DNA of 64,000 bases, from positions 62,001 through 126,000 of the forward strand of contig JAJSAM010000009.1 in the NCBI GenBank assembly GCA_024274785.1. The letters run 5' to 3'. Under the pieces are notes generated by a model. It saw nothing but the letters and a program-made list of their open reading frames with translations, did no database searches and was not told the DNA's origin. A program made the translations under genes and the position numbers. Positions within the stretch are counted from its first letter, which is position 1. Each line of letters starts with the position of its first letter. Positions 1-64,000 of the stretch are shown piece by piece. Origin of the DNA: Planctomycetota bacterium (lineage in GTDB: Bacteria; Planctomycetota; JAJSAM01).

Positions 1-621
1 GAAGGTGTAGGAGACGGCCTTGGAGAACCGGGCGCCGAAGTGGTGGTCGTCGATGGCGAGCGCCTTGTTGAATGCCGCATCCGCAAGCATCGAGAGCTGG
101 CTCTGCTCCGCGAAGCTGATCTGGCCGCTCACCAGCTTGGAGATCGCGCCGATGCCAACTCCGTACTGAGCGTCCGCGTCGTTCGGCCTGGCCTTTGCGT
201 TCTTCACCAGCGAGGAGAGCGCTTCATCGTACCTGCCCGTGCCGCTGAGGATGTTCCAGAGTTCATTCATCTCCTCACCGACGACGTCACCGGCTTCGAC
301 CCGCGCCAGGAAGTCCGTCAGCCGCTTTGTCTTCTCAGCGGACGGGGTGGGGGCCACCTCGGGTTCGTTGTCCGGAGCGATCTCGGTCACATCGGCCTGG
401 AGCTGCGGCGGTGCAAGGTCGCTTTCGAACGGTGAGGGAGGAGCGGCCTTGAGTTCCGAGAGCATCTCCTCGATACGATCCAACCGTGCATCGATGGCCG
501 ACGTGTCCGCCGGTGCGGCGGGGGCGGTCGGAGACGATCCGAATCCGGCCAGGCGGATCTCCACGTACACGATTGCGATGAGGACCGCGGCGACGACCGC
601 GATGAGTCCCGATTTCGACAT
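1..621 (-). CDS. Membrane-anchored TPR-like protein, C-terminus cut by window edge
   Basis: The reading frame is open from the ATG at 621 to base 1, so 207 residues are visible and the C-terminus is missing. An N-terminal hydrophobic segment (about residues 4-22) follows a short MSKSG stretch and looks like an uncleaved anchor. A short charged helix follows (DARLDRIEEMLSELKA, about 44-59), then a Pro/Ala/Glu-rich linker to about residue 95. From there an alpha-helical part resembles TPR units (GRYDEALSSLVKNAKARPND). A GGAGGAG ribosome site lies 7 nt upstream (629-635 on the plus strand), which supports this start. The likely role is a membrane-tethered protein-interaction scaffold; the true function is unknown. 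Confidence 0.7.
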   Translation of the reverse strand, partial: MSKSGLIAVVAAVLIAIVYVEIRLAGFGSSPTAPAAPADTSAIDARLDRIEEMLSELKAAPPSPFESDLAPPQLQADVTEIAPDNEPEVAPTPSAEKTKRLTDFLARVEAGDVVGEEMNELWNILSGTGRYDEALSSLVKNAKARPNDADAQYGVGIGAISKLVSGQISFAEQSQLSMLADAAFNKALAIDDHHFGARFSKAVSYTF

Positions 622-950
622 GTCGGCGCTCCTCCGCCCCGGTCGCGGTTGTCGTGCAGACGGGGCTTTCAACCACTTCGGATCAGCTCTGATCAGGCCC
701 TCTGGCAGCGAATGCCCCCCTCGATCGGGCGAGAGAGGTGGTAACACGCATTCTACAGTCCGAGGTCGGCGGTTCACGCTCACAAAGGAGTCCCCGGGGG
801 ATCGGTGCGGGGCGGAGTCGTGCCATTTCATCGGGGACCACGGGAATGGCGACATCGGGCCGCATCGACCGGAAGACCGGGGGCCGCCACAACCCTCCGC
901 TTGCCGAGCGACCCTCTTCGCCTGATCGTCTCCTCGAAGAAGGCAAAACG
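622..950. other. Intergenic region, no gene seen
   Basis: These 329 bp separate two minus-strand genes. I see no ORF with a plausible start and ribosome site, and no terminator with a T tract. The only structure is a short inverted repeat (GATCA at 681-685 and TGATC at 690-694). The leader of the downstream minus-strand gene must lie here, but I cannot place a convincing promoter. Confidence 0.5.
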
Positions 951-3176
951 CTACTTGCCTGCCGGCCCATCGGGATCCGGAGGCAACCTCGCCGGCCATG
1001 CGTCCAGAAACCCGATCCGTCCGTCGGCGCAGTCCCTGGCGAACGAGAGATTGAGCCCCTGTCCGGGGTGGCCTCGCTCGGTCCGGAGGTTCCAGACCCG
1101 GAAATCACCGGCATTCGAGTCACGTTCCATCGGCTTCCCCGGTCCGCGGCGCAGGTAGCGGTCGCGGCCACCGAGGTCGAGGAACATTCCCACCTGGGAG
1201 AGCAGGTAGGGGTACGTGTAGACGCGGGGGGGCGTGTCGTAGTTCGGACGCTGGTCCACGTCTCCGAAACCGCGCGTGCCATGATCGAGGACGTAGAGAT
1301 CGTCACCGCCCTCGTCGATGAAGAAGGCATTGCTCCGCACCATGGCCAGTCCGGTGGAGATGATCTTCGCGAGGTAGCGGTCGTTGCCGTCGCCCCGGTC
1401 GATGAGAAATGCGTTGACGACATCCCAGCCGAACCCGAAGGCGGCGCCGGCGTTCGCCCCGAGGATGTGGCGGTCGTTACCCGATTCATCGATCAGCGCA
1501 CCCACCGCGAAGTGCGCTCCGCTGCCCTGGGTGAAGTAGACGCTGTGGTAGAGGTCGTCCCCGCCTCCGTCCCAGAGGAGACCGGTGCCATACCAGTAAC
1601 CGAGGCCCTGCGAGAAGTTGCCGGCCCGGTAGGTGTCGTTGCCATCGACGTCGATCAGCGCGCCGAGGCCGCCCGCCCAGCAGTGTCCGTCCGACCCGTC
1701 GCCTCGCCGGCCGGAGCCCACACCCTGCGCGTTGCTGACCGCGATCTCGTTCGCGGAGTGGTAGTCGCCCCGGCCGGCCTTCGCCGCATCCGGTTCGGAA
1801 AAGTAGAGGTCGTCGCCGCTTCGATCCGCAAGGACGCCGATCCCGCCGGGGCCGCCGAAACCCTGGCCATCGCCCTCGGCCAGCCGGTACTCGTCCGTAC
1901 CTGCCGCGTCGAGCAGCAATCCCGCGCCGAAGAACCCCGCACCCATACCGACGGATCGCAGGTCGTACAGGTCATCTCCGCCCTCGTCGATCAGCGCACC
2001 GAGGCCGAAGAGCCCCGCGCCGAGTCCCCAGTGGTCGGAGGCCCAGGCATTGGCCTCGTCCCCCGCGGCGTAGAGGATGCCACCGCCGAGGATGCCGCTG
2101 GCGACGCGCTGTCCGTTGCCGGCGACCGTGCGGGCTCCGCCGAACACCAGCGCGACCGAGAGGGATCGGTCCTTTGCGGTCGCGGCCACCGGGCCGTCGA
2201 TTTCGAGCCTCTCCGAGAGGAGGAGCAGGAGGAGCGCGTCCGCCGGGGGTTTTCTCCCGTGCAGCGCGTCGGCGACGAAGACCGTGCCGAAGGGGGAGGG
2301 AATCGAGAGCGTGAAGCGAGGCCAGGCGCCGTCCGGCGCCGTCGTCGCTCCGATTTCCCGGCGGGCGTCCTGGACGGCCTGGAGCGCTTTCAAGCATCCG
2401 TAGTGGAGGGAGTGTTCGTCGATCAGCGGCGCCACGTCGTCGATCACCGGGTAGTACCCGGTCCCGTCCGGAGTGTCTTCGGCCAGACCGGGGAGTGCGG
2501 CGAAGACCTCCGCCCGCATTTCCGGAGTGACTTTTCTCAGGCCGAGTTCGATCCACTCGCGCGCCTGCACCAGGTTGAGAATCAGTCGGGCGATGGGGAG
2601 GCGAAGCGGCTCGGGCACCGCACTGACCTGTTCGCGGAGTCTGGCGGTCGGGGTCGCGTCGGTGGTGGCGTACTGGTTTCCGAAAGTCATCGGACGTCGA
2701 AGTGGTTTCCCGGAGCGCTCGAGCAGGGTTTCCAGTGTGCCGAGCAGGGGAGCACCTTCGCGCGGGAGCGGGTCGAGGTTCGCGGAGTAGCCTCGGAAGC
2801 CCCCGATGCGTCGATCGGTGGCGAGGGCCACGCCGAGCTTGAAGAGGGTCTCGTTCCGGTTCCTGGCGGTCGGCGGTTCGCGGAGTCTTGCCGGCGTGAG
2901 CAGATCTTCCACGGCGTTGCCGAGCGTGCGCGTGAACACGTAGGTGTCGAGCGGCGCCGCCAGGAGATCGCTGAAGAACGGCAGCACATAGGGCACCGTC
3001 GCCGGATGGGGATACCGGGCGCGGTGGGCCGCGGGACGATAGCCGAGGTCGTCGACGCCGATCTCGAGCGTGGCCAGGGCTTCTCCGAAAACGTCCGGAG
3101 GCCGGGCGGGAGTCCCCGCGGAGTACCCTGCGGACATGGCGATCAAAAGGAGGGGTAAAGCGATCATCCGTTTCAT
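951..3176 (-). CDS. Secreted Gly/Asp-rich repeat protein of unknown function
   Basis: 741 aa with a clear signal peptide (MKRMIALPLLLIAMSAGYSAG). Residues about 25-330 are a helical region without a recognised motif. From about residue 370 to 690 the sequence consists of about eight or nine degenerate units of roughly 30-40 residues. Each contains a D-x-x-G-x-D-x-Y core (for example DEGGDDLYDL, DVDGNDTYRA, DESGNDRHIL, DLGGRDRYLR) followed by a Gly-rich stretch such as GxGxGxxGxG. The aspartate-rich turns suggest calcium binding as in RTX-type beta rolls, but the period is longer than the nine-residue RTX unit. The function is not known, and the protein is probably exported and calcium-dependent (inference). 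The gene stands alone on its strand between long intergenic regions. Confidence 0.8.
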   Translation of the reverse strand: MKRMIALPLLLIAMSAGYSAGTPARPPDVFGEALATLEIGVDDLGYRPAAHRARYPHPATVPYVLPFFSDLLAAPLDTYVFTRTLGNAVEDLLTPARLREPPTARNRNETLFKLGVALATDRRIGGFRGYSANLDPLPREGAPLLGTLETLLERSGKPLRRPMTFGNQYATTDATPTARLREQVSAVPEPLRLPIARLILNLVQAREWIELGLRKVTPEMRAEVFAALPGLAEDTPDGTGYYPVIDDVAPLIDEHSLHYGCLKALQAVQDARREIGATTAPDGAWPRFTLSIPSPFGTVFVADALHGRKPPADALLLLLLSERLEIDGPVAATAKDRSLSVALVFGGARTVAGNGQRVASGILGGGILYAAGDEANAWASDHWGLGAGLFGLGALIDEGGDDLYDLRSVGMGAGFFGAGLLLDAAGTDEYRLAEGDGQGFGGPGGIGVLADRSGDDLYFSEPDAAKAGRGDYHSANEIAVSNAQGVGSGRRGDGSDGHCWAGGLGALIDVDGNDTYRAGNFSQGLGYWYGTGLLWDGGGDDLYHSVYFTQGSGAHFAVGALIDESGNDRHILGANAGAAFGFGWDVVNAFLIDRGDGNDRYLAKIISTGLAMVRSNAFFIDEGGDDLYVLDHGTRGFGDVDQRPNYDTPPRVYTYPYLLSQVGMFLDLGGRDRYLRRGPGKPMERDSNAGDFRVWNLRTERGHPGQGLNLSFARDCADGRIGFLDAWPARLPPDPDGPAGK

Positions 3177-3244
3177 GGCCCCACTCTCGGCAATCGGGAA
3201 AAACGGTCAAGGGCGAAACCCGAAAGAGGCGGAAGGAATGAAGG

Positions 3245-3602
3245 ATGAAGCTCACCACCCTCTCGATGATGACCCTGGCGGTGCTCGGCTTCTGGCTCCC
3301 GGCTCTGGCACAGCGCGCCCCAGCCGCAATGGAGGGTCGACCTCCGGGCTGCCGGGCTGGCGGTCCGGGAGCGTCACGCGGAATCTGCGTGCGCTGCGAA
3401 GGTCTTGAACGTCAGTACTACAGGACGCTGGCCATGGCGGCAGAGCGAAGCGAAAGGCCCCGATCCGGGAGGAGATCCTCGAAGAGTTCGACCTCGGTGG
3501 TGACGGCATGCTGAACGAGGCGGAGCGCCAGAAGCTCCGCGAGAGATGCAGGAGCGTCGCGGCGAGGGCCGGGGCCGTGGTGGCGGAGGCGGTGGTCGCT
3601 GA
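3245..3602 (+). pseudogene. Small secreted EF-hand protein gene broken by two apparent frameshifts
   Basis: An ATG at 3245 opens a typical signal peptide (MKLTTLSMMTLAVLGFWLPA) that continues in the same frame as low-complexity sequence to about 3430. The next frame, at 3451-3543, encodes a canonical EF-hand loop (DLGGDGMLNEAE, calcium ligands at loop positions 1, 5 and 12) followed by RQKLRE. The third frame, 3546-3602, encodes an Arg/Gly-rich tail (MQERRGEGRGRGGGGGGR) and a TGA. The three pieces together make the usual plan of small planctomycete EF-hand proteins: signal peptide, EF-hand, Gly/Arg tail. Two shifts in the same direction are needed to join them. It may be a decaying gene or a consensus error in this GC-rich stretch. 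The final TGA abuts the stop of the convergent gene at 3603. Confidence 0.5.
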
Positions 3603-5423
3603 TCAACGGATGAGCGGCTCCCTCTTCCCCTGATCGATTTCGAGGAAACGATCCGCCGGAATGTTCGTGAACACCTGCCGGGTGAGGTTTGCATCCGGCC
3701 AGCGCACCTCCAGACGATCCACCTCGAGGGCGCCCCCGAGGCCGAAACAGGCTTCCGGGGGGTCCTCGTGATTCGCGAGCCCCGACCCGGCGCGGATCTC
3801 CCGGATCTGGGTCACTCCGCCGGCGGTCACGGTGATCCGTGCGCCGATGCCGCTCCGGTTCGCCTTCCGGCCGATCAGCCGGACATTCAGCCAATGGTTG
3901 CCGGAGCGGTTCCCGATGTCGTTGCGGAACAGCCCGACCTCGTTCACCGTGATCCCACCCATGTATTTCTCCCGGTGGGCCTTTCCGAGTCGCATGAAGG
4001 AGCGGCCGGCCAGGATGTCCACGTCACCGTCGCGGTCGTAGTCGCCGATGGAGAGGTCGCCGCAGCCTTCCCAGTTGAATCCCGCCTTTGGTGTCACATC
4101 CGCGAAGGACCCGTCTTCCTGTTGATGGTAGAGCCGCAGGTACTGGCCGTCCGGGTAGTCGCCGGAGCCGATCAGGAGGTCGAGCCGGGTGTCGTTGTCC
4201 ACGTCGAGCCACGCCGCGTGCAGATCGCCGTAGTTGATGCCTCTCGGGTTCTTCACGCGGAACTCCCGGGCCGGCAGGAATTCCTCGACCGGGTGGCGCT
4301 GGAAAGCCCATCCACCCTCCGCGCCGAGGTTCTCGAGGATGGCCGGCGGGTCGGAGGCTTCACCCGCCCAGGCGTGCTGGATCTCCCCGAGGAACAGGTC
4401 GAGATCGCCGTCGTTGTCGTAGTCGCCGACGGCGCAGTCGAACGTGTTGCCGTTGCTCCGGAAGGGCTGCTCCGGCGGCCGGCCCACCCAGTCTGGATAG
4501 CGGCCGTGCGTGATGTCATCACCGGAGAAGCCGGTCTCGAGCCCGACATCCTTGAACTTGCCGTTTCCGAGGTTCTGCCAGAGGTAGTTCCACTGGCGGC
4601 CGTAGGCGAGCTGGAGGAGATCCGGGAGGCCGTCGTTGTTCCAATCGGCGTGGGTGACTCCGTAGCTGGGGCGTGACGAGTTCGCTCGGGCCGGTTCGGG
4701 AACGGTGAGGAGTCCCGCGGCCTTCGTGATGTCGGAGAACCCTCCTTTGCCGTCGCCTTTCCACAGGCGGTCCACGCCGCACCCGTAAAGCACCCCGTAT
4801 TGCCGGTACTCCCGGCCTTCGTAGAGGTCGAGGTTGCCGTCGAGATCGACATCCACGAGCGCCAGGGCCATCGCCGGTCCGGCCATGTCCGGGTCGCTGA
4901 ATCGGCTCGGCTTCGCCTGTCGGAACCGGCCGTGCCCGTCGTTCAGCCAGATGGCGCTCCGGACGCCGTGATCACAAGCGGGTACCCGCACGAACCGTCG
5001 GCCGTCGAAGTACTCCCAAGAGGAGTGCACCCCGGAGACCGCGTCCTGGTCTCCGTCGTTATCGAGGTCGGCGAAGTAGAGGTACTGCGGAACGAACGGT
5101 CCGGTCTTCGCGCGCTCGAGGTCCGGTGTGCCGTCCTTCTTCATCGGCACTTTCCGGGTGAGGCGGAGTTCGATGCCGTGGTCCGTGGTCTCCGCGAACG
5201 TCTCGCCGCCCGCGGAGAGAAAGATGCGTTGCCGGTCGAGGCAGAGGTCGTAGTAACCGTCGCCGTTCAGGTCGGTGAAGATGCAGTCCTTGGCGCGGAC
5301 GCCAGAGAGCCCCACGTCTTTGCTGACGTTCACGAACCAGGGAGCGTCATCGGCTCCGGAGGCGAAGGGGGTGAGGGCGATCACCAGCATGAACGGGACG
5401 AAGAGGATCTTTGTGGTTCTCAT
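3603..5423 (-). CDS. Secreted CRTAC1-family protein (FG-GAP/VCBS repeats plus ASPIC/UnbV domain)
   Basis: 606 aa with a signal peptide ending near FASGADD. At least seven FG-GAP-like units carry Asp-rich calcium loops: DLNGDGYYDL, DLDNDGDQD, DVDLDGNLDL, DWNNDGLPDL, DYDNDGDLDL, DVDNDTRLDL and DYDRDGDVDI. They are expected to form an extracellular beta-propeller. The last ~100 residues match the ASPIC/UnbV domain (NHWLNVRLIGRKANRSGIGA, then VDRLEVRWPDA). Family members are exported calcium-binding proteins of largely unknown substrate. The start overlaps the stop of the upstream omega-amidase gene by 4 bp (TCAT on the plus strand), so it is probably the third gene of that operon. The functional link to the two metabolic enzymes is unclear. 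Confidence 0.85.
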   Translation of the reverse strand: MRTTKILFVPFMLVIALTPFASGADDAPWFVNVSKDVGLSGVRAKDCIFTDLNGDGYYDLCLDRQRIFLSAGGETFAETTDHGIELRLTRKVPMKKDGTPDLERAKTGPFVPQYLYFADLDNDGDQDAVSGVHSSWEYFDGRRFVRVPACDHGVRSAIWLNDGHGRFRQAKPSRFSDPDMAGPAMALALVDVDLDGNLDLYEGREYRQYGVLYGCGVDRLWKGDGKGGFSDITKAAGLLTVPEPARANSSRPSYGVTHADWNNDGLPDLLQLAYGRQWNYLWQNLGNGKFKDVGLETGFSGDDITHGRYPDWVGRPPEQPFRSNGNTFDCAVGDYDNDGDLDLFLGEIQHAWAGEASDPPAILENLGAEGGWAFQRHPVEEFLPAREFRVKNPRGINYGDLHAAWLDVDNDTRLDLLIGSGDYPDGQYLRLYHQQEDGSFADVTPKAGFNWEGCGDLSIGDYDRDGDVDILAGRSFMRLGKAHREKYMGGITVNEVGLFRNDIGNRSGNHWLNVRLIGRKANRSGIGARITVTAGGVTQIREIRAGSGLANHEDPPEACFGLGGALEVDRLEVRWPDANLTRQVFTNIPADRFLEIDQGKREPLIR

Positions 5424-6205
5424 TTCTCATCTCCAGGTCGGCGATACAGCTCCGGGCGGCGATCCGCGAGGAAACCGAAGTGCGCACGGGCTTCCTTCAC
5501 GGCGGCCGGGTCGATCTCTCCGCAAACCACGGCCGGATCCATGCTCGCCTTGTCGATCACGCGGCCGAAAGGATCCAGCAGCACGGTGTCTCCACGGTGG
5601 GGCTGACCGCCTCCTTCGCCGACGCGGTTCACGCCGAGGACGAACGCCTGGTTCTCCATGGCCCGCGCCCTCAGCAGCGTTCGCCAGGCATCGCTTCTAC
5701 GTTCCGGCCAGTTGGCGATGACGAGGAAGAGGTCGGTATCCTCCGCGGCCGCCCGGAACAGCTCCGGAAAGCGGAGGTCGTAGCAGATCACCGGGGTCAC
5801 CCGCAGGTTCTCGATCGGGACGGTCACGAGGCGCTCCCCGGCCTGGTAGTGCTTGTCCTCTCCGGCGAGGGTGAAGGGGTGGATCTTGTGGTACTTCCCG
5901 ACCTCCGCTCCGTCCGGTCCGAAGAGGGCGCATGTGTTCAGCGGCAGGTCCTCGCCGGGCTCGACGAAACCTCCCGCCACGTGGACGCCGAGGTCCCGGG
6001 CCAATGCTGCCAGGAACTCCCGGGTCGGTCCGGCGTGCTCCGCGGCCCCCGCCGCGTTCATGGTGAACCCGGTGGCGAACATCTCCGGCAACACGATCAG
6101 CCGGGCGCCCGCCCTGGCCGCCCGGTGGGCCAGCGCCCCGGCACGGAGGAAGTTCTCCGCCGGGTCTTCCCAGGCGATGTCCATCTGCAGTCCGGCGACC
6201 TTCAT
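5420..6205 (-). CDS. Carbon-nitrogen hydrolase, likely omega-amidase (YafV/Nit2 type)
   Basis: 261 aa, the usual length for Nit2-type omega-amidases. The nitrilase triad is visible as Glu41 (VLPEMF), Lys107 (GKYHKIHPF) and Cys141 (VICYDLRFPE). The expected reaction is hydrolysis of alpha-ketoglutaramate or alpha-ketosuccinamate to the keto acid plus ammonia in the cytosol. I start the gene at the ATG at 6205 rather than further upstream because the protein then begins MKVAGLQMDI, the normal first strand of the family, and overlaps the aminotransferase stop by 4 bp. The upstream partner is a glutamine-transaminase-like enzyme, which matches the transamination plus omega-amidase route in which the amidase pulls the reaction forward. 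A different amide substrate remains possible. Confidence 0.85.
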   Translation of the reverse strand: MKVAGLQMDIAWEDPAENFLRAGALAHRAARAGARLIVLPEMFATGFTMNAAGAAEHAGPTREFLAALARDLGVHVAGGFVEPGEDLPLNTCALFGPDGAEVGKYHKIHPFTLAGEDKHYQAGERLVTVPIENLRVTPVICYDLRFPELFRAAAEDTDLFLVIANWPERRSDAWRTLLRARAMENQAFVLGVNRVGEGGGQPHRGDTVLLDPFGRVIDKASMDPAVVCGEIDPAAVKEARAHFGFLADRRPELYRRPGDEK

Positions 6206-7377
6206 GACCTGATCCTCGACAGGCGTTTCGCCGCGTTCTGCAAGGTCTCCATCCGCTTGCAGAAGGCGAAGCGGACCAGCCGCCGGCCCTCCTCCGGATT
6301 GACCCGGTAGAACGCGCTCGGCGGGATGGCGGCGACGCCGTGCTCCGTGGTCAGCCAGCGGGTGAATGCGCGGTCGTCGCCGTCGAAGAGCGCGGTGAAG
6401 TCCGCCAGCACGAAATAGGTACCGCGGGGCTCCGACACCTTGAAGCCGGCCTCGTCGAGTACCGTGAGCAGGAAATCCCGCCGCCGGGAATACTCGCGCC
6501 TGAATTCCGCGAGGAAACCGGCGCCGGTGAACTCGGTGAGCGCGTGCGCCATGGCGACCTGCAGCGGGGTCGCGACGGCATAGGTCACGAACTGGTGGGC
6601 GGCCTGTGCGGCATCGATCAGTGCGCGCGGCCCGGTGCCCCAGCCGATCTTCCAACCTGTGTACGAAAAGGTCTTCCCCGTGCTGGAAAGCGTCAGGGTG
6701 CGCTCGCGCATTCCCGGCAGCGTGGCGATGGGGACGTGCCGGGCGTCCCCGAAGGTCAGGTGCTCGTAGACCTCGTCGGCGAGCACGATCAGATCGTGCT
6801 CCTGCGCGACGGCCGCGATGCCTTCGAGTTCGGCGCGGGTGAACACCTTGCCCGAGGGGTTATGCGGGCTGTTCAGGACGATCATGCGGGTCTTCGGGCC
6901 AACGGTGCCTGCCAACTCATCGAGGTCGAGTGCGAACTCGGGGAACCGGAGTGTCACGAAGCGGGGGAGTGCCCCGGCCAGGGCGGTGCAGGCCGGATAG
7001 CTGTCGTAGAACGGTTCGAAGAGAATGACCTCATCACCCGGGTTCAGGAGCCCGAGCATGGAACTGGCGATGCCTTCGGTCGCCCCGGAGAAGACGAGGA
7101 CCTCCCGCAGCGGGTCGTACCGGAGACTATAGAGTCGTTCCCGGCTTTCCGCGATGGCCTTGACCAGAGCGGGATGCCCGCGCGACCGCGCATACTGGTT
7201 GTCCCCGGATCGCAGCGCGGCGACGGCCGCATCGACGATCTCCGGCGGCCCTTCGAAATCCGGATAACCCTGGGACAGGTTGATCGCCTGGTGCTCGATG
7301 GCGAGCCCGGTCATCTCGGCGAAGATCGTCGTTCCGAAGGGCGCAAGCTTCTTTGATATCAAGTGGAACGTCCTCAT
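6202..7377 (-). CDS. PLP-dependent class I/II aminotransferase (methionine / glutamine transaminase K-like)
   Basis: 391 aa from the ATG at 7377. The N-terminus (MRTFHLISKKLAPFGTTIFA) and the INLSQGYPDFEGP segment are typical of the KAT/GTK/YbdL branch. The PLP site is clear: Lys235 in LSSTGKTFSYTGWK, the Asn pair in LNSPHNPSG (169, 173) and Asp201 in ADEVYEH. The open frame extends upstream to 7638, but that part has no family similarity and runs through a short tandem repeat, so I exclude it. The next gene, overlapping by 4 bp, is an omega-amidase. Together they suggest glutamine-dependent transamination of a keto acid such as 2-oxo-4-methylthiobutyrate in methionine salvage. The precise amino-acid substrate cannot be read from sequence. 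Confidence 0.85.
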   Translation of the reverse strand: MRTFHLISKKLAPFGTTIFAEMTGLAIEHQAINLSQGYPDFEGPPEIVDAAVAALRSGDNQYARSRGHPALVKAIAESRERLYSLRYDPLREVLVFSGATEGIASSMLGLLNPGDEVILFEPFYDSYPACTALAGALPRFVTLRFPEFALDLDELAGTVGPKTRMIVLNSPHNPSGKVFTRAELEGIAAVAQEHDLIVLADEVYEHLTFGDARHVPIATLPGMRERTLTLSSTGKTFSYTGWKIGWGTGPRALIDAAQAAHQFVTYAVATPLQVAMAHALTEFTGAGFLAEFRREYSRRRDFLLTVLDEAGFKVSEPRGTYFVLADFTALFDGDDRAFTRWLTTEHGVAAIPPSAFYRVNPEEGRRLVRFAFCKRMETLQNAAKRLSRIRS

Positions 7378-7411
7378 GAAGTGGACGGCAAACGAGGATA
7401 CAGAGAAGTAG

Positions 7412-7443
7412 AGCAGTGAAGCAGTAAAGCAGTAAAGCAGTAT
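7412..7443. repeat. Four tandem copies of an 8-bp unit
   Basis: Units AGCAGTGA, AGCAGTAA, AGCAGTAA and AGCAGTAT lie end to end 35 bp upstream of the aminotransferase start, in the divergent intergenic region. Nothing shows a function; slippage-derived microsatellite is the simplest explanation, though direct repeats this close to a start could bind a regulator. Confidence 0.8.
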
Positions 7444-7616
7444 GTTGGTGCGTGTCGAAATCCCCCCCGGGGTCGGGCGCTGTCCGGGCCACACCCAACG
7501 CTGCGCCGTCTCCGGAAGATCAGCCTGAACCAGGAACCCGCACCCTGTCAGGCCGACCTCATCGAAGGTCTCCCCGTTCGTTGCCTCCTTCTCTCGTGCA
7601 TCCCGCCGGGCTGGAC

Positions 7617-7622
7617 TACAAT
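7617..7622 (+). promoter_or_regulatory. Possible -10 element for atuA-like operon
   Basis: TACAAT lies 8 nt before the ATG at 7631. No Shine-Dalgarno sequence precedes that ATG. If the hexamer is a -10 box, transcription would begin at or next to the start codon and give a leaderless mRNA. No good -35 box is visible at 16-18 nt spacing. Confidence 0.3.
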
Positions 7623-7630
7623 CCACCCCC

Positions 7631-8989
7631 ATGGGCACCGTAAGAATAGGAAACGGTTGCGGGTTCTGGGGCGACAGCCCGGAAGGGCCGTATCAACTCG
7701 TCAGCCGCGGGAACCTCGACTATCTCACCCTCGACTACCTGGCCGAGGTGGCGCTCTCCATCCTGACCAAGCAGATGCGGAAGAACCCCGAGGCGGGATT
7801 CGCCTACGACTTCGTGGAGGCGCTCGACCGGATCGGGCCGCTCTGGCGGGACCAGCCGGGGCTCCGGATTGTCACGAACGCCGGGGGCGTCAACCCGGTG
7901 GGATGCGCCAAAGCCTGCGCGGAAGTGCTCCGGCGTCACGGTCTGACCGGCCGGAAGATCGCGCTGGTTACCGGCGATGACCTGATGCCCGATCTCGACC
8001 GATGGATGGCGAACGGCTACGAGTTCCGGCACATGGAGACCGGTGAAGCTCTGGGTGAGCATCGCTCGAAACTGGTTTCCGCCAATGCCTACATCGGCGT
8101 TCGGCCGATCGTCGAGGCTCTGGCCGCCGGCGCCGACCTCGTCCTGGCGGGAAGGGTGACCGACCCCGCCCTCGCGCTCGGTCCGGCGATCCACGCGCAT
8201 GGATGGCACGACGATCAGTGGAACCGCCTGGCGGGCGGCACGGTGGCCGGCCACCTGATCGAGTGCGGCACGCAGGTGTGCGGCGGCATCTCGACCGGAT
8301 GGCTCGACATTCCCGATCCCGCGGGTATCGGCTTCCCCATCGTCGAGGTGTCGGATGACGGCTTCGCGGTCGTCACCAAGCCGGAAGGTACCGGAGGCCG
8401 GGTCACCGAGTATACTGTGAAGGAGCAGTTGCTCTACGAGATCGGCGATCCGGTGAACTTTCTCACCCCGGACGTCACCGTGGACTTCACCAGCCTTCGG
8501 GTGCAGGAGGTTGGCGAGAACCGTGTGCTCGTTTCCGGGGCGAAGGGCCGTCAACCCGGGGACGAGTACAAGGTTTCCGCCGCGATGGTGGCCGGGTACA
8601 TGGCCAGCGGCGAGCTGACCGTCTTCGGGGAGCGGGCCGTGGAAAAAGCGACCCGTGCCGGTGAGTCCGTGCTGGAGCGTTTGCGCCGCGTGGGCGTCAC
8701 CTTCGAGTCGACCCGGGTGGAGTGCCTGCGGACCGGCGCCTCCGTTCCGGGCACCGAGGAAGTCGACCACGGCGTGACCGAGGTGGGGCTGCGCGTCACC
8801 GTTCGCGACCACGACCGGGAGAAGGTCCGGAGATTCTCACGCGAACTGGCATCTCTCATCACCGCTGGTCCTCCCGGCACCACCGGCTACGCGGCGGGAC
8901 GCCCCCGCGTCCGGGATACGCTGGCCTATTGGCCGACGCTGGTCGCCAGGGATTGGATCACCACGAAGATCGAAATGATCGAGGTGTAA
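7631..8989 (+). CDS. AtuA-family (DUF1446) protein
   Basis: 452 aa that match the acyclic terpene utilisation A family through most of their length: VRIGNGCGFWGDSPEG at the N-terminus, then IVTNAGGVNPVGCAKAC, LVLAGRVTDPALALGP and CGGISTGW. In Pseudomonas, AtuA is part of citronellol/geraniol degradation, but most bacterial members are uncharacterised. Many homologues are about 100 residues longer and carry a C-terminal AtuA-like ferredoxin-fold domain. Here that domain is a separate gene starting 2 bp after the stop codon. Neither atuC/F carboxylase genes nor other terpene genes are nearby, so the terpene role should not be assumed. Confidence 0.85.
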   Translation: MGTVRIGNGCGFWGDSPEGPYQLVSRGNLDYLTLDYLAEVALSILTKQMRKNPEAGFAYDFVEALDRIGPLWRDQPGLRIVTNAGGVNPVGCAKACAEVLRRHGLTGRKIALVTGDDLMPDLDRWMANGYEFRHMETGEALGEHRSKLVSANAYIGVRPIVEALAAGADLVLAGRVTDPALALGPAIHAHGWHDDQWNRLAGGTVAGHLIECGTQVCGGISTGWLDIPDPAGIGFPIVEVSDDGFAVVTKPEGTGGRVTEYTVKEQLLYEIGDPVNFLTPDVTVDFTSLRVQEVGENRVLVSGAKGRQPGDEYKVSAAMVAGYMASGELTVFGERAVEKATRAGESVLERLRRVGVTFESTRVECLRTGASVPGTEEVDHGVTEVGLRVTVRDHDREKVRRFSRELASLITAGPPGTTGYAAGRPRVRDTLAYWPTLVARDWITTKIEMIEV

Positions 8990-8991
8990 GC

Positions 8992-9363
8992 ATGGCTCCC
9001 ATCGAAACGAGCTACACCGTGCGGGTTCGCCAACTCGCGTACTCGCGAAGCGGTGACAAGGGCAACACCTCGAACATCGGCGTCATCGCCTATACCGCGA
9101 AGGCCTACGAGTGGCTCAAGGCGGAGTTGACCGTCGAGGTGGTGAAGGAGCACTTCAAGGAGGTCTCGGACGGCAAGGTGGACCGGTACGAGTTGCCCAA
9201 TCTCCTGGCTCTGAACTTTGTCCTGCACGACGTGCTGGGTGGTGGAGGCAGTCGATCGCTCCGGGTGGATGCGCAGGGAAAGGCGCTCGGACAGGCGATG
9301 CTGCAGCTTCGAATTCCGGCACCTTCCGCCTATGTGATCGAAGAAGCCCGCGCGGCGCGGTAG
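8992..9363 (+). CDS. AtuA-like ferredoxin-fold domain protein
   Basis: 123 aa starting at the ATG at 8992, just after the TAA of the AtuA gene. Diagnostic features are the SRSGDKGNTSNIGVIAY segment near the N-terminus and YELPNLLALNFVLHDVLGGG in the middle, both typical of the C-terminal domain of full-length AtuA proteins. The tight spacing makes translational coupling and a two-subunit complex with the upstream protein likely. The upstream open frame continues to 8722 but overlaps the AtuA coding region and is not needed. Confidence 0.8.
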   Translation: MAPIETSYTVRVRQLAYSRSGDKGNTSNIGVIAYTAKAYEWLKAELTVEVVKEHFKEVSDGKVDRYELPNLLALNFVLHDVLGGGGSRSLRVDAQGKALGQAMLQLRIPAPSAYVIEEARAAR

Positions 9364-9469
9364 CTCGCCATTCCCACCGGGGCGCGCTCCGCGACCGCCC
9401 TTGGGGGACGCGGGCCCCGGACGGCCTCCTGGTCCTCACGCAACGTGTGCCCTGGTGAGAAATGCGGGG

Positions 9470-9475
9470 TAGACT
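9470..9475 (+). promoter_or_regulatory. Possible -10 element for selB
   Basis: TAGACT in the context GGGGTAGACTCTC lies 6 nt before the selB ATG at 9482. The same GGGTAGACTCTC context appears at the dnaG promoter candidate (26073-26084). A start site about 7 nt downstream would fall on the ATG and give a leaderless message. The -35 region is weak. Confidence 0.3.
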
Positions 9476-9481
9476 CTCTGG

Positions 9482-11386
9482 ATGGGCGATGTCATTCCAC
9501 TGATGATCGGTACCGCCGGTCACGTCGATCACGGCAAGACCACACTTCTCTCGAGACTGGTGGGAGAGGCGCCCCATGCCGATCGGTTGCCCGAGGAGCG
9601 GGAGCGGGGCCTGACCATCGATATCGGCTACGCGGAGCTGCCGCTCGGGGACGGCCGCATGATCGGGGTGGTCGATGTGCCCGGACATGAGAAGTTCGTT
9701 CGGAACATGGTCGCCGCCGCTTCCGGGATCGACATCATCCTCCTCGTCGTCGCCGCGGATGACGGAGTGATGCCCCAGACCCGAGAGCACCTCGAGATCG
9801 CCGACCTTCTCGGTGCGAGTGCGGGGCTCGTGGCGTTGACGAAGGTGGACCTGGTCGACGAGGAGCTGGCCGAGGCGGCGGAAGAGGAAGTCCGCGAACT
9901 GATCAAGGGCACTTTTCTCGAGAGCTCCCCCGTCATCCACGTTTCCGGCATCACCGGTCAGGGCATCGACGAATTGCGGACGGCGCTGATCGCCGCAATG
10001 GAGCACGCCCGGCCGAAGGCGGACGAGGGGGTTTTCCGGGTCCCGGTGCAGCGCAGTTTCATGCTGGAGGGACACGGCACCGTGATCACCGGAGTCCCCC
10101 TCGCCGGCCGCGTGGCCATCGGGGACACGCTCGAAGTGGTGCGGGGCCGGAAAAAGTGCCGCGTCCGGGCGATCCAGGCCTACCACCGGGAGGTCGAGGA
10201 GGGCCGCGCCGGGCACCGTACCGCGCTGAAACTCTCGGATGTCTCCTGGCGGGAGGTCCGGCGCGGCGACGTCGTCGCGGAGCCCCGGTTCCTTCGCGAA
10301 CACCACCTCATCGAGGCTCGGCTGAAGTTCCTGCCGACCCGCGCGCGCAAGCTCGTCTCCAACTTTCCGGTGCGCTTCCATACCGGGACCTCGGAGGTCG
10401 TGGGGCGGGTGTTCCTGCTCGACGCACATTCGTTGTCCCCGGGTGAGGATGGGCTTGTGCAGTTTCGATTGGACCGGCCGGTGGCGACCGCCCCGGGCGA
10501 CCGGTTCGTGCTGCGCACGCCCTCCCCGCAGATGACGCTGGGTGGCGGCCGGGTGATCGGTTTCAGCAAGACCAAGCTGAGCGCCGGGAAGTCGCGGGCG
10601 GTCAAGCTCGTGCGGGCCCGGGAGAAGGGACTCGACGATCTTCGCGAAGCGGTGCTGTTTCACACCCGCGCGGCCGGGCTGCGGCGGACCTCCGTCACCG
10701 ATCTGGCCATCGAGACCTTGCGCCGACCGGAGGAGATCAGGCTGGTCCTTGCCACTCTGGTGGAAGAGGATCTGCTTTTTGCCAGCGGTGAGCGCTACCT
10801 CCATCCGCAGGAACTCGCCTACGGCCGGCGGAAACTCCGCGAACTGCTCGAGAGATTTCACCGGAAGGCACCGCTGCGGCCGGCGGCCGGCCGTGCCTGG
10901 GCCCGGGAGCAGTTGAAACTGACCGATCCCGTGCTCGACGCGGTCCTCGATGGCGAAGGTGGGGTCGAGGCGGTGTCCGGCGGCCGGCTGCGGATCGCCG
11001 GCTACGAGCCGGCCCTCTCGGCGGGCCAGCGCGAGCGGGTTGAGCGTCTGGAAGAGCTCCTGCTCGAGGATCGCTACACTCCGCCCCGGGAATCCGAACT
11101 CGCCGGTCTGATCGGTGCATTCCCCGAGGAAGCCGGCAGGCTGGTCGATCTGCTGATCGAAGCCGGAAAGCTGATCCGGATCGGCAGTGGGGTGGTGCTC
11201 CACGCGGACGCCGTGGAAGAAGCCCGCCTTGTGGTCGCGAATCATATCAGGAGCACCGGCGCCCTGGCGCCTTCGGATCTCAAGCGACTTCTGGGTATGT
11301 CCCGGAAGTACTCGATACCGCTCCTCGAGTGGTTCGATGCGGCGAGGTTCACGGTTCGAAAGGGCGACAGCCGGATCCTCGCCTGA
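9482..11386 (+). CDS. selB: Selenocysteine-specific elongation factor SelB
   Basis: 634 aa, normal for SelB. The GTPase domain has GHVDHGKT (residues 13-20), DVPGHE and TKVD motifs. It is followed by EF-Tu-like beta-barrel domains and a C-terminal run of winged-helix domains (about residues 390-634, ending RKYSIPLLEWFD), the part that reads the SECIS hairpin. SelB delivers Sec-tRNA to in-frame UGA codons. The ATG at 9482 adds seven residues before the conserved MIGTAGHVDHGKT start at 9503, which is an equally plausible initiation site. No selA, selD, tRNA-Sec or obvious selenoprotein gene lies in this window. The gene is followed by about 230 bp before a convergent terminator. Confidence 0.93.
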   Translation: MGDVIPLMIGTAGHVDHGKTTLLSRLVGEAPHADRLPEERERGLTIDIGYAELPLGDGRMIGVVDVPGHEKFVRNMVAAASGIDIILLVVAADDGVMPQTREHLEIADLLGASAGLVALTKVDLVDEELAEAAEEEVRELIKGTFLESSPVIHVSGITGQGIDELRTALIAAMEHARPKADEGVFRVPVQRSFMLEGHGTVITGVPLAGRVAIGDTLEVVRGRKKCRVRAIQAYHREVEEGRAGHRTALKLSDVSWREVRRGDVVAEPRFLREHHLIEARLKFLPTRARKLVSNFPVRFHTGTSEVVGRVFLLDAHSLSPGEDGLVQFRLDRPVATAPGDRFVLRTPSPQMTLGGGRVIGFSKTKLSAGKSRAVKLVRAREKGLDDLREAVLFHTRAAGLRRTSVTDLAIETLRRPEEIRLVLATLVEEDLLFASGERYLHPQELAYGRRKLRELLERFHRKAPLRPAAGRAWAREQLKLTDPVLDAVLDGEGGVEAVSGGRLRIAGYEPALSAGQRERVERLEELLLEDRYTPPRESELAGLIGAFPEEAGRLVDLLIEAGKLIRIGSGVVLHADAVEEARLVVANHIRSTGALAPSDLKRLLGMSRKYSIPLLEWFDAARFTVRKGDSRILA

Positions 11387-11563
11387 ACGCCCGGCGACTC
11401 GAGGAAACGTCCGCGGCCCTTCGTGGTGCGGACAGCGGCGCGCCCTCCACCATCCACCGTCCTCAGGGGCGGCCCCCGTGCCGGTCGTGCGCTCCGGGGG
11501 GGGATGCCGGAGACACCGGTGGGCCCCGACCGGACCGGGCCCCTCTGATCCATTGCACCCATG

Positions 11564-11596
11564 AAAAAAAACAGGCGGCGCCGAAGCGCCGCCTGT
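11564..11596 (-). terminator. Intrinsic terminator of the Ig-like/Gly-rich lipoprotein gene
   Basis: A perfect 10-bp stem (ACAGGCGGCG at 11571-11580 with CGCCGCCTGT at 11587-11596) and 6-nt loop is followed, on the minus strand, by a run of eight T (complement of A at 11564-11571). It lies 23 bp past the stop codon at 11619. Confidence 0.9.
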
Positions 11597-11618
11597 CTCG
11601 AATTCGACTCAGTTCCGA

Positions 11619-14135
11619 CTAGTAGCGGAACGGGATACCCAGGCGGTCCACGAACGGGAGTACGTCCGTGTACTTCTGGTTCCACTTGAGCTGGAAGATG
11701 ATCTTGATCCGGATGAACGAATAACCGAAACCGTTGAGGTCGGTCAGATCGGACAACTCCACCCAGTCGGACAGGGTGTCCGGGTTGAGGGTGCCGCCGT
11801 CCGGGTCGGTCAGGTCCATGTCTTCCAGGTAGGGGTTACCCGGGTTGGCTTCGTCCTCGAGCGCCATCTGGGCGTAGTAGGTGACGGAGTTGCCGTAGGT
11901 CTCGGCGCGGAGGTGCAGGGGGTTGCCCGGCTTCCACTCCTTCATCTCCGGGTCGTACACACCCAGGTTCATCCAAAGCGTCTGGCCGATCGAAGGAGCG
12001 CCACCACCCTCAGGCAGGAACTGCCCTGTGGACGGGTTCTTGTAGGTCAGGTTCGCGCCACCGAGACCGGTGATGTCGTCGGTGTCCGCAGCCTCGAAAC
12101 GAAGGTGGCCCTCGCCACCATTCCCACCGACACCACCGTAGTAGTAAGTGTAGGTCGAGACGTTTGCGCCGCCCAGGCCGCCGAGCACACTGAGGGTCGC
12201 GCCGGCTTCGAGATTGACGCCACCAGTGGAAGCGACCTTGATGGATCCGCCCGCACCGCCACCGCCGGCGCCGCCGGGCAGGTAGTAGTAGGAACCGGTG
12301 CTTCCGCCGTTCCCGCCGTCAGCGAGGACCCGGCCGGTAGCACCGACCGTGATCAGGGCGCCGGACTGGAGCTTGACCGCTCCGCCACCGCCGCCGCCAC
12401 CCGCTCCGGACTGCCGCCAGGGGGAGAAGTAGTACATGCCGCCGGAACCGGAGGCGCCACCGCTGCCACCGACGTTCGGCTCACGCTCGAGGTTGCCGCC
12501 GAGCGCCGCGCCACCCTTGCCGCCGGCACCGTTGTAGGTGTTCGACCAGGTGTAGCCACCTTTCAACCCATCGGTACCCTTGGTGCGACCACCGGATCCG
12601 CCTCCGCCGCCGCCCCACTGGTAGTTGTTACTGGTGGAAGTACCGCCACCCTTACCGGGGTAACCGCCGTAGGTGATCTGGACGCCGTCGAGTCCCGGGG
12701 CCTTTCTCGCGCTGCCCGTGTAGCAGTTCGCGCCGTGGGCCGCGCCGGGACCGCCGATGCCGCCCTTGCGGAGCGGCAGGGCGGAGTTGTTGGTCCTCGA
12801 CTCGCTCGTGTCACCGACGCCACCACTGATGTTCAGCGTGCCGTTGATGTTCATGGGGAAAAGCGACAGGATCTTGACCGCGTGGTTATTGGGGTCCTGC
12901 TTGCCGCGATTGGCATCGGTGTAATTGCCGAGCACGCGCACCGTGATGCCCTGCGGGATGTCGACCTTGCGGAAGTTGAACTCGTCGTAGAGAGTTCCGT
13001 CGATCGGGTCGAGAACGCCAAGGTCCACACCGGGGGTGTTGGTGGGAGTAATGGTGACGTTCGCGAGGGGTGTCAGGTCGCCGGACTTACCGGTTCCACC
13101 GGCGGCTGTGAACAACGCCGCGAGTGCATTCTCCACGGCTTCGTCCCAGGACGCGGTCGTGTTGTCCTCGTCCCGGACGGTGTTCTTCTCGCTTTGGGTG
13201 AACTCCAGGGACAGCAAGGCGGACTTCCAGGGCTCGTCCCGCACGCTGAACTGCGAGTTGAACGGGGTCATGTCGTTGCCCACCAGGTCCTCCACGCGGC
13301 GGTCCACGTGCAGTGCGTAGACCGCGTCGTCCGCCAGCGGATAGGTGGGCACGAAAGTCACTGTCACCCGCTCGAGGCTCTGCTCGAGCTTCGGAATTCC
13401 CGGCACGAGCCGGCCCACCGGCTTGCCCTGGCGGCTGACCATGGTCAGCGTGATGTTGGTCGTGTTGACCGTCGCCGGGTTGAGCGGACGACGGGTGAAG
13501 GTGAGGGTAATTCCGTTATCGGTACTGACCTCTTCGGCACCGTCAGGCGGGTTGACGAACTTGACGCCTGGGGACTCGCCCGGGATGAGCGGGTCGAGGA
13601 AGTTGTCGATGTACAGGTTCTCGGAACCCGTGAGCGCCGTCTGGAAGCTGACGGTCGTCTCGTTCTTCAGCCGATCACCGGTATAGTTCCGCACCGTCGT
13701 GATCTGCGGAATGCCCGGCATGATGATCCGGTAAGGCGTCCCCGGCTGGAGGCCGGAGTCCGACAGGTCCGGGAGAGTGGGGAGCTGAGGATAGAAGCGG
13801 ACGAACCGGGTGTCCTTCCCTTCCTCCTCGATTCCCACCCGGAAGTATCCGGGTACCTGCCTCCCATAGTTGGGACCTTCGCGGATTTGAATAGTGTCGG
13901 GACGGACCGAGTCAGGGAACAGCAGTTCCGAAAACTCGAAGAGGATTGTCTGGTTCAGCGCGACACCGTCGAAATCCGCGACACTGACGTCCATCAGGAT
14001 CAGATCCGATGCAGTCAGGCTGCCGGGAATTCCGCCGATATTGCTGCCTCCGCCTCCGCCACCACCGCAAGCGGTCATCGTCCCCGCTGCGGCAAGCAGC
14101 GCGACCATGACCATCCACGTCCGTAGTGACTTCAT
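11619..14135 (-). CDS. Exported lipoprotein with Ig-like (SbsA/Big_5) domains and a Gly-rich region
   Basis: 838 aa. A lipoprotein signal ends in TMTAC followed by seven glycines, so Cys22/23 should be lipidated. Residues about 40-310 hold two Ig-like domains with the SbsA/Big_5 pattern: NQTILFEFSELLFPDSV with IQIREGPNYGRQVPG, then GITLTFTRRPLNPATVN. Residues about 440-690 are a Gly-rich, Tyr-containing region with many GGxGG runs, resembling Gly-rich adhesin or fibre segments. The C-terminal 130 residues are a mixed domain without a clear match. The expected location is the outer membrane or cell surface, and the protein may be structural or adhesive (inference). It is a single-gene transcript with its own terminator. 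A 7-bp hairpin at 14192-14211 lies in its probable leader. Confidence 0.85.
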   Translation of the reverse strand: MKSLRTWMVMVALLAAAGTMTACGGGGGGGSNIGGIPGSLTASDLILMDVSVADFDGVALNQTILFEFSELLFPDSVRPDTIQIREGPNYGRQVPGYFRVGIEEEGKDTRFVRFYPQLPTLPDLSDSGLQPGTPYRIIMPGIPQITTVRNYTGDRLKNETTVSFQTALTGSENLYIDNFLDPLIPGESPGVKFVNPPDGAEEVSTDNGITLTFTRRPLNPATVNTTNITLTMVSRQGKPVGRLVPGIPKLEQSLERVTVTFVPTYPLADDAVYALHVDRRVEDLVGNDMTPFNSQFSVRDEPWKSALLSLEFTQSEKNTVRDEDNTTASWDEAVENALAALFTAAGGTGKSGDLTPLANVTITPTNTPGVDLGVLDPIDGTLYDEFNFRKVDIPQGITVRVLGNYTDANRGKQDPNNHAVKILSLFPMNINGTLNISGGVGDTSESRTNNSALPLRKGGIGGPGAAHGANCYTGSARKAPGLDGVQITYGGYPGKGGGTSTSNNYQWGGGGGGSGGRTKGTDGLKGGYTWSNTYNGAGGKGGAALGGNLEREPNVGGSGGASGSGGMYYFSPWRQSGAGGGGGGGAVKLQSGALITVGATGRVLADGGNGGSTGSYYYLPGGAGGGGAGGSIKVASTGGVNLEAGATLSVLGGLGGANVSTYTYYYGGVGGNGGEGHLRFEAADTDDITGLGGANLTYKNPSTGQFLPEGGGAPSIGQTLWMNLGVYDPEMKEWKPGNPLHLRAETYGNSVTYYAQMALEDEANPGNPYLEDMDLTDPDGGTLNPDTLSDWVELSDLTDLNGFGYSFIRIKIIFQLKWNQKYTDVLPFVDRLGIPFRY

Positions 14136-14506
14136 TCGATCACCCCCGCGTTAAACGCATTGATGTTTCTGCCGACTCTTCGCACAGGGATCCTCCCCAC
14201 CCTCGGGGAGGGCTGCAGTCGAGCGTCGGCAGGCTTTGAATTCTACCTCTGGAATGTCCTGAAGCAATCTCCATGCCGGGTGGAGATTCCGAATTCGTTA
14301 CGACCTGCCCCCCCTTATATCAGCGGGTTCCGGTCAAGACCAGCAAGAAGCCCGTATCGGGGGCGCTGCCCGGCGAGCGGTTGTGACACGGGGAATCGTG
14401 CGATTTCGCTCCGCTTGCGTCCCGGTTCGCTCTTCGCGGGAATTTCCCGCCGGAGGGCTCCCCGCATTTGTAGCATGGCACGCGTTGGGGTGGGCTCGGA
14501 GACCGG
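14136..14506. other. Divergent intergenic region with two hairpins
   Basis: These 371 bp separate the minus-strand lipoprotein gene from the plus-strand TMTC-like operon and must hold both promoters. I see a hairpin CCTCCCC (14192-14198)/GGGGAGG (14205-14211), which would lie in the lipoprotein leader. A second one, GCGGGA (14436-14441)/TCCCGC (14445-14450), lies 57 bp before the plus-strand start. No T tract follows either, so they are not typical terminators. Operator or leader structures are possible. No ORF with a good start is present. Confidence 0.45.
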
Positions 14507-16669
14507 ATGAAGCAGAGAATATTGCCGCTCCTCCTGGTCCTCGCGTCGGTGGGGGCCTATGCCGGGCTCCTGTCGCGGAGCGACCTGGAGTTCGTGTACG
14601 ACGACCATCGGTTTGTCATGGACAACCAGGCCATCCGCGACATGGGTAATTTCGCGGAATTCTTCGCGAATCCGGCCACTGCGGACTCCCAGAGCTGGTC
14701 CGGCATCTACCGACCGCTCCGAACGCTCGACTTCGCCATCGACTATGCGATCGTCGGGACCACGGAGGGAGCCGGCGCGGTCCGCTGGTACCACTTCCGG
14801 AACGTCATCTACCACGCCCTGGCCACTCTGTTGGTGTTCTGGCTCTTTTTACGGTGGGGTGCGGATCGCAACTGGGCCGGCCTGGGCGCCCTGGTCTTTG
14901 CCCTCCATCCGGTGCAAGTCGAGGCGGTGGCGTGGGTTACAAGCAGGGCGGACGTGCTCTGCCTCGTCCTGCTGCTCGGCGCGATGCTGCTCCATGCACG
15001 TTCCCGCGGCCTGGACCGTTTTTTTGCGGGCGCAGCCGGACTCCTGGTGCTGGCGTTGCTCGCCAAGGAAGCTTCCATTGTGTTTCCGGGGCTCGTTCTC
15101 CTCACGGACTTCGTTTTCCGTGACGAGCGGAAGTTACGAACCACCTTGAAGCGGTGGCCGAGCTATCTCATCTACAGCGCCATCGTCGGCGTCTACATCC
15201 TCCTCTGGATCAATCGGCACGACGTGCATGGTGGGAGCCGGTGGGAGGTCGAGCCGCTCATCCGCGAGGTGTTTCCCGGTCAGTTGTTGACCATGGCCCG
15301 CGGTTTTGCCTACTACCTTCGCCTCCTCATCCTTCCTGTGGATCTTGCGCAGGACTACTACGTCCCGGAAGTCACGTCCCTTGACGTGCTGACGGTGATC
15401 TGCGCTCTCTTCGTGCTCGGCGCGATCGCCTGGTCGTGCCTGGCGATCTTCCGGGTCGGCAGTATCTTCGCCTTTGCGGTCCTGTGGTTCCTGATCGCGA
15501 TCTTTCCCACCTCGAACCTCCTGGTACCGATCGGAATTCCCACCGCGGAGCGATTCCTGTACCTCCCCATGGTGGGGGTCGCTTTCCTGTGCGGATCCCT
15601 GCTGGCCCGGGTCGTCAACCGCGGCGCCTTCGGACGCGTGGTGGTGGGCGCTCTGTTCGTCTGCCTGTTCGCGGTGAGTTTCACCCGGGCCCAGGTCTGG
15701 ACCAGCAACCGCGCGCTCTGGTCGAGCACCTTGCGCTATGAGAGCCCGAGGGCGGTGGAGTGGTTTGCCGCCGAATACCGCACCGACGGCGAGGAACTCC
15801 AGGCGCGGGAGCGGGAACTCCGGGATCAGGGTAAGTTCGAGGAAGCGAACCTGGTGCGGGACGAGGCTCATGCTCTCCTCGAGCGTTCGGTGGCGGAACA
15901 TAACCGTGCCATCCTCGCCTGGAAGAGGCTCGCTGGCCAGGTGGAGAAGCAGTTCGGCGCCCAGGCCCGGCAGGCGATCAGCCTGTTTGATCTGGGGCGC
16001 TTCGACGATGCCCTCGAGCGCGCCGACGAGTGCGTTTCGTTGTACCCCGGAATGGCCGACGCAAGGTACGCACGCAGCCTTGCTCTCGCCGGACTCGGTC
16101 GGCTGCGGGAATCTGCGGCGGAACTCGAGCGGACCCTGTTGATCAGATCCTCGAAGAACTACCTGATATCCGGCGCCGGTATCTACGAGAAGCTGGCTGA
16201 GTATTACGAGCGGCGGGAGAACCAGGCCCGTGCCTACCTGGCGCTGCAGCGCTCGTTCGACCTCATGCCGTCGGAAGCGGACAACCCCGCGGTGTTTCGG
16301 GCGCTCCGCAATCTCGAAGCGGCTTACCGCAGCCAGGTCTCGGGCCTCGAGGCGGCGATCGCGAAGAAACCGGCCGACGGTGATCGGCGCCTCCAACTCG
16401 CCTCCGTGCACGCCTCCTTCGGGAACTACCAGGTGGCCGGGGCCATGTTCGACGACCTGATGAGGCCGGATCAGGTCGGCCGGCATCCTCTGGTGCTCGG
16501 GCCGTATGCTCTCTATTTCTGGCAGTGGCGTGATACGAAGGATGGCTACGAGCGAGCGATCGCGATCTATCGTGAAATCCTGGCGGCGGACCCCGGGAGA
16601 GCGGATATCAGGGAGCAGATCGACGTATGCCTGAAGGAATTGGCCGAGCTTCCAAAGGAGAACCAATGA
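14507..16669 (+). CDS. TMTC-like multi-pass membrane protein with C-terminal TPRs
   Basis: 720 aa. The N-terminal ~430 residues are a GT-C-type membrane domain of about ten hydrophobic segments. It carries motifs seen in TMTC/DUF1736 proteins: FVYDDHRFVMDN with a DD-like first-loop acidic pair, HPVQVEAVAWVTSRADVL, and PTSNLLVPIGIPTAERFLYL. The remainder is helical and contains TPR-like units (FDLGRFDDALERADECVSLYP). Eukaryotic TMTCs are O-mannosyltransferases; bacterial homologues have the same plan but no established acceptor. A lipid-linked sugar donor and periplasmic protein acceptors are inferred. It overlaps the next gene by 4 bp (ATGA) and heads a three-gene operon. Confidence 0.82.
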   Translation: MKQRILPLLLVLASVGAYAGLLSRSDLEFVYDDHRFVMDNQAIRDMGNFAEFFANPATADSQSWSGIYRPLRTLDFAIDYAIVGTTEGAGAVRWYHFRNVIYHALATLLVFWLFLRWGADRNWAGLGALVFALHPVQVEAVAWVTSRADVLCLVLLLGAMLLHARSRGLDRFFAGAAGLLVLALLAKEASIVFPGLVLLTDFVFRDERKLRTTLKRWPSYLIYSAIVGVYILLWINRHDVHGGSRWEVEPLIREVFPGQLLTMARGFAYYLRLLILPVDLAQDYYVPEVTSLDVLTVICALFVLGAIAWSCLAIFRVGSIFAFAVLWFLIAIFPTSNLLVPIGIPTAERFLYLPMVGVAFLCGSLLARVVNRGAFGRVVVGALFVCLFAVSFTRAQVWTSNRALWSSTLRYESPRAVEWFAAEYRTDGEELQARERELRDQGKFEEANLVRDEAHALLERSVAEHNRAILAWKRLAGQVEKQFGAQARQAISLFDLGRFDDALERADECVSLYPGMADARYARSLALAGLGRLRESAAELERTLLIRSSKNYLISGAGIYEKLAEYYERRENQARAYLALQRSFDLMPSEADNPAVFRALRNLEAAYRSQVSGLEAAIAKKPADGDRRLQLASVHASFGNYQVAGAMFDDLMRPDQVGRHPLVLGPYALYFWQWRDTKDGYERAIAIYREILAADPGRADIREQIDVCLKELAELPKENQ

Positions 16670-17991
16670 ACCGCTGGACCGTACCGACGGCCCTGGTCGC
16701 CCTGCTCCTGGCCCTCATCCTCCCCGGTTGCCCGGAAGACCCGCCGGTGGATGAACGGCAGGCATTGGTCGATCTGGCCATGGAAGCCAGGCAAGAGGCT
16801 CTCGGACTCCTCGAAGTGGGGAATGTCCAGGCGGCACAGGAGACGTTTCACCGGGCTTACCGCCACGCGCTCGATGCCGTCTCCGCCGATGGCGCCATGT
16901 CCACGCCGGACCTTCTGAACACCCTTGCGGAACTGTGCTGCCAACTCGGTCGCTCCTCCCCTGAGTACCTCGGGCGGGCGGTACGCTACTGCCAGATGGC
17001 CATCGCGGCCGGTCCCGGCTGGGGCATGCCCTACTTCAATCTGGGTCTGGCCTATGAGGGGGCGGGTCTCTATGCCGACTCGGTTCGGGCCTATGAGAAG
17101 TTTTTCGAGGAGGTGCCGTCCGACCAGTTTCCGTCCGAGGTCTGGGAGAGCCTGAAGGAGAACCTCGTCCGCTCCCTGTTCAAACAGGCCGGTGAGATTC
17201 TGAAAGATGACCGGATCGGCGCGGAGGGCCGCGCGAGGGAGGTGCTGGAGAAGGCATTCGCCCTGCGGCCGGTCCCGGCGAGTGCGCCGCGGGTCCATCA
17301 GGCCCTGACCGAGATCAATGTGCAGCACCAGAGGCAGGCCCGTGCCGCGGCGGAGGCGGGAGACGGTCTGGAAATCGTCCGCATTCATGCCCGCTTTGGC
17401 TACCCGGTGCCGGCGGAGACCGCGCTGCAGCGCTACAAGGACACATCTGGCAGCAATCGGGACGTGCGATTTGTCGAGGCCCGCTACGTCCGCGAGCTGG
17501 CCGGGACCCCGGAAGGCAACCGGAAGGCCGCTGAGATCTACCTCGAACTCCTGTCGCGGGGAGAGATGGTCATGCACGCGGCGGCGGGGTATGGCCGGAC
17601 GTTGCTTGCTCTCGGTGAGGGTGAGAAGGCCCTGGACCGCCTGGCCGATTTCCCGAACCCCTCCGCGGACCTGCGGCGGACGCTCATTCTGCTCCGGCTC
17701 GATCGGATCCGGCGCTTGCCGTCCGATGACCGGGAGGCGGTGGGCGCCGAATTCGACAGGGTCGCCGAGTTGATGACGGGGGGCCTCGAGGTCTCGGACC
17801 GTGCGTGGCTCTACTGGTCCACGGCCATCGCCGCGCTGAACCGGGGGGATGCCGACCGGCTGGAGGAGACCATCCGCGTCTACCAGAAGCGATTCCCTCG
17901 GGACCCGAGGGTGGTCATTCTCGATGCGGAACTGAAGAGGCTGCGGGGGATTCCGGTGGAGGAGGTGTTCGCCGAGGTGGCTGATGAGTGA
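16666..17991 (+). CDS. TPR-like lipoprotein
   Basis: 441 aa from the ATG at 16666, which overlaps the preceding stop codon. A lipoprotein signal (MNRWTVPTALVALLLALILPGC) places the mature protein at the membrane with Cys22 lipidated. The rest is all-helical with TPR-like packing (for example AVRYCQMAIAAGPGWGMPYFNLGLA and YADSVRAYEKFFEE units). A longer open frame begins at 16627, but that start would lose the signal peptide. Co-transcription with a TMTC-like glycosyltransferase suggests a scaffold or partner for that enzyme (inference). Confidence 0.78.
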   Translation: MNRWTVPTALVALLLALILPGCPEDPPVDERQALVDLAMEARQEALGLLEVGNVQAAQETFHRAYRHALDAVSADGAMSTPDLLNTLAELCCQLGRSSPEYLGRAVRYCQMAIAAGPGWGMPYFNLGLAYEGAGLYADSVRAYEKFFEEVPSDQFPSEVWESLKENLVRSLFKQAGEILKDDRIGAEGRAREVLEKAFALRPVPASAPRVHQALTEINVQHQRQARAAAEAGDGLEIVRIHARFGYPVPAETALQRYKDTSGSNRDVRFVEARYVRELAGTPEGNRKAAEIYLELLSRGEMVMHAAAGYGRTLLALGEGEKALDRLADFPNPSADLRRTLILLRLDRIRRLPSDDREAVGAEFDRVAELMTGGLEVSDRAWLYWSTAIAALNRGDADRLEETIRVYQKRFPRDPRVVILDAELKRLRGIPVEEVFAEVADE

Positions 17992-19132
17992 GCAGCCGCT
18001 TTGGACCTGGGTGGATGAGGCCGAGGGGCTCGAAGAGGTGGCCCGTGCGATGACTCGGGCGAAGCGCGTCGCGGTGGACACCGAATCCGACTCGATGCAC
18101 AGCTACTTCGAAAAGGTCTGCCTGATCCAGATCAATACCGGGGAGCGGGCGTTCCTCGTGGATCCTCTCGCTCTGAACGGCGAACTCTCCGTCCTCGCCG
18201 CTCCCTTCGCCAGTCGGAAGATTCTCAAGATCTTTCATGGGGCCGACTACGACGTGGTCTGCCTGAAGCGGGACTTCGACTTCGAGATCCGGGCGATTTT
18301 CGACACCATGGTGGCGGCCCAGTGTCTCGACGTGCAGAAGTTCGGTCTGGCCGACCTGGTGGCCGCGGGTTTCGGCGACATTCTCGAGAAGAAGCATTCC
18401 CGGACCGACTGGGCGAGGCGGCCCCTTTCGGATTCGGAACTGCTCTACTCCTACCTCGACGTGAAGTACCTGATCGACCTCTCTCACCAGTTCGAGAAAC
18501 GCCTGAAGGAGGGGGATGTTTTCGAGGAGGCGGTGGTGGAGTTTCTCCGGCTGGAGGAACGCGAGCAGACTCCGCGCCAGTTCGATCCGGACGGCTACAT
18601 CCGTATCCGGGGCAGCCGTGACCTCTCCTCGAAGGAGCTCTCCGTGCTGCGGGAGTTGTTCCTGATCAGGGACCAGCGCTCCCGCCGGGTGGATCGGCCG
18701 CCGTTCAAGGTTCTCGCGAACGAGACGCTCCTTCGCATTTCGAGGGCGGCTCCCCGATCGCAGCACGAACTCTCCGCGATCAAGGGCGTGACCCGATTCG
18801 TCATCCGCCGGCAGGGAGACCAGATCCTGAAAGCGATCGCCCGGGGCGTCTCGCGCGGAGCGCCTCCGGTTCCGGCCAGGCGGAAGCCGCGAGGGATGCG
18901 CCTCAACCCCATGCAGCAGCGCCAGTTGGAGCGGTTGAAGGACTGGCGGAAGGTCGCCGCCGTGAAGCGCGGCGTTCCGCACCTGGTCGTCCTCCCGAAT
19001 CATGCCATCCAGGAAGTGGTGGTGGAGCAGCCCCGGGATATCCAGGCATTGGGCGCCTTGTCGACGGTGGGAAGGAAGCGGGCGAGGGTGCACGGGGAGG
19101 AGATTCTGGGCATCCTCGCCTCCTCCGGTTAA
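17984..19132 (+). CDS. rnd: Ribonuclease D-type 3'-5' exonuclease
   Basis: 382 aa, standard for RNase D. The DEDDy exonuclease domain begins with Asp32 and Glu34 (VAVDTESD). It continues with the HGADYD motif (Asp90) and closes with the Tyr-x3-Asp region around YSYLDVKYL. Helical HRDC-type domains follow, at about residues 215-290 (LSSKELSVLRELFLIRDQRS) and near the C-terminus. RNase D trims tRNA 3' ends and structured RNAs. It overlaps the TPR lipoprotein gene by 8 bp, so it sits in that operon although the functions look unrelated. A 477-bp region with dispersed repeats follows. Confidence 0.9.
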   Translation: MSEQPLWTWVDEAEGLEEVARAMTRAKRVAVDTESDSMHSYFEKVCLIQINTGERAFLVDPLALNGELSVLAAPFASRKILKIFHGADYDVVCLKRDFDFEIRAIFDTMVAAQCLDVQKFGLADLVAAGFGDILEKKHSRTDWARRPLSDSELLYSYLDVKYLIDLSHQFEKRLKEGDVFEEAVVEFLRLEEREQTPRQFDPDGYIRIRGSRDLSSKELSVLRELFLIRDQRSRRVDRPPFKVLANETLLRISRAAPRSQHELSAIKGVTRFVIRRQGDQILKAIARGVSRGAPPVPARRKPRGMRLNPMQQRQLERLKDWRKVAAVKRGVPHLVVLPNHAIQEVVVEQPRDIQALGALSTVGRKRARVHGEEILGILASSG

Positions 19133-19287
19133 ACCCCTGCCTGCCTGTCGCGGTGCGCCGTCCAGACCGTGAAGGCGGCCCCACCGTCTCGGAGGGGCGA
19201 GCGCGGTCTCGACCACACCCACCGCAACGCCGTCCACGGAAGTTTCGCCTGTGCCGGAAACCGATACGCCGTCCTGACCGTAAATAT

Positions 19288-19353
19288 GCAACGCAGCCGG
19301 GCGGGATGCAGCGGCCCTCGAATGCAGCATTTATCTCCAGACGGGCCCTTTGG
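19288..19353. repeat. 65-nt dispersed repeat, copy A
   Basis: This stretch aligns with 33402-33466 almost without gaps; by eye about 48 of the first 60 positions agree, including the shared block TCGAATGCAGCA and the flanking GCGGGATG and GGGCCCT. It lies 43 bp upstream of hairpin element A; in the second copy the order is reversed, with the hairpin first. Confidence 0.6.
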
Positions 19354-19395
19354 CGCCGGGGAAGGCGGCAATTCCCTGGTACAGGCGGGACTCCC

Positions 19396-19448
19396 GGGAT
19401 TGGTGCTGCCTTGTGGCTGGTCGGGACGGCGCCCGACCCTCCGATGGC
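19396..19448. repeat. Dispersed hairpin element, copy A
   Basis: The stem GGTCGGG (19420-19426) pairs perfectly with CCCGACC (19433-19439) around an ACGGCG loop and is followed by CTCCGATGG. Copies B (33232-33283) and C (42533-42584) have the same 7-6-7 architecture and the ACGG loop start with different stem bases. No protein is encoded here. Confidence 0.55.
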
Positions 19449-19609
19449 CAGGGAAGGTGGGCTGTTTCCCGACCCGGCGAATGTGAATGGGAAGCCTCTT
19501 CGGAGGGCGGTGCGTTTCGGCCGGGTGTGGAGACCGACGACGCGATGCCGTAGCATCTCGGTGTGGGATCTTTGATCAGATCGAGTGCAAGAGTTCCGTG
19601 GAGGCTTCC

Positions 19610-20206
19610 GTGGGCAGGCTCAAGAGGCGTCTGATGGCGGCCGCGGCCGCGGTCGTCCTGATCGCTCTGAGCTTTCTCCCCACCCTGTTCCGCGGCGGAT
19701 CTCCGCCACCACCGGCCGGACATCCGGGTGCTCCACCTTCGAGCGGTTCGGTGCGCACCGCCGCGGGCGGCCCCGCGCCGGCCGGCACCAGGGTGCGCGC
19801 TACCGGCGGCGCGGCCGAGGTCGAGGTTGCGGTGCGCCCCGACGGGACCTTCTATTTCGAGAGTCTCCCGGCAGGCACCATTCGCTTCGAGGCGGTATGC
19901 GGGCCGCTGCGGGCGGTCGTTTCCGGGCCGGCACCGGTGCGGATCCGTTTGCCGGGCTCACTCGACGTGGTGGGCCGCGTGGTGACGGCCGACTCCGGAG
20001 AGCCGGTTGCCGCGGCCCGGGTCCGTCTTCGGGAACGGGAGGCGGAAACGGACGACCGGGGGCGTTTTCAGTTCGCCGGCGTTCCGGCGCCGGAAGGCAG
20101 GCCTCCCGCGATTCGCGTCACCGCGCCCGGTTTCCGGGGACGGGTGCTCCGGCCGCTGGCCAATTCTCCCTGGGACGATCTCTTCCTGCGGCTCTCCCGC
20201 GAGTAG
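19610..20206 (+). CDS. Membrane-anchored carboxypeptidase-regulatory-like domain protein
   Basis: 198 aa. I choose the GTG at 19610 because GGAGG (19600-19604) lies 5 nt upstream and the product then starts MGRLKRRLMAAAAAVVLIAL, a basic head plus one membrane anchor. A Pro/Ala/Gly-rich linker follows. Residues about 120-190 form a carboxypeptidase regulatory-like (transthyretin-like) domain (SLDVVGRVVTADSGEPVAAA, then ETDDRGRFQFAGVP), a beta-sandwich common in extracytoplasmic adhesion and carbohydrate-related proteins. A partial copy precedes it (VEVAVRPDGTFYFESLPAG). Stop codons of this gene and the convergent gene abut at 20206/20207. Confidence 0.7.
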   Translation: MGRLKRRLMAAAAAVVLIALSFLPTLFRGGSPPPPAGHPGAPPSSGSVRTAAGGPAPAGTRVRATGGAAEVEVAVRPDGTFYFESLPAGTIRFEAVCGPLRAVVSGPAPVRIRLPGSLDVVGRVVTADSGEPVAAARVRLREREAETDDRGRFQFAGVPAPEGRPPAIRVTAPGFRGRVLRPLANSPWDDLFLRLSRE

Positions 20207-20737
20207 TCAGAACATCACGGGGATCGTGTCCGGCTCGAGGGAGCGGGGGACGCCGGGAATGTTGCTGTCCACGAAGTCGCCCCAGGCCTTCCGGGTCTGC
20301 TCTGAAAGGTCCTCCTGGGACTTCTCCGAGCAGCTCGTGCAGATGATGACCACCGGTCGCAGCAGCCGGACGCCCCGGCAGAATCCGCCGACTTCGTATT
20401 CGGCGGGTTCCTCGCCGTCGAGCCGCTTGCGGCAGAAGTGGCAGTGGCCGAGATCGAGCGAGGGCTGGTAGCGCTCCATGAGGAACCGCTGGATGCGCTC
20501 GAAGGACTCCGCCGAGAAGTCTCTTGCGGCCAGGCTTGCGCAGCGGGCGCAGACGGCGAGTTCGAAGACGACCTCGTCGTTCTTCCAGGTCTTCTGGACC
20601 TGGTAAATCGCCTCCGGGGAGGTGAGGTCGGCGCCGCAGGCCACGCAGGCTTTGAACGGGCCTTCGTCGCAGGCGGAATAGAGCAGCTCCGGGATGCGGG
20701 GAAGCTCGTGCGGGTCCTGGTCTTCGGGGGTCGGCAT
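20207..20737 (-). CDS. Small protein with four CxxC motifs, probable zinc-binding
   Basis: 176 aa from the ATG at 20737. Four CxxC pairs are present: Cys31-Cys34, Cys63-Cys66, Cys99-Cys102 and Cys133-Cys136. This spacing suggests two zinc-ribbon-like sites, each from two knuckles. The protein is otherwise acidic, without a signal peptide, and therefore likely cytoplasmic. I do not recognise a named family. The open frame extends to 21769, but the extension lies antisense to a well-supported gene and is rejected. Confidence 0.65.
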   Translation of the reverse strand: MPTPEDQDPHELPRIPELLYSACDEGPFKACVACGADLTSPEAIYQVQKTWKNDEVVFELAVCARCASLAARDFSAESFERIQRFLMERYQPSLDLGHCHFCRKRLDGEEPAEYEVGGFCRGVRLLRPVVIICTSCSEKSQEDLSEQTRKAWGDFVDSNIPGVPRSLEPDTIPVMF

Positions 20738-20812
20738 TGCCCGAATTCTACTCCCGACCACCCCCATCGGAGGACACTTCCGCTCCCGTGGCTTCCGTGC
20801 GATATTCTTTTC

Positions 20813-22198
20813 ATGACCTCGATGAACCGGATCACACTCTTTCTGCTTGCCGCGACGGCGCTGCTCCTGCTCGGTCGCGTGACCGTGGCGGAGGACGTGA
20901 TCCATTTCAGGAACGGTCGGACCCTCACCGGCCGGATCACTTCCGAAACGCGAGAAACCGTCGTCCTGGAGCTTCCGGGAGGCGGCAAGGTGGAACTCGC
21001 CCGGGAACTCATCCTCACGATCGTCAGGGATGCCGGGGCGGAGCCGGATCCGGTCGCGAAACCGGCCGCCGCGAAGGGCGTGCTTCGTTCCGAGCAGTTC
21101 TTCCTCTGGAGCGGCGAGCGTCGCCTGGGGTCCCGGAGCCTGATCCTCCGCAAGACCGAGGCCGGTGGATTCCGGCTGGAGGAGGATATCGTCTTCCTGG
21201 ACAAGGAGGGCAAGGAGGATGTCCGGGTCCACACCCTCGAGATCAGCACCGCGGAGTTCGAGCCGCTCGAGATCCTGTACCGGGAGAGTTCGGATCGCGG
21301 CCATCGGACTCTTCGGGCGAAGGTGCTGAAAGACCGGCTGGAGATGGTCATCTCGCTTCCCGGTGAGCGCCGCAAGAGCAGCATGCTGGCGCCCGAGGGG
21401 CTCCGATTTCCCCTCTCGGCCAGGGAGTACGCCATCCGCAACCGGGATTTCTCCGGCGAAAAGTTCGAGGCGCCGGTGTTCGAGCCCCGCGAGGAGAATT
21501 TCTTCCGCTACCGGATCGAGGCCGCGGGCAACCGCCGCGTGGACTGGGACGGCGAAAGGGTCGAAGTCACGGTGCTGCGCCGTTATCGGGGGCAGCGGGC
21601 CGTGGAGGAGATCTGGCTGGATCCCGCCGGCCGTTGTCTCACCGAGGAGTTGAACGGTCCCACGCTGGTTGCCGTGCTGACGTCGCGCGAGCGTCTGACC
21701 GCTTTCGAGGCGGGCAACGCGGTCCTGCCCTCCGAAGACGAGGAGAGAGTTCGTCCGCTTTTCGTGCACCCCGAGGCGGGCTTCAGGATCCGCAAGCCGA
21801 CCTTGTCATGGAGCTTCGAGAAACAGCCGAAGAGCAGCACGAAAGTCCTCTCCATCTCGAACCTTTCGACCTTCGCCTACTGCGATATCTTCCTCTTCAA
21901 TGAGACTCCGGACGGCGGCCTGCTCTCCTCTCTCGCGGTGGACATGGAGCGCCGGTTCAAGGACAAGAGCCGGATGTTCAGGAAACTCGACGAGGCGACG
22001 ATCGAATTGGGCGGCGAACCGGCGTTTCGCATCAAGGCCTCGTCGATGAACAAGGGCGAGGAGCTCCTCTCTCTCCTGGTGGTTTCTCTCCACGGCGGCA
22101 AAGCCTGGCTCCTTACGATGGCCTGCCCGAAGAAGTACTTCAAGAAGGCGCGACCGGACTTCGAGGCGATGCTGAAGTCGTTCGAGTTCATCGAGTAG
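20813..22198 (+). CDS. Secreted protein of unknown function
   Basis: 461 aa from the ATG at 20813 (another ATG at 20822 is possible). A signal peptide (MNRITLFLLAATALLLLGRV) is followed by a small beta-rich module, IHFRNGRTLTGRITSETRET, then ELPGGGKVELARELI. This module is common in planctomycete secreted proteins and resembles an SH3-like fold. The middle, residues about 85-330, is a beta-rich domain. The last ~140 residues (FRIRKPTLSWSFEKQP, then GGEPAFRIKASSM and KAWLLTMACPKKYF) have the look of a PsbP/DcrB-like fold. No catalytic motif is apparent. There is no obvious ribosome site; GATATTCTTTTC directly precedes the start. Confidence 0.7.
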   Translation: MTSMNRITLFLLAATALLLLGRVTVAEDVIHFRNGRTLTGRITSETRETVVLELPGGGKVELARELILTIVRDAGAEPDPVAKPAAAKGVLRSEQFFLWSGERRLGSRSLILRKTEAGGFRLEEDIVFLDKEGKEDVRVHTLEISTAEFEPLEILYRESSDRGHRTLRAKVLKDRLEMVISLPGERRKSSMLAPEGLRFPLSAREYAIRNRDFSGEKFEAPVFEPREENFFRYRIEAAGNRRVDWDGERVEVTVLRRYRGQRAVEEIWLDPAGRCLTEELNGPTLVAVLTSRERLTAFEAGNAVLPSEDEERVRPLFVHPEAGFRIRKPTLSWSFEKQPKSSTKVLSISNLSTFAYCDIFLFNETPDGGLLSSLAVDMERRFKDKSRMFRKLDEATIELGGEPAFRIKASSMNKGEELLSLLVVSLHGGKAWLLTMACPKKYFKKARPDFEAMLKSFEFIE

Positions 22199-22294
22199 CG
22201 AGCACGTGCGGTGGGGGATCTCGGGCCCCCGAAGACGACTTTCTGGAGAGGAGACCCGCCAGGGTCGACGAACGCCGGAGCCCGGCAAACCGGA

Positions 22295-22332
22295 TGAAAG
22301 AAAAGGCCCCGACGCGTTGCACGCCGGGGCCT
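22295..22332 (-). terminator. Terminator-like hairpin oriented to the minus strand
   Basis: The stem AGGCCCCG (22304-22311)/CGGGGCCT (22325-22332) is followed on the minus strand by TTTCTTTC. On the plus strand no T tract follows, so it does not look like the end of the gene that stops at 22198. No minus-strand gene is known upstream of it. Confidence 0.5.
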
Positions 22333-22379
22333 CTTGGGCTGATCGAAGGGCGGTGGGCGCCGCCCCCCGACATGCCAGA

Positions 22380-22427
22380 CACCTGAGATTTAAGGGCATT
22401 TAAAGGAAGGAAGACGTGGGTCAGGTG
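22380..22427. repeat. Inverted repeat CACCTGA ... TCAGGTG
   Basis: Seven-bp arms (22380-22386 and 22421-22427) flank a purine-rich 34-bp centre. The pattern recalls the palindromic ends around some IS200/REP-associated transposase remnants, but no transposase gene is present here, so the interpretation is weak. Confidence 0.35.
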
Positions 22428-22559
22428 CCCGGCCGTAATTCACTTTTCAAGGCCCGGCGTTTCCGCCGGACTGCCATGGGATAAAGCAACTACCTTGCCA
22501 AAAGGCCCATAATCTTCTGAAATTCCCTCAAGCCCTTGTGTTTGCAGGCCGGAGAGGCG

Positions 22560-22610
22560 AACTTCACCCTCCGGGGATCGGATTGCATTCGGGGTGGTGT
22601 GAAGTTTTTT
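22560..22610 (+). terminator. Possible plus-strand terminator-like hairpin
   Basis: AACTTCAC (22560-22567) pairs with GTGAAGTT (22599-22606), and six T (22605-22610) follow. The 31-nt loop is longer than usual. If functional, it would end a plus-strand transcript before the kinase promoter. Confidence 0.3.
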
Positions 22611-22735
22611 CGCACTGCTGGTGTGCGATCCGGCAACGAATCTTATCAACCCCGCTCTGACCGGAATTGGGTGTAAGATGCTTTCAGGGAATATGTTAGA
22701 TTGATTGTGGGCTTGGGGAGCGGTTTGTGCGGGAA

Positions 22736-22764
22736 TTGACCCCACCGGCAGTGGCGCTTATGAT
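22736..22764 (+). promoter_or_regulatory. Sigma-70-type promoter of the kinase operon
   Basis: TTGACC (22736-22741) and TATGAT (22759-22764) are separated by exactly 17 nt. Transcription would start near 22771, leaving a leader of about 24 nt with GGGAGG (22783-22788) ahead of the TTG start at 22795. This rules out a translation start upstream of about 22771. Confidence 0.65.
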
Positions 22765-22794
22765 TCCGCGAGGGATGGTGACGGGAGGCTGCGG

Positions 22795-22956
22795 TTGCCC
22801 ACGAAGGCTGACTTACAATTCGCCGCGAAGTTCGTTCTGGCGGAGCTGATCTCCCGCGAGGACATCCAGCAGGTTCTCCGGAAGATGGAGGAGGCCGGCG
22901 ACGGCGCCTCCGTGTCCGACATCATCCTCGGCCTCGGTCTGGTGAGCGTCGAATAG
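22795..22956 (+). CDS. 53-residue N-terminal domain ORF, in frame with and directly upstream of the kinase
   Basis: The TTG at 22795 follows GGGAGG with 6 nt spacing and lies downstream of the predicted transcription start. The product (MPTKADLQFAAKFVLAELIS onward) is a helical sequence ending ILGLGLVSVE. It resembles the short helical module often found at the N-terminus of planctomycete Ser/Thr kinases. The stop is TAG at 22954-22956, and the kinase ATG is the very next codon in the same reading frame. If the amber codon were a sense codon (CAG would give Gln), the two would form one 387-residue protein. It could be a nonsense mutation, a readthrough design, or two coupled genes. Confidence 0.55.
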   Translation: MPTKADLQFAAKFVLAELISREDIQQVLRKMEEAGDGASVSDIILGLGLVSVE

Positions 22957-23958
22957 ATGCGCTCGATGCAGGGCCTGGCCCTCACCGATTTCCAGCCGAT
23001 CCCCGACTATCACCTGAAAGCGAAGATCGCCGAGGGGGGGATGGCGGAGGTCTATGAGGCGGTCTATACGCCACTCGAGGACGAGGTTGCGCTGAAGATC
23101 ATGAAGCCGGAACTGGCCCGGCATGAGCGGTATCGGGTGCGCTTCCTCCGTGAGGCGAAGCTCTGTGAGAAGCTTGAGCACGAGAATCTGGTGACCGGTT
23201 TCGACGCGCGGCGCACCGGAAGCTACTTCTTCTACGCGATGGAGCACATCGACGGCGCCACCGTGGAGGAGCGCATCGAGCGGGACGGCCCCTTCGACGT
23301 CAGGCTGGCCCTGTACATCACGCGTGAAGTTGCAAAGGCGCTCACCTACCTGCACGGTCGGGGGGTGATTCACCGTGACCTGAAGCCCGGCAACTTCCTG
23401 CTCACCGAGAGCGGCAAGGTGAAGATCATCGACCTCGGTCTGGCCAAGCTGCCCGGGGGCATGACGCAGGACTCCGATCAGGGCGTCACGGTCGGCACGG
23501 CCGAGTACCTTTCGCCGGAGCAGGCCCGGGGGTGGGACGACGTGGATGGCCGGAGCGACATCTACTCACTCGGCGTCAGTCTCTTTCACATGGTGGTGGG
23601 GGAGGTCCCCTTCAAGGGAGAGACGAACCAGGAGGTGATCGCCAAGCAGGTGCTCTCCGCTCTCGACCGCCCGGAGCTCAAGTCGCGCCAGGTCCCGGCC
23701 TATCTGCACTACATCATCCAGCGCATGATGGCCAAGGATCGGGGGGACCGGTTCCAGACGCCGGGGGAAGTCGTCGACCAGATCGACGAAAATGCGGGAG
23801 ATGTGTCCGACGCGGTGCGGAAGGGGCCTCCGCCGAAGGTCGCGCCGGTCGCCGGGCGCCGGGCCTCGGGGCGCCGATCACCGGGAACCCGCGGCAAGCC
23901 TCCCACCAGGGCCGCGGCACGCCGGAAAACACGCGGGCGGCGCGGTCGCAGGAGGTAG
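22957..23958 (+). CDS. Serine/threonine protein kinase (PknB/Hanks type)
   Basis: 333 aa. The kinase domain spans about residues 15-280. It has a Gly-rich loop (IAEGGMAEVYEA), the ATP lysine Lys47 (VALKIMK), catalytic loop HRDLKPGN (139-146), DLG in place of DFG (159-161), and SPEQA in the APE position. The last ~50 residues are a very basic Arg/Pro/Gly tail. There is no transmembrane helix, so the kinase is likely soluble or nucleic-acid/membrane-surface associated. It is expressed from the promoter at 22736-22764 together with the 53-codon ORF. A 38-codon ORF and a HEAT protein gene follow closely. Its substrate is unknown. Confidence 0.9.
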   Translation: MRSMQGLALTDFQPIPDYHLKAKIAEGGMAEVYEAVYTPLEDEVALKIMKPELARHERYRVRFLREAKLCEKLEHENLVTGFDARRTGSYFFYAMEHIDGATVEERIERDGPFDVRLALYITREVAKALTYLHGRGVIHRDLKPGNFLLTESGKVKIIDLGLAKLPGGMTQDSDQGVTVGTAEYLSPEQARGWDDVDGRSDIYSLGVSLFHMVVGEVPFKGETNQEVIAKQVLSALDRPELKSRQVPAYLHYIIQRMMAKDRGDRFQTPGEVVDQIDENAGDVSDAVRKGPPPKVAPVAGRRASGRRSPGTRGKPPTRAAARRKTRGRRGRRR

Positions 23959-23960
23959 GG

Positions 23961-24077
23961 GTGGATTCAGGGGTGGCTCTTCGGGCGGGATTCATCGATG
24001 GCCACGGGGCCCGCTTCGTGCTCGAGGGGGCCGCGGCGGCGGATGACGCCGGGCACCTGCGCGGAGCCTGGTCGTGA
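23961..24077 (+). CDS. Possible 38-residue coupling ORF
   Basis: A GTG at 23961 is preceded by AGGAGG (23950-23955) with 5 nt spacing, one of the best ribosome sites in this region. The frame runs 38 codons and ends in TGA at 24075-24077, overlapping the GTG start of the next gene (GTGA). The product has no recognisable motif. It may be a short peptide whose translation couples kinase and HEAT protein expression, or the ribosome site may serve nothing else. Confidence 0.4.
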   Translation: MDSGVALRAGFIDGHGARFVLEGAAAADDAGHLRGAWS

Positions 24078-25192
24078 GAGCGCTTTCCGGTCTTGCGGTC
24101 TTCCTGCTCTTCCTGGCCGTGGCGCAGGCCCGGTCGCCGATTTCGGAATGCAGTCTGGCCGAACTGATCAAGATCCTCGAAGACCCCAATCCGGCCCTGC
24201 GGGTCGAGGCCGCGGATGAACTCGGCCGGCGCCGGGATTCCCGCGGGCTGATTCCGCTGATCCGGCTTCTGAAGGACACCGACATCGCGGCTCGGGCGCA
24301 TGCGGCGGAAGCTCTGCGGGCGCTGGGGGACGAGCGAGCGGTACCGTTTCTCTCACGGGCGCTCGATGATCCGGAGCCGATTGTCCGGTGTCGCGTCGTG
24401 CTTGCCCTCGGCGATGTGGGGGGGAAGTACGTGCTGCCCACGCTGAAACTCCGACTTTCGGATCCGGCGCTGGTGGTGCGGGCCGCGGTGGTGCGGGCCC
24501 TCGGCGAAATCGGTGACCCGTTGTCCCTCGACGACATCATCTCCGCCTACCGTCGGGAGAAGGCGGATCGGGACGATGCGTTGGCCGCGGCGTCCTTCAT
24601 CGCCGCCGCGAAGGTGGGGGGGATAGCCGGTCTGGAGCCCGTGTTCAAGCTGGCCGAAAAGCGGCTGCCCCGGTCCTGGTTCCTCCGGGCATCCGCCGCT
24701 CGCGCTTGCGGCCTGGCGAAGGACACCTCACGGATTCCGCTGCTCGTCACCTGGCTCGAGAAGGACGAGGACCCCCGCGTCAGCCAGGCGTCCGCGATGG
24801 CGCTGGCGATGGTCAAGGCCGAGGAACAGTTGCTGGCGGCCATGGAACTGGGAGAACCGTTTCGCCGTCGCGCCGCGGTCTCCGGTATCGATCTTCTCGG
24901 CGGGAAGAGTGCCCGGGTCGCACTGGTCCGGGCCACTCGGGACGAGGATCCCGGGGTGGTCCTCGAGGCGGCGGCGGCGCTCATGGGACGGGGGGAAATC
25001 CAGGCCATCCCGCTCCTGGTCGAGATGCTGGAACTCGAAACACCCTTCTGGATGGGGGCCCTCGAAGTCCTCGAACTGCGCACCGGCATGCCGATCGGGC
25101 GCAATCCCCCCGCCTGGCGCGCGTGGTTCACCGCCCGGGAGGACCACCTCACCTGGGATGACGAGGAAGGCGTCTTCAAGGGCGTACGGTGA
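24074..25192 (+). CDS. Exported HEAT-repeat protein
   Basis: 372 aa from the GTG at 24074. The signal peptide is followed by about nine HEAT/PBS-type repeats, for example PNPALRVEAADELGRRRD, TDIAARAHAAEALRALGD and PALVVRAAVVRALGEIGD. They form an alpha-solenoid without catalytic residues. The C-terminus (AWRAWFTAREDHLTWDDEE) contains the W-x-x-W segment often seen at the end of planctomycete HEAT proteins. The start overlaps the 38-codon ORF, and the stop overlaps the ksgA start by 4 bp (GTGA), so it lies in a coupled series. Probable role: periplasmic scaffold. Confidence 0.78.
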   Translation: MRALSGLAVFLLFLAVAQARSPISECSLAELIKILEDPNPALRVEAADELGRRRDSRGLIPLIRLLKDTDIAARAHAAEALRALGDERAVPFLSRALDDPEPIVRCRVVLALGDVGGKYVLPTLKLRLSDPALVVRAAVVRALGEIGDPLSLDDIISAYRREKADRDDALAAASFIAAAKVGGIAGLEPVFKLAEKRLPRSWFLRASAARACGLAKDTSRIPLLVTWLEKDEDPRVSQASAMALAMVKAEEQLLAAMELGEPFRRRAAVSGIDLLGGKSARVALVRATRDEDPGVVLEAAAALMGRGEIQAIPLLVEMLELETPFWMGALEVLELRTGMPIGRNPPAWRAWFTAREDHLTWDDEEGVFKGVR

Positions 25193-26034
25193 TTCCGGAG
25201 AGCCCGGCGGAGATCCGGGCCGTCCTCGCGGAACGGGGCCTGGCGCCGCGCAAGCGCCTGGGGCAGAGCTTCCTCGCCGACAGAAATCTCCGGGACGCCA
25301 TCGTCACCGCGGGGGCGATACCACCCGGGGAACAGGTGCTCGAGGTGGGTCCCGGCCTCGGCATGCTCACCCGTGGCCTGCTCGACGCCGGTGCGAAGGT
25401 CCTCGCCGTGGAACTCGACCGGGGCCTGGCCGCTTTCCTGCGAGAGGCCCTCTCCGCGGAGCCGGGCTTTGTGCTGATCGAAGGCGATGTTCTCGAGGAG
25501 AAGAAGATCCGGGCGGACGCGCTCGCCGTCCTCCGCGACGGGTTCCGCGTGGTGGCCAATCTTCCCTATTCCGCCGCCACCCCGTTCGTGGCTGCCCTGG
25601 CGAGGCTGCCCGCCCCCCCGGGCCGAACCGTGGTCATGGTGCAACTCGAGGTGGCCCGCCGCATTGCCGCCGTTCCGGGGGAGAGGGACTACGGGCCTCT
25701 CTCGGTGCTGACCGGCCTCCGGGGCGTGGCGCGGATCGAGCGGGAGATCGGGGGGCGTGTCTTCGTCCCTCCGGTGAAGGTCCGATCCGCGCTGCTGTCT
25801 ATCGAGTTTTCCCGGTCCGGGCGCAACGAAGCGCTGCTCGGCGAACGAGCCGCGAGAGATGCCTTCCGGCATCGTCGCAAGGCCGTTCGCCGCAGCCTGA
25901 TTTCCTCCGGCCATGAAGAGGAGACGGTCGAGCGCGCCCTCAGAACCGCCGGAGTCCAGTTCGGCGTGCGGCCGGAAGTCGTGGCGCCAGGCGAGTTTGT
26001 GTTGATTGGTCAGGTTCTTTTTCGGGAGTCCTGA
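25189..26034 (+). CDS. rsmA: 16S rRNA dimethyladenosine transferase KsgA/RsmA
   Basis: 281 aa from the GTG at 25189. The sequence has KRLGQSFLAD at the start, the SAM-binding LEVGPGLGMLT (residues 51-61), the acidic ELD after strand 2, and the catalytic NLPY (124-127). The C-terminal helical domain contains FRHRRKAVRRSL. KsgA dimethylates two adenosines in helix 45 of 16S rRNA during 30S maturation. It is translationally coupled to the HEAT gene and lies upstream of dnaG and rpoD, a housekeeping block. Confidence 0.93.
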   Translation: MIPESPAEIRAVLAERGLAPRKRLGQSFLADRNLRDAIVTAGAIPPGEQVLEVGPGLGMLTRGLLDAGAKVLAVELDRGLAAFLREALSAEPGFVLIEGDVLEEKKIRADALAVLRDGFRVVANLPYSAATPFVAALARLPAPPGRTVVMVQLEVARRIAAVPGERDYGPLSVLTGLRGVARIEREIGGRVFVPPVKVRSALLSIEFSRSGRNEALLGERAARDAFRHRRKAVRRSLISSGHEEETVERALRTAGVQFGVRPEVVAPGEFVLIGQVLFRES

Positions 26035-26053
26035 CTCTCAACTTGCGTCCGGT

Positions 26054-26081
26054 TTGACTTCCGGGTTGAACCGGGTAGACT
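26054..26081 (+). promoter_or_regulatory. Sigma-70-type promoter candidate for dnaG-rpoD
   Basis: TTGACT (26054-26059) and TAGACT (26076-26081) are separated by 16 nt. The predicted leader to the dnaG GTG is about 100 nt. The GGGTAGACTCTC context is shared with the region just upstream of selB. Confidence 0.5.
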
Positions 26082-26190
26082 CTCCCCGTACACGTCCCGG
26101 TTCTGGATGGGGACCGGGCCAGGTCCGTCCGCCGCCCCGGTTGCGCCCCTGATGCCGTCTTTCCGCCCATCATCCGTCTGAACCGAGCGA

Positions 26191-27939
26191 GTGCCCTTGT
26201 CGCTGATTCCGCCAGAGAAGATCGACGAGGTCCGCGATGCCACCGACATCGTCGACCTGATATCGCGTTACATCCCTCTTTCGCGAAGCGGCGGCACGTA
26301 CAAGGCGAACTGCCCTTTCCATCAGGAGAAGACCCCTTCGTTTCACGTCTGGCCCGACACCGCAACCTGGAAGTGCTTCGGCTGTGGCAAGGGGGGCAAC
26401 GCGTTTCACTTCATCATGGAGCGGGAGCGCCTCGAGTTCCCGGAAGCGGTCCGGACCCTGGCGCGCGAGGCCGGGATCGAAATTCAGGAGGAGCGGGGCG
26501 AGCGCCGGAACGAGGGCGATCGGGAGAGTCTCTACAAGACTCTGGAGTGGTCGTGCCGGTACTTTCAGGCGCGCCTGCGCGGTCCCGAGGGCCGGAAAGC
26601 GGTCGAGTATTGCAAGGAACGGGGAATCACCGGCGAGACGGCGAAGGACTTCCGGATCGGCTACGCTCCTCCGGGGTGGCGGAACCTGATCAACGCCGCG
26701 CAATCGGCGGGCATTTCGCTCGAGTTGCTGGAGCGCACGAGCCTGATCCGCCCCGGCGATCGGGAACCTTACGACTGGTTCCGGGACCGCCTGATGTTCC
26801 CCATCCAGGATATCCGGGACCGGGTGATCGCCTACGGCGCGCGGGCGTTCGGAGACGATGAGCCGAAATATCTGAACTCGCAGGACACCGCGCTGTTCAA
26901 GAAAGGGAAGCAACTCTATGCGCTGAACCTGGCCCGGGAGGAGGTGCTGAAGACCCGCCGGATCGGGATCGCCGAGGGGTACACCGACGTCCTGATGGCC
27001 CATCAACACGGGATCAGGTGGCTTGTGGCCGGTCTCGGGACGGGGCTCACTTCCGAGCACGCGAACCTGGCCCGGAGGTATGCGGACCGGGTGGATCTGA
27101 TCTACGACGCGGACACCGCGGGCCGGCGCGCGGCGGAGCGTGCCCTCGATGCGTTCCTCGAAGTGGATGCCGACGTGCGGGTGGTCCAACTGCCCGGCGG
27201 GAACGATCCTTGCGACTTTCTTACGAATTTCGGAAAGGAATCGTTCATTCAGCGAATTGATGAGGGACGCGAGGTGTTCGATTTTCTGGTGGAGCGCACC
27301 GGGGAGCGGCATGACCTCGCCACCCTGAACGGTCGGATCGAGGCGGTGGATGACATGCTGGCTTCGGTGGCGCGTACGGAGAACCAGGTAAAGCGGGACT
27401 TTCTGCTCAACCGCATTTCCGAGGCTTTCGACGTCACCGAGAGTGCGGTTCGGGAGCGGCTCAAGATCTTTCGGGGGCGTCGGCGTGGCGCCGTCGAGAC
27501 CGGGAGCGCCGGGGGCGCTGAAGAGCCGGAAGACGTTTCGGAGGAACGGTTCCTGGTCGAGGCGGTGGTACTCGGGGAGGGCCTCGCGGCCCGCCTTGCG
27601 ACGGACTGGCCTCCGGAGCGTTTTCGGAATCGGATCTACCGGACCATCGCTCTCGAGGCCGTCTCGATCGTACAAAGCGGAGGAAACCCGGACCCCGGTA
27701 CCGTCGCCGGACGTTTGAGAGAGCCGGAGGTGGGCCAGGCGCTGGCCACCATCCTCTCGGTGGCGAAGGGAAAGAGCGATTTTGAGCGCCAGTATGAGGA
27801 CTGCCTCGGCAGGTTGCGCCTTCAGGAACGTCTGAGCGAGGTTCGGGTGGCGCTGTCGCAGGCCCGGCAGTCCGGTGATGAGACTGAAATTCGTGAACTC
27901 GAGCGAGAACTCTTTCGCCTGAGGGTCGAGAGGCACTAA
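26191..27939 (+). CDS. dnaG: DNA primase DnaG
   Basis: 582 aa. The N-terminal zinc-binding domain has Cys41, His44, Cys62 and Cys65 ([22 protein letters not shown]). The catalytic core includes YAPPGW and the RNA-polymerase-like motif IAYGARAF. The Toprim domain carries [12 protein letters not shown] and the [13 protein letters not shown] motif with its metal-binding aspartates. A divergent helicase-binding C-terminal region follows. DnaG makes RNA primers on the lagging strand. The GTG at 26191 has only a weak ribosome site; a TTG two codons downstream is an alternative. It is followed 40 bp later by rpoD, the classical macromolecular-synthesis pairing. Confidence 0.95.
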
Positions 27940-27979
27940 AATTGTCGATTCTTTGTGGCTTCAGAGGAGACGCGGCCGC

Positions 27980-29674
<1,695 letters not shown>

Positions 29675-29678
29675 CTCG

Positions 29679-29705
29679 AAGGCCGGCCGAAAGGCCGGCC
29701 TTTTT
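29679..29705 (+). terminator. Intrinsic terminator after rpoD
   Basis: AAGGCCGGCC (29679-29688), a GAAA loop and GGCCGGCCTT (29693-29702) form a 10-bp stem followed by T's through 29705. It lies 4 bp past the rpoD stop. Confidence 0.93.
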
Positions 29706-29786
29706 CATTGGTACTGACAATCGAAGATAGGGGCTGGCGAAAAACCGGGCCGGAGTCCTCCTGGGGAACCGGCCGATGACGCCCAT

Positions 29787-30509
29787 ATGGAGACCGGTAG
29801 GTTGAACAAGGTCATCGAGAAGCTGCTCTCTGTGCAGGAATTGGATGTGGAGATTATCGAGGTGAAGCGGAAGCTCGCTGGGGGACCGGCGAGACTGAAG
29901 GACGATGAAGATCGACTCGAACGCCACCGCGAGTCCCTGGCCGTGGCCGCCCGGACCGCGAAGGAGGCGCTGCGCGTCGCCGAACGCAAGAACGGTGAAG
30001 TGGATGCGGTGGACGAGAAGATCAACGGTCTCGGCGCGAAGATGAACACCGCGCGAACGAACAAGGAGTATGAGGCGTTCAAGACCGAAATCGCCGGTCA
30101 CAAGGCGGATCGCGAGATCCTCGAAGAGGAGGCCCTGCAGCAGTGGGCGGTCGGTGAAGAGCGCGAGGCCGAAGCCGCCCTCGAGGAGAAGAAGGTCAAG
30201 GCCATCGAGGTCGAACTCGCGGCGGCCCGGGAGGAGTGGCAGCGGGAGGCCGTCGTCCTCGAGTCGAAGCTCGGCGAGTTGGACGAGGTCCGCCGGGCGC
30301 GCCTGAACGGACTCCCGCCGATGTGGCTGATGAGTTACGAGCGTCTTCTCAAATCCCAGGGCACGCCGGTCCTGGCGCCGGTTGTCGATCAGTACTGCCA
30401 GGGCTGCCAGATGAGCCTGTCGATTCACGACGTGACCCGGGCCTGGAAGGGCGCGGAAGTCGTGAAGTGCCGCCACTGCAACCGCATCCTCTACGCGGAG
30501 ACCTTGTGA
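29787..30509 (+). CDS. Coiled-coil protein with C-terminal zinc ribbon (DUF164 / C4-type family)
   Basis: 240 aa. Residues about 1-175 are a long charged coiled coil containing the family-typical MNTARTNKEYEAFKTEI segment. The C-terminus holds a four-cysteine zinc ribbon (YCQGCQMSL and VKCRHCNRILY). The family is widespread, cytoplasmic and of uncertain function, with a suggested nucleic-acid-associated role from its similarity to chlamydial CT398. The stop codon overlaps the GTG start of the HtrA gene (GTGA), so the next two protease-like genes are probably co-translated with it. Confidence 0.85.
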   Translation: METGRLNKVIEKLLSVQELDVEIIEVKRKLAGGPARLKDDEDRLERHRESLAVAARTAKEALRVAERKNGEVDAVDEKINGLGAKMNTARTNKEYEAFKTEIAGHKADREILEEEALQQWAVGEEREAEAALEEKKVKAIEVELAAAREEWQREAVVLESKLGELDEVRRARLNGLPPMWLMSYERLLKSQGTPVLAPVVDQYCQGCQMSLSIHDVTRAWKGAEVVKCRHCNRILYAETL

Positions 30510-31579
30510 GGGCGATTGTGCGGGCCATCACCCTTTCGCTGCTGCTGGTGTTGGTGCTCCCGGCACCCGGCGCGTCCGGTGAAGGGGGGGGGCGGGACAG
30601 AGGCGCCATCGAGGCCAGCCGGAAGCGGGCCGGAGTTCTGCAGGCGAAGGTCCAGGCGCTCGTCAGGAGGGTTCGTCCGGCGGTGGTCTCGATCTTCGCG
30701 TCCGGGCCCTCAGAGATCGGTCCGGGTTTTCGGCAGGGAGCCGGCTCCGGAGTGCTCATCTCCGCCGATGGTTTCGTGCTCACCAATGATCACGTGGCCG
30801 GCTGGGCGAAGGATGTCTCCGTCACCCTGGCCGGTCGCCGCGTGCTGCCGGCCAGGATCATCGGCCGCGATCCGGGCGGTGACCTGCTCCTCCTGAAGGT
30901 CGAAGCCGGGGGGCCTCTGCCCTTTGCCTCGTTCGGAGATTCCGGAGCGCTGCGGCCGGGCGCCTGGGTCTTCGCCATGGGCAACCCCCGAGGCGTCTCG
31001 CCCGACGGCCGCGCCATCGTGACCTGGGGCACGGTCACGGCGGTGAACCGGCTTGGCGGAAATCCCCGGGGCCGCCGCCAGTTCTACGGCGACGCCATCC
31101 AGACCGACGCCGAGATCAACCCCGGAAACTCCGGGGGACCGCTCTTCGATCTCAACGGGAAGCTGGTGGGCATCAACGGCCGCATCGCTACCACGACGCA
31201 GCTCAAGGGCAACCTCGGCGCGGTGAATACGCGAGTCGGCTACTCCATCCCCACGAGCCAGATCAGGCGCTTCCTTCCGCGGTTGATGGTCGGGGGCCTG
31301 GTCCGCCACGGCTACCTGGGAGTGCGCACCACGGCGCTTCAGAATGGCGACCTCGCCGTCTCTTTCGTGATTCCCGGTTCCGCGGCCGAGCGGGCGGGGA
31401 TTGCTCACGGCGACATCATGCTGGCGATCGACGGGGAGAAGATCACGGGACGGGTCCGCCTGACGAACCTCATCTCGAGCCGGCCCGAGGGGCAACGCGT
31501 TGCGGTCAGGGTGCGGCGTGGGGATGCGGAGCGCATCTTCGTCGTGACCCTGGGCGCGCGGCCGGAGGACGAAGAATGA
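30506..31579 (+). CDS. HtrA/DegP-type serine protease with one PDZ domain
   Basis: 357 aa from the GTG at 30506. A signal peptide (about residues 1-25) directs it to the periplasm. The trypsin-like domain has the full triad: His96 (LTNDHVAG), Asp126 (RDPGGDLLLLKV) and Ser209 (NPGNSGGPLF). A PDZ domain spans about residues 265-350 (GYLGVRTT, AAERAGIAHGDIMLAIDG). Such enzymes degrade or refold misfolded envelope proteins. A run of nine G at 30584-30592 lies just after the signal peptide, where slippage would destroy the frame. It is coupled at both ends: GTGA with the zinc-ribbon gene and ATGA with the downstream pseudoprotease. Confidence 0.9.
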   Translation: MRAIVRAITLSLLLVLVLPAPGASGEGGGRDRGAIEASRKRAGVLQAKVQALVRRVRPAVVSIFASGPSEIGPGFRQGAGSGVLISADGFVLTNDHVAGWAKDVSVTLAGRRVLPARIIGRDPGGDLLLLKVEAGGPLPFASFGDSGALRPGAWVFAMGNPRGVSPDGRAIVTWGTVTAVNRLGGNPRGRRQFYGDAIQTDAEINPGNSGGPLFDLNGKLVGINGRIATTTQLKGNLGAVNTRVGYSIPTSQIRRFLPRLMVGGLVRHGYLGVRTTALQNGDLAVSFVIPGSAAERAGIAHGDIMLAIDGEKITGRVRLTNLISSRPEGQRVAVRVRRGDAERIFVVTLGARPEDEE

Positions 31580-33213
31580 GATCGATGGTCTCTCTCGCCA
31601 TTCTGCTGCTGATCTCCGGCGTGGCGGTCGCCGTGCCTCTTTCGGTGGCCGAGGATCCCGGGAGGGCTCTCGCCGCGGACTTGTCCGATCACGTGGTCCG
31701 GGTGATGGGGATCCGTGCCGGAGGCCGGGGAGCGTTGCCGGCGGTGGGAGTGCTGCTCGGCGATGGCGACCTGGTGCTGACCACGACGCAGCGGGCCGAG
31801 CGCGGTCGCCGGACGACGGTGGTGGTGCCCGGTGAAGAGGAACGGATCGGGGAGGTCATCGTGCGCGACCGTGCCACCGGCGCCACGCTCATCCGCATCA
31901 GCCCGCCCGCGTCGGTGGGTGGAATCGACGTATCCGGTGCGACTCCGAAGGCCGGGGACCCGATCCTCACCGCCGGTTTCCCGTTCGGGGGACCGGGCGC
32001 GGAACTCAAAGCGGCGGTGGGGCTCGGTGTGATCGCGCAGGTGCGCCGGAAGTCCGCAATGGACGACCCCGCCGACTACCTGATCACCTCCGCGGTCAAT
32101 CTCGGCGACGTGGGTGGGCCGATCATCGACCGCACCGGGAAGCTGATCGGGATTCTCTCGCACCGCGGAGACCCCTACACCGGCCTGGCTGCGGCCATTC
32201 CGGTGCCGCGGATCCGTCGAGCGATGGAGGCTCTTGCCGAGGCGAAGACCGCGCTGTCTCCCGCAAGGCCCACGACGGTGGTTCGCGACGACGCCTGGCC
32301 GGTGCACGACACCCTCGAGGACGCGGTTGATCTCGTCGATCCGGCGGTCTTCTCCATCGTGGTGACGAGGGAGGTGAGGGGGCGTCCCGGTGTATCCGCG
32401 GGAACCGCGTTCTTTATCGACCACGAGGGGCATGCGCTGACCGTTTCCGAGAACGTCAGGGACGTGAAGACGATCCGGGCGATACTTCCGGATGGGCGGG
32501 AGTTTCCGGTGACCAGGCGCGGCGAGGACGAACGTCGCGGTGTCGTCCTGCTTACGGTTGAGGGGGGGGAACTGCCCGGACCGGTGAAACTGGCGACGGA
32601 ACTGCCGGCGATCGGATCATTCGTCGCGGCGGTGGGCCGTCCCGGCGGCAAGGACTGGTGGAACGGTCCGCTCGTCACGGTCGGCATCATCGGCGCGCAA
32701 AACCGCAACGACCGCCGGTGGGGGGCCCTGCATACCGACGCCGCCGTGAACCGGGGCAACGCGGGTGGGCCCCTCCTCGACCTCGATGGGAACGTCGTTG
32801 GGCTTCTGAGCACGCTCGGCGGCTCGACGCTGACCGGATTGGGAGCGAATTCCGGCCTCGGCTTCGCCATCCCGTCGAAGACGATTCTCGAGTTCCTCCC
32901 GGCGCTTCTTCGCGGGGAGACCCTGGCCCATCGGCCCGGGCATCTCGGCGTGACCCTGAACAATACCCCCGCGCCCGGCGGTGGCGTCATCGTGGATGGG
33001 GTGGACCCCGTTCGTCCGGCCGCGAGGGCGGGCATGATGGTCGGTGACGTGATCATCGAAACGAACGGCGACCCGATCCGCGGCATCGAGGATCTGCGCC
33101 GGGTTTTCACGGAGTTGCGCGAGGGCGAGGAGGCGGTGATCATCGTCCGTCGCGGCGAGGAGACGTTGACCCTCCGGCCGACGCTCGGCAAGTGGCCGAC
33201 GCCGCCCCGATAA
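31576..33213 (+). CDS. Tandem HtrA-like pseudoprotease with PDZ domain
   Basis: 545 aa with a signal peptide. Two trypsin-like domains (about residues 35-225 and 250-445) are followed by a PDZ domain (about 455-540, RPAARAGMMVGDVIIETNGD). Compared with the active neighbour, all six catalytic positions are changed. In domain 1 the His position is Gln72 (LTTTQRAE), the Asp position is Gly102, and the Ser position is Val179 (NLGDVGGPI). In domain 2 they are Asn293, Gly322 and Ala396 (NRGNAGGPL). The surrounding fold motifs, including the GGP after the serine site, remain. It is therefore probably a non-catalytic regulator, adaptor or substrate trap for the HtrA protease with which it is translationally coupled (4-bp overlap). 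Confidence 0.85.
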   Translation: MRSMVSLAILLLISGVAVAVPLSVAEDPGRALAADLSDHVVRVMGIRAGGRGALPAVGVLLGDGDLVLTTTQRAERGRRTTVVVPGEEERIGEVIVRDRATGATLIRISPPASVGGIDVSGATPKAGDPILTAGFPFGGPGAELKAAVGLGVIAQVRRKSAMDDPADYLITSAVNLGDVGGPIIDRTGKLIGILSHRGDPYTGLAAAIPVPRIRRAMEALAEAKTALSPARPTTVVRDDAWPVHDTLEDAVDLVDPAVFSIVVTREVRGRPGVSAGTAFFIDHEGHALTVSENVRDVKTIRAILPDGREFPVTRRGEDERRGVVLLTVEGGELPGPVKLATELPAIGSFVAAVGRPGGKDWWNGPLVTVGIIGAQNRNDRRWGALHTDAAVNRGNAGGPLLDLDGNVVGLLSTLGGSTLTGLGANSGLGFAIPSKTILEFLPALLRGETLAHRPGHLGVTLNNTPAPGGGVIVDGVDPVRPAARAGMMVGDVIIETNGDPIRGIEDLRRVFTELREGEEAVIIVRRGEETLTLRPTLGKWPTPPR

Positions 33214-33231
33214 GGAGGCGCGCCGGTATTT

Positions 33232-33283
33232 GTGCGGTCGCTGTTGGTCATGAGCGGACGAGACGGAACTCGTCCCTCCGAGG
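33232..33283. repeat. Dispersed hairpin element, copy B
   Basis: GTGCGGTCGCTGTTGGT (33232-33248) precedes, at the same 24-nt distance as in copy C, a hairpin GGACGAG (33256-33262)/CTCGTCC (33269-33275) around ACGGAA. CTCCGAGG follows, as in copy A (CTCCGATGG). It lies between two convergent genes. Confidence 0.6.
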
Positions 33284-33401
33284 CGCCGCGCTGGTCCCCA
33301 GGGCTCCTCTGAAAAGAAGTGCGACCGTTGACCGGGAGCGCCGCTGCGCCCGGGAAAGCAAGGCGCGAGGAGGGCGCAACGTTGCTGGTTTCAATCGGCG
33401 A

Positions 33402-33466
33402 GCAACGCCGCTTTGCGGGATGGAGCGGCTCTCGAATGCAGCAGCTATTCCCGGATGGGCCCTCGG
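33402..33466. repeat. 65-nt dispersed repeat, copy B
   Basis: Partner of 19288-19353; contains the identical block TCGAATGCAGCA. Its right end overlaps the last codons of the convergent multiheme lipoprotein gene, whose C-terminal residues AHRGPIRE it encodes on the minus strand. Confidence 0.6.
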
Positions 33467-34695
33467 TGTGCGATGACCGGCCACTTCTTCTCGAAGCTGA
33501 AACCCGGGTCCGTGTCCTCGGTGTGGCAGCTTCGGCAGGCGGTCCGGGCGTCGGCGGGGGGATGCGTTGCCGGTGACTCGATGTGATCCGCGGCCGGGCC
33601 GTGGCACGACTCGCATCCGACCCGGGCCAGCGCCGGGGTCTCGAGAGTGGAGGTGAAGCCCGTCTTTTGGCCGTAGCCGGTCACATGGCAGGAGACGCAG
33701 TCCGGATCGACTTCGCGGCCGGTCTTCTCGAGCGATGTGATGGCCCTGGCGTGCCTCGAGGCGTGGTGGGCCCGGGCCTCCTGTTCGTGGCAGGTCGTAC
33801 AGGCCGCGTCGCCTTTGTATCCGCCGTGTTCGGCCGGGGCCATCGGGTTCATGCGGGCAAGGAGATCCTCCCGGGCCAACCGGGCGACATAGGTCGTCAT
33901 CGCCCGGCGCATGGCCGGGTGGTCCTCGAGGTCTTCCGAGAGGTCGATCACTTCGGGGACCTCTCCGGCGCGGACCATCCATCGGGAGCGGTCACCGGGC
34001 GTGAAGAGCCGCTCCGAATCCACCGCCGGCTCGCCGATGCCGTGGGCGTAGATCACCGCCGCGGCCCGGCGCTCACGGTTCGCGATCCGCAGTGCGCCTT
34101 CCCGCGGCCCGTGAAAGAGCACGATGATTTCGGTCCCGGCGGCGGTCCCTTCGATGATCTTCGCCACGATCCGTTCGGGATCGGCGACCTTTGCGCCAGG
34201 GGCCAGCGCCGGGTCCAGCACGCCGATCACCCGCACCGCGCGACCGTCGAGTTCGAAGTCCGCGGTGGGGGCGAAGATCCGCTCGCCGGCCTCGTCCAGC
34301 AGGTTCGCCGAAAGGAGGGGGAAGTTCGCCATCCCGGCCGCGGACTTCAGGAAGTCGATGCCGAGTTCGAGGTCGCCCTCGCCGATGTTCAGGCACACGC
34401 AGCCGATCTCCGAGAGCGCGAGGAGGAAGGTCTCGAACTTGAGTTCGGAGAGTCGCCCGCCTTGCCGCACGAGATCGCCGTTCTCGAGGAGCGGAGCGCC
34501 GTCCACGGCGGTGCCCTTTCTCGCCAGGCCGCCGAGTTGTGGGCGTGTGCAACCGCAGGGTTCGAGATAGCCGTGTTCTTCCCCGGCGACGAACCAGACG
34601 CCGGGGGCGGCGGGCGGGGGTGTTTCGGGCGCCTCCGGTCCGCACGAACCCGAGAGAAGAGCAGCCAGCACCAGCGGCAGAGCCCAGCGCGTCAT
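33445..34695 (-). CDS. Multiheme cytochrome c lipoprotein with metallophosphatase-like N-terminal part
   Basis: 416 aa from the ATG at 34695. The lipoprotein signal ends LSGSC (lipidated Cys18). The N-terminal ~230 residues (GYLEPCGCTRPQLGGLARK, ENGDLV, FPLLSANLLD, VIGVLDPAL) resemble the bacterial 5'-nucleotidase/metallophosphatase-like fold, with an unusual CGC motif. The C-terminal part has four CxxCH heme sites: CTTCH, CVSCH, CESCH and CRSCH, as in cytochrome c554-like proteins. It is expected to be a periplasmic electron-transfer protein. The start overlaps the stop of the DUF1573 lipoprotein gene by 4 bp. The distal end overlaps a dispersed repeat, so the last residues may be recent. 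Confidence 0.85.
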   Translation of the reverse strand: MTRWALPLVLAALLSGSCGPEAPETPPPAAPGVWFVAGEEHGYLEPCGCTRPQLGGLARKGTAVDGAPLLENGDLVRQGGRLSELKFETFLLALSEIGCVCLNIGEGDLELGIDFLKSAAGMANFPLLSANLLDEAGERIFAPTADFELDGRAVRVIGVLDPALAPGAKVADPERIVAKIIEGTAAGTEIIVLFHGPREGALRIANRERRAAAVIYAHGIGEPAVDSERLFTPGDRSRWMVRAGEVPEVIDLSEDLEDHPAMRRAMTTYVARLAREDLLARMNPMAPAEHGGYKGDAACTTCHEQEARAHHASRHARAITSLEKTGREVDPDCVSCHVTGYGQKTGFTSTLETPALARVGCESCHGPAADHIESPATHPPADARTACRSCHTEDTDPGFSFEKKWPVIAHRGPIRE

Positions 34696-35804
34696 TCCTC
34701 GTCCACCTCTCCCGGAACCTCGTAGGGGATGGCCACCCGGGATCCCTCCTCGGCGTCGGTGGTGATCACCAGGGAACCTCGCACGGTGCGCTCGAGCGCC
34801 TCCCCGGCGATGGTGACCTTGATCTCCCACTTGGCCGGGGTTTGCCGGCGGAGTTCCGTATCGAACATCCCGGAGGGGTCTTCGATACCGGTGACGGTGA
34901 GTGGCTTACCGTCATCGCGGTAGACGTAGATGTTCCTGGTGATTGGCTCTCCGGATTGAAGTCGCGGGTAGTAGAGTCGTTCCGGCACGACGAGGACGCT
35001 CTGGCGCACGGAGCCGATTACGTTCAGCGTCAGGTGCGGATCGCGCAAGCTGTTGGTGTAGACGGTCACCTTCTCGCTGAAGTCCCGCGAGTCGAAAGAG
35101 GGGCCGAAGGTGAGGTCGATCCGGTACCCGGCCAGCTTCGAGGTGGTGGGGAGGGCCGTGACCTCGGCGACCAGATCCGGTTTGCTCGTCCGCACCTCCT
35201 TGATCCGGAGGTCGAATCCGGGGCGCATCACCCGGACGAAGAAGTGTCCCGTAACCGCCCCGGCCGACCGCGTGGCGCGGACCACGAGAACGATCGGATC
35301 CAGCGCCGCGTCGGCGATCACCGTGCAGGAGATCGGGTACTTCGCCACCGGGTGGGTCTTGCTGTTCGTGTACACCTCGACCGTCTTCTCCCGCCGGCCG
35401 GCCAGGGTGCCGGAATTCAGGGTGACCTCGAGGGTCCCGCGGCCACCGGGCTCGATGGTCTTGCTCGAGAGCAGCGCGGCGGCGCACCCGCAGTGGGTCC
35501 TCACTTTCGTGATGGTGAGCGGGGCCTTGCCGGCGTTGTAGAAGATCGCGGTGTGCGAACTCATCGTGTTCTTTTCCCGCATTCCGAAGTAGTGGCCGTC
35601 CGCGGTGAAAACGAGGCGGGGCTCGTCGCCCGCAAGCACCGGCGGGCCGGGGTCGGGATCGATGGTCGGTGCCGTCGCCTGCTTCGGTAAGTCTCGGGGC
35701 GCCGGCTCGGGTTCGGGAATCGGCCCCGGCCCCGAAGCGTTCGGTGCAACGCATCCGAACAGGGAGATGCAGATCGCGAGCAGGAAGAGCAGCGTGCGGG
35801 ACAT
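34692..35804 (-). CDS. DUF1573 (ASH-like) lipoprotein
   Basis: 370 aa with a lipoprotein signal (LAICISLFGC, Cys18). A Pro-rich linker leads to a DUF1573 domain with its signature NAGKAPLTITKVRTHCGCAA (about residues 90-110). A second beta-sandwich repeat follows (VVPERLYYPRLQSGEPITR, KPLTVTGIEDPSG). These immunoglobulin-like domains are common in Bacteroidota and Planctomycetota envelope proteins, and their ligands are unknown. It is the first gene of a pair with the multiheme lipoprotein, so the two products may act together at the same membrane. Confidence 0.85.
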   Translation of the reverse strand: MSRTLLFLLAICISLFGCVAPNASGPGPIPEPEPAPRDLPKQATAPTIDPDPGPPVLAGDEPRLVFTADGHYFGMREKNTMSSHTAIFYNAGKAPLTITKVRTHCGCAAALLSSKTIEPGGRGTLEVTLNSGTLAGRREKTVEVYTNSKTHPVAKYPISCTVIADAALDPIVLVVRATRSAGAVTGHFFVRVMRPGFDLRIKEVRTSKPDLVAEVTALPTTSKLAGYRIDLTFGPSFDSRDFSEKVTVYTNSLRDPHLTLNVIGSVRQSVLVVPERLYYPRLQSGEPITRNIYVYRDDGKPLTVTGIEDPSGMFDTELRRQTPAKWEIKVTIAGEALERTVRGSLVITTDAEEGSRVAIPYEVPGEVDEE

Positions 35805-35839
35805 TCATCCCCCCCAGGTTCGGGTGGCGCCTTGGACGC

Positions 35840-36517
35840 CTACCAGAAGTACCATTCTCCGGTCTGCAGCACGTAGATCCAAAGGGCCAGGTTGGTGATC
35901 GCGTGGGCCCAGATGATCGGCCCCATCCGCTTTTCGCGATAGAGCACGAAACACATCAGCGCGGAGTAGAGCCCGCCGCGGAGCCAGCGGTGGTGGGTGA
36001 TGGCCATGGTCACGACCACACCAACGAAGGCCCAGAGCTTGTAGCGACCGATCGGTAGACTCTTCCAGTCGTCGCTGTCCTCGAGTTGGGCGTCGAACCA
36101 GCGGAGCAGGAACGATCGCAGGAAGAGTTCCTCGAAGACGGGCACGAGCAGAGCGGCCTCCGCCATGCGTATGGCGACGATCGCCGTGAACCACTCGTCT
36201 CCGGCGCCGTGGGGATCGAAGGTGGAAGGGGATCCGATCTTCGGGAGGAACGAAAGCGCCTCCTCCGGAAGGACCCACATGGCAAACCCGGCAAACCCCG
36301 CGGCAATGCCGAGCAAGGAGGGTTTCAGGTCGAGTTCCGGATAATCCCCGGCCTTCCAGAAGAACAGCACCGCGATCGTAACCAGCGCCGCCCGGACGGG
36401 ATAGGAGATGTATGCGAAAGACGTGATCTGCCCGGCGACCGCGGTGATGACGAGGAACAGGAGATAGGGCCCGAGATAGGGCACAATATCGGAGTAGCCT
36501 CTCTTTCCCTCTGTCAT
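35840..36517 (-). CDS. CPBP/CAAX-type intramembrane metalloprotease homologue
   Basis: 225 aa with about six hydrophobic segments. The conserved motifs of the CPBP (Abi/Rce1) family are present: the glutamate pair Glu129-Glu130 in VFEELFLRSFLLR, the histidines in AITHHRW, and WAHAITN near the C-terminus. The overall pattern is close to the exosortase-associated CAAX-protease-related proteins of PEP-CTERM systems, but no exosortase gene is nearby. Substrate unknown; intramembrane proteolysis is inferred. It is divergent from the Nudix gene with only 38 bp between starts. Confidence 0.8.
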   Translation of the reverse strand: MTEGKRGYSDIVPYLGPYLLFLVITAVAGQITSFAYISYPVRAALVTIAVLFFWKAGDYPELDLKPSLLGIAAGFAGFAMWVLPEEALSFLPKIGSPSTFDPHGAGDEWFTAIVAIRMAEAALLVPVFEELFLRSFLLRWFDAQLEDSDDWKSLPIGRYKLWAFVGVVVTMAITHHRWLRGGLYSALMCFVLYREKRMGPIIWAHAITNLALWIYVLQTGEWYFW

Positions 36518-36555
36518 GGGGAGGGAGGATAACCGGGCTTTCTGGAGAGCGCCAG

Positions 36556-37158
36556 ATGGAGTTTGTTTACGTCATCAAGAGGTTTGACCTGTTCGACCTG
36601 GCGTTTCCACACGGGTTTCGCCGGCCGTGGGAGGTCCCCCTCGACGACTGGATCGATCGGATCCGTTCCCGAGGCTTCTTCGTGGAGCGCCGGCACGCCG
36701 AATCAGACTCCACGATGAAGCAGATCATCCCCTACTGCGTGCTGATGCGGGACGACTCCATCTTTGTGCTGCGCCGCAAGGAACGGGGCGGGGAATCGCG
36801 CCTGTTCAACCTGCACTCCATCGGTGTGGGTGGGCATATCAACCCGGTGGATGGCGCCCGGGATCCTCTCCTCGCCGGACTCGAGCGTGAACTCGAGGAA
36901 GAGGTCGAGATCGACGGCAACTTCCTGGCCGACCCCCTTGGCGTCATCAACGACGAGAGCCAGGCGGTGGGCTCGGTGCACTTCGGCATGGTCTACGGCA
37001 TCAAGCCGGAAGGCGATGTCCGCGTGCGCGAGGTCGATCAACTGGAGGGGGAGTGGGTCTCCACCGAGCAACTCGTCCGCCGCGTCAGGGCCGAGCGGGA
37101 ATCGTTCGAAAGCTGGTCGGCGCTGATCATTGATCGGATCCGGGAAATCGTGCAATAG
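36556..37158 (+). CDS. Nudix hydrolase-like protein
   Basis: 200 aa. An N-terminal ~60-residue extension (MEFVYVIKRFDLFDL onward) precedes a Nudix domain with VLRRKERGGESRLFN and the box region SIGVGGHINPVDGARDP followed by LERELEEEVEI. The core REUxEExxU glutamates are present, but the loop between the first Gly and the REL helix is longer than the canonical GX5EX7 spacing. That pattern belongs to the subgroup with the GVGGHI motif. Substrate unknown, probably a nucleoside diphosphate derivative. GGAG precedes the ATG at 36556. Confidence 0.82.
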   Translation: MEFVYVIKRFDLFDLAFPHGFRRPWEVPLDDWIDRIRSRGFFVERRHAESDSTMKQIIPYCVLMRDDSIFVLRRKERGGESRLFNLHSIGVGGHINPVDGARDPLLAGLERELEEEVEIDGNFLADPLGVINDESQAVGSVHFGMVYGIKPEGDVRVREVDQLEGEWVSTEQLVRRVRAERESFESWSALIIDRIREIVQ

Positions 37159-37258
37159 CCCGAACCACCTTGTGGGATGCCCTGGAGCGCCGCAAGCCCG
37201 GTGCCTCGCGCAACCCGGTGGCCGTCCAGCTCTGACGTCGGCCGGCGGCTCTTCGCCC

Positions 37259-38398
37259 TCAGTTCACTTCGAAGAACTTCTCGATGGCCACCAGGTTCTC
37301 CGCGTGGTCCCGGCGAATGACCACGTCGTCCTCGATACGGATGCCTCCGATTCCGGGGTAGTAAAGACCCGGCTCCACCGTCACGATCATGCCTTCCTTC
37401 ATGGTCTCATCGACGCCGCCGATCCGCGGTGGCTCGTGAACGTCGAGACCCACGCCGTGACCGGTGCCGTGGAAGAAGCCGTGCATCTTGCCGTTCGCCT
37501 CGCCGGTTTCGAATCCACGGTTCTTGAAGACGTCCTTGATGGCGGTGTGCACCTCTTTCGCATTGATCCCGGCCTTCAGGCGATCACATCCGAGTTGCTG
37601 TGCCTCCTTCACCGCCTCCCACATCTCTTTCACCTTCGCAGACGGCTTGCCACGCACGACGGTGCGTGTGATGTCCGCGTGGTAGCCCGACGAGGTGTGG
37701 CAGGGGAAAACGTCGAAGATCACCGGCCAGCCGGCGCGGAGCGGGCCGGAGCCGCGATCGTGCGGATCGCAGGCCTGCTCACCGCCGGCGACGATGGTGT
37801 GACGGCCTTCGAGTCCCCGTTCCATCAGGGCGCTGTCGACGACGAAACGTACGCTTTCCGAGGTGAGCGCCTTGCCGTTCAGATAAAGCTTTCCGGCTCG
37901 CGGCCTGCTCTTTCGCAACTGGTCGATGCCGAGGTGTATCGCCTCGGCGGTGAGGCGGGCGGCCTCACGCACCGCGTCGATCTCATCCTCGTTCTTGATG
38001 ACCCGGTCCGGCCAGAAGGGGGGCATGACCGCCTTGATCCTGATGCCGTTGCGACGCATGCGGTCGGCGACGAAAACGGGAAAGTCGTGCGGCACTCGCG
38101 CCCGCGTCACGCCCTTCTCCTTGAGCGCTTCGATCAGGATGTCCGCCATGCCGGCGGGTTTGCCGGTGCGCTTCTTCAGGCGCTTTGCGTACTTCGACAT
38201 CGGGAGGACGGACTGGACCTTCGCCTCCGAACGGGCGCGGCCGATCTCAAGGTCGCTCGCGATGATGTACTTGCGCCAGCCGATCTGGAAGAAAGGGAAC
38301 GGGTCCGGCGCGAAGAACCGGGTTGCGTACAACAGGTCCTTGTTCTGCTCGCTCCCGGCGAGGATGACGTGCGCTTCCTTCTCGGCCTTCTTGCTCAT
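37259..38398 (-). CDS. M24-family metallopeptidase (Xaa-Pro aminopeptidase-like)
   Basis: 379 aa from the ATG at 38398, with AAGGAGG 9 nt upstream. An N-terminal creatinase-like domain (to about residue 140) precedes the pita-bread catalytic domain. The five metal ligands are recognisable: Asp in VIFDVFP, Asp in HADITRTVV, His in GTGHGVGLD, Glu in TVEPGLYY and Glu in RIEDDVV. It should remove N-terminal residues before proline in the cytoplasm with two divalent metals. The last gene of a two-gene minus-strand unit with the HEAT/hydrolase-like gene (25 bp apart). Confidence 0.9.
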   Translation of the reverse strand: MSKKAEKEAHVILAGSEQNKDLLYATRFFAPDPFPFFQIGWRKYIIASDLEIGRARSEAKVQSVLPMSKYAKRLKKRTGKPAGMADILIEALKEKGVTRARVPHDFPVFVADRMRRNGIRIKAVMPPFWPDRVIKNEDEIDAVREAARLTAEAIHLGIDQLRKSRPRAGKLYLNGKALTSESVRFVVDSALMERGLEGRHTIVAGGEQACDPHDRGSGPLRAGWPVIFDVFPCHTSSGYHADITRTVVRGKPSAKVKEMWEAVKEAQQLGCDRLKAGINAKEVHTAIKDVFKNRGFETGEANGKMHGFFHGTGHGVGLDVHEPPRIGGVDETMKEGMIVTVEPGLYYPGIGGIRIEDDVVIRRDHAENLVAIEKFFEVN

Positions 38399-38423
38399 GG
38401 GGGCAGTCCTCCTTCGACGGATC

Positions 38424-39953
38424 CTACCTGAGACCGTGGTAGTCGAGGAAACCCTCGATGATCCGGTAGAACTCCGCGTACTCGGAGATGTAGGGGAATC
38501 CACGCGACTCGTGCATGACCGCGATCACGTTGTTCGGGAAGTGGCGGCGGATCAGCTCCGCTTCGGGGAAGCCCGAGAGGCGGCTCGCGCCCCCGAAGAA
38601 GAAGAGAATCGGGGTCTCGATTTTCGCCCGTGGATTGAAGCGCAGGTCGGGGACGGTGACGAACCCCTGGGGATCACGGGCCCGCGTCCACAGGAGGAAT
38701 GCGTTGCTGTCCCGGGAGTCCATCTGCCTGGCGGTGAGCATGACCCGGGCGATCTGGCGATGGGCGGCCTCGTTGTGTTCGACATCGTTCCGGCTGGTGA
38801 GGGTCCGGGCCACCCAGCGCTCGGCGGGATTGGGCGACCGCGACAGGCGTCCGAGGGCCATCGCGTACGAGCGCACGTCGATGAAACCGTTCAGGATGAT
38901 CACCGCCGCGGTCCGCTTCTTGTACCGGATGGCGTAGCGCTCGGCGATCCATCCCGTGGCGCCCTCGGCCAGAATGACCACGCGGTTTTTTCCCAGCTCG
39001 AGACGGAGTTCCTCGAGGGCCTTCACGAGGTTGCCCACCGGGTAGGTCGGTGCGGCGCCGCCGTATCCGCTCTGCCCGGTGAGCTCCTGGATGCGTGGCA
39101 GGCGGACGTACGTCACCCGGGCGTACTTCGCCAGGTCGTCGAGGTAGGGCCGGTACACGTCGTGGGTCCAGCCGAGCGGGGCCAGGATGAAGATGTCGAG
39201 CAGCGGCTTGCCGGTTTCGCTGGTGCGCGGCGGGACGGTGATGGTCTCGAGAGGCAGCTTTCCGAGCTTGCGGCGCTTCACTTCCTCGTCGAGGCCCTGC
39301 AGCGCCGCGGTATCCCGGTTCCGCTTCCACCAGTCCGCCCACATCTTCGCGTTCCGTCCGAAGTTCTGTCCGGTCACGCTGCGCAGGGTGTACGCGATGT
39401 TTGCCGCGACACGCAGATCCTTCTCTTTCGAGAGCGTCGCAATCAGTGCTTCGAGCGACTCCTTCGAGACGATCTCCCGCAGCGCGATCGCGGCCATCCG
39501 CCGGACTCGCCAGTCGGGATCGGCCAGCCCCTCCACGAGCGCTTCGGCATCGCCCTTTTCCGGGGAGAGTGCGAAGGCCAGCGCGATGCCTTCCCGGACG
39601 ATGAATTCGTCGTGCGTGATCAGATCGAGTCGGAGCTCGGCGCGCAGGGCCGGCGTGGTCACCCCCGCCAGCTTCTCCGCGGCGAGCCCGCGGATGTACC
39701 AGTGCTTGTCGGTCAGGAGCTTGCGGAGCGGTGGCAGCGAGCGGGGATTCTCGAGGTCGAGCAGATCGAACGCGCGCGCCCTGCGATCCAGGGAGCCGGA
39801 TTCCATGAAGTCATCGAACCGCTTGAGGATCTTCTCGTAGCCATCGCCCTCGGCGTGCACGGCGCCGCCGGCGAGAGGGAGCAGGAGCAGCAGGAGCAGC
39901 AGGAGCAGCAGGAGCAGCAGGAGCAGCAGGAGCAGGGGGATCGAGCGTCGCAC
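38424..39953 (-). CDS. Exported HEAT-repeat protein with alpha/beta-hydrolase-like C-terminal domain
   Basis: 509 aa from a GTG at 39953. The signal peptide core is 19 consecutive leucines encoded by a 9-bp tandem repeat. Residues about 35-200 contain HEAT repeats (FIVREGIALAFALSPE, PDWRVRRMAAIALREI) and the W-x-D-W-W-K end motif. The C-terminal ~270 residues follow an alpha/beta-hydrolase plan (LLDIFILAPLGWTHDVYRPY, VVILAEGATGWIAERYA, ETPILFFFGGASRLSGF, HESRGFPYISEY). At the nucleophile elbow the expected GxSxG reads EGATG, so the serine is absent and the domain may be non-enzymatic. There is no Shine-Dalgarno sequence, and TATGAT lies 6 nt upstream of the GTG. The ATG at 39964 is in another frame. 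Confidence 0.75.
   Translation of the reverse strand: MRRSIPLLLLLLLLLLLLLLLLLLLPLAGGAVHAEGDGYEKILKRFDDFMESGSLDRRARAFDLLDLENPRSLPPLRKLLTDKHWYIRGLAAEKLAGVTTPALRAELRLDLITHDEFIVREGIALAFALSPEKGDAEALVEGLADPDWRVRRMAAIALREIVSKESLEALIATLSKEKDLRVAANIAYTLRSVTGQNFGRNAKMWADWWKRNRDTAALQGLDEEVKRRKLGKLPLETITVPPRTSETGKPLLDIFILAPLGWTHDVYRPYLDDLAKYARVTYVRLPRIQELTGQSGYGGAAPTYPVGNLVKALEELRLELGKNRVVILAEGATGWIAERYAIRYKKRTAAVIILNGFIDVRSYAMALGRLSRSPNPAERWVARTLTSRNDVEHNEAAHRQIARVMLTARQMDSRDSNAFLLWTRARDPQGFVTVPDLRFNPRAKIETPILFFFGGASRLSGFPEAELIRRHFPNNVIAVMHESRGFPYISEYAEFYRIIEGFLDYHGLR
39879..39935. repeat. 9-bp tandem repeat encoding the poly-Leu signal peptide
   Basis: Five full GAGCAGCAG units with partial units on each side encode, on the minus strand, the Leu-Leu-Leu codon triplets CTG CTG CTC. 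Loss or gain of units would lengthen or shorten the hydrophobic core by three residues without a frameshift. Confidence 0.9.
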
Positions 39954-39959
39954 TGCGCT

Positions 39960-39965
39960 ATCATA
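39960..39965 (-). promoter_or_regulatory. Possible -10 element for the HEAT/hydrolase-like gene
   Basis: TATGAT on the minus strand lies 6 nt before the GTG at 39953. A start site 7 nt downstream falls on the start codon, implying a leaderless mRNA. The -35 position holds AAAAAG, a poor match. Confidence 0.35.
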
Positions 39966-40043
39966 ACACGGGTCGAAATGACCTTTTTCATTGGGCCCTC
40001 AGAAGGCGCCTGCTAAGGTCCGTTTCCCCCGAAACCGTTTACG

Positions 40044-40877
40044 GTGAACACCTTGCGTTCTGCCCGATTCAAGCTCGCCCAACTCCGGAAGACCCTTGGC
40101 GCTCTGACTGATCTCGCGGTCGCCTTCTCCGGAGGCGTGGACAGCACTTTCCTCGCCGCGGTTGCGAACGAGGTGCTTGGTGACCGGGCCGTGGCGATCA
40201 CCGGCAGCTCGGACAGCCTGGCCGGATCGGAGTACGACGATGCGGTCTCTCTCGCCGTCCGGATCGGCATCCGGCACGATGTCCTCGAAACCAGGGAGAT
40301 GTCCGTCCCGGGCTATGTCGAGAACTCCCCGGACCGCTGCTACTTCTGCAAGAATGAACTCTTTGCGCGGTTGCGCGAGTACTGCGACCGTCACGGCATC
40401 GAGAACATCGCCGACGGCACCAACTTCGACGACCTCGGCGATCACCGGCCCGGCGCGCGCGCCGCGAAGGAGCACGGGGTGCTTTCGCCGCTGCGGGACG
40501 CCGGCCTGGCCAAGGCGGAGATCCGCGAGTTGACCCGCGAAGTTTACGACCTGCCCACCTGGGATAAGCCGGAGTTGGCGTGCCTCTCGAGCCGCATCCC
40601 GTACGGCACTCCGGTGACGACCGAACGCCTCGCCATGATCGAGCGGGCGGAAGCCGGGCTCCGGGATCTGGGGTTCTCGGAAATCCGCGTTCGGCACCAC
40701 CGGGAGGTGGCCCGGCTCGAAATGGGGCCCGCTGAAATCGACGCTCTGCTCGAACCCGGGATGCGGGAGCGGGCGAGCCGCGCGGTCAAGGCGGCCGGTT
40801 TCCGCTTCGTCGCGGTGGAACTCGAAGGGTACCGTCGGGGCAGCATGAACGCCGACGACGGTGGAGGGAACGGCTGA
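40044..40877 (+). CDS. larE: ATP-dependent sacrificial sulfur transferase LarE
   Basis: 277 aa from the GTG at 40044. The PP-loop SGGVDS (residues 29-34) binds ATP. The conserved PELACLSSRIPYG places Cys180 at the position of the sacrificial cysteine of Lactobacillus LarE, which gives up its sulfur to the nickel-pincer cofactor precursor. CYFCKNELF and DGTNFDDLGDHRPG are further family motifs. LarE normally works with LarB and LarC, neither of which is in this window. The next gene overlaps by 1 bp and encodes a small membrane protein. Confidence 0.88.
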   Translation: MNTLRSARFKLAQLRKTLGALTDLAVAFSGGVDSTFLAAVANEVLGDRAVAITGSSDSLAGSEYDDAVSLAVRIGIRHDVLETREMSVPGYVENSPDRCYFCKNELFARLREYCDRHGIENIADGTNFDDLGDHRPGARAAKEHGVLSPLRDAGLAKAEIRELTREVYDLPTWDKPELACLSSRIPYGTPVTTERLAMIERAEAGLRDLGFSEIRVRHHREVARLEMGPAEIDALLEPGMRERASRAVKAAGFRFVAVELEGYRRGSMNADDGGGNG

Positions 40878-41317
40878 TGAGCAAGTGGGTCATCGGACTC
40901 TTGATCCTGATCTTCCTCGCGCTGGTGGCGAACCTCGTGTTCGTCGCCTTGCAGAACCGGTCGTTCGTTGACATCGCGATGGTGCCCTACGGGCTCTTCG
41001 GCATCCTGGTCCTGGCGGATGCGCTCGTTTCCGTCGCCGGATTCCTCTTCGTCATGAAGGCGAACCATCACCACGAGAAGTCGGCGTTCCTCTGGGCCCG
41101 GCGGGCCTACTTCGCCACCTTTGTCGTCATCGTTCTCCTGGCCATGGCACCCTGGCTGTTCTTCGAGGTGGGGGGTGGCAAGGAGAATGCGAGCCGCGCG
41201 GACGCGCTCATCAACGCGTCCATCATGCTGCTCATCTTCGGTGTTCCCGTCGGACTGTTCACGATGGCTTTCTACCGCGAGTTTCGTCGGATCGCCGGTG
41301 GCGGCAGCGAGCGCTGA
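40877..41317 (+). CDS. Small four-helix integral membrane protein, unknown function
   Basis: 146 aa with about four hydrophobic segments: about residues 5-27, 38-60, 76-97 and 110-133. A short His-rich loop (ANHHHEKS, about residues 62-69) lies between helices 2 and 3, and the C-terminal tail is basic. TGATG overlaps join it to larE upstream and to the methyltransferase gene downstream, so the three are translationally coupled. The His cluster could bind a metal, but no family is recognised. Confidence 0.65.
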   Translation: MSKWVIGLLILIFLALVANLVFVALQNRSFVDIAMVPYGLFGILVLADALVSVAGFLFVMKANHHHEKSAFLWARRAYFATFVVIVLLAMAPWLFFEVGGGKENASRADALINASIMLLIFGVPVGLFTMAFYREFRRIAGGGSER

Positions 41318-42504
41318 TGGATGAGGTCACACTGAGGAAGGGACGAGCCCGGCCGGTGTGGGCCGGACACCCCTGGGTGATGTCCGGGGCCATCGCGAAA
41401 GTGGCCGGGGAGCCATCCGCCGGCGACACCGTGCTGGTTTGCGATCACGCGGGAGCCTGGATCGGGAAAGGACTCTTCTCTCCGCAGTCACGGATCCGCG
41501 TGAGGATGCTGACTCGCGATCCTGATGAGGAGATCGACGATGGGTTCTTCCGCCGTCGGATCCGGCGCGCGGTGGACCTCCGCGCGGAACTTCGGCTGCC
41601 TTCGGGGGAGACAAACGCCTTTCGGCTGATTCACGGAGATGGGGACCAACTGCCCGGAATCGTCGCCGATCAGTACGGCGACTTCCTGGTGCTGCAGATC
41701 ACCGTGGCCGGGATGGAGAGGCGCCGCGGTGCATTCGCGGCGGCTCTCCTCGAGGAGAGCTCCGCGCGCGGTGTGCTGCTCGATCCGGTCCCCGCCATTG
41801 CCCAAAAGGAAGGGATTGCGGGTGAGGGAGGCCACCTCGCCGGTGAGGAGCTTCCTGCGGAGATCGAGATCAGGGAGTGTGGCGTCCGGATGGTCGTTGA
41901 TCCCCGCAAGGGGCAGAAGACCGGTCACTTTGCGGATCATCGTGAGAATCGGGCTCTCGTCGGGAGGCTCATCCGGGGCGGGCGAGTGCTCGACTGCTTC
42001 ACCGGCACGGGGGGGTTCGCGCTGGCGGCGGCGCTGGGCGGCGCCGAGGAGGTGCTGGCCCTCGATTCGTCGCCGGTCGCCGTGGCCGCGGCAGAGCGGA
42101 ATGCGGCGCTGAACGGGGTTGCGGGCCGAGTGTCCTGCGAGCGCGGGGATGTCTTCAGGATGCTGCGGAGCTTTCTGCGGGAGGGGCGGCGCTTCGATGC
42201 GGTGGTGCTCGATCCGCCCTCGATGGCCCGCCGCCGGTCCGACCTGGCGAGGGCGAAGAGGGGCTACAAGGAGCTGAACCTCCGGGCGTTGAAGCTCCTC
42301 GAGCCGGGTGGGTTTCTGTTTTCGGCGAGTTGCACCGGCATTCTCGGCCGCGAGGACTTCGACCTCATGCTCCGCGAGGCGGCCATCGATGCGAAACGCG
42401 ACCTGGTGATCACGCACGAGGCGGGCCAGGCGCCGGACCACCCGTGGCCGGTGCACGTGCCGGAGGCACGGTACCTGAAGTTCCGCGCAGGCCGCGTGTC
42501 CTGA
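41317..42504 (+). CDS. Class I SAM-dependent rRNA methyltransferase, RlmI-like
   Basis: 395 aa. An N-terminal PUA domain (GRARPVWAGHPWVMSGAI, about residues 1-80) is followed by an EEHEE-type linker region and a Rossmann methyltransferase domain. The latter has LDCFTGTGGFALAAALGG (SAM motif I), LALDSS and VVLDPPSMARRRSD (motif IV). This architecture matches RlmI/RlmK, which make 5-methylcytosine or related marks in 23S rRNA. It is coupled to the membrane-protein gene by a 1-bp overlap. After the stop codon comes copy C of the hairpin element. Confidence 0.87.
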   Translation: MDEVTLRKGRARPVWAGHPWVMSGAIAKVAGEPSAGDTVLVCDHAGAWIGKGLFSPQSRIRVRMLTRDPDEEIDDGFFRRRIRRAVDLRAELRLPSGETNAFRLIHGDGDQLPGIVADQYGDFLVLQITVAGMERRRGAFAAALLEESSARGVLLDPVPAIAQKEGIAGEGGHLAGEELPAEIEIRECGVRMVVDPRKGQKTGHFADHRENRALVGRLIRGGRVLDCFTGTGGFALAAALGGAEEVLALDSSPVAVAAAERNAALNGVAGRVSCERGDVFRMLRSFLREGRRFDAVVLDPPSMARRRSDLARAKRGYKELNLRALKLLEPGGFLFSASCTGILGREDFDLMLREAAIDAKRDLVITHEAGQAPDHPWPVHVPEARYLKFRAGRVS

Positions 42505-42532
42505 ACCGAGCGCTGGCGCCGCGTCGGTCCCG

Positions 42533-42584
42533 GTGCGGTCGCCGTTGGTGGTGCGCGGCTGAGACGGCGCTTGTCCGGGAGGTG
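42533..42584. repeat. Dispersed hairpin element, copy C
   Basis: GTGCGGTCGCCGTTGGT (42533-42549) and, 24 nt from its start, a stem GGCTGAG (42557-42563)/CTTGTCC (42570-42576) around ACGGCG. Six of seven positions pair, two as G-U. It lies between convergent genes, like copy B. Confidence 0.55.
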
Positions 42585-42610
42585 GTTGCCCCGGTTGCCC
42601 CGGAGCCGGG

Positions 42611-43765
42611 TCAGCGCTGGTAGATCGGCAGGAGTTCCAGCGGGACGGTGAGCATCAACACGGACATCGCGGTGCTGTATGCTTCCCCGACGCCCCATTG
42701 GGCGCCGCCACTCGGGTGCGGCCAGGCGTTGTTCGTCAACTGGGACTTCACGAGGTGGTCCCGCAGGCGCGGCCACCACTCCCGCCAGTAGTCGCCCGCC
42801 CAGTCCGTCGCCTCGGCCTGCCACAGAGCCTGTGTGGCGTAGAAGTTGCCGTAGTAGAACCACTGGGGGCGCCGGCCGAAGTTCGAGGGGTTGTGGCGCT
42901 TCAGGTAGTCGATGCCACGGCTGATCATGCCGCGGCGGCCATACTCGCCAAGGCCGAACAGCGTTGACAGGGCGGCCGAGGTCAGGGCGTAGGTCTGCTG
43001 CGTCCGCGTGTCCAGGCTGTAGCAGAAGCCACCGGTCTCCCCATCGTGGGAGGCTTCGAGATAACGGATCGCCTTGTCGATCACGGTCCGGCTGACCTGG
43101 AAGCCCGCATCCCGCGCCGCCCGGAGTGCCCACACCTGGGTGACGGTGACCGAGCCCTCGTGGAGCGTCGGTACCGGCAGGTAGCCCCACCCTCCGGAAT
43201 CGTCCTGGCTCTCTTCGATACAACGGATCGCGCTGACCAGCCGCTTCCGGTACGAGGGTCCGGAGAGCGCTGATCCGCGCCCGAGGGTGCCGTACGCCAG
43301 GGCGAGGGCCATCGTTGCGTAACCATGGCCGTGCATGCGAGATTGAGGGTCGGTATCGCGGTGGATGTAGCCCTTCCGGAAGCGGTCTCCGGGGACTTCC
43401 ACGGTCCTCACGCTCTGCAGCAGGTAGCGGATCCCGCCCTGCACCTGCTTCTGATAACGTCCGCGGCTCAGGCTGTTTCCGTTCGCCATGAAGGCCAGGA
43501 CCGCCAGACTCGTCACCGCGATGTTGGAGTGGGGATTCTCGTTGAATGATCCGTCCACCGCGTTCTGATGGAGGGCCAGGTAGGACAGACCGCGGGCAAT
43601 CGCCGTGAGCTGATCCTCGGTGACGTCATTCTTCAGCGGAACGCTGGTCACGCCGCCGTCCGGTCCCGGTGACCGGGACGGCAGGTTCTCCTTCTCTTCC
43701 GCCCGGGCCAGGGAAAGAACCAGGAGGAGCAGGGCGGCCACGACTGGTGCGATCGGTCTCGACAT
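42611..43765 (-). CDS. Exported prenyltransferase/squalene-oxidase-repeat protein (paralogue 2)
   Basis: 384 aa from the ATG at 43765. A signal peptide (MSRPIAPVVAALLLLVLSLA) precedes an alpha/alpha-toroid of PSQ repeats: GLSYLALHQNAVDGSF, CIEESQDDSGGWGY, YLEASHDGETGGF and LVKSQLTNNAWPHP. These keep the QW-like glycine-tryptophan turns of squalene cyclases, but no DxDD or other cyclase acid motif is present. With its export signal, the protein is unlikely to be a terpene cyclase. It shares YGNFYATQA and the terminal LPIYQR with the paralogue at 51754-52926. It closes the series of minus-strand genes that begins with the sigma factor. Binding or scaffold role inferred. Confidence 0.8.
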   Translation of the reverse strand: MSRPIAPVVAALLLLVLSLARAEEKENLPSRSPGPDGGVTSVPLKNDVTEDQLTAIARGLSYLALHQNAVDGSFNENPHSNIAVTSLAVLAFMANGNSLSRGRYQKQVQGGIRYLLQSVRTVEVPGDRFRKGYIHRDTDPQSRMHGHGYATMALALAYGTLGRGSALSGPSYRKRLVSAIRCIEESQDDSGGWGYLPVPTLHEGSVTVTQVWALRAARDAGFQVSRTVIDKAIRYLEASHDGETGGFCYSLDTRTQQTYALTSAALSTLFGLGEYGRRGMISRGIDYLKRHNPSNFGRRPQWFYYGNFYATQALWQAEATDWAGDYWREWWPRLRDHLVKSQLTNNAWPHPSGGAQWGVGEAYSTAMSVLMLTVPLELLPIYQR

Positions 43766-43860
43766 ACTCAAGGTGAGTTTAGCACAGTCGTGAGGGCCAG
43801 GCGTTTTCCCCGGGGTGTCCGGATCCTCCTCCAGGATGGGCCGGACACGATGCTCGCAGC

Positions 43861-44532
43861 TCAGCGATCCGACTCGATCTCCGCCATTCTCCGGGTGTAA
43901 TCCTGGATGAGTTTTCGCCACTTTTCGGGGATCTTGTCCCACTCGCCGTTCTGGTAGGCCTGGCGGATCTTCCCGGGAAGGCGTCCCAGCCACTCCTCAT
44001 TCGGGTCGGGGCGGGCGGGCTTGTCCTTCTCCGATTCCGGCGGCTTCTCCTCTGCGCTCCGGGGGTCCGACTCGTTCTTCTCGCCCGACTTCGGCTCACC
44101 GTCCTTGGCGGAGTTCTTCGGGTCGCGGTCCCCGACCTCTTTCTCACTGCCCTTCTGCTTCTGCTCCTCGCCGGGTTTGGGCTTCTCGTGCTTCTGGTTT
44201 CCTCCCCCGCCGCCGCCCTGCTGGGGAGCGTTCTCCATGATCTCCTTCATCTTGTCGGTGGCGGTTTCTCCGTTTCGCTTGCTGTCGCGGATCAGCTTCT
44301 CGATCGCCTCGCGGGCCTTTGCGGCCGTCTCGGCGGTCTCCTCGTCAGCTCCCTTCGTTCGCGGGGCCAGCGCCTTGACGAGAAGTGCCTCGGACTCGCG
44401 CAGGAGCCGCTGCACCTCCTTCATGGCTTTGACCACGTCGTACTCTTCCTCCTCCCCGGCTCCCTGGGCCAGGAGGGGGGAGGAGAGCAGGACGAGCAGC
44501 ACCGGCAGCATCAGCATGATCTTCTTCATCAT
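43861..44532 (-). CDS. Small exported, highly charged helical protein
   Basis: 223 aa from the ATG at 44532, preceded by AAGGAGA. A signal peptide (MMKKIMLMLPVLLVLLSSPL) is followed by a helical part (about residues 25-100). A low-complexity Lys/Glu/Pro-rich linker with a Gly6 tract occupies about 100-175. A conserved-looking C-terminus ends WLGRLPGKIRQAYQNGEWDK and KWRKLIQDYTRRMAEIE. That type of tail ('P..yR.li.dY...la') recurs in small genes next to DUF4175-like proteins of planctomycete clusters. No enzymatic motif. It lies 28 bp after the coiled-coil gene and is probably in its operon. Confidence 0.7.
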   Translation of the reverse strand: MMKKIMLMLPVLLVLLSSPLLAQGAGEEEEYDVVKAMKEVQRLLRESEALLVKALAPRTKGADEETAETAAKAREAIEKLIRDSKRNGETATDKMKEIMENAPQQGGGGGGNQKHEKPKPGEEQKQKGSEKEVGDRDPKNSAKDGEPKSGEKNESDPRSAEEKPPESEKDKPARPDPNEEWLGRLPGKIRQAYQNGEWDKIPEKWRKLIQDYTRRMAEIESDR

Positions 44533-44560
44533 CAGTTCTCCTTGTTCCCGTGACCCGCCG

Positions 44561-47455
44561 TCAGCGGATGCCAAGCCCCTCCATGAACTCCGTCCAGATG
44601 TCCTTCACGAGGCCCTGCCGGTGGGCGAGGCGCTCGAGGTACGACTTCTGCACCTCGGAAAGATCATCGAGCCTGACGTCCTTGCCGAGGAAAGACTTCA
44701 GCCGATTGTTGATCTTGGCCTGCATGTCCCGGAGCATGATCAGCTCCGCCGAGGGGGGAACCAGGGGCTGCTGGCCTCCGCCACCGCCGCCCTTCTGCTC
44801 TTCGCGACGTCGGCGATCGAGTTCATCGTTGAACGCCGCCTCGAGTTCCTTCAGATTTCTCAGGATCTCGGCCTGCATCTCCTGCACGAGCACATCCGTC
44901 TCCCGGCGGGAGAGGCGCCTGGACACGGCGAGCATGTCGTCACCGGCGGTCTGCAGCCGGAAGCTCATGACGCGGGAGCCTTCCTTCCGGATGGCGCCGA
45001 CGATGTAGACGACCTGGTCGGCCTGCTTTTTCTGCCTCGCTGCGAGAGGCCGGAGCTGGTGGCGCTGGAGCCGGGTCAGTGATCCGCCGGCCGTCTGCCG
45101 CTCCACATCCATGGCCCGGACCGCCTCGTTCAGCTCGGTCTGCTCCAGGACGAGCTTCTTCATCTCCTGCTGGATCTTGAAGAGCAACTCCTCCTGCTGG
45201 AGGTTGCGATAGCGGCGCTCTTCCTCCTCGAGTTCCTCTTCGGCCTGCTTCAGGTACTCCTCCGCCCGCTGCTGCTCTTCCTCCGCCTTCTCGCCTTCGG
45301 AACCTTCAAGGCGTCGGCCGGCCTCATTCATCTTGTCGCCGGCGCGCCCGGTGGGCTGGGCCCCCGGCTTCTTCTCGATGTCATCGAGCTTGTTCTTGAG
45401 TTCCCGGGCCTTCTTTTCGAGCTTCTTCTCTTCCGTGACGAGGCCGCGGAGCTTCTTCGCGCGATCCTTCTCGAGGTCGCTGTCAGCGAGTTTGTCCCGG
45501 GCCTTGCGCAGATCCTTTTGTGCGCCCTTCTGGGACTGGTCGGCGGCGGATTGCTCCCCGGACTGCATCTGTCCAGAGGCCTGCTGCTGCTTCCCGGCGG
45601 AGTTCATGAGGTCCTTCGCGGCGGAATTCATCCGCGCCGCATTCTCCTGGTTCTGTTCCGCCTTCGCCTGCCGGGTCAGCTCGTCGGCCAGCTCCTTCGT
45701 CTTGTCGGCGAGGGAGCGCTGCCGTTTGGCCAGCTTGTCCCGTGCCGCGGCTTCCCGGTCGGCCAGCGAGTTCTGTTCCTTCGCCAGCTCGGCGAGGGCC
45801 TCGTCGAGAGCCTGCTCGGCCTGCTTCTGGGCCTCTTGCGCTTTCTCCATGGATCCCTCGCCGGCCGCGGCGGCGGCCTGCTCCATGCTTTCGCCGGCCT
45901 GCTTCATGCTCTGCCCGGCCCGGGGCGTGCCGCTCTTTCCGGCGGACTTCGCCGACTTGCCGGCCTGCCGGGCGAGATCCTCCTGCCGCGCCTCGATCTG
46001 CCGGCTCAGTTCGCCGGCAGGCTTCTCCCCGGGCTGACCGAGCGCCTTCGCCGCCTCGTCGAGGTGCTCGAGCGCCCTCTCCTGGTCCTTCCGGGCTTCA
46101 CCGGTCTCCCCCGCGGCGGCCTTTCCGGCGGCCTCATTCATCTTCTCAGCCGCGCCGCCGGTCGCTCTTGCGGCCTGTTCGAGCGCTTTCTGCTCGCCGG
46201 TTTCGCCCTGCCGGCCGCTCGCGGCCTGCTCCATCGAGCCCGCGGCCCTGCCGGCCCGCTTCGCGAGTCCGGCCTGTTCCTCTGCGGCGGCGCTGCCGCT
46301 CTTCGACGCGTCGTCCGCGGCCTTCGAGAGCTCGGACACCGCCTCGCTCAGAGCTTCCTTCGCCGCGGCCTGCGCCTGGCGGGCCCGGGCCCGCGAACCT
46401 CGGTTCATGGCCACGGCGGCTTCCGCGGCCTTCCTCGCGGCCTGGTCGAGTTTCGCCCTTGCGCCTTCCGCTCCGGCGGTGTTCGAGAGATCCTTCGAGG
46501 TTTGCTCGATGGCTTTCGCGATATCCTCCTGCAGGGTGGCGACCTCGTTTGCCTGCTTCTCGCCTGGTCCGCCGGAGAGGGTTTTCGCGGCCGCTTCCTG
46601 ACGCGCGCGGAGAGCCCTCGCGCGCTCAAGAGCCTCCTCGAGTGAAGCCGGGACTCCGGTGCGATCGCGAAGGTCGGTCTGCTTCTCGATGAGGTCCCGG
46701 ATCTCCTTCCGGGCGCCTTCGAAGTCCATCGAAGGTCCGGCCTTCTTCTGCGCGGCCCGGGAGGTGTCCGCCGAAAGAGCCTGCTGTTTCTGCAGGAGGT
46801 CACGGATCTTTCGGATCTCCTCCTCGATCCGTTCCCGCCGCTTGGGGACCTCCCGGGCCTGGTTCCGAAGGGCGGTCTGCTCCCGGTGGAGTTGCTCCAC
46901 CTTCTCCCGGGCGTTCTTCATCGTTTCTGATTCGGTGCCGGAAGTGCGTGCCTCCCTCGTCCGGGCCCGCAGGTCCTCCTGCTCCATCTTCAGCTCTCGA
47001 ACGTCCGCGAGCGCTTCCTGCACCTTCTCCAGGTTTTCCCGGATCCGCTCCTCGTCCCGGCGGCTCTCCAGGATCGCGATCAGGGAGCCGAGGCCCGTCT
47101 CGACGTCGGAGGCCTGCCGGATGACGTCGTTCAGCCGCTCCTGCTGCAGGAAGTCGATGATCTCCTTCATACCGGTTCGCAGGCCCTTCTGGATCATGAC
47201 GTCAAGGGCCTTCTCGAGGTTGTCCGCCTTCTCCGCAAAGCCGGCCTCGCGGAGCTTTTTCGCCAGTTCCCGCATGCGCGTCTCGAGCTTCTGGAACTGC
47301 GCGTAGGCGGACTCCTGTTCGCGGACCAGCCCCTGGATGGCGCGGTCCCGGGAGGGCCGGTCTCCTGACGGCCCGTCGCCGTCCTGGCCGATGGCCGCAA
47401 TTGGCAGAGACAGCAGGAGGGCGAGCAGCAGGACGATCAGCGTCGGGCGTTTCAT
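44561..47455 (-). CDS. 964-aa exported coiled-coil protein
   Basis: A signal peptide (MKRPTLIVLLLALLLSLPIA) is followed by almost uninterrupted coiled coil and Ala/Lys/Glu/Gln-rich helix. The central part (about residues 330-700) is highly repetitive, with alanine-, glutamate- and lysine-rich AEEAxxKAxEA-like stretches. The C-terminal ~200 residues (FKIQQEMKKLVLEQTELNEA, then LRDMQAKINNRLKSFLGKDV) are less repetitive and resemble the end of DUF4175-type proteins. It probably spans the periplasm as a filament or spacer. It follows the DUF4175-like membrane protein gene by 19 bp and precedes the small helical protein by 28 bp. Confidence 0.78.
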   Translation of the reverse strand: MKRPTLIVLLLALLLSLPIAAIGQDGDGPSGDRPSRDRAIQGLVREQESAYAQFQKLETRMRELAKKLREAGFAEKADNLEKALDVMIQKGLRTGMKEIIDFLQQERLNDVIRQASDVETGLGSLIAILESRRDEERIRENLEKVQEALADVRELKMEQEDLRARTREARTSGTESETMKNAREKVEQLHREQTALRNQAREVPKRRERIEEEIRKIRDLLQKQQALSADTSRAAQKKAGPSMDFEGARKEIRDLIEKQTDLRDRTGVPASLEEALERARALRARQEAAAKTLSGGPGEKQANEVATLQEDIAKAIEQTSKDLSNTAGAEGARAKLDQAARKAAEAAVAMNRGSRARARQAQAAAKEALSEAVSELSKAADDASKSGSAAAEEQAGLAKRAGRAAGSMEQAASGRQGETGEQKALEQAARATGGAAEKMNEAAGKAAAGETGEARKDQERALEHLDEAAKALGQPGEKPAGELSRQIEARQEDLARQAGKSAKSAGKSGTPRAGQSMKQAGESMEQAAAAAGEGSMEKAQEAQKQAEQALDEALAELAKEQNSLADREAAARDKLAKRQRSLADKTKELADELTRQAKAEQNQENAARMNSAAKDLMNSAGKQQQASGQMQSGEQSAADQSQKGAQKDLRKARDKLADSDLEKDRAKKLRGLVTEEKKLEKKARELKNKLDDIEKKPGAQPTGRAGDKMNEAGRRLEGSEGEKAEEEQQRAEEYLKQAEEELEEEERRYRNLQQEELLFKIQQEMKKLVLEQTELNEAVRAMDVERQTAGGSLTRLQRHQLRPLAARQKKQADQVVYIVGAIRKEGSRVMSFRLQTAGDDMLAVSRRLSRRETDVLVQEMQAEILRNLKELEAAFNDELDRRRREEQKGGGGGGQQPLVPPSAELIMLRDMQAKINNRLKSFLGKDVRLDDLSEVQKSYLERLAHRQGLVKDIWTEFMEGLGIR

Positions 47456-47474
47456 GGCTGGCTCCCGGTCGGTT

Positions 47475-49757
47475 TCATTTCGGGGGATTCTTCAGGTTCT
47501 TCAGACTGTCGGCCCCGCCGCGGATCCGCTCCTCCGTTCCCCGCAACTCACGGATGATCTGGATGATCTCGGCGTAGGTCTCCCACTCGCGCATCTTCCG
47601 GTCGAGCAGGTCGAAGTCGGCGAGGATGTCCGTCTGGAGATCACGGACCCTGGAGAGGTCCGCGACCGTACCCCGCTCCGGTTCGCCGCGGGCCACACCG
47701 GCGAGGAGCCGTTGAGCGGTGGGGGAGGTGACCTCACTGATCTTCAAGGTGACTTCCATGATCTCGAGCAGGACGGCGAGTGTCTGCTGGTCGCGAATGC
47801 CGCCATCGCGGTAGTCAGCGATCAGCCGGCGGTAGAGATCGCGCTTGAAGACACGGGACAGGTTCTCGTGATCGGCTTTCAGGTAGTCGTCGAAAAGGAG
47901 CAGGATCCGCTCGGTGGCGGGCGGATTGGTCAGGCGGTTGTAGACGAAGGAGTTGAAGACGTTTGCCACCGCCACGAAGAAACGTTCCATCTGGCGCGTA
48001 ACCGTCCCCTGGCGCACTTGAATGTCCCGGATGCGCTCCCGGTCGCGGGGCTCCAATTTGCCGCCGCCTTCACCGGCGATGCGCTGGAGGAAGTCGAGGA
48101 CCTCGTTGGTCCGGCGCCGGGCGGGCTCCTGTTCGTTCCGGCGCGTCTTCAGGGCGTCGCTTCTCAGGTTCCGCTGCTGTTGGGCCAGACGGCTCTCCAC
48201 GGCCTCTGCCGATGCGATCTCGATTCGGAACGGGTCGGTCTTGTCGATGTTTCCGTTGTTGTCCTCGGCCTCGGCGTAGTAGGAGATCTCGTCGCCGACG
48301 CGGATCGGATTCTCCTGATCGGAGGCCAGATCGACGGCGGGGATGGCCGCGTAGGCGACGATCTCCTTCGCGCCGAGCGGGGTGGACAACTCGCTCGCGG
48401 TGAAGCGTCGTTCCGCAAACTCACCTTCCGTTCCCTTGCGATAGAAGAGCGAGATCCGGGACAGGCCGTAGTTATCGCCGGCGAGGAGCTTGATCGGCAC
48501 GACGGCGCTGGTGGTGTACCAGGGCCGGGCGGTGGGGTAGAGGATCCGGGCCTTCGGCTTGCGGTCCTGTACCGCCCGGATGCGGAAGACCGCGGAGTCC
48601 GGCAGGTTCTTCTGCCCCCCGCGCCCGATCATCTCGAGTGAGTAGGTGAACGTGCGGTCGGCGATGAACGACGTGGCGATCCGCCGGCCGTCCGCACCTA
48701 CCGGGAGCGGCACCGGTTCCCGGTCCTCGACCGTGAGCAATGCGCGGCGAAGGGCCATGTTGGTCCTGATGGAAAGCGAAACCCGGGTTCCCAGGGGAAT
48801 CTCGAGGTCGCCTTCCGCGAAGGTCTCCGCGGGCATTGCGGTGTATGCGGGGAACTCGCATCGGGCCTCGATTCCGGTGATCAACGGCGGAATGAGGGCC
48901 TTGACCGTGTAGACCGGCTCGCCGTCGTCGTCGTCGCCGCCGTTGACCCAGAATCGGAAGGACGAGGGCACCTGGCGGAATTCGAACCGGAACTGCCGCG
49001 GCTCCTGCTCCACCTGGTACATGCGACGCCGGCTTTCGGCCCGGTTCTCGCCTTCGGTCGGCTCGAAGAAGATCTCCACGTCGTCCGGAATGGAGCCCTC
49101 GGCGCGCACGTTGATGCGGAGCGTTTCGCCGCGAGTGACGATGATCTCGGAGCTCTTCGGGAAACCCTCCACGACGAGGGTCGTCGCGCGGGGCCAGGGC
49201 ATGTCGACCAGGAGCAGGTTGCGCTTTGCCCAGATGCTCGCGGTCAGCGGGGAGACAAGGATGATCACGGCCAGGATGCCCGTGGTCACGACCGCCAGGA
49301 GTCCCTGGAGCCTGACTTTCCGGGTATCCACCAGGCGATGGATTTCGAGAGCGCCCTCCAGAGATCCGGCGTCTTCGATGACCGCCCGCATCATCGCCTT
49401 CGATTCTGCGTTCTCCGGATCCTCCATCTGCCGCTGGAACTGCAGGGCCGAGATCAGGCGGTCCTGCAACTCCGGCAGTCGGGCCTCGGCCGCCAGGGCC
49501 AGGTCGTCGTCCGGAAGTTTGATGCCGAGGGGACGGAGCATGGTGACGGCCGCCACCCAGGTGATGCCCCCGAGCGCGATGAAGAATGAGACATACCGAA
49601 CGGTGATGGGGAGTTGAAGCAGGTAGTCGAGGGCGAAGGACAGCAGGAGGAGCGACATGGCCGTCGCGATCGTCCGGAAGAGACCGAAGGCGAAGATCAG
49701 GCCCTTCACCCTCGCCCGGAACCGGTCGATCCGTTTCGTTACTCGTGCCAGGTCCAT
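47475..49757 (-). CDS. DUF4175-like membrane protein
   Basis: 760 aa. Two closely spaced N-terminal transmembrane helices (about residues 20-50 and 53-75) and a third near 155-180 anchor a large extracytoplasmic part. That part contains beta-sandwich domains (SSEIIVTRGETLRINVRAEG, SYYAEAEDNNGNIDKTDPFR) and a C-terminal helical region. The plan, including DPFRIEI followed by a long helix, fits the DUF4175/DUF4159-neighbourhood proteins of planctomycetes. No enzymatic motif. It is 24 bp after the FecR-type anti-sigma gene, so it may be a target of, or input to, the sigma/anti-sigma pair. Confidence 0.72.
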   Translation of the reverse strand: MDLARVTKRIDRFRARVKGLIFAFGLFRTIATAMSLLLLSFALDYLLQLPITVRYVSFFIALGGITWVAAVTMLRPLGIKLPDDDLALAAEARLPELQDRLISALQFQRQMEDPENAESKAMMRAVIEDAGSLEGALEIHRLVDTRKVRLQGLLAVVTTGILAVIILVSPLTASIWAKRNLLLVDMPWPRATTLVVEGFPKSSEIIVTRGETLRINVRAEGSIPDDVEIFFEPTEGENRAESRRRMYQVEQEPRQFRFEFRQVPSSFRFWVNGGDDDDGEPVYTVKALIPPLITGIEARCEFPAYTAMPAETFAEGDLEIPLGTRVSLSIRTNMALRRALLTVEDREPVPLPVGADGRRIATSFIADRTFTYSLEMIGRGGQKNLPDSAVFRIRAVQDRKPKARILYPTARPWYTTSAVVPIKLLAGDNYGLSRISLFYRKGTEGEFAERRFTASELSTPLGAKEIVAYAAIPAVDLASDQENPIRVGDEISYYAEAEDNNGNIDKTDPFRIEIASAEAVESRLAQQQRNLRSDALKTRRNEQEPARRRTNEVLDFLQRIAGEGGGKLEPRDRERIRDIQVRQGTVTRQMERFFVAVANVFNSFVYNRLTNPPATERILLLFDDYLKADHENLSRVFKRDLYRRLIADYRDGGIRDQQTLAVLLEIMEVTLKISEVTSPTAQRLLAGVARGEPERGTVADLSRVRDLQTDILADFDLLDRKMREWETYAEIIQIIRELRGTEERIRGGADSLKNLKNPPK

Positions 49758-49781
49758 TCCAGGGCAACCCCTTTGCCGGAG

Positions 49782-50984
49782 TCACTCGACGGTGAGCGTG
49801 AGTGCCTCGGTCGTTAGTGGTGGGCCGTGCCAGACTTCGGCCGGCAACGGCGGATATGGCTTGTATACGGCTCTGATCCGGTACGTGCCCCCCTGAAGAC
49901 CGAGGGACTTCGGATCGAGGAGAAGATCGTAGCCTGCTCCCGGGTCGAGCGTGCGGATCTCCTGATCCGCGGGCACCGGACTTCTCACCATTCTCTCCTG
50001 AATCTTCACCGGAAGGCGGATTTCCTGTCCTTCGACGAGAAGGGAGTACGCGGCCAGGTGGGGGTCGAACGGTTTTACCGCGAGCGGGCGGACGGTGTCG
50101 TTCCTGATGGTCAGGCGAAGGAGGTCGCCGTCGCGGGAGAGAAGGATGGTGGGGGTGCTGCACCAGTCCGCCGTTCGTTTCGGGTCCACGGCGCTCGGTG
50201 CGAAGGACGACTGGCCGGGGCCGAAGGTGAAGGACTGCCCCTTCCTCACCGCGACGGGGGTCCGGCCCGTGAAGACCCGGACCGTTCCCTCGGCCACCGT
50301 CACCGTGGCGGCGGGATCCCGGGCGTTTCTGATCAGGTCGAAGGCGGTGCCCGTGACCTCGACTGCGGTATCGCCGACCGCATAGAATCGGATCGGATCT
50401 CCGCTCCCATCGACCTCGACGAAGATGCGGCCGCTGAGCAGCCGCAGGTGACCGCCCGGCAATGCCCGGACTCTGGTGCCCGCCTCCATGACCATCGATA
50501 TCGATCGGGTGAGAGTGAGTGTGGCCAGGGCCATCCTGCCCGCTTCGATGACCGCGCCGTCTTCGAACTCGATCGGGCTTCCGGGCTTGACGGGCGCGCC
50601 GTTCAGGGTGATCTCGCCGGGACCGGCGGTGAGGGTGTGGGGGGAGGCGGGCAGGAGGATCAGCAACAGGCCGGCGGCCAGGGCGGCGGCCAGTACGGCG
50701 GAGAGGGCGATCAGGCGTCCGCGGTTGCCGCGGACCGGAGTCACCGTCTCCGACTCCTCGATCATCATCAGCATGCGAGACCAGGAGCCCGCGGAAGGGT
50801 CGACTTCCGGGAGGGAGGAGATCAGTTCGGCCAGGCCGGCGATCCCCGCTTCCTCCGCGCGACAGGCGCCGCAATTCTCGAGGTGTGCTTCGATTTCGAG
50901 AGAGTCTGCCGAAGAGAGCTCCTGGCGGAACCTGGCGAGCAGGTTCCCGGAGCTCTCCTGGCAGGTCATCGCTTTCGGGGCCAT
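49782..50984 (-). CDS. Anti-sigma factor with zinc-finger (ZAS) and FecR domains
   Basis: 400 aa. A ZAS/zf-HC2 motif lies at the N-terminus: Cys8, then His34-x3-Cys38-x2-Cys41 (AHLENCGACR). One transmembrane helix (about residues 88-110) leads to a periplasmic FecR domain (GPGEITLNGAPVKPGSPIEF, GRMALATLTL, LLSGRIFVEVDG, VEVTGTAFDL; about 115-230) and a beta-rich C-terminus. The cytoplasmic zinc finger should hold the sigma factor encoded 3 bp upstream, and the FecR domain should sense an envelope signal. A GAGG ribosome site overlaps the sigma gene's stop. Confidence 0.88.
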   Translation of the reverse strand: MAPKAMTCQESSGNLLARFRQELSSADSLEIEAHLENCGACRAEEAGIAGLAELISSLPEVDPSAGSWSRMLMMIEESETVTPVRGNRGRLIALSAVLAAALAAGLLLILLPASPHTLTAGPGEITLNGAPVKPGSPIEFEDGAVIEAGRMALATLTLTRSISMVMEAGTRVRALPGGHLRLLSGRIFVEVDGSGDPIRFYAVGDTAVEVTGTAFDLIRNARDPAATVTVAEGTVRVFTGRTPVAVRKGQSFTFGPGQSSFAPSAVDPKRTADWCSTPTILLSRDGDLLRLTIRNDTVRPLAVKPFDPHLAAYSLLVEGQEIRLPVKIQERMVRSPVPADQEIRTLDPGAGYDLLLDPKSLGLQGGTYRIRAVYKPYPPLPAEVWHGPPLTTEALTLTVE

Positions 50985-50987
50985 CTC

Positions 50988-51566
50988 TTACCTCAGGTAC
51001 GAGGACAACCGGCCGCGAATTGTCTTTTCGGCGTTGGCCATCCTCGACTTCACCGTTCCGACCGGGATCCCGAGGATGTCGCCGATGTCGGCGTACTTCA
51101 TCCCCTGGATCTGGCCGAGGACGAACACCAGCCGGAGTTTCTCCGACAGGCCTTCGACGGCGATGGCGATCTTCTCACCGAGCTCGCGGTTCAGGTTCTC
51201 GGTCATGGGACCGTTCCCCCTGGCCGGCAGGGACTCCTTGAGCCCATTGGACTCCTCGTCCCTACCCGCATCCATCGAGACCGGAGAGATTCGACGGTTC
51301 TTCTTGTCGCGCTCGTTCAGCCAGTGGTTCCTGGCGATCTGGAACATGTAGGTGGTGAACTTTCCCGAGGGGCGGTAGCCCTTCCGGCCGCGCCAGAGGC
51401 GCAGGAAGGTCTCCTGCATCAGGTCCTCGGAGAAGCACCGGTCCCAGACGAGCCGGTGGAAGAAGTTGGTGAGCGGCCGGCTGTAGCGGGCGTACAGCGC
51501 CTCGAAGGCGGCGAGATCGCCGTCCTTGACTCGAAGCATCAGGTTTATGTCCCGTTCCCGGTCCAT
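50988..51566 (-). CDS. ECF-like RNA polymerase sigma factor
   Basis: 192 aa. Region 2 spans about residues 18-90 (FFHRLVWDRCFSEDLMQETF, TTYMFQIARNHWLNERDKK). Region 4 is about 130-190, with a helix-turn-helix (KYADIGDILGIPVGTVKSRM). Region 3 is absent and replaced by a 40-residue charged linker, the ECF plan. It is followed directly by its likely anti-sigma factor. The targets would include this operon and possibly the MoxR/VWA genes upstream (inference). No autoregulatory promoter was recognised in the 187 bp before it. Confidence 0.9.
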   Translation of the reverse strand: MDRERDINLMLRVKDGDLAAFEALYARYSRPLTNFFHRLVWDRCFSEDLMQETFLRLWRGRKGYRPSGKFTTYMFQIARNHWLNERDKKNRRISPVSMDAGRDEESNGLKESLPARGNGPMTENLNRELGEKIAIAVEGLSEKLRLVFVLGQIQGMKYADIGDILGIPVGTVKSRMANAEKTIRGRLSSYLR

Positions 51567-51753
51567 GGGTACACGGCCTCCAGGCGGAGGCCCCCCGGAT
51601 CACGCCAGCCATTCCTCGTTCGGTATCTCTTGGCAAGGACCGAATCTCCGATCGAAACGTACTCACCTTCAAACCCGAGGTGGGGAGAAAGGTTCACTCC
51701 GGCTGAGAAAAAAGTCAACCCCGCGCCCGCGTGCCGTCCGGCGCCCGCGGTTC

Positions 51754-52926
51754 CTACCGCTGGAAGATCGGCAGATACCGGTACGGGATCTGGAGGATCA
51801 GGCATGCGGCCGCCGTTGAGAACACGTCGCCGACCTTGTCGATCGGCCAGTGGCCGTCGCTCTCCTGGCTGTTCACCAGGTCATACTGCACGCTGGTGAA
51901 GTAGCGCTCCCAGGCGTCACCGCCGGCAATGAACATCGCCTGCACCGCGTAGTAGTTTCCGTAGAAATAGAAGTAGTGGCGGCGCGGCGTCGACCCGTAG
52001 GTGTCGCGGAGGTACTTGAGGATCGGGCGGATCTTCGGTGCGGGTTCACCTCGGAGGAACCGGGTGAGCTTGTGCTTCCGGATATGGTCCAGGATGTCCT
52101 GGTCGGTGTACAGCCCGGCGGAGTAGAGGGTGGTCAGGCCGGCGGCCGTCAAGGCAAAGGAGTTTCTCGTCGGGATGACGTCCTGACGGCGGTACTGGTA
52201 CTTGAAGCTGCCGAAGGTGCTGGTATCCCGCGGGTCCGTGTTGGCGCTCAGAAGCACGTAGTTCACGGCCTTGTCGATGGACTCCTTCGGAACCCGGATG
52301 CCGATGTTGCGGGCGGCGCGCAGGGCCATCACCTGGCAGACGGTGATCGACATGTCGGAGTCCTGAGCGTAGGGAGCGTAACGCCAGGCGCCATTTTCGT
52401 TCTGGCACTTCCAGGTGAACGCCGTCGCCTTCTCGAGAGCGTTCTTCAACTCGGCGTCGCGGGTCATCCCGTAGACCTCGGCGAGGAAGAGCGTGGCGAA
52501 CGCATGGGAGTACATCCTGGTACCGTGGTCGGAGATCATTCCGTCGGCGGTGATGCAGGAGATGAGGTACTTGACCAGGAGTTCGACGTTTCGACCATAC
52601 CGGCCGCGACCGGGGATGTTGCCGCCCGCCAGAAAGGCCATTCCGGCCAGGGCGGAGACGCCGGGGTGTCCCGTCTGCGCCGCGGTCAATCGGTAGTCGC
52701 TGTTGAGCTTGTAACCGACATTGGCTTTCCAGGAACCGTCTTCCTGCTGTCTTTCGGCCAACCAGGCGAGACCCTTGGCGATGGCCTCCTGGCCCTGTTC
52801 GGAAATCTCCCGTACCTGCGGACCGCGCGGCGCGGGGTCGGCAGCGGGCTCTTCCGACGCGGCGGGGCTCACCCCGAGGACCGGGATCAGCAGCAGGGCG
52901 GCAACCAGGAATCTCACTCTCGACAT
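51754..52926 (-). CDS. Exported prenyltransferase/squalene-oxidase-repeat protein (paralogue 1)
   Basis: 390 aa with a signal peptide (MSRVRFLVAALLLIPVLGVS). PSQ-type repeats include GLAWLAERQQEDGSWKA, FTWKCQNENGAWRYAP and YDLVNSQESDGHWPI. As in its paralogue at 42611-43765, cyclase acid motifs are missing. Conserved shared features are GNIPGRGRYGRNVE near the N-terminus, YFYGNYYAVQAM, and the terminal LPIFQR. GGAGG (52933-52937 on the plus strand as CCTCC) lies 6 nt from the ATG, and TATAAT lies 18 nt from it. It sits between the PQQ/TPR gene and the sigma-factor operon and has its own promoter. Confidence 0.82.
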   Translation of the reverse strand: MSRVRFLVAALLLIPVLGVSPAASEEPAADPAPRGPQVREISEQGQEAIAKGLAWLAERQQEDGSWKANVGYKLNSDYRLTAAQTGHPGVSALAGMAFLAGGNIPGRGRYGRNVELLVKYLISCITADGMISDHGTRMYSHAFATLFLAEVYGMTRDAELKNALEKATAFTWKCQNENGAWRYAPYAQDSDMSITVCQVMALRAARNIGIRVPKESIDKAVNYVLLSANTDPRDTSTFGSFKYQYRRQDVIPTRNSFALTAAGLTTLYSAGLYTDQDILDHIRKHKLTRFLRGEPAPKIRPILKYLRDTYGSTPRRHYFYFYGNYYAVQAMFIAGGDAWERYFTSVQYDLVNSQESDGHWPIDKVGDVFSTAAACLILQIPYRYLPIFQR

Positions 52927-52944
52927 CAGGAACCTCCGCTGGCG

Positions 52945-52950
52945 ATTATA
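52945..52950 (-). promoter_or_regulatory. -10 box of the prenyltransferase-fold gene (paralogue 1)
   Basis: A perfect TATAAT on the minus strand lies 18 nt from the ATG at 52926. Upstream of it is a run of eight G:C pairs (52954-52961). The nearest -35-like sequence is AAGACC, 20 nt from the -10, longer than optimal, so spacer shortening in the homopolymer could strengthen the promoter. Confidence 0.5.
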
Positions 52951-53046
52951 TACGGGGGGGGATCCCAGACGGTCTTTTTGAAAGTGGTTCGCAAGGTGCC
53001 GGTGTTGTCGGGGAGGGCGCCCGGCTCGCCGGTGGCGCTCTCTGAA

Positions 53047-56000
53047 CTACTTCTGTCCGAAAACCGCCACGAGGCCCCGCGCGTTCAGGCCGAAGATGCC
53101 GTTTCGGAGGTAGACGTAGGTGAACTGGCCGACCAATTCTTCCGGGGCCAGCCTCTGGATCACCTCACCGCTGTCCTTGTCGATGAAGATGCTCTGGCTG
53201 ATCCAGGCCTCCTCGCCGAAGTCGTAGCTGTTCAGGTGGTAGAGCAGGTAGCGCTCGGTGATGATCGGAATCGGTGTGGTGCTTTTGGCCGCGACCAGTT
53301 CCGCGCGCCAGAGGATCTCCCCGGTGCGCATGTCGCGGGCGCAGGCCAGGTGCATGCGATCGCTCTCGCGCTGCCGGACGACGTACACCCGGTCCGTATC
53401 CGCCGCCTCACCCTGGTACTGCAGTGGAAGGTCCGGGATCGCCGGGACACTCCAGCGGATCCGTCCGTCAGCCGCGTCGATCATCAGGAGGTTCTCCTGC
53501 GTGTCGGTGAAGAAGATCCCGCCGGGGACCGGGATCGCGGAGCGGAAGAAACGCTGGCCCGGGAGCACGGTCTCCCAGAGTCGCCGGCCGGTGGACATGT
53601 CGTATAGCTCGAAGCGCTGGTTGCCGTGCACCACGAAAACCTTGTCGCCGTCCACCAGGAACGGATCCCGGTAGAGGGTCCGGGGTTCCATCTTCACGCG
53701 AAAGCGCAGCCGCCCGGTGCCCGCGTCGAAGACGGTCACGCCGGCGGGGTCCCGGGCGGCGACGCCCACGGTTTCCTCCGTCAGGAGCAGGAGGTCGAAC
53801 ATCTGCTGATCTTCGAATTCGTTCTGCCAGATGATCTCGCCTGTGTTCGGAGCGATGGCCCGGAGCGAAAGGCGGTTCGGGTCGCGGAAGTCCGCGGTGA
53901 GCACGAAGACGCTGCCGGGGTTCGCCTCGACCGCGCGGATGGATGCGTTCAGGGGGAAGCGCCACAGCTCCTCCCCATCCTCCGGTCGGACTGCACTGAC
54001 ACTGCTCGAGTTGACGAGGATGAGCAGGTTCTGGGAGTAGAGGGGCCGGGTGATGATCCCGTTCATCCTCCGTTGCCAGATCGTCTTTCGGCTGCGCGAA
54101 TCGACCGCCTTCAGGACGCCATTCGTGCCGATCAGCAGATGATCGACCGCCGATTGCGGCACGATTCCGCTCGCTTCGAGGAGGCGCACGTAGGCGTTCT
54201 CGCCTTCGTCCGAGAGCCAGAGCAGTTGAAGGGGCAACGTGATGCGCTGTTCCCGGGTCGTCAGCGATTTGAAGCGGTCCTCACGCAGCAGTCGCGTGGC
54301 CAGGGTGCCCGCCCGGACGGTCCGGCCCTCATGCACGACCTCGACCTCCGGCCAATTCCGGAGCAGGCGGGTCAGGGCCGCCTTGGCCGACAGCAGGTAG
54401 CCTCGCTTTTCGAGCGCCGTGGCGAGGAGCAACGTGAGCTGGACCGTTTCTCTTGATTCCGGGAAATCGGAGATCACCTGCCGGAGGGTCACGCAGGCCT
54501 TTCGGTAGCTCTCCTTCTCGATGAGCAACTCTCCAAGGCTCACCGCGGCCCTGGGGGCGGAGACGCTGTTCGGGTACAGGCGAACGACCTCGGCCAGGCC
54601 TTCGATCGAGTTTGTTTCGGAGGCACTTTTCAGGAGCAGCCTGGCCTTGCGCTCCTCCTTTGCGTAGATCGTGCGGCCATGCTCCTCGATCAGGCCGCTG
54701 ATCCGCCCGCGGGCATAGTTCCGGGACTCGGTGCTGCCGAGGATCTCCCGAAGCGGGTACCTGGCGATGATCCGGGAGAGGTGGGCGACGGCATCGCGCG
54801 GCTTTCCGGAGTCGGATGCCAGGTCTGCCAGGTTGATCAGGGCGAAGAGCCCCGCGGGTACCCGCCCGAGAGAGGTGAAGTCGTAGACCGTGTCGCCCAG
54901 TTCATCGACCATCCGGACGTAGAGTTCGCCAAGACGCGTGAGTTGCCCCTCGCTGCGATAGAGGTCGGCCAGGGCCAGCAGGGCGCGGGTGCGGTCCACC
55001 GGGTCCGTTGCGGCCCGCAGTGCGGCCTTGAAGTGTCGCAGGGCGGTCTGTCGCTTCGTCTCCTTGAACGCCCTCAATCCCTCCAGCATGTGGATCTGGT
55101 AGAGGCCCCGGCCGGCCGCGTTGAGGATGGCATCGGACTCTTCCTGCGGAAGGCCGGCGGCGAGTTGCTCCGCCCGTTGGAATGCCTGAACCGCCTCCCG
55201 GTATCGTCCCCCCTGGGTGAACACCTCCGCCATCTCCAGGGCCAGGGCCGGATTGTCCGGTTCCTGCCTGGCGCGCGCCCCCAGTTCCTGGTAGACGTCG
55301 TTCCAGCGGTAGAAGGCCAGGAGACTGTAGCGCCGCGCGAGGAGGAGAGTCTCTCCCGCCAGGACGAGGTTGCCCCCGGCATCTTCGGATCTCGATCGCC
55401 GTTTCGGATCGCTCCGGCCCACTGCTCCGAAGAATTTCCGGCTTCCGGTGATCGGGTCGAAGGCGTAAATGCCCCGGTTGGTCGTGACCAGGACCGCATT
55501 CTCCGTGACGAGCCCGCGCCCCTGCGCCTCCTCCCGGTTTCGGTTGCCTCGAGAATCGGAGAAGCGTCCGGCGCTGTTGCCCCAGACCACTTTGCCGGTT
55601 CGCTTGTGGATCGCCAGAACGCGGGGACCGGACACGTAGAGATAGTCACCCTTGATGCCGAGGAGGCAGCGGTAGACCTCGTCGTCCGGATAGCGCGGGT
55701 CGCCGCCGTCGAACAGGAAGCGCAGGCTTCCGTCATCGCGGTTGAGGGCCACCAGGTGGCGGGAGTCCGTCGGGGTGAAATAGACCGCGTCATCGGTGAC
55801 CACCGGCGCGCCGTTCTGCCAGGTCGGCCGGCGCTCCTCCGTCGTGTGCCAGTTGATGGAGAAGGGGATGCGTATGAAGGGGTAGCCCTTGATCCACTCG
55901 ATCTGACCGGTCCTGCGGTCGAGGGAGGCGGCCACACCGAGGTTCGACACGCAGTAGAGCTTCCCGTCGCGCTCCGAGATGGCGCTGCCCGCCACCTCCT

Positions 56001-57471
56001 TGACGGGGCGCCCGAACAGGTTCAACTCCTGCTGGCCGGTACAGATCCGGGTCATCCACTTGAGGCTGCCGTTTCGGGCGTCCACCGCGAGTACGTACGA
56101 CGAGAACCGTTGCCGGGAGCGGGTGGCGGTGACGTACACCGTGTCGTCAATGACGAGCGGTGGCGAACTCACGTTGATGTTTTCGAGTTCGAAGAGCCCG
56201 AGGGAGGCCAGGGACAAGTCGTCGTGTCCCCAGAGCAGTTTTCCGGTGCTGCGGGAGACGGCGAAGAGACGTCGCTGGGGGATGTAGTAGATCACCACCT
56301 GCCCGGCGAAGGTGCGGGAGGCGTCCGGTGGCATCGGGGCCGGGACCTCGAGGGAGGCGAAGACGCGGTCCCCGTCCACCGCGGCGGCAAGGAGGGTACC
56401 GGGGTTCGTCTTGCCGTCGGAAAGTCGCAGGTTGTTTCCGTTGAAGCTCCAGGCCGTCTTCCCGGTGTACAGGTTCACCGCGAACAAGGTGAATCCATTA
56501 TGGAAGTAGATCACGCATCGATCGACGACCGGATGGATCGGGTAGTGGTTCCCGAGGAGGTTGGTCGGCATGGAATTCTGCCGGAACATGACCCGGCCGG
56601 CCGAGTCATGGTTCTTGTACTGAAACCGGGTGCCGTGGCTCCAGCCGTCCGGTCCCACGTCCCGGAACGTGGGGGCGGGGGCACATCGGGCCGGGGTGCC
56701 GCCGAAGACCGGCCAGGAACCCGCGCTGGTCCCGGCTTCGCCGTCCTGCGCAAGGAGCAGGTTCTCGAAGCGATCGAGAAAGCTCTCGAGAGTCATCTGC
56801 TCACCGCCGACGAGGACCGGCTCCTGGCTCGCTCGAAGTCCGGGGTGACGCGCGATGAACTTTTTCAGCTTCGCCCCGTCACCCGCCTTGGCGAGTGCGA
56901 AAGCGAGGGCGGCGCGATCGTTGCCGGTGACCTCTTCCGGGAAGTCGCGGTCGAGTTTCGACAGCGTGTAGGCGGCGTCTCCCACCTCTCCTTCCTGCAG
57001 GTCGAGCGCCGCGGCGGCCCGGAGGGCGCTGGGGCCGGCACCGGACAGGTAGAAGCGTCGCAGCACCTCCGCCAAGAGCTTGCGATCGCGGTTGCGAGTG
57101 GCCCGGTCAACGAGTGTGCGCGCCTCCGGACCGGTGTGGCGACGGTAGGCCAGGACGCCCTCCTCGGGGAGGTTTCGGATGAAGCGATGGGCCCAGACCC
57201 GCACTCCGACGAACCTCGCGCGCCGGGGCGGCCCGTCCAGCACGACCGATTTGCCGAAATGGTCGAGGACTTTCTGAACCGCGATGGCCGCTTTGTCCCA
57301 GTGTGCGTTCTTCGCCGCGAGGGTCGCTTCGACGGTGAGTTTGCGGGCCTGCTGGGAATCGGGGACCGAGTAGGGCATCCCCATGAAGTCTTCCACGGTC
57401 TCCTGGGCGAGGGCCGCACCGGGGGAGAACAGGAGAACGAGCAGGGCGCCGACGAAAGCGATTCTCTTCAT
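53047..57471 (-). CDS. Giant exported PQQ-propeller / TPR / PQQ-propeller protein
   Basis: 1474 aa from the ATG at 57471; the open frame upstream to 57639 lacks a signal peptide and is excluded. After the signal peptide (MKRIAFVGALLVLLFSPGAA) comes a helical region (about residues 25-240). A first PQQ-like beta-propeller runs about 250-690 (WPVFGGTPARC, NLYTGKTAWSFNG, DRRTGQIEWIKG, HKRTGKVVWG). TPR-like repeats span about 735-1100, and a second propeller runs about 1110-1474 (TNGVLKAVDSRSRKTIWQRR, NTGEIIWQNE, MSTGRRLWE, MRTGEILWRAE). The DxxTGxxxW blade motifs are those of BamB-like and quinoprotein-like scaffolds, and no dehydrogenase active site is apparent. It is placed between the VWA genes and the prenyltransferase-fold gene. 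Confidence 0.85.
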   Translation of the reverse strand: MKRIAFVGALLVLLFSPGAALAQETVEDFMGMPYSVPDSQQARKLTVEATLAAKNAHWDKAAIAVQKVLDHFGKSVVLDGPPRRARFVGVRVWAHRFIRNLPEEGVLAYRRHTGPEARTLVDRATRNRDRKLLAEVLRRFYLSGAGPSALRAAAALDLQEGEVGDAAYTLSKLDRDFPEEVTGNDRAALAFALAKAGDGAKLKKFIARHPGLRASQEPVLVGGEQMTLESFLDRFENLLLAQDGEAGTSAGSWPVFGGTPARCAPAPTFRDVGPDGWSHGTRFQYKNHDSAGRVMFRQNSMPTNLLGNHYPIHPVVDRCVIYFHNGFTLFAVNLYTGKTAWSFNGNNLRLSDGKTNPGTLLAAAVDGDRVFASLEVPAPMPPDASRTFAGQVVIYYIPQRRLFAVSRSTGKLLWGHDDLSLASLGLFELENINVSSPPLVIDDTVYVTATRSRQRFSSYVLAVDARNGSLKWMTRICTGQQELNLFGRPVKEVAGSAISERDGKLYCVSNLGVAASLDRRTGQIEWIKGYPFIRIPFSINWHTTEERRPTWQNGAPVVTDDAVYFTPTDSRHLVALNRDDGSLRFLFDGGDPRYPDDEVYRCLLGIKGDYLYVSGPRVLAIHKRTGKVVWGNSAGRFSDSRGNRNREEAQGRGLVTENAVLVTTNRGIYAFDPITGSRKFFGAVGRSDPKRRSRSEDAGGNLVLAGETLLLARRYSLLAFYRWNDVYQELGARARQEPDNPALALEMAEVFTQGGRYREAVQAFQRAEQLAAGLPQEESDAILNAAGRGLYQIHMLEGLRAFKETKRQTALRHFKAALRAATDPVDRTRALLALADLYRSEGQLTRLGELYVRMVDELGDTVYDFTSLGRVPAGLFALINLADLASDSGKPRDAVAHLSRIIARYPLREILGSTESRNYARGRISGLIEEHGRTIYAKEERKARLLLKSASETNSIEGLAEVVRLYPNSVSAPRAAVSLGELLIEKESYRKACVTLRQVISDFPESRETVQLTLLLATALEKRGYLLSAKAALTRLLRNWPEVEVVHEGRTVRAGTLATRLLREDRFKSLTTREQRITLPLQLLWLSDEGENAYVRLLEASGIVPQSAVDHLLIGTNGVLKAVDSRSRKTIWQRRMNGIITRPLYSQNLLILVNSSSVSAVRPEDGEELWRFPLNASIRAVEANPGSVFVLTADFRDPNRLSLRAIAPNTGEIIWQNEFEDQQMFDLLLLTEETVGVAARDPAGVTVFDAGTGRLRFRVKMEPRTLYRDPFLVDGDKVFVVHGNQRFELYDMSTGRRLWETVLPGQRFFRSAIPVPGGIFFTDTQENLLMIDAADGRIRWSVPAIPDLPLQYQGEAADTDRVYVVRQRESDRMHLACARDMRTGEILWRAELVAAKSTTPIPIITERYLLYHLNSYDFGEEAWISQSIFIDKDSGEVIQRLAPEELVGQFTYVYLRNGIFGLNARGLVAVFGQK

Positions 57472-57605
57472 GCCTAGAGGATACGTGCGAGCGGCGAGGA
57501 TGAAACCGTTTGCCTTCGGGATCGGCCGCGGCGGCGACGGAGTATCGCCCCCCGAAAGGGGAGGGAGGGGCGGGCGACGTCCGTCCGTGCTGGACCGGGG
57601 GCCTT

Positions 57606-60098
57606 CTACAGCAGGCGGTAGCGCTTTCGGATCAGCCACTCCGCGGCCAGGATGGCCGTAAAGAGGAACAGGACCCAGCTATCGTCCCACAGGTCTTCGC
57701 TGCGGATCTCGGAGGAGACATAGACCGAGCGCGGCGGGATGCTTTTCGGCAGGCGTCCGATCTCGAACAGGGGGAGGGCCTCTCCCCCGGACTCCACCGC
57801 CATGCGGGCCATCAACTCGAGGTTGATCAGCGGGTTCTTCATCTCTTCGGTGGAGTACTCCACTCTGAAGAGCTTCTCCGGCCGCTCTTCCTCCCCGTCC
57901 TGCGTGTCGGCGAACAGGAGGTAGGTGCCTTCCTCGTAGACGGTGAGCGAGTGGACGTAGCGGCCCGGCTGGGCCGGGTCGAGCATCATCTCGATGTCGA
58001 GTTCGTCACCCTCCGGAGTGCGAATCTTGATGATCCGCTTCTCCTCGGTGGCCGGTTTGAAGTCGTGGTCGTAGATCTCGGCCTCGATCTTCACGGTGTC
58101 ACCGACGAAATAGCCCTCCCGGTCGGTGAAGATCTTGAAGCGGAGGTTGCCGCCGAGGAGTTTGTACGTGGAGAGCAGGCGGATCGCCTCGCCGTAGAAT
58201 CGATAGTGATAGCGGTCGCCGAAGGTCCAGCGGAGTCGCCAGAGTTCGTCTACCCCGATGTACAGCGAGCGGCCCGCCTTGTACGGCATCGTGGCGATCA
58301 ACACGTGGGGACCGAACTTGTTGCGGTTGTGGCCGTACTCGCCGGGATGCTCCGCCAGCACCGTGGCGGTGGACTTCGCCCGCTCCACCGGGAAGTACCA
58401 GAACTGGGCGCTGAACTTATCCTTCTCCCAGATCTGCCGCGACACCTCGGGGTCCTCCTCGAGCATCATGATGGGGTGTTGTCGACCCTCTTCGGTGAGC
58501 ACCATGTTGAAGGAACGGGCCGTGTCCTGGCTGGCCCGGATCGCCTCGTCCGGGGTGATGACGACCGGCAGGATGTACCGGAGATCGGTGCCCCCGTAGG
58601 AGCGCGGAGAATCATAGGGACCGGCGATCATGATGAAGCCGCCGCCGTCCGCCACGAACTCGCGCAGGTTCTCGAGCACCGCCTTTGAGCGCTCCTCCTG
58701 GTTTGGTTCCGAGGACGGTACGAGCTTTTTCCAGTCCACGTCGCCGAAGATGACCACCGAGTACTCGTAGAGGTCTTCCTTCTTCTCCGGGAAGCGATCG
58801 ATGGGCTGCCAGCCCTCGCTGTATGGCTGCGTCGCCGAAGGGTCGGCGTCCAGATTGAGCACGTGGGCGAGGATCGTCTCCCGGTCGCGAATGAGTGCGT
58901 TCTTCAGGAACCGGTACTCCCACCGCGGATAACCCTCGACGTAGAGCACCTTGATCTTCTTGTCCACGACCCGCAGGTGGTGTGTGACGAAGTTGTCGTT
59001 CTCGATCTTCTCGCCTTCCTGCACGGGAATACCGATTCGGAGCGCGTAGCTGCCGGGCCGCTCGAAGCGGTGGGAGGCGCGCACGGTGATCTCATCACTC
59101 TCCTCCGGAAGGACGATGTCCGCACCGCGCAGGTCGAGTTCCTCCTCCTGCTCCCCATCCTCTCCGATGCTGACCAGCGTGGCAGTCACCGGTTCTCCGG
59201 TGAAGCCCATGTGACTGACCGAGAACTGGAAGAGCACGTCCTCGCCGCGGAGCACGACCTCGCGGGCCTTCAGGTTCGCCACGTGGATGTTGCGAGGCTG
59301 GTCCGGGTCGCCGACGCCGACGAGGAAGAGCGGGACGCCGGGCTGGACCTCCGCCGCCTTGTTCGCCGCGTCCATCGGCTCGATGGCTCCGGAGGTCTGG
59401 CTCTGCCGGCCGTCGGTCAACACCACCACACCCGCGAGCGGCTCGTCGCGCAATCGGAAATCGTCGAGCACGTCGGAGATCGCGTCGCCGAGGAAGGTAT
59501 AGGCGCCGGTGCCCCGGAGTTCGCCGATCCGCTCCGAGAGCGACTGCTGCTCCTCGTCCTCGTTCCACGATTCGCTGCTGGAGAACAGGAGAGTGGTGTC
59601 CACGTCGAAGGTGTAGACGTGCAGGTGGAACCGCTCCGCGAGATCGTTCAGCAAGTTGAGCTTCCGGTTCGTGAGCGCACCCTTGACGAGCTCGAGTCGA
59701 GCCACGGAGGAGGGTTGCACCACTCCGAGATCGGCGACCTTCCTCGTCTCTTCGCGCTTCTTCAGATCGCCGTAGGAGTCCACGAACTCCATCGAGGCCG
59801 ACGTGTCGATCAACACGATGAGATGGCTCTTGACCAGCTTCTTGATGCTTGTCTCGGCGTAGGGTTGGAAGAGCAGCAGCACCACGAAGATGATCACGAG
59901 GGAGCGGAGGACGGCCAGCACCCGCTTGGCCTTTCCGGTCGCGCTCGCCCCCTCTCGCCGGTACGTCCACCAGACGATCGCCACGATCGCCGGGATGATC
60001 AGCATGAACACCGCCCAGAGGGGCGGCATGGACTTGAAGCGCAGCGTCGTCTCCTCGGGCCCGGAGGCCAGCAGGAGGCTCAGGGTGAGGTTGATCAC
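57606..60098 (-). CDS. VWA protein with glutamine-amidotransferase-like domain
   Basis: 830 aa from the GTG at 60098, overlapping the BatA gene's stop (GTGA). Two N-terminal transmembrane helices (about residues 26-46 and 60-80) precede a VWA domain with MIDAS DTSAS (98-102) and TDG (VVVLTDGRQ). A beta-sandwich region follows, then a class-I glutamine-amidotransferase-like domain (IKVLYVEGYPRWEYRFL, FVADGGGFIMIAGPYDSPRS). The nucleophilic cysteine expected after the GGG-containing strand is not there, so the domain is probably inactive. A last transmembrane helix lies near the C-terminus. It is typical of aerotolerance (Bat)-like membrane complexes. Confidence 0.85.
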   Translation of the reverse strand: MINLTLSLLLASGPEETTLRFKSMPPLWAVFMLIIPAIVAIVWWTYRREGASATGKAKRVLAVLRSLVIIFVVLLLFQPYAETSIKKLVKSHLIVLIDTSASMEFVDSYGDLKKREETRKVADLGVVQPSSVARLELVKGALTNRKLNLLNDLAERFHLHVYTFDVDTTLLFSSSESWNEDEEQQSLSERIGELRGTGAYTFLGDAISDVLDDFRLRDEPLAGVVVLTDGRQSQTSGAIEPMDAANKAAEVQPGVPLFLVGVGDPDQPRNIHVANLKAREVVLRGEDVLFQFSVSHMGFTGEPVTATLVSIGEDGEQEEELDLRGADIVLPEESDEITVRASHRFERPGSYALRIGIPVQEGEKIENDNFVTHHLRVVDKKIKVLYVEGYPRWEYRFLKNALIRDRETILAHVLNLDADPSATQPYSEGWQPIDRFPEKKEDLYEYSVVIFGDVDWKKLVPSSEPNQEERSKAVLENLREFVADGGGFIMIAGPYDSPRSYGGTDLRYILPVVITPDEAIRASQDTARSFNMVLTEEGRQHPIMMLEEDPEVSRQIWEKDKFSAQFWYFPVERAKSTATVLAEHPGEYGHNRNKFGPHVLIATMPYKAGRSLYIGVDELWRLRWTFGDRYHYRFYGEAIRLLSTYKLLGGNLRFKIFTDREGYFVGDTVKIEAEIYDHDFKPATEEKRIIKIRTPEGDELDIEMMLDPAQPGRYVHSLTVYEEGTYLLFADTQDGEEERPEKLFRVEYSTEEMKNPLINLELMARMAVESGGEALPLFEIGRLPKSIPPRSVYVSSEIRSEDLWDDSWVLFLFTAILAAEWLIRKRYRLL

Positions 60099-62410
60099 GC
60101 CACCTCTCCCTTCTCGCGGATCCGGCGACCGAAGTCTCCGAACCGGCGCGCCAGGAAGATCTCGATGAACAGGAGCGCCAGCACCGCGAACAGCAGCCCC
60201 CTCCAGACCTCTCCCTGCGGCCGGCGCTCTTCCGCCGCCGTCCGATCCGAGAAGGTCTGCGCATAGCCGAGGTCGATCCCCGCATAGCGCTCCGCCAATT
60301 CACCCGGGGAGATCCGGCGCACGTCACCCTCCGCCGCGTCCACGTTCACCGAGAAGAGTTCCACGTCCTCGCGCGTTCCCGCATCGATCGCCCCGGACCC
60401 GCGGATGCGGAGTTCCGTCCGGTAGAGTCCGGGTTCCTGGGTGTCGTGGAATTCGATGGTGGCTCTTCGACCCTCCCGGGTGATGGGGGTCACCGTGGTC
60501 TTGCCTCCACCGGGGGAGTGGACGGTCACGGCCTCGACGCGTGCATTGATCTCCCGTTCGAAGGCGGCGTAGGGAAGGAGGTTCGCGGCCGAGCTGTCCC
60601 GCTTGGTCAGGTAGTACACCATCTCGTGCAGGAGGGGGATCATCATGCCCACGTCCGGAAAGTCGTTCCAGTCGAGGTCGGCGGAACTCGCAAAGAGCAG
60701 GACGCGCCCTTTACCGAATTCCTTCTGCGCGAGCAGCGGGCTGTTCTCCGCGTCGGTCAGGTGGAGGAGCACTTCCGTGTCCGCCCGGTCCGTGGGGATG
60801 TTCAGACGGTAGTATCCCCAGACGCTCGGCGGCGGGTCGCTCCAGAAGCCCTCCGGGTCGGCCTCGGGTCCGATGACCCGGTTGACCAGTGGATGGGACG
60901 TGTCTTCGAGGTCGACCTTGACCCGGTTCCCCGCGCGCTGGTTGACCACCGCCGGCGTCAGGATCGCTCCCGGGAAGAGACCATCGCCGTCTCTCACGAA
61001 GTCCCGGTTCAGGAGGATCGGATCGACGCGATTGCCGAGGAAGTACACCAGGGCTCCGCCGGAGCGGACGAAATCCTCGATCTCCCGGACCTTGTCCTCA
61101 CGGACACGTTCCACGTTCGCGAGGATGAGGATGTCCGTCTTCGCCAGATCCCGGGTCAGGAAGGAGAGGTAGTCGACCTCGGTGACCTCGATGCGATCGG
61201 GGACCGGGGCGATGGCGTTTCTCAGGTAGACGGTCTCCGAACTCAGACCGTAGTCCGCATTCGGATCTCCATCGACGGCCAGCACGCGGATGCGCTCCCG
61301 GACCTCCGTGGCGAACAGGCGCTGGTCGTCGATCGGCAGCTTGTCCACCGGCAATTCCGCGGAGAAGGTGTGCGGCCCCGCTTGCAGGCGCGGAAGCTGG
61401 AACCGGGCCAGTGCTTCGCCCGGCGCTCCGATGGCCTTCGCCGCGGGGAGGGGGACGCGCACCGAACCCTTGATCTCTCCGTCCATCTTGAACACCACGT
61501 CCACGTCGATCGGCATCCGGCCGAAGTTCAGCACGCGGGCGACGAAGACCTCGAAATTGCGTTCGATCAGCGGTCGGTCCTCGGCCGGCTCGAGATCGGC
61601 GATGGCCACGTTTTCGGGGTTCTGCGGGCCGACGTCGATGAGGTTGATCTGTGCGCCCTTGCGGTCGATCTCGGACAGGAGATCGCGGATGGTGCGTTCG
61701 GCACCGGAGAGCCCGGCATTCCGCGCCGCCGGGTCCTTCGTGGCCGGTGCCGCCGCCTCCCCCGATTCCCAGGCCGCCCGCTGCAGGTCGGTGATGAGGT
61801 GCACTCGTTTGCCGGGCTGCTTGATGTCGAGCAGGTCGGCCAACTCGGCGAGGACATCGACGAGTTGAGAGCGTCCGGCGGAGGCGCGGTTGCTGGACAG
61901 GCGCCCGAGGACGGCATTCACCTTCTCCATGTCGTGGCTGTCGCGGAGGATGGCCCGTGGTGTGCCGGGCCGGGCGCCGGTGAAGTCGTCGTTCGTCAGG
62001 TAGAGCGTGACCGCGTCCTCGCGCGAAAGCGTCGAGACGATCTTCTGGGCTTCCTTGACACCGCGTGCGAAGGGGGTGGTGAGCCCCTCGTTCAGCCCCA
62101 TGGAGTAAGAGTTGTCGAGGACGATGGTGTGGTGCTCCGCGCCGCCCCCGATGGCACTCGCGAGCTGCCCGCGGAGGAAGGGTCTGCTCAGTCCGAGCAC
62201 CAGGATCATGATCAGCAGGGTCCGGACGATCAGCAGGAGCAGGTTTTCGATGCGGAGCCGCTTCTGGTTCTTCTTGAATGCCGCCCGCAGGAAGTCCTGG
62301 GCGGCCCAGCGAACCGTCCGGTAGCGGCGCCGGTTCAGCAGGTGGATGATGATCGGCACGGCGGCGAGGGCGAGCCCGAAGAGCATCCCGGGATGAATGA
62401 ACGAACTCAT
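60095..62410 (-). CDS. BatA-domain/VWA membrane protein
   Basis: 771 aa. The BatA N-terminal module (FIHPGMLFGLALAAVPIIIH, then NRRRYRTVRWAAQDFL) has two transmembrane helices. It is followed by a VWA domain with DNSYS (99-103) as MIDAS and ITDLQ. A later domain (LFATEVRERIRVLAVDGD, ILILANVERV, FVRSGGALVYFLGN) again resembles the glutamine-amidotransferase fold without its cysteine. A C-terminal transmembrane helix (FAVLALLFIEIFLA) ends the protein. It overlaps its neighbours by 4 bp on both sides, so MoxR, DUF58, BatA and VWA genes are one translational unit. Confidence 0.88.
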   Translation of the reverse strand: MSSFIHPGMLFGLALAAVPIIIHLLNRRRYRTVRWAAQDFLRAAFKKNQKRLRIENLLLLIVRTLLIMILVLGLSRPFLRGQLASAIGGGAEHHTIVLDNSYSMGLNEGLTTPFARGVKEAQKIVSTLSREDAVTLYLTNDDFTGARPGTPRAILRDSHDMEKVNAVLGRLSSNRASAGRSQLVDVLAELADLLDIKQPGKRVHLITDLQRAAWESGEAAAPATKDPAARNAGLSGAERTIRDLLSEIDRKGAQINLIDVGPQNPENVAIADLEPAEDRPLIERNFEVFVARVLNFGRMPIDVDVVFKMDGEIKGSVRVPLPAAKAIGAPGEALARFQLPRLQAGPHTFSAELPVDKLPIDDQRLFATEVRERIRVLAVDGDPNADYGLSSETVYLRNAIAPVPDRIEVTEVDYLSFLTRDLAKTDILILANVERVREDKVREIEDFVRSGGALVYFLGNRVDPILLNRDFVRDGDGLFPGAILTPAVVNQRAGNRVKVDLEDTSHPLVNRVIGPEADPEGFWSDPPPSVWGYYRLNIPTDRADTEVLLHLTDAENSPLLAQKEFGKGRVLLFASSADLDWNDFPDVGMMIPLLHEMVYYLTKRDSSAANLLPYAAFEREINARVEAVTVHSPGGGKTTVTPITREGRRATIEFHDTQEPGLYRTELRIRGSGAIDAGTREDVELFSVNVDAAEGDVRRISPGELAERYAGIDLGYAQTFSDRTAAEERRPQGEVWRGLLFAVLALLFIEIFLARRFGDFGRRIREKGEVA

Positions 62411-63256
62411 CGGCTCCCCGCTCTCTTCGCCAGATAGCTCGAAAGCGCCACGTCGAGGCTCGTCGAGGTATTCAGGAGGACGTAGTCGATGCGGTTGGCG
62501 GTGCAGCCCCGTTCGATCTTTCGCCGGAAATCACTCACTTCCTTCAGATAGCCGTCCCGGAGTGAGCGCGGGTTCACCACCAGGTCGCCCGAAGCTTCCA
62601 ATCCCTCGAAACGGGTCATTCGCTCGAAGGGGAACGTCAGCTCCGCGTCGTCCATGATGTGAAAAACGATCACGTCGTGGCGGCGGTGCACGAGGTGGCG
62701 GAGGCCGGCCAGAACGCGATCGGGGTCGTCGAACAGGTCGGAGATGACGACGACGAGGCAGCGCTTCTGGATGGTCTGCGCCACTTCATCGAGTACGCGG
62801 CCGACGTCGGTCTTCTGTTTCGGAGCGAGCTTGCCGAGGGTGTGGAAGAGCGCCTGCAGGTGGCTGCCGTGGGAACGTGGAGGCAGGTTGCTGCGTACCG
62901 CGTCGTCGAACATGATCAGACCCGCGGCATCCTGCTGCTGGATGATGAGGTAGGCCAGCGCCGCCGCCACCATCTGCCCGTAGTTGAGTTTGCTGACGCC
63001 GTCGTCCCCGAAGTTCATCGACTCCGAGACGTCGAGGACCAGGTGGGCCACCAGGTTGGTCTCTTCCTCGTACTGCTTGATGTAGTAGCGATCGGTGCGC
63101 CCGAAGACCTTCCAGTCGATGTGTCGGATGTCGTCTCCGGGGCTGTATTCACGGTGCTCCGCGAACTCCACGGAGAAGCCGTGATAGGGACTCTTGTGGA
63201 GACCCGAGATGTAGCCCTCCACGATCAGCCGTGCCTTGAGATCCAGACGCCCGACT

Positions 63257-64000
<744 letters not shown>

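Follow-up and report, generated by a model that had tools for sequence, protein, structure and literature searches.

Most of the tandem HtrA loci examined across the Planctomycetota encode one active HtrA domain together with two catalytically dead ones, and their products probably form a three-component HtrA, a heterotrimer with a single active site whose one catalytic protomer (A) is accompanied by two dedicated dead partners (P1 and P2). We regard this as the best explanation because of the 1:2 ratio of active to dead domains, the existence of single-chain forms, and the retention of the L3 sensor arginine in the dead domains. The original prediction of a hetero-oligomer with an inactive regulator has become the best-supported reading, but it missed the three-domain logic, namely that one active and two inactive domains are inherited as a set.

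The locus lies in the window, by which we mean the whole stretch of 64,000 nucleotides that was analysed (Table 1). Pfam confirmed the predicted architecture of the downstream gene, in which Trypsin_2 matched twice (3.7e-32) and a PDZ domain lies at the C-terminus, and the upstream HtrA likewise gave Trypsin_2 and PDZ_2 matches. The intact triad ascribed to the upstream protein is present in full, the 4-bp overlap of the two genes is as described, and five of the six triad replacements proposed for the downstream protein were borne out. At the sixth position, in P2, the catalytic His is indeed lost, but the profile alignment places Glu292 there and not Asn293. Both proteins have an HtrA-type trypsin-like domain followed by a PDZ domain, as in the HtrA/DegP family (MEROPS S1C), and the intact triad of that family is found in the upstream protein; the downstream protein is an HtrA homologue and not an HtrA protease because all six triad positions are replaced. 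The nearest sequence and fold matches are DegP, DegQ and DegS, including solved structures. Against the NCBIfam Do-family model TIGR02037, the HtrA scored 222.8 bits and the pseudoprotease 184.6 bits, below the cut-off of 416 bits, so they are related but divergent. AlphaFold modelled the pseudoprotease with full folds (pLDDT 89.2, pTM 0.88).

Table 1. Parts of the HtrA/pseudoprotease locus, in window coordinates.
Feature	Position	Strand	Remarks
Conserved upstream gene context	26191..30509	+	same order in G001
Active HtrA (A)	30506..31579	+	GTG start; signal peptide; H96/D126/S209 triad in the trypsin-like domain; one PDZ
A trypsin-like domain, aa 56-260	30671..31285	+	profile match
L3 sensor Arg182 of A	31049..31051	+	
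A PDZ domain, aa 269-348	31310..31549	+	Pfam
HtrA/pseudoprotease gene overlap, 4 bp, ATGA	31576..31579	+	same overlap in G001
Double pseudoprotease P1-P2-PDZ, 545 aa	31576..33213	+	with signal peptide
P1, first dead trypsin-like domain, aa 47-220	31714..32235	+	Q72, G102, V179
L3 Arg157 retained by P1	32044..32046	+	
P2, second dead trypsin-like domain, aa 254-444	32335..32907	+	E292, G322, A396
L3 Arg377 retained by P2	32704..32706	+	
Pseudoprotease PDZ domain, aa 455-534	32938..33177	+	Pfam

The same pair of genes is found in G001, a genome of another genus of the same family, with an HtrA 57% and a pseudoprotease 48% identical to those of the window. Because this 48%-identical ortholog also lacks all six triad residues, the six-residue loss is not a sequencing accident of the window contig. 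The 4-bp overlap is retained in G001, and synteny extends to both sides of the pair, from the upstream genes, which we take to be dnaG, rpoD and a zinc-ribbon coiled-coil gene, to cytochrome c554-like, DUF1573 and NUDIX genes downstream. A second, paralogous pair of one active HtrA and one double pseudoprotease occurs in the same family (G000:C47, G001:C240 and G002:C91). A search of genome contigs with the two orthologs as queries yielded canonical DegP alone, from Alphaproteobacteria and others, and no ortholog.

Tandem HtrA loci were collected from across the phylum, and the profile alignment was used to determine which residues occupy the triad positions of each trypsin-like domain. An expansion of PSD1 proteins (PF07587) in related genomes, with at least 39 copies in G032 and G055, points to the Planctomycetota as this phylum. 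Exactly one active and two dead domains were present in 79 of the 91 tandem clusters, representing 62 genomes and 31 families; conservation of the pair across genomes, which had been named beforehand as a check, is thus strongly positive in this phylum-wide census. The domains are distributed over genes in various ways: A followed by a fused P1-P2 (28 clusters, the window among them), three genes in the order P1, P2, A (22), a fused P1-P2 followed by A (19), three genes in the order A, P1, P2 (5), all three domains in one open reading frame (4), and a fused A-P1 with P2 apart (1). The last is found in L158, where an active HtrA is fused with P1 in an 887-aa protein (4945-7605, minus strand) and P2 is a separate adjoining gene. 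Gene junctions within the sets are tight, often with 4-bp overlaps. The window locus, which reads HDS in the first gene and QGV and EGA in the second, has one active and two dead domains, adjacent and on one strand, with P1 and P2 orthologous across loci, and in the domain tree its domains fall among their A, P1 and P2 counterparts from elsewhere. Where the genes are separate, each pseudoprotein examined has its own PDZ domain. The P1 protein of L152 (6366-8351, 662 aa) has one dead trypsin-like domain and then four PDZ domains.

Half of the 12 exceptions are clusters cut by contig ends (L151, L209, L232, L235, L240 and L253). L204 and L222 have a second active gene or a second double pseudoprotease beside a full set; in L222 (G222:C636), one active HtrA is flanked by two double pseudoproteases. 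L165 is a tandem of two intact HtrAs, and L135 and L138 contain another operon of the 1+1 type. We also looked for the finding that the original prediction had put forward as evidence against itself, a homologue in this context whose triads are restored, and the sole candidate was the P2 of L167. Its seemingly intact triad most likely reflects a one-residue alignment shift, since it reads LTSHYH where a relative reads LTSQFN, which leaves Tyr at the His position. Since loci were included for their resemblance to tandem or fused copies, the census tells how loci with dead domains are built and not how frequent they are. A profile of the fused form, which does not count separate-gene sets, matched 63 of 392 Planctomycetota genomes at E<=1e-100. 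At that cut-off it had no match in 150 genomes from the phylum to which G297 belongs, and at 1e-85 none in 200 from that of G299, a Defluviitaleaceae and a Bosea locus having served as entry points to these phyla, and no full-length double match was found in 25 further genomes reached through canonical DegP loci. The set is probably not universal, because lineages f27 and f44 had no tandem matches among the matches listed.

The ancestry of the domains was examined with a FastTree phylogeny of 251 domains (237 from the 79 complete sets and 14 of outgroup DegP), in which roles were assigned by gene order. All 79 P2 domains fell into one clade (98), and the labels A, P1, P2 and outgroup required three changes, the minimum possible, as compared with a mean of 126 for shuffled labels. 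In a smaller IQ-TREE run, the active domains of these loci formed one supported clade (29 rows, 96). Given that the labels fit this tree with no change beyond the minimum, P1 and P2 seem to have had a single origin and to have been inherited alongside A from before the divergence of the gene-order lineages. FastTree readily joins long branches, and the weight of this conclusion rests on the agreement of gene order with the tree.

In four genomes of family f60 (G087, G104, G148 and G175), the whole set is a single A-P1-P2-PDZ protein of about 870 aa. It comprises one active domain, two dead domains and one PDZ domain behind a lone signal peptide at the N-terminus, and A and P1 have no PDZ domain between them. 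These triple fusions are 60-70% identical to one of them, which across four genomes argues against an assembly error, and the family also has the two-gene form with A and a fused P1-P2. Fusion of proteins that occur separately elsewhere is classically taken to indicate that they associate physically. Judged from the confidence scores, AlphaFold predicts that the domains take up definite positions relative to each other in both the window protein and the triple fusion (pLDDT 85.8 and pTM 0.89 over 831 residues for the latter). Foldseek with the triple fusion matched only single HtrA chains, which cannot show inter-domain geometry.

An alternative is that the dead domains act outside a homotrimer of A, as a brake or a substrate-delivery adaptor, with P1-P2 docking on it by means of PDZ or peptide contacts. 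The PDZ domains of the separate pseudoproteins would suit such a role, as would the full set of HtrA motifs in A and, in the lineage with A encoded first (A-first), its interface aromatic described below. However, neither the 1:2 domain ratio nor the separate orthology of P1 and P2 would be expected of an external adaptor, nor would A-P1-P2 single chains without a PDZ domain between the protease domains, and we consider this explanation unlikely.

The arginine of the SAxxR motif, the sensor of HtrA1, is presumably equivalent to DegP R187 and DegS R178, and we used this motif to match the L3 arginine column of the alignment to the HtrA1 sensor. In human HtrA1, where this residue functions in activating the adjacent protomer, the L3 of each monomer is coupled to the LD of its neighbour, and the R302A mutation abolishes substrate binding while the trimer stays intact (PMC5666011). 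All three domains of the window have the L3 arginine. Among the active domains, it is present in 32 of 38 A-first loci and in 30 of 41 loci in which A comes last (A-last). P2 has it in all 41 A-last and in 16 of 38 A-first loci, and P1 in 11 of 38 A-first loci. P2 fits the picture of a trans-activating protomer, having retained a residue that works on its neighbour while losing those that work in its own site. At the alignment position which we equate with Phe256 of HtrA2, at the trimer interface, an aromatic residue is frequent in the A-first lineage (fractions of 0.89 in A, 0.63 in P1 and 0.76 in P2) and uncommon in the A-last lineage (0.15 in A and 0.05 in P1). This scarcity in A-last A and P1, as well as the partial retention of the L3 arginine in A-first P1 and P2, counts against a heterotrimer.

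We infer the stoichiometry and the regulation of the one-active-site heterotrimer as follows. A, P1 and P2 would fill the three places of the usual HtrA trimer, the dead protomers providing the trimer interface, the substrate-binding surface and PDZ domains. Their L3 arginine, acting in trans, would order the active-site loops of the adjoining A protomer, and proteolysis would take place only in the assembled complex, in the envelope. Extended to the phylum, the account becomes one of an obligate heterotrimeric HtrA with one working site of three, whose dead protomers evolved once, before the sampled families radiated, and act allosterically through the L3 arginine in trans, some lineages having a covalent single-chain trimer; we also favour this fuller account, although more guardedly.

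Judged from the alignment, the triad replacements are not random. P1 of the A-last lineage typically has T-E-D at the triad positions, and in 40 of 41 cases the Q of its QTD motif is replaced by E. P2 of this lineage has Phe or Tyr in place of His in 25 of 41 cases and keeps Asp in all 41, the catalytic Ser in 8 and His in 2. The conserved replacements in P1 could form a binding site, and MamO provides the precedent of a protease domain that binds metal (PMC4794232). It is therefore conceivable that the pseudoproteases have an unrelated binding job, for a metal, a peptide or a cell-envelope ligand, and that the operon merely co-expresses them with HtrA. We hold this to be more doubtful still than an external adaptor: the domains have stayed adjacent to the active one even where their order was rearranged or they were fused to it, and the L3 arginine would have no obvious use in a stand-alone binder.

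In the close pairs compared, purifying selection on P1 and P2 is as strong as on A, with dN/dS values of 0.147 for A, 0.181 for P2 and 0.112 for P1 in L245/L247, and of 0.166 for A and 0.130 for P1P2 in L155/L200. Functionless, decaying paralogues left by tandem duplication, which might be suspected from the numerous HtrA genes of these genomes and from a window protein without any triad residue, are very improbable given dN/dS far below 1 and near that of A, orthologs in 31 families, full folds by AlphaFold, and conserved replacements at specific positions.

A conserved HtrA set of one active and two dead members in bacteria was not found described in the full-text literature, in which subscription journals are thinly covered. 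CspBA/CspC of Clostridioides difficile also combine one active and two pseudoprotease members that work together, but they have a subtilisin-like fold, serve spore germination and are not homologous. The nearest precedents are plant DEG7 and MamO/MamE. DEG7 of plants and fungal relatives has one active and one degenerate trypsin-like domain with four PDZ domains, and the inactive domain of AtDeg7 is reported to take part in trimerisation, a likeness in that an HtrA-family dead protease domain is retained for oligomerisation (PMC3473262). However, DEG7 is eukaryotic, and its one dead domain is always fused, with PDZ pairs after each protease domain, whereas the bacterial set comprises two dead lineages, each conserved in its own right, and has signal peptides; the window locus encodes two chains with two dead domains in all and one PDZ domain per chain, and the triple fusion has one active domain, two dead domains and one PDZ domain. 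In magnetotactic bacteria, the active HtrA MamE is encoded with the pseudoprotease MamO, which is required for its proteolysis and promotes it, the triad of MamO itself being dispensable (PMC4794232). MamE/MamO differ in having one pseudoprotease and in being confined to magnetotactic bacteria, with repeated triad loss there. MamO, which works by way of a metal site and a TauE-like domain in the membrane, is not known to contact MamE directly; the window pseudoprotease has no TauE-like transporter domain and reached 12.6 of 800 bits with the NCBIfam MamO model. DegP, DegQ and DegS share the fold, the PDZ domain and the L3 sensor arginine with the set, but consist of three identical active protomers, in contrast to the one active and two dead protomers proposed here.

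Because HtrAs have been studied as homotrimers in which each protomer does both, their cutting and signalling roles are hard to separate. A natural set that confines catalysis to one protomer, its partners having evolved without catalysis from a time before the sampled families diverged, would separate them genetically, and the residues still kept by the dead protomers would reveal the requirements of trans-activation. For structure determination, the single-chain A-P1-P2 proteins offer constructs that nature has already made. Protease assemblies with dedicated pseudo-subunits are known from the proteasome and ClpP/ClpR rings, and the set would bring such an assembly to the HtrA family.

Other HtrA-like genes were observed in the same family as the window. 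The operon of L135 (G000:C70, 4199-7212) and L138 (G002:C131, 2643-5632) is a different one, in which a long active HtrA (679 aa) precedes just one trypsin-like pseudoprotein, which is very divergent and has no recognisable Ser loop. All three genomes of the family also have a lone HtrA-like pseudoprotease (L136 in G000, L140 in G002 and L143 in G001; 437, 423 and 437 aa) with the triad R-K/H/Q-A/V and no active neighbour within the fetched stretch. In the window itself, the multi-haem cytochrome c554-like gene and the DUF1573 gene, syntenic in G001, are convergent to the HtrA operon (33445-35804, minus strand). Further downstream, an open reading frame at 37926-40016, probably no gene, ends over an (EQQ)n-like repeat tract at about 39900-40016.
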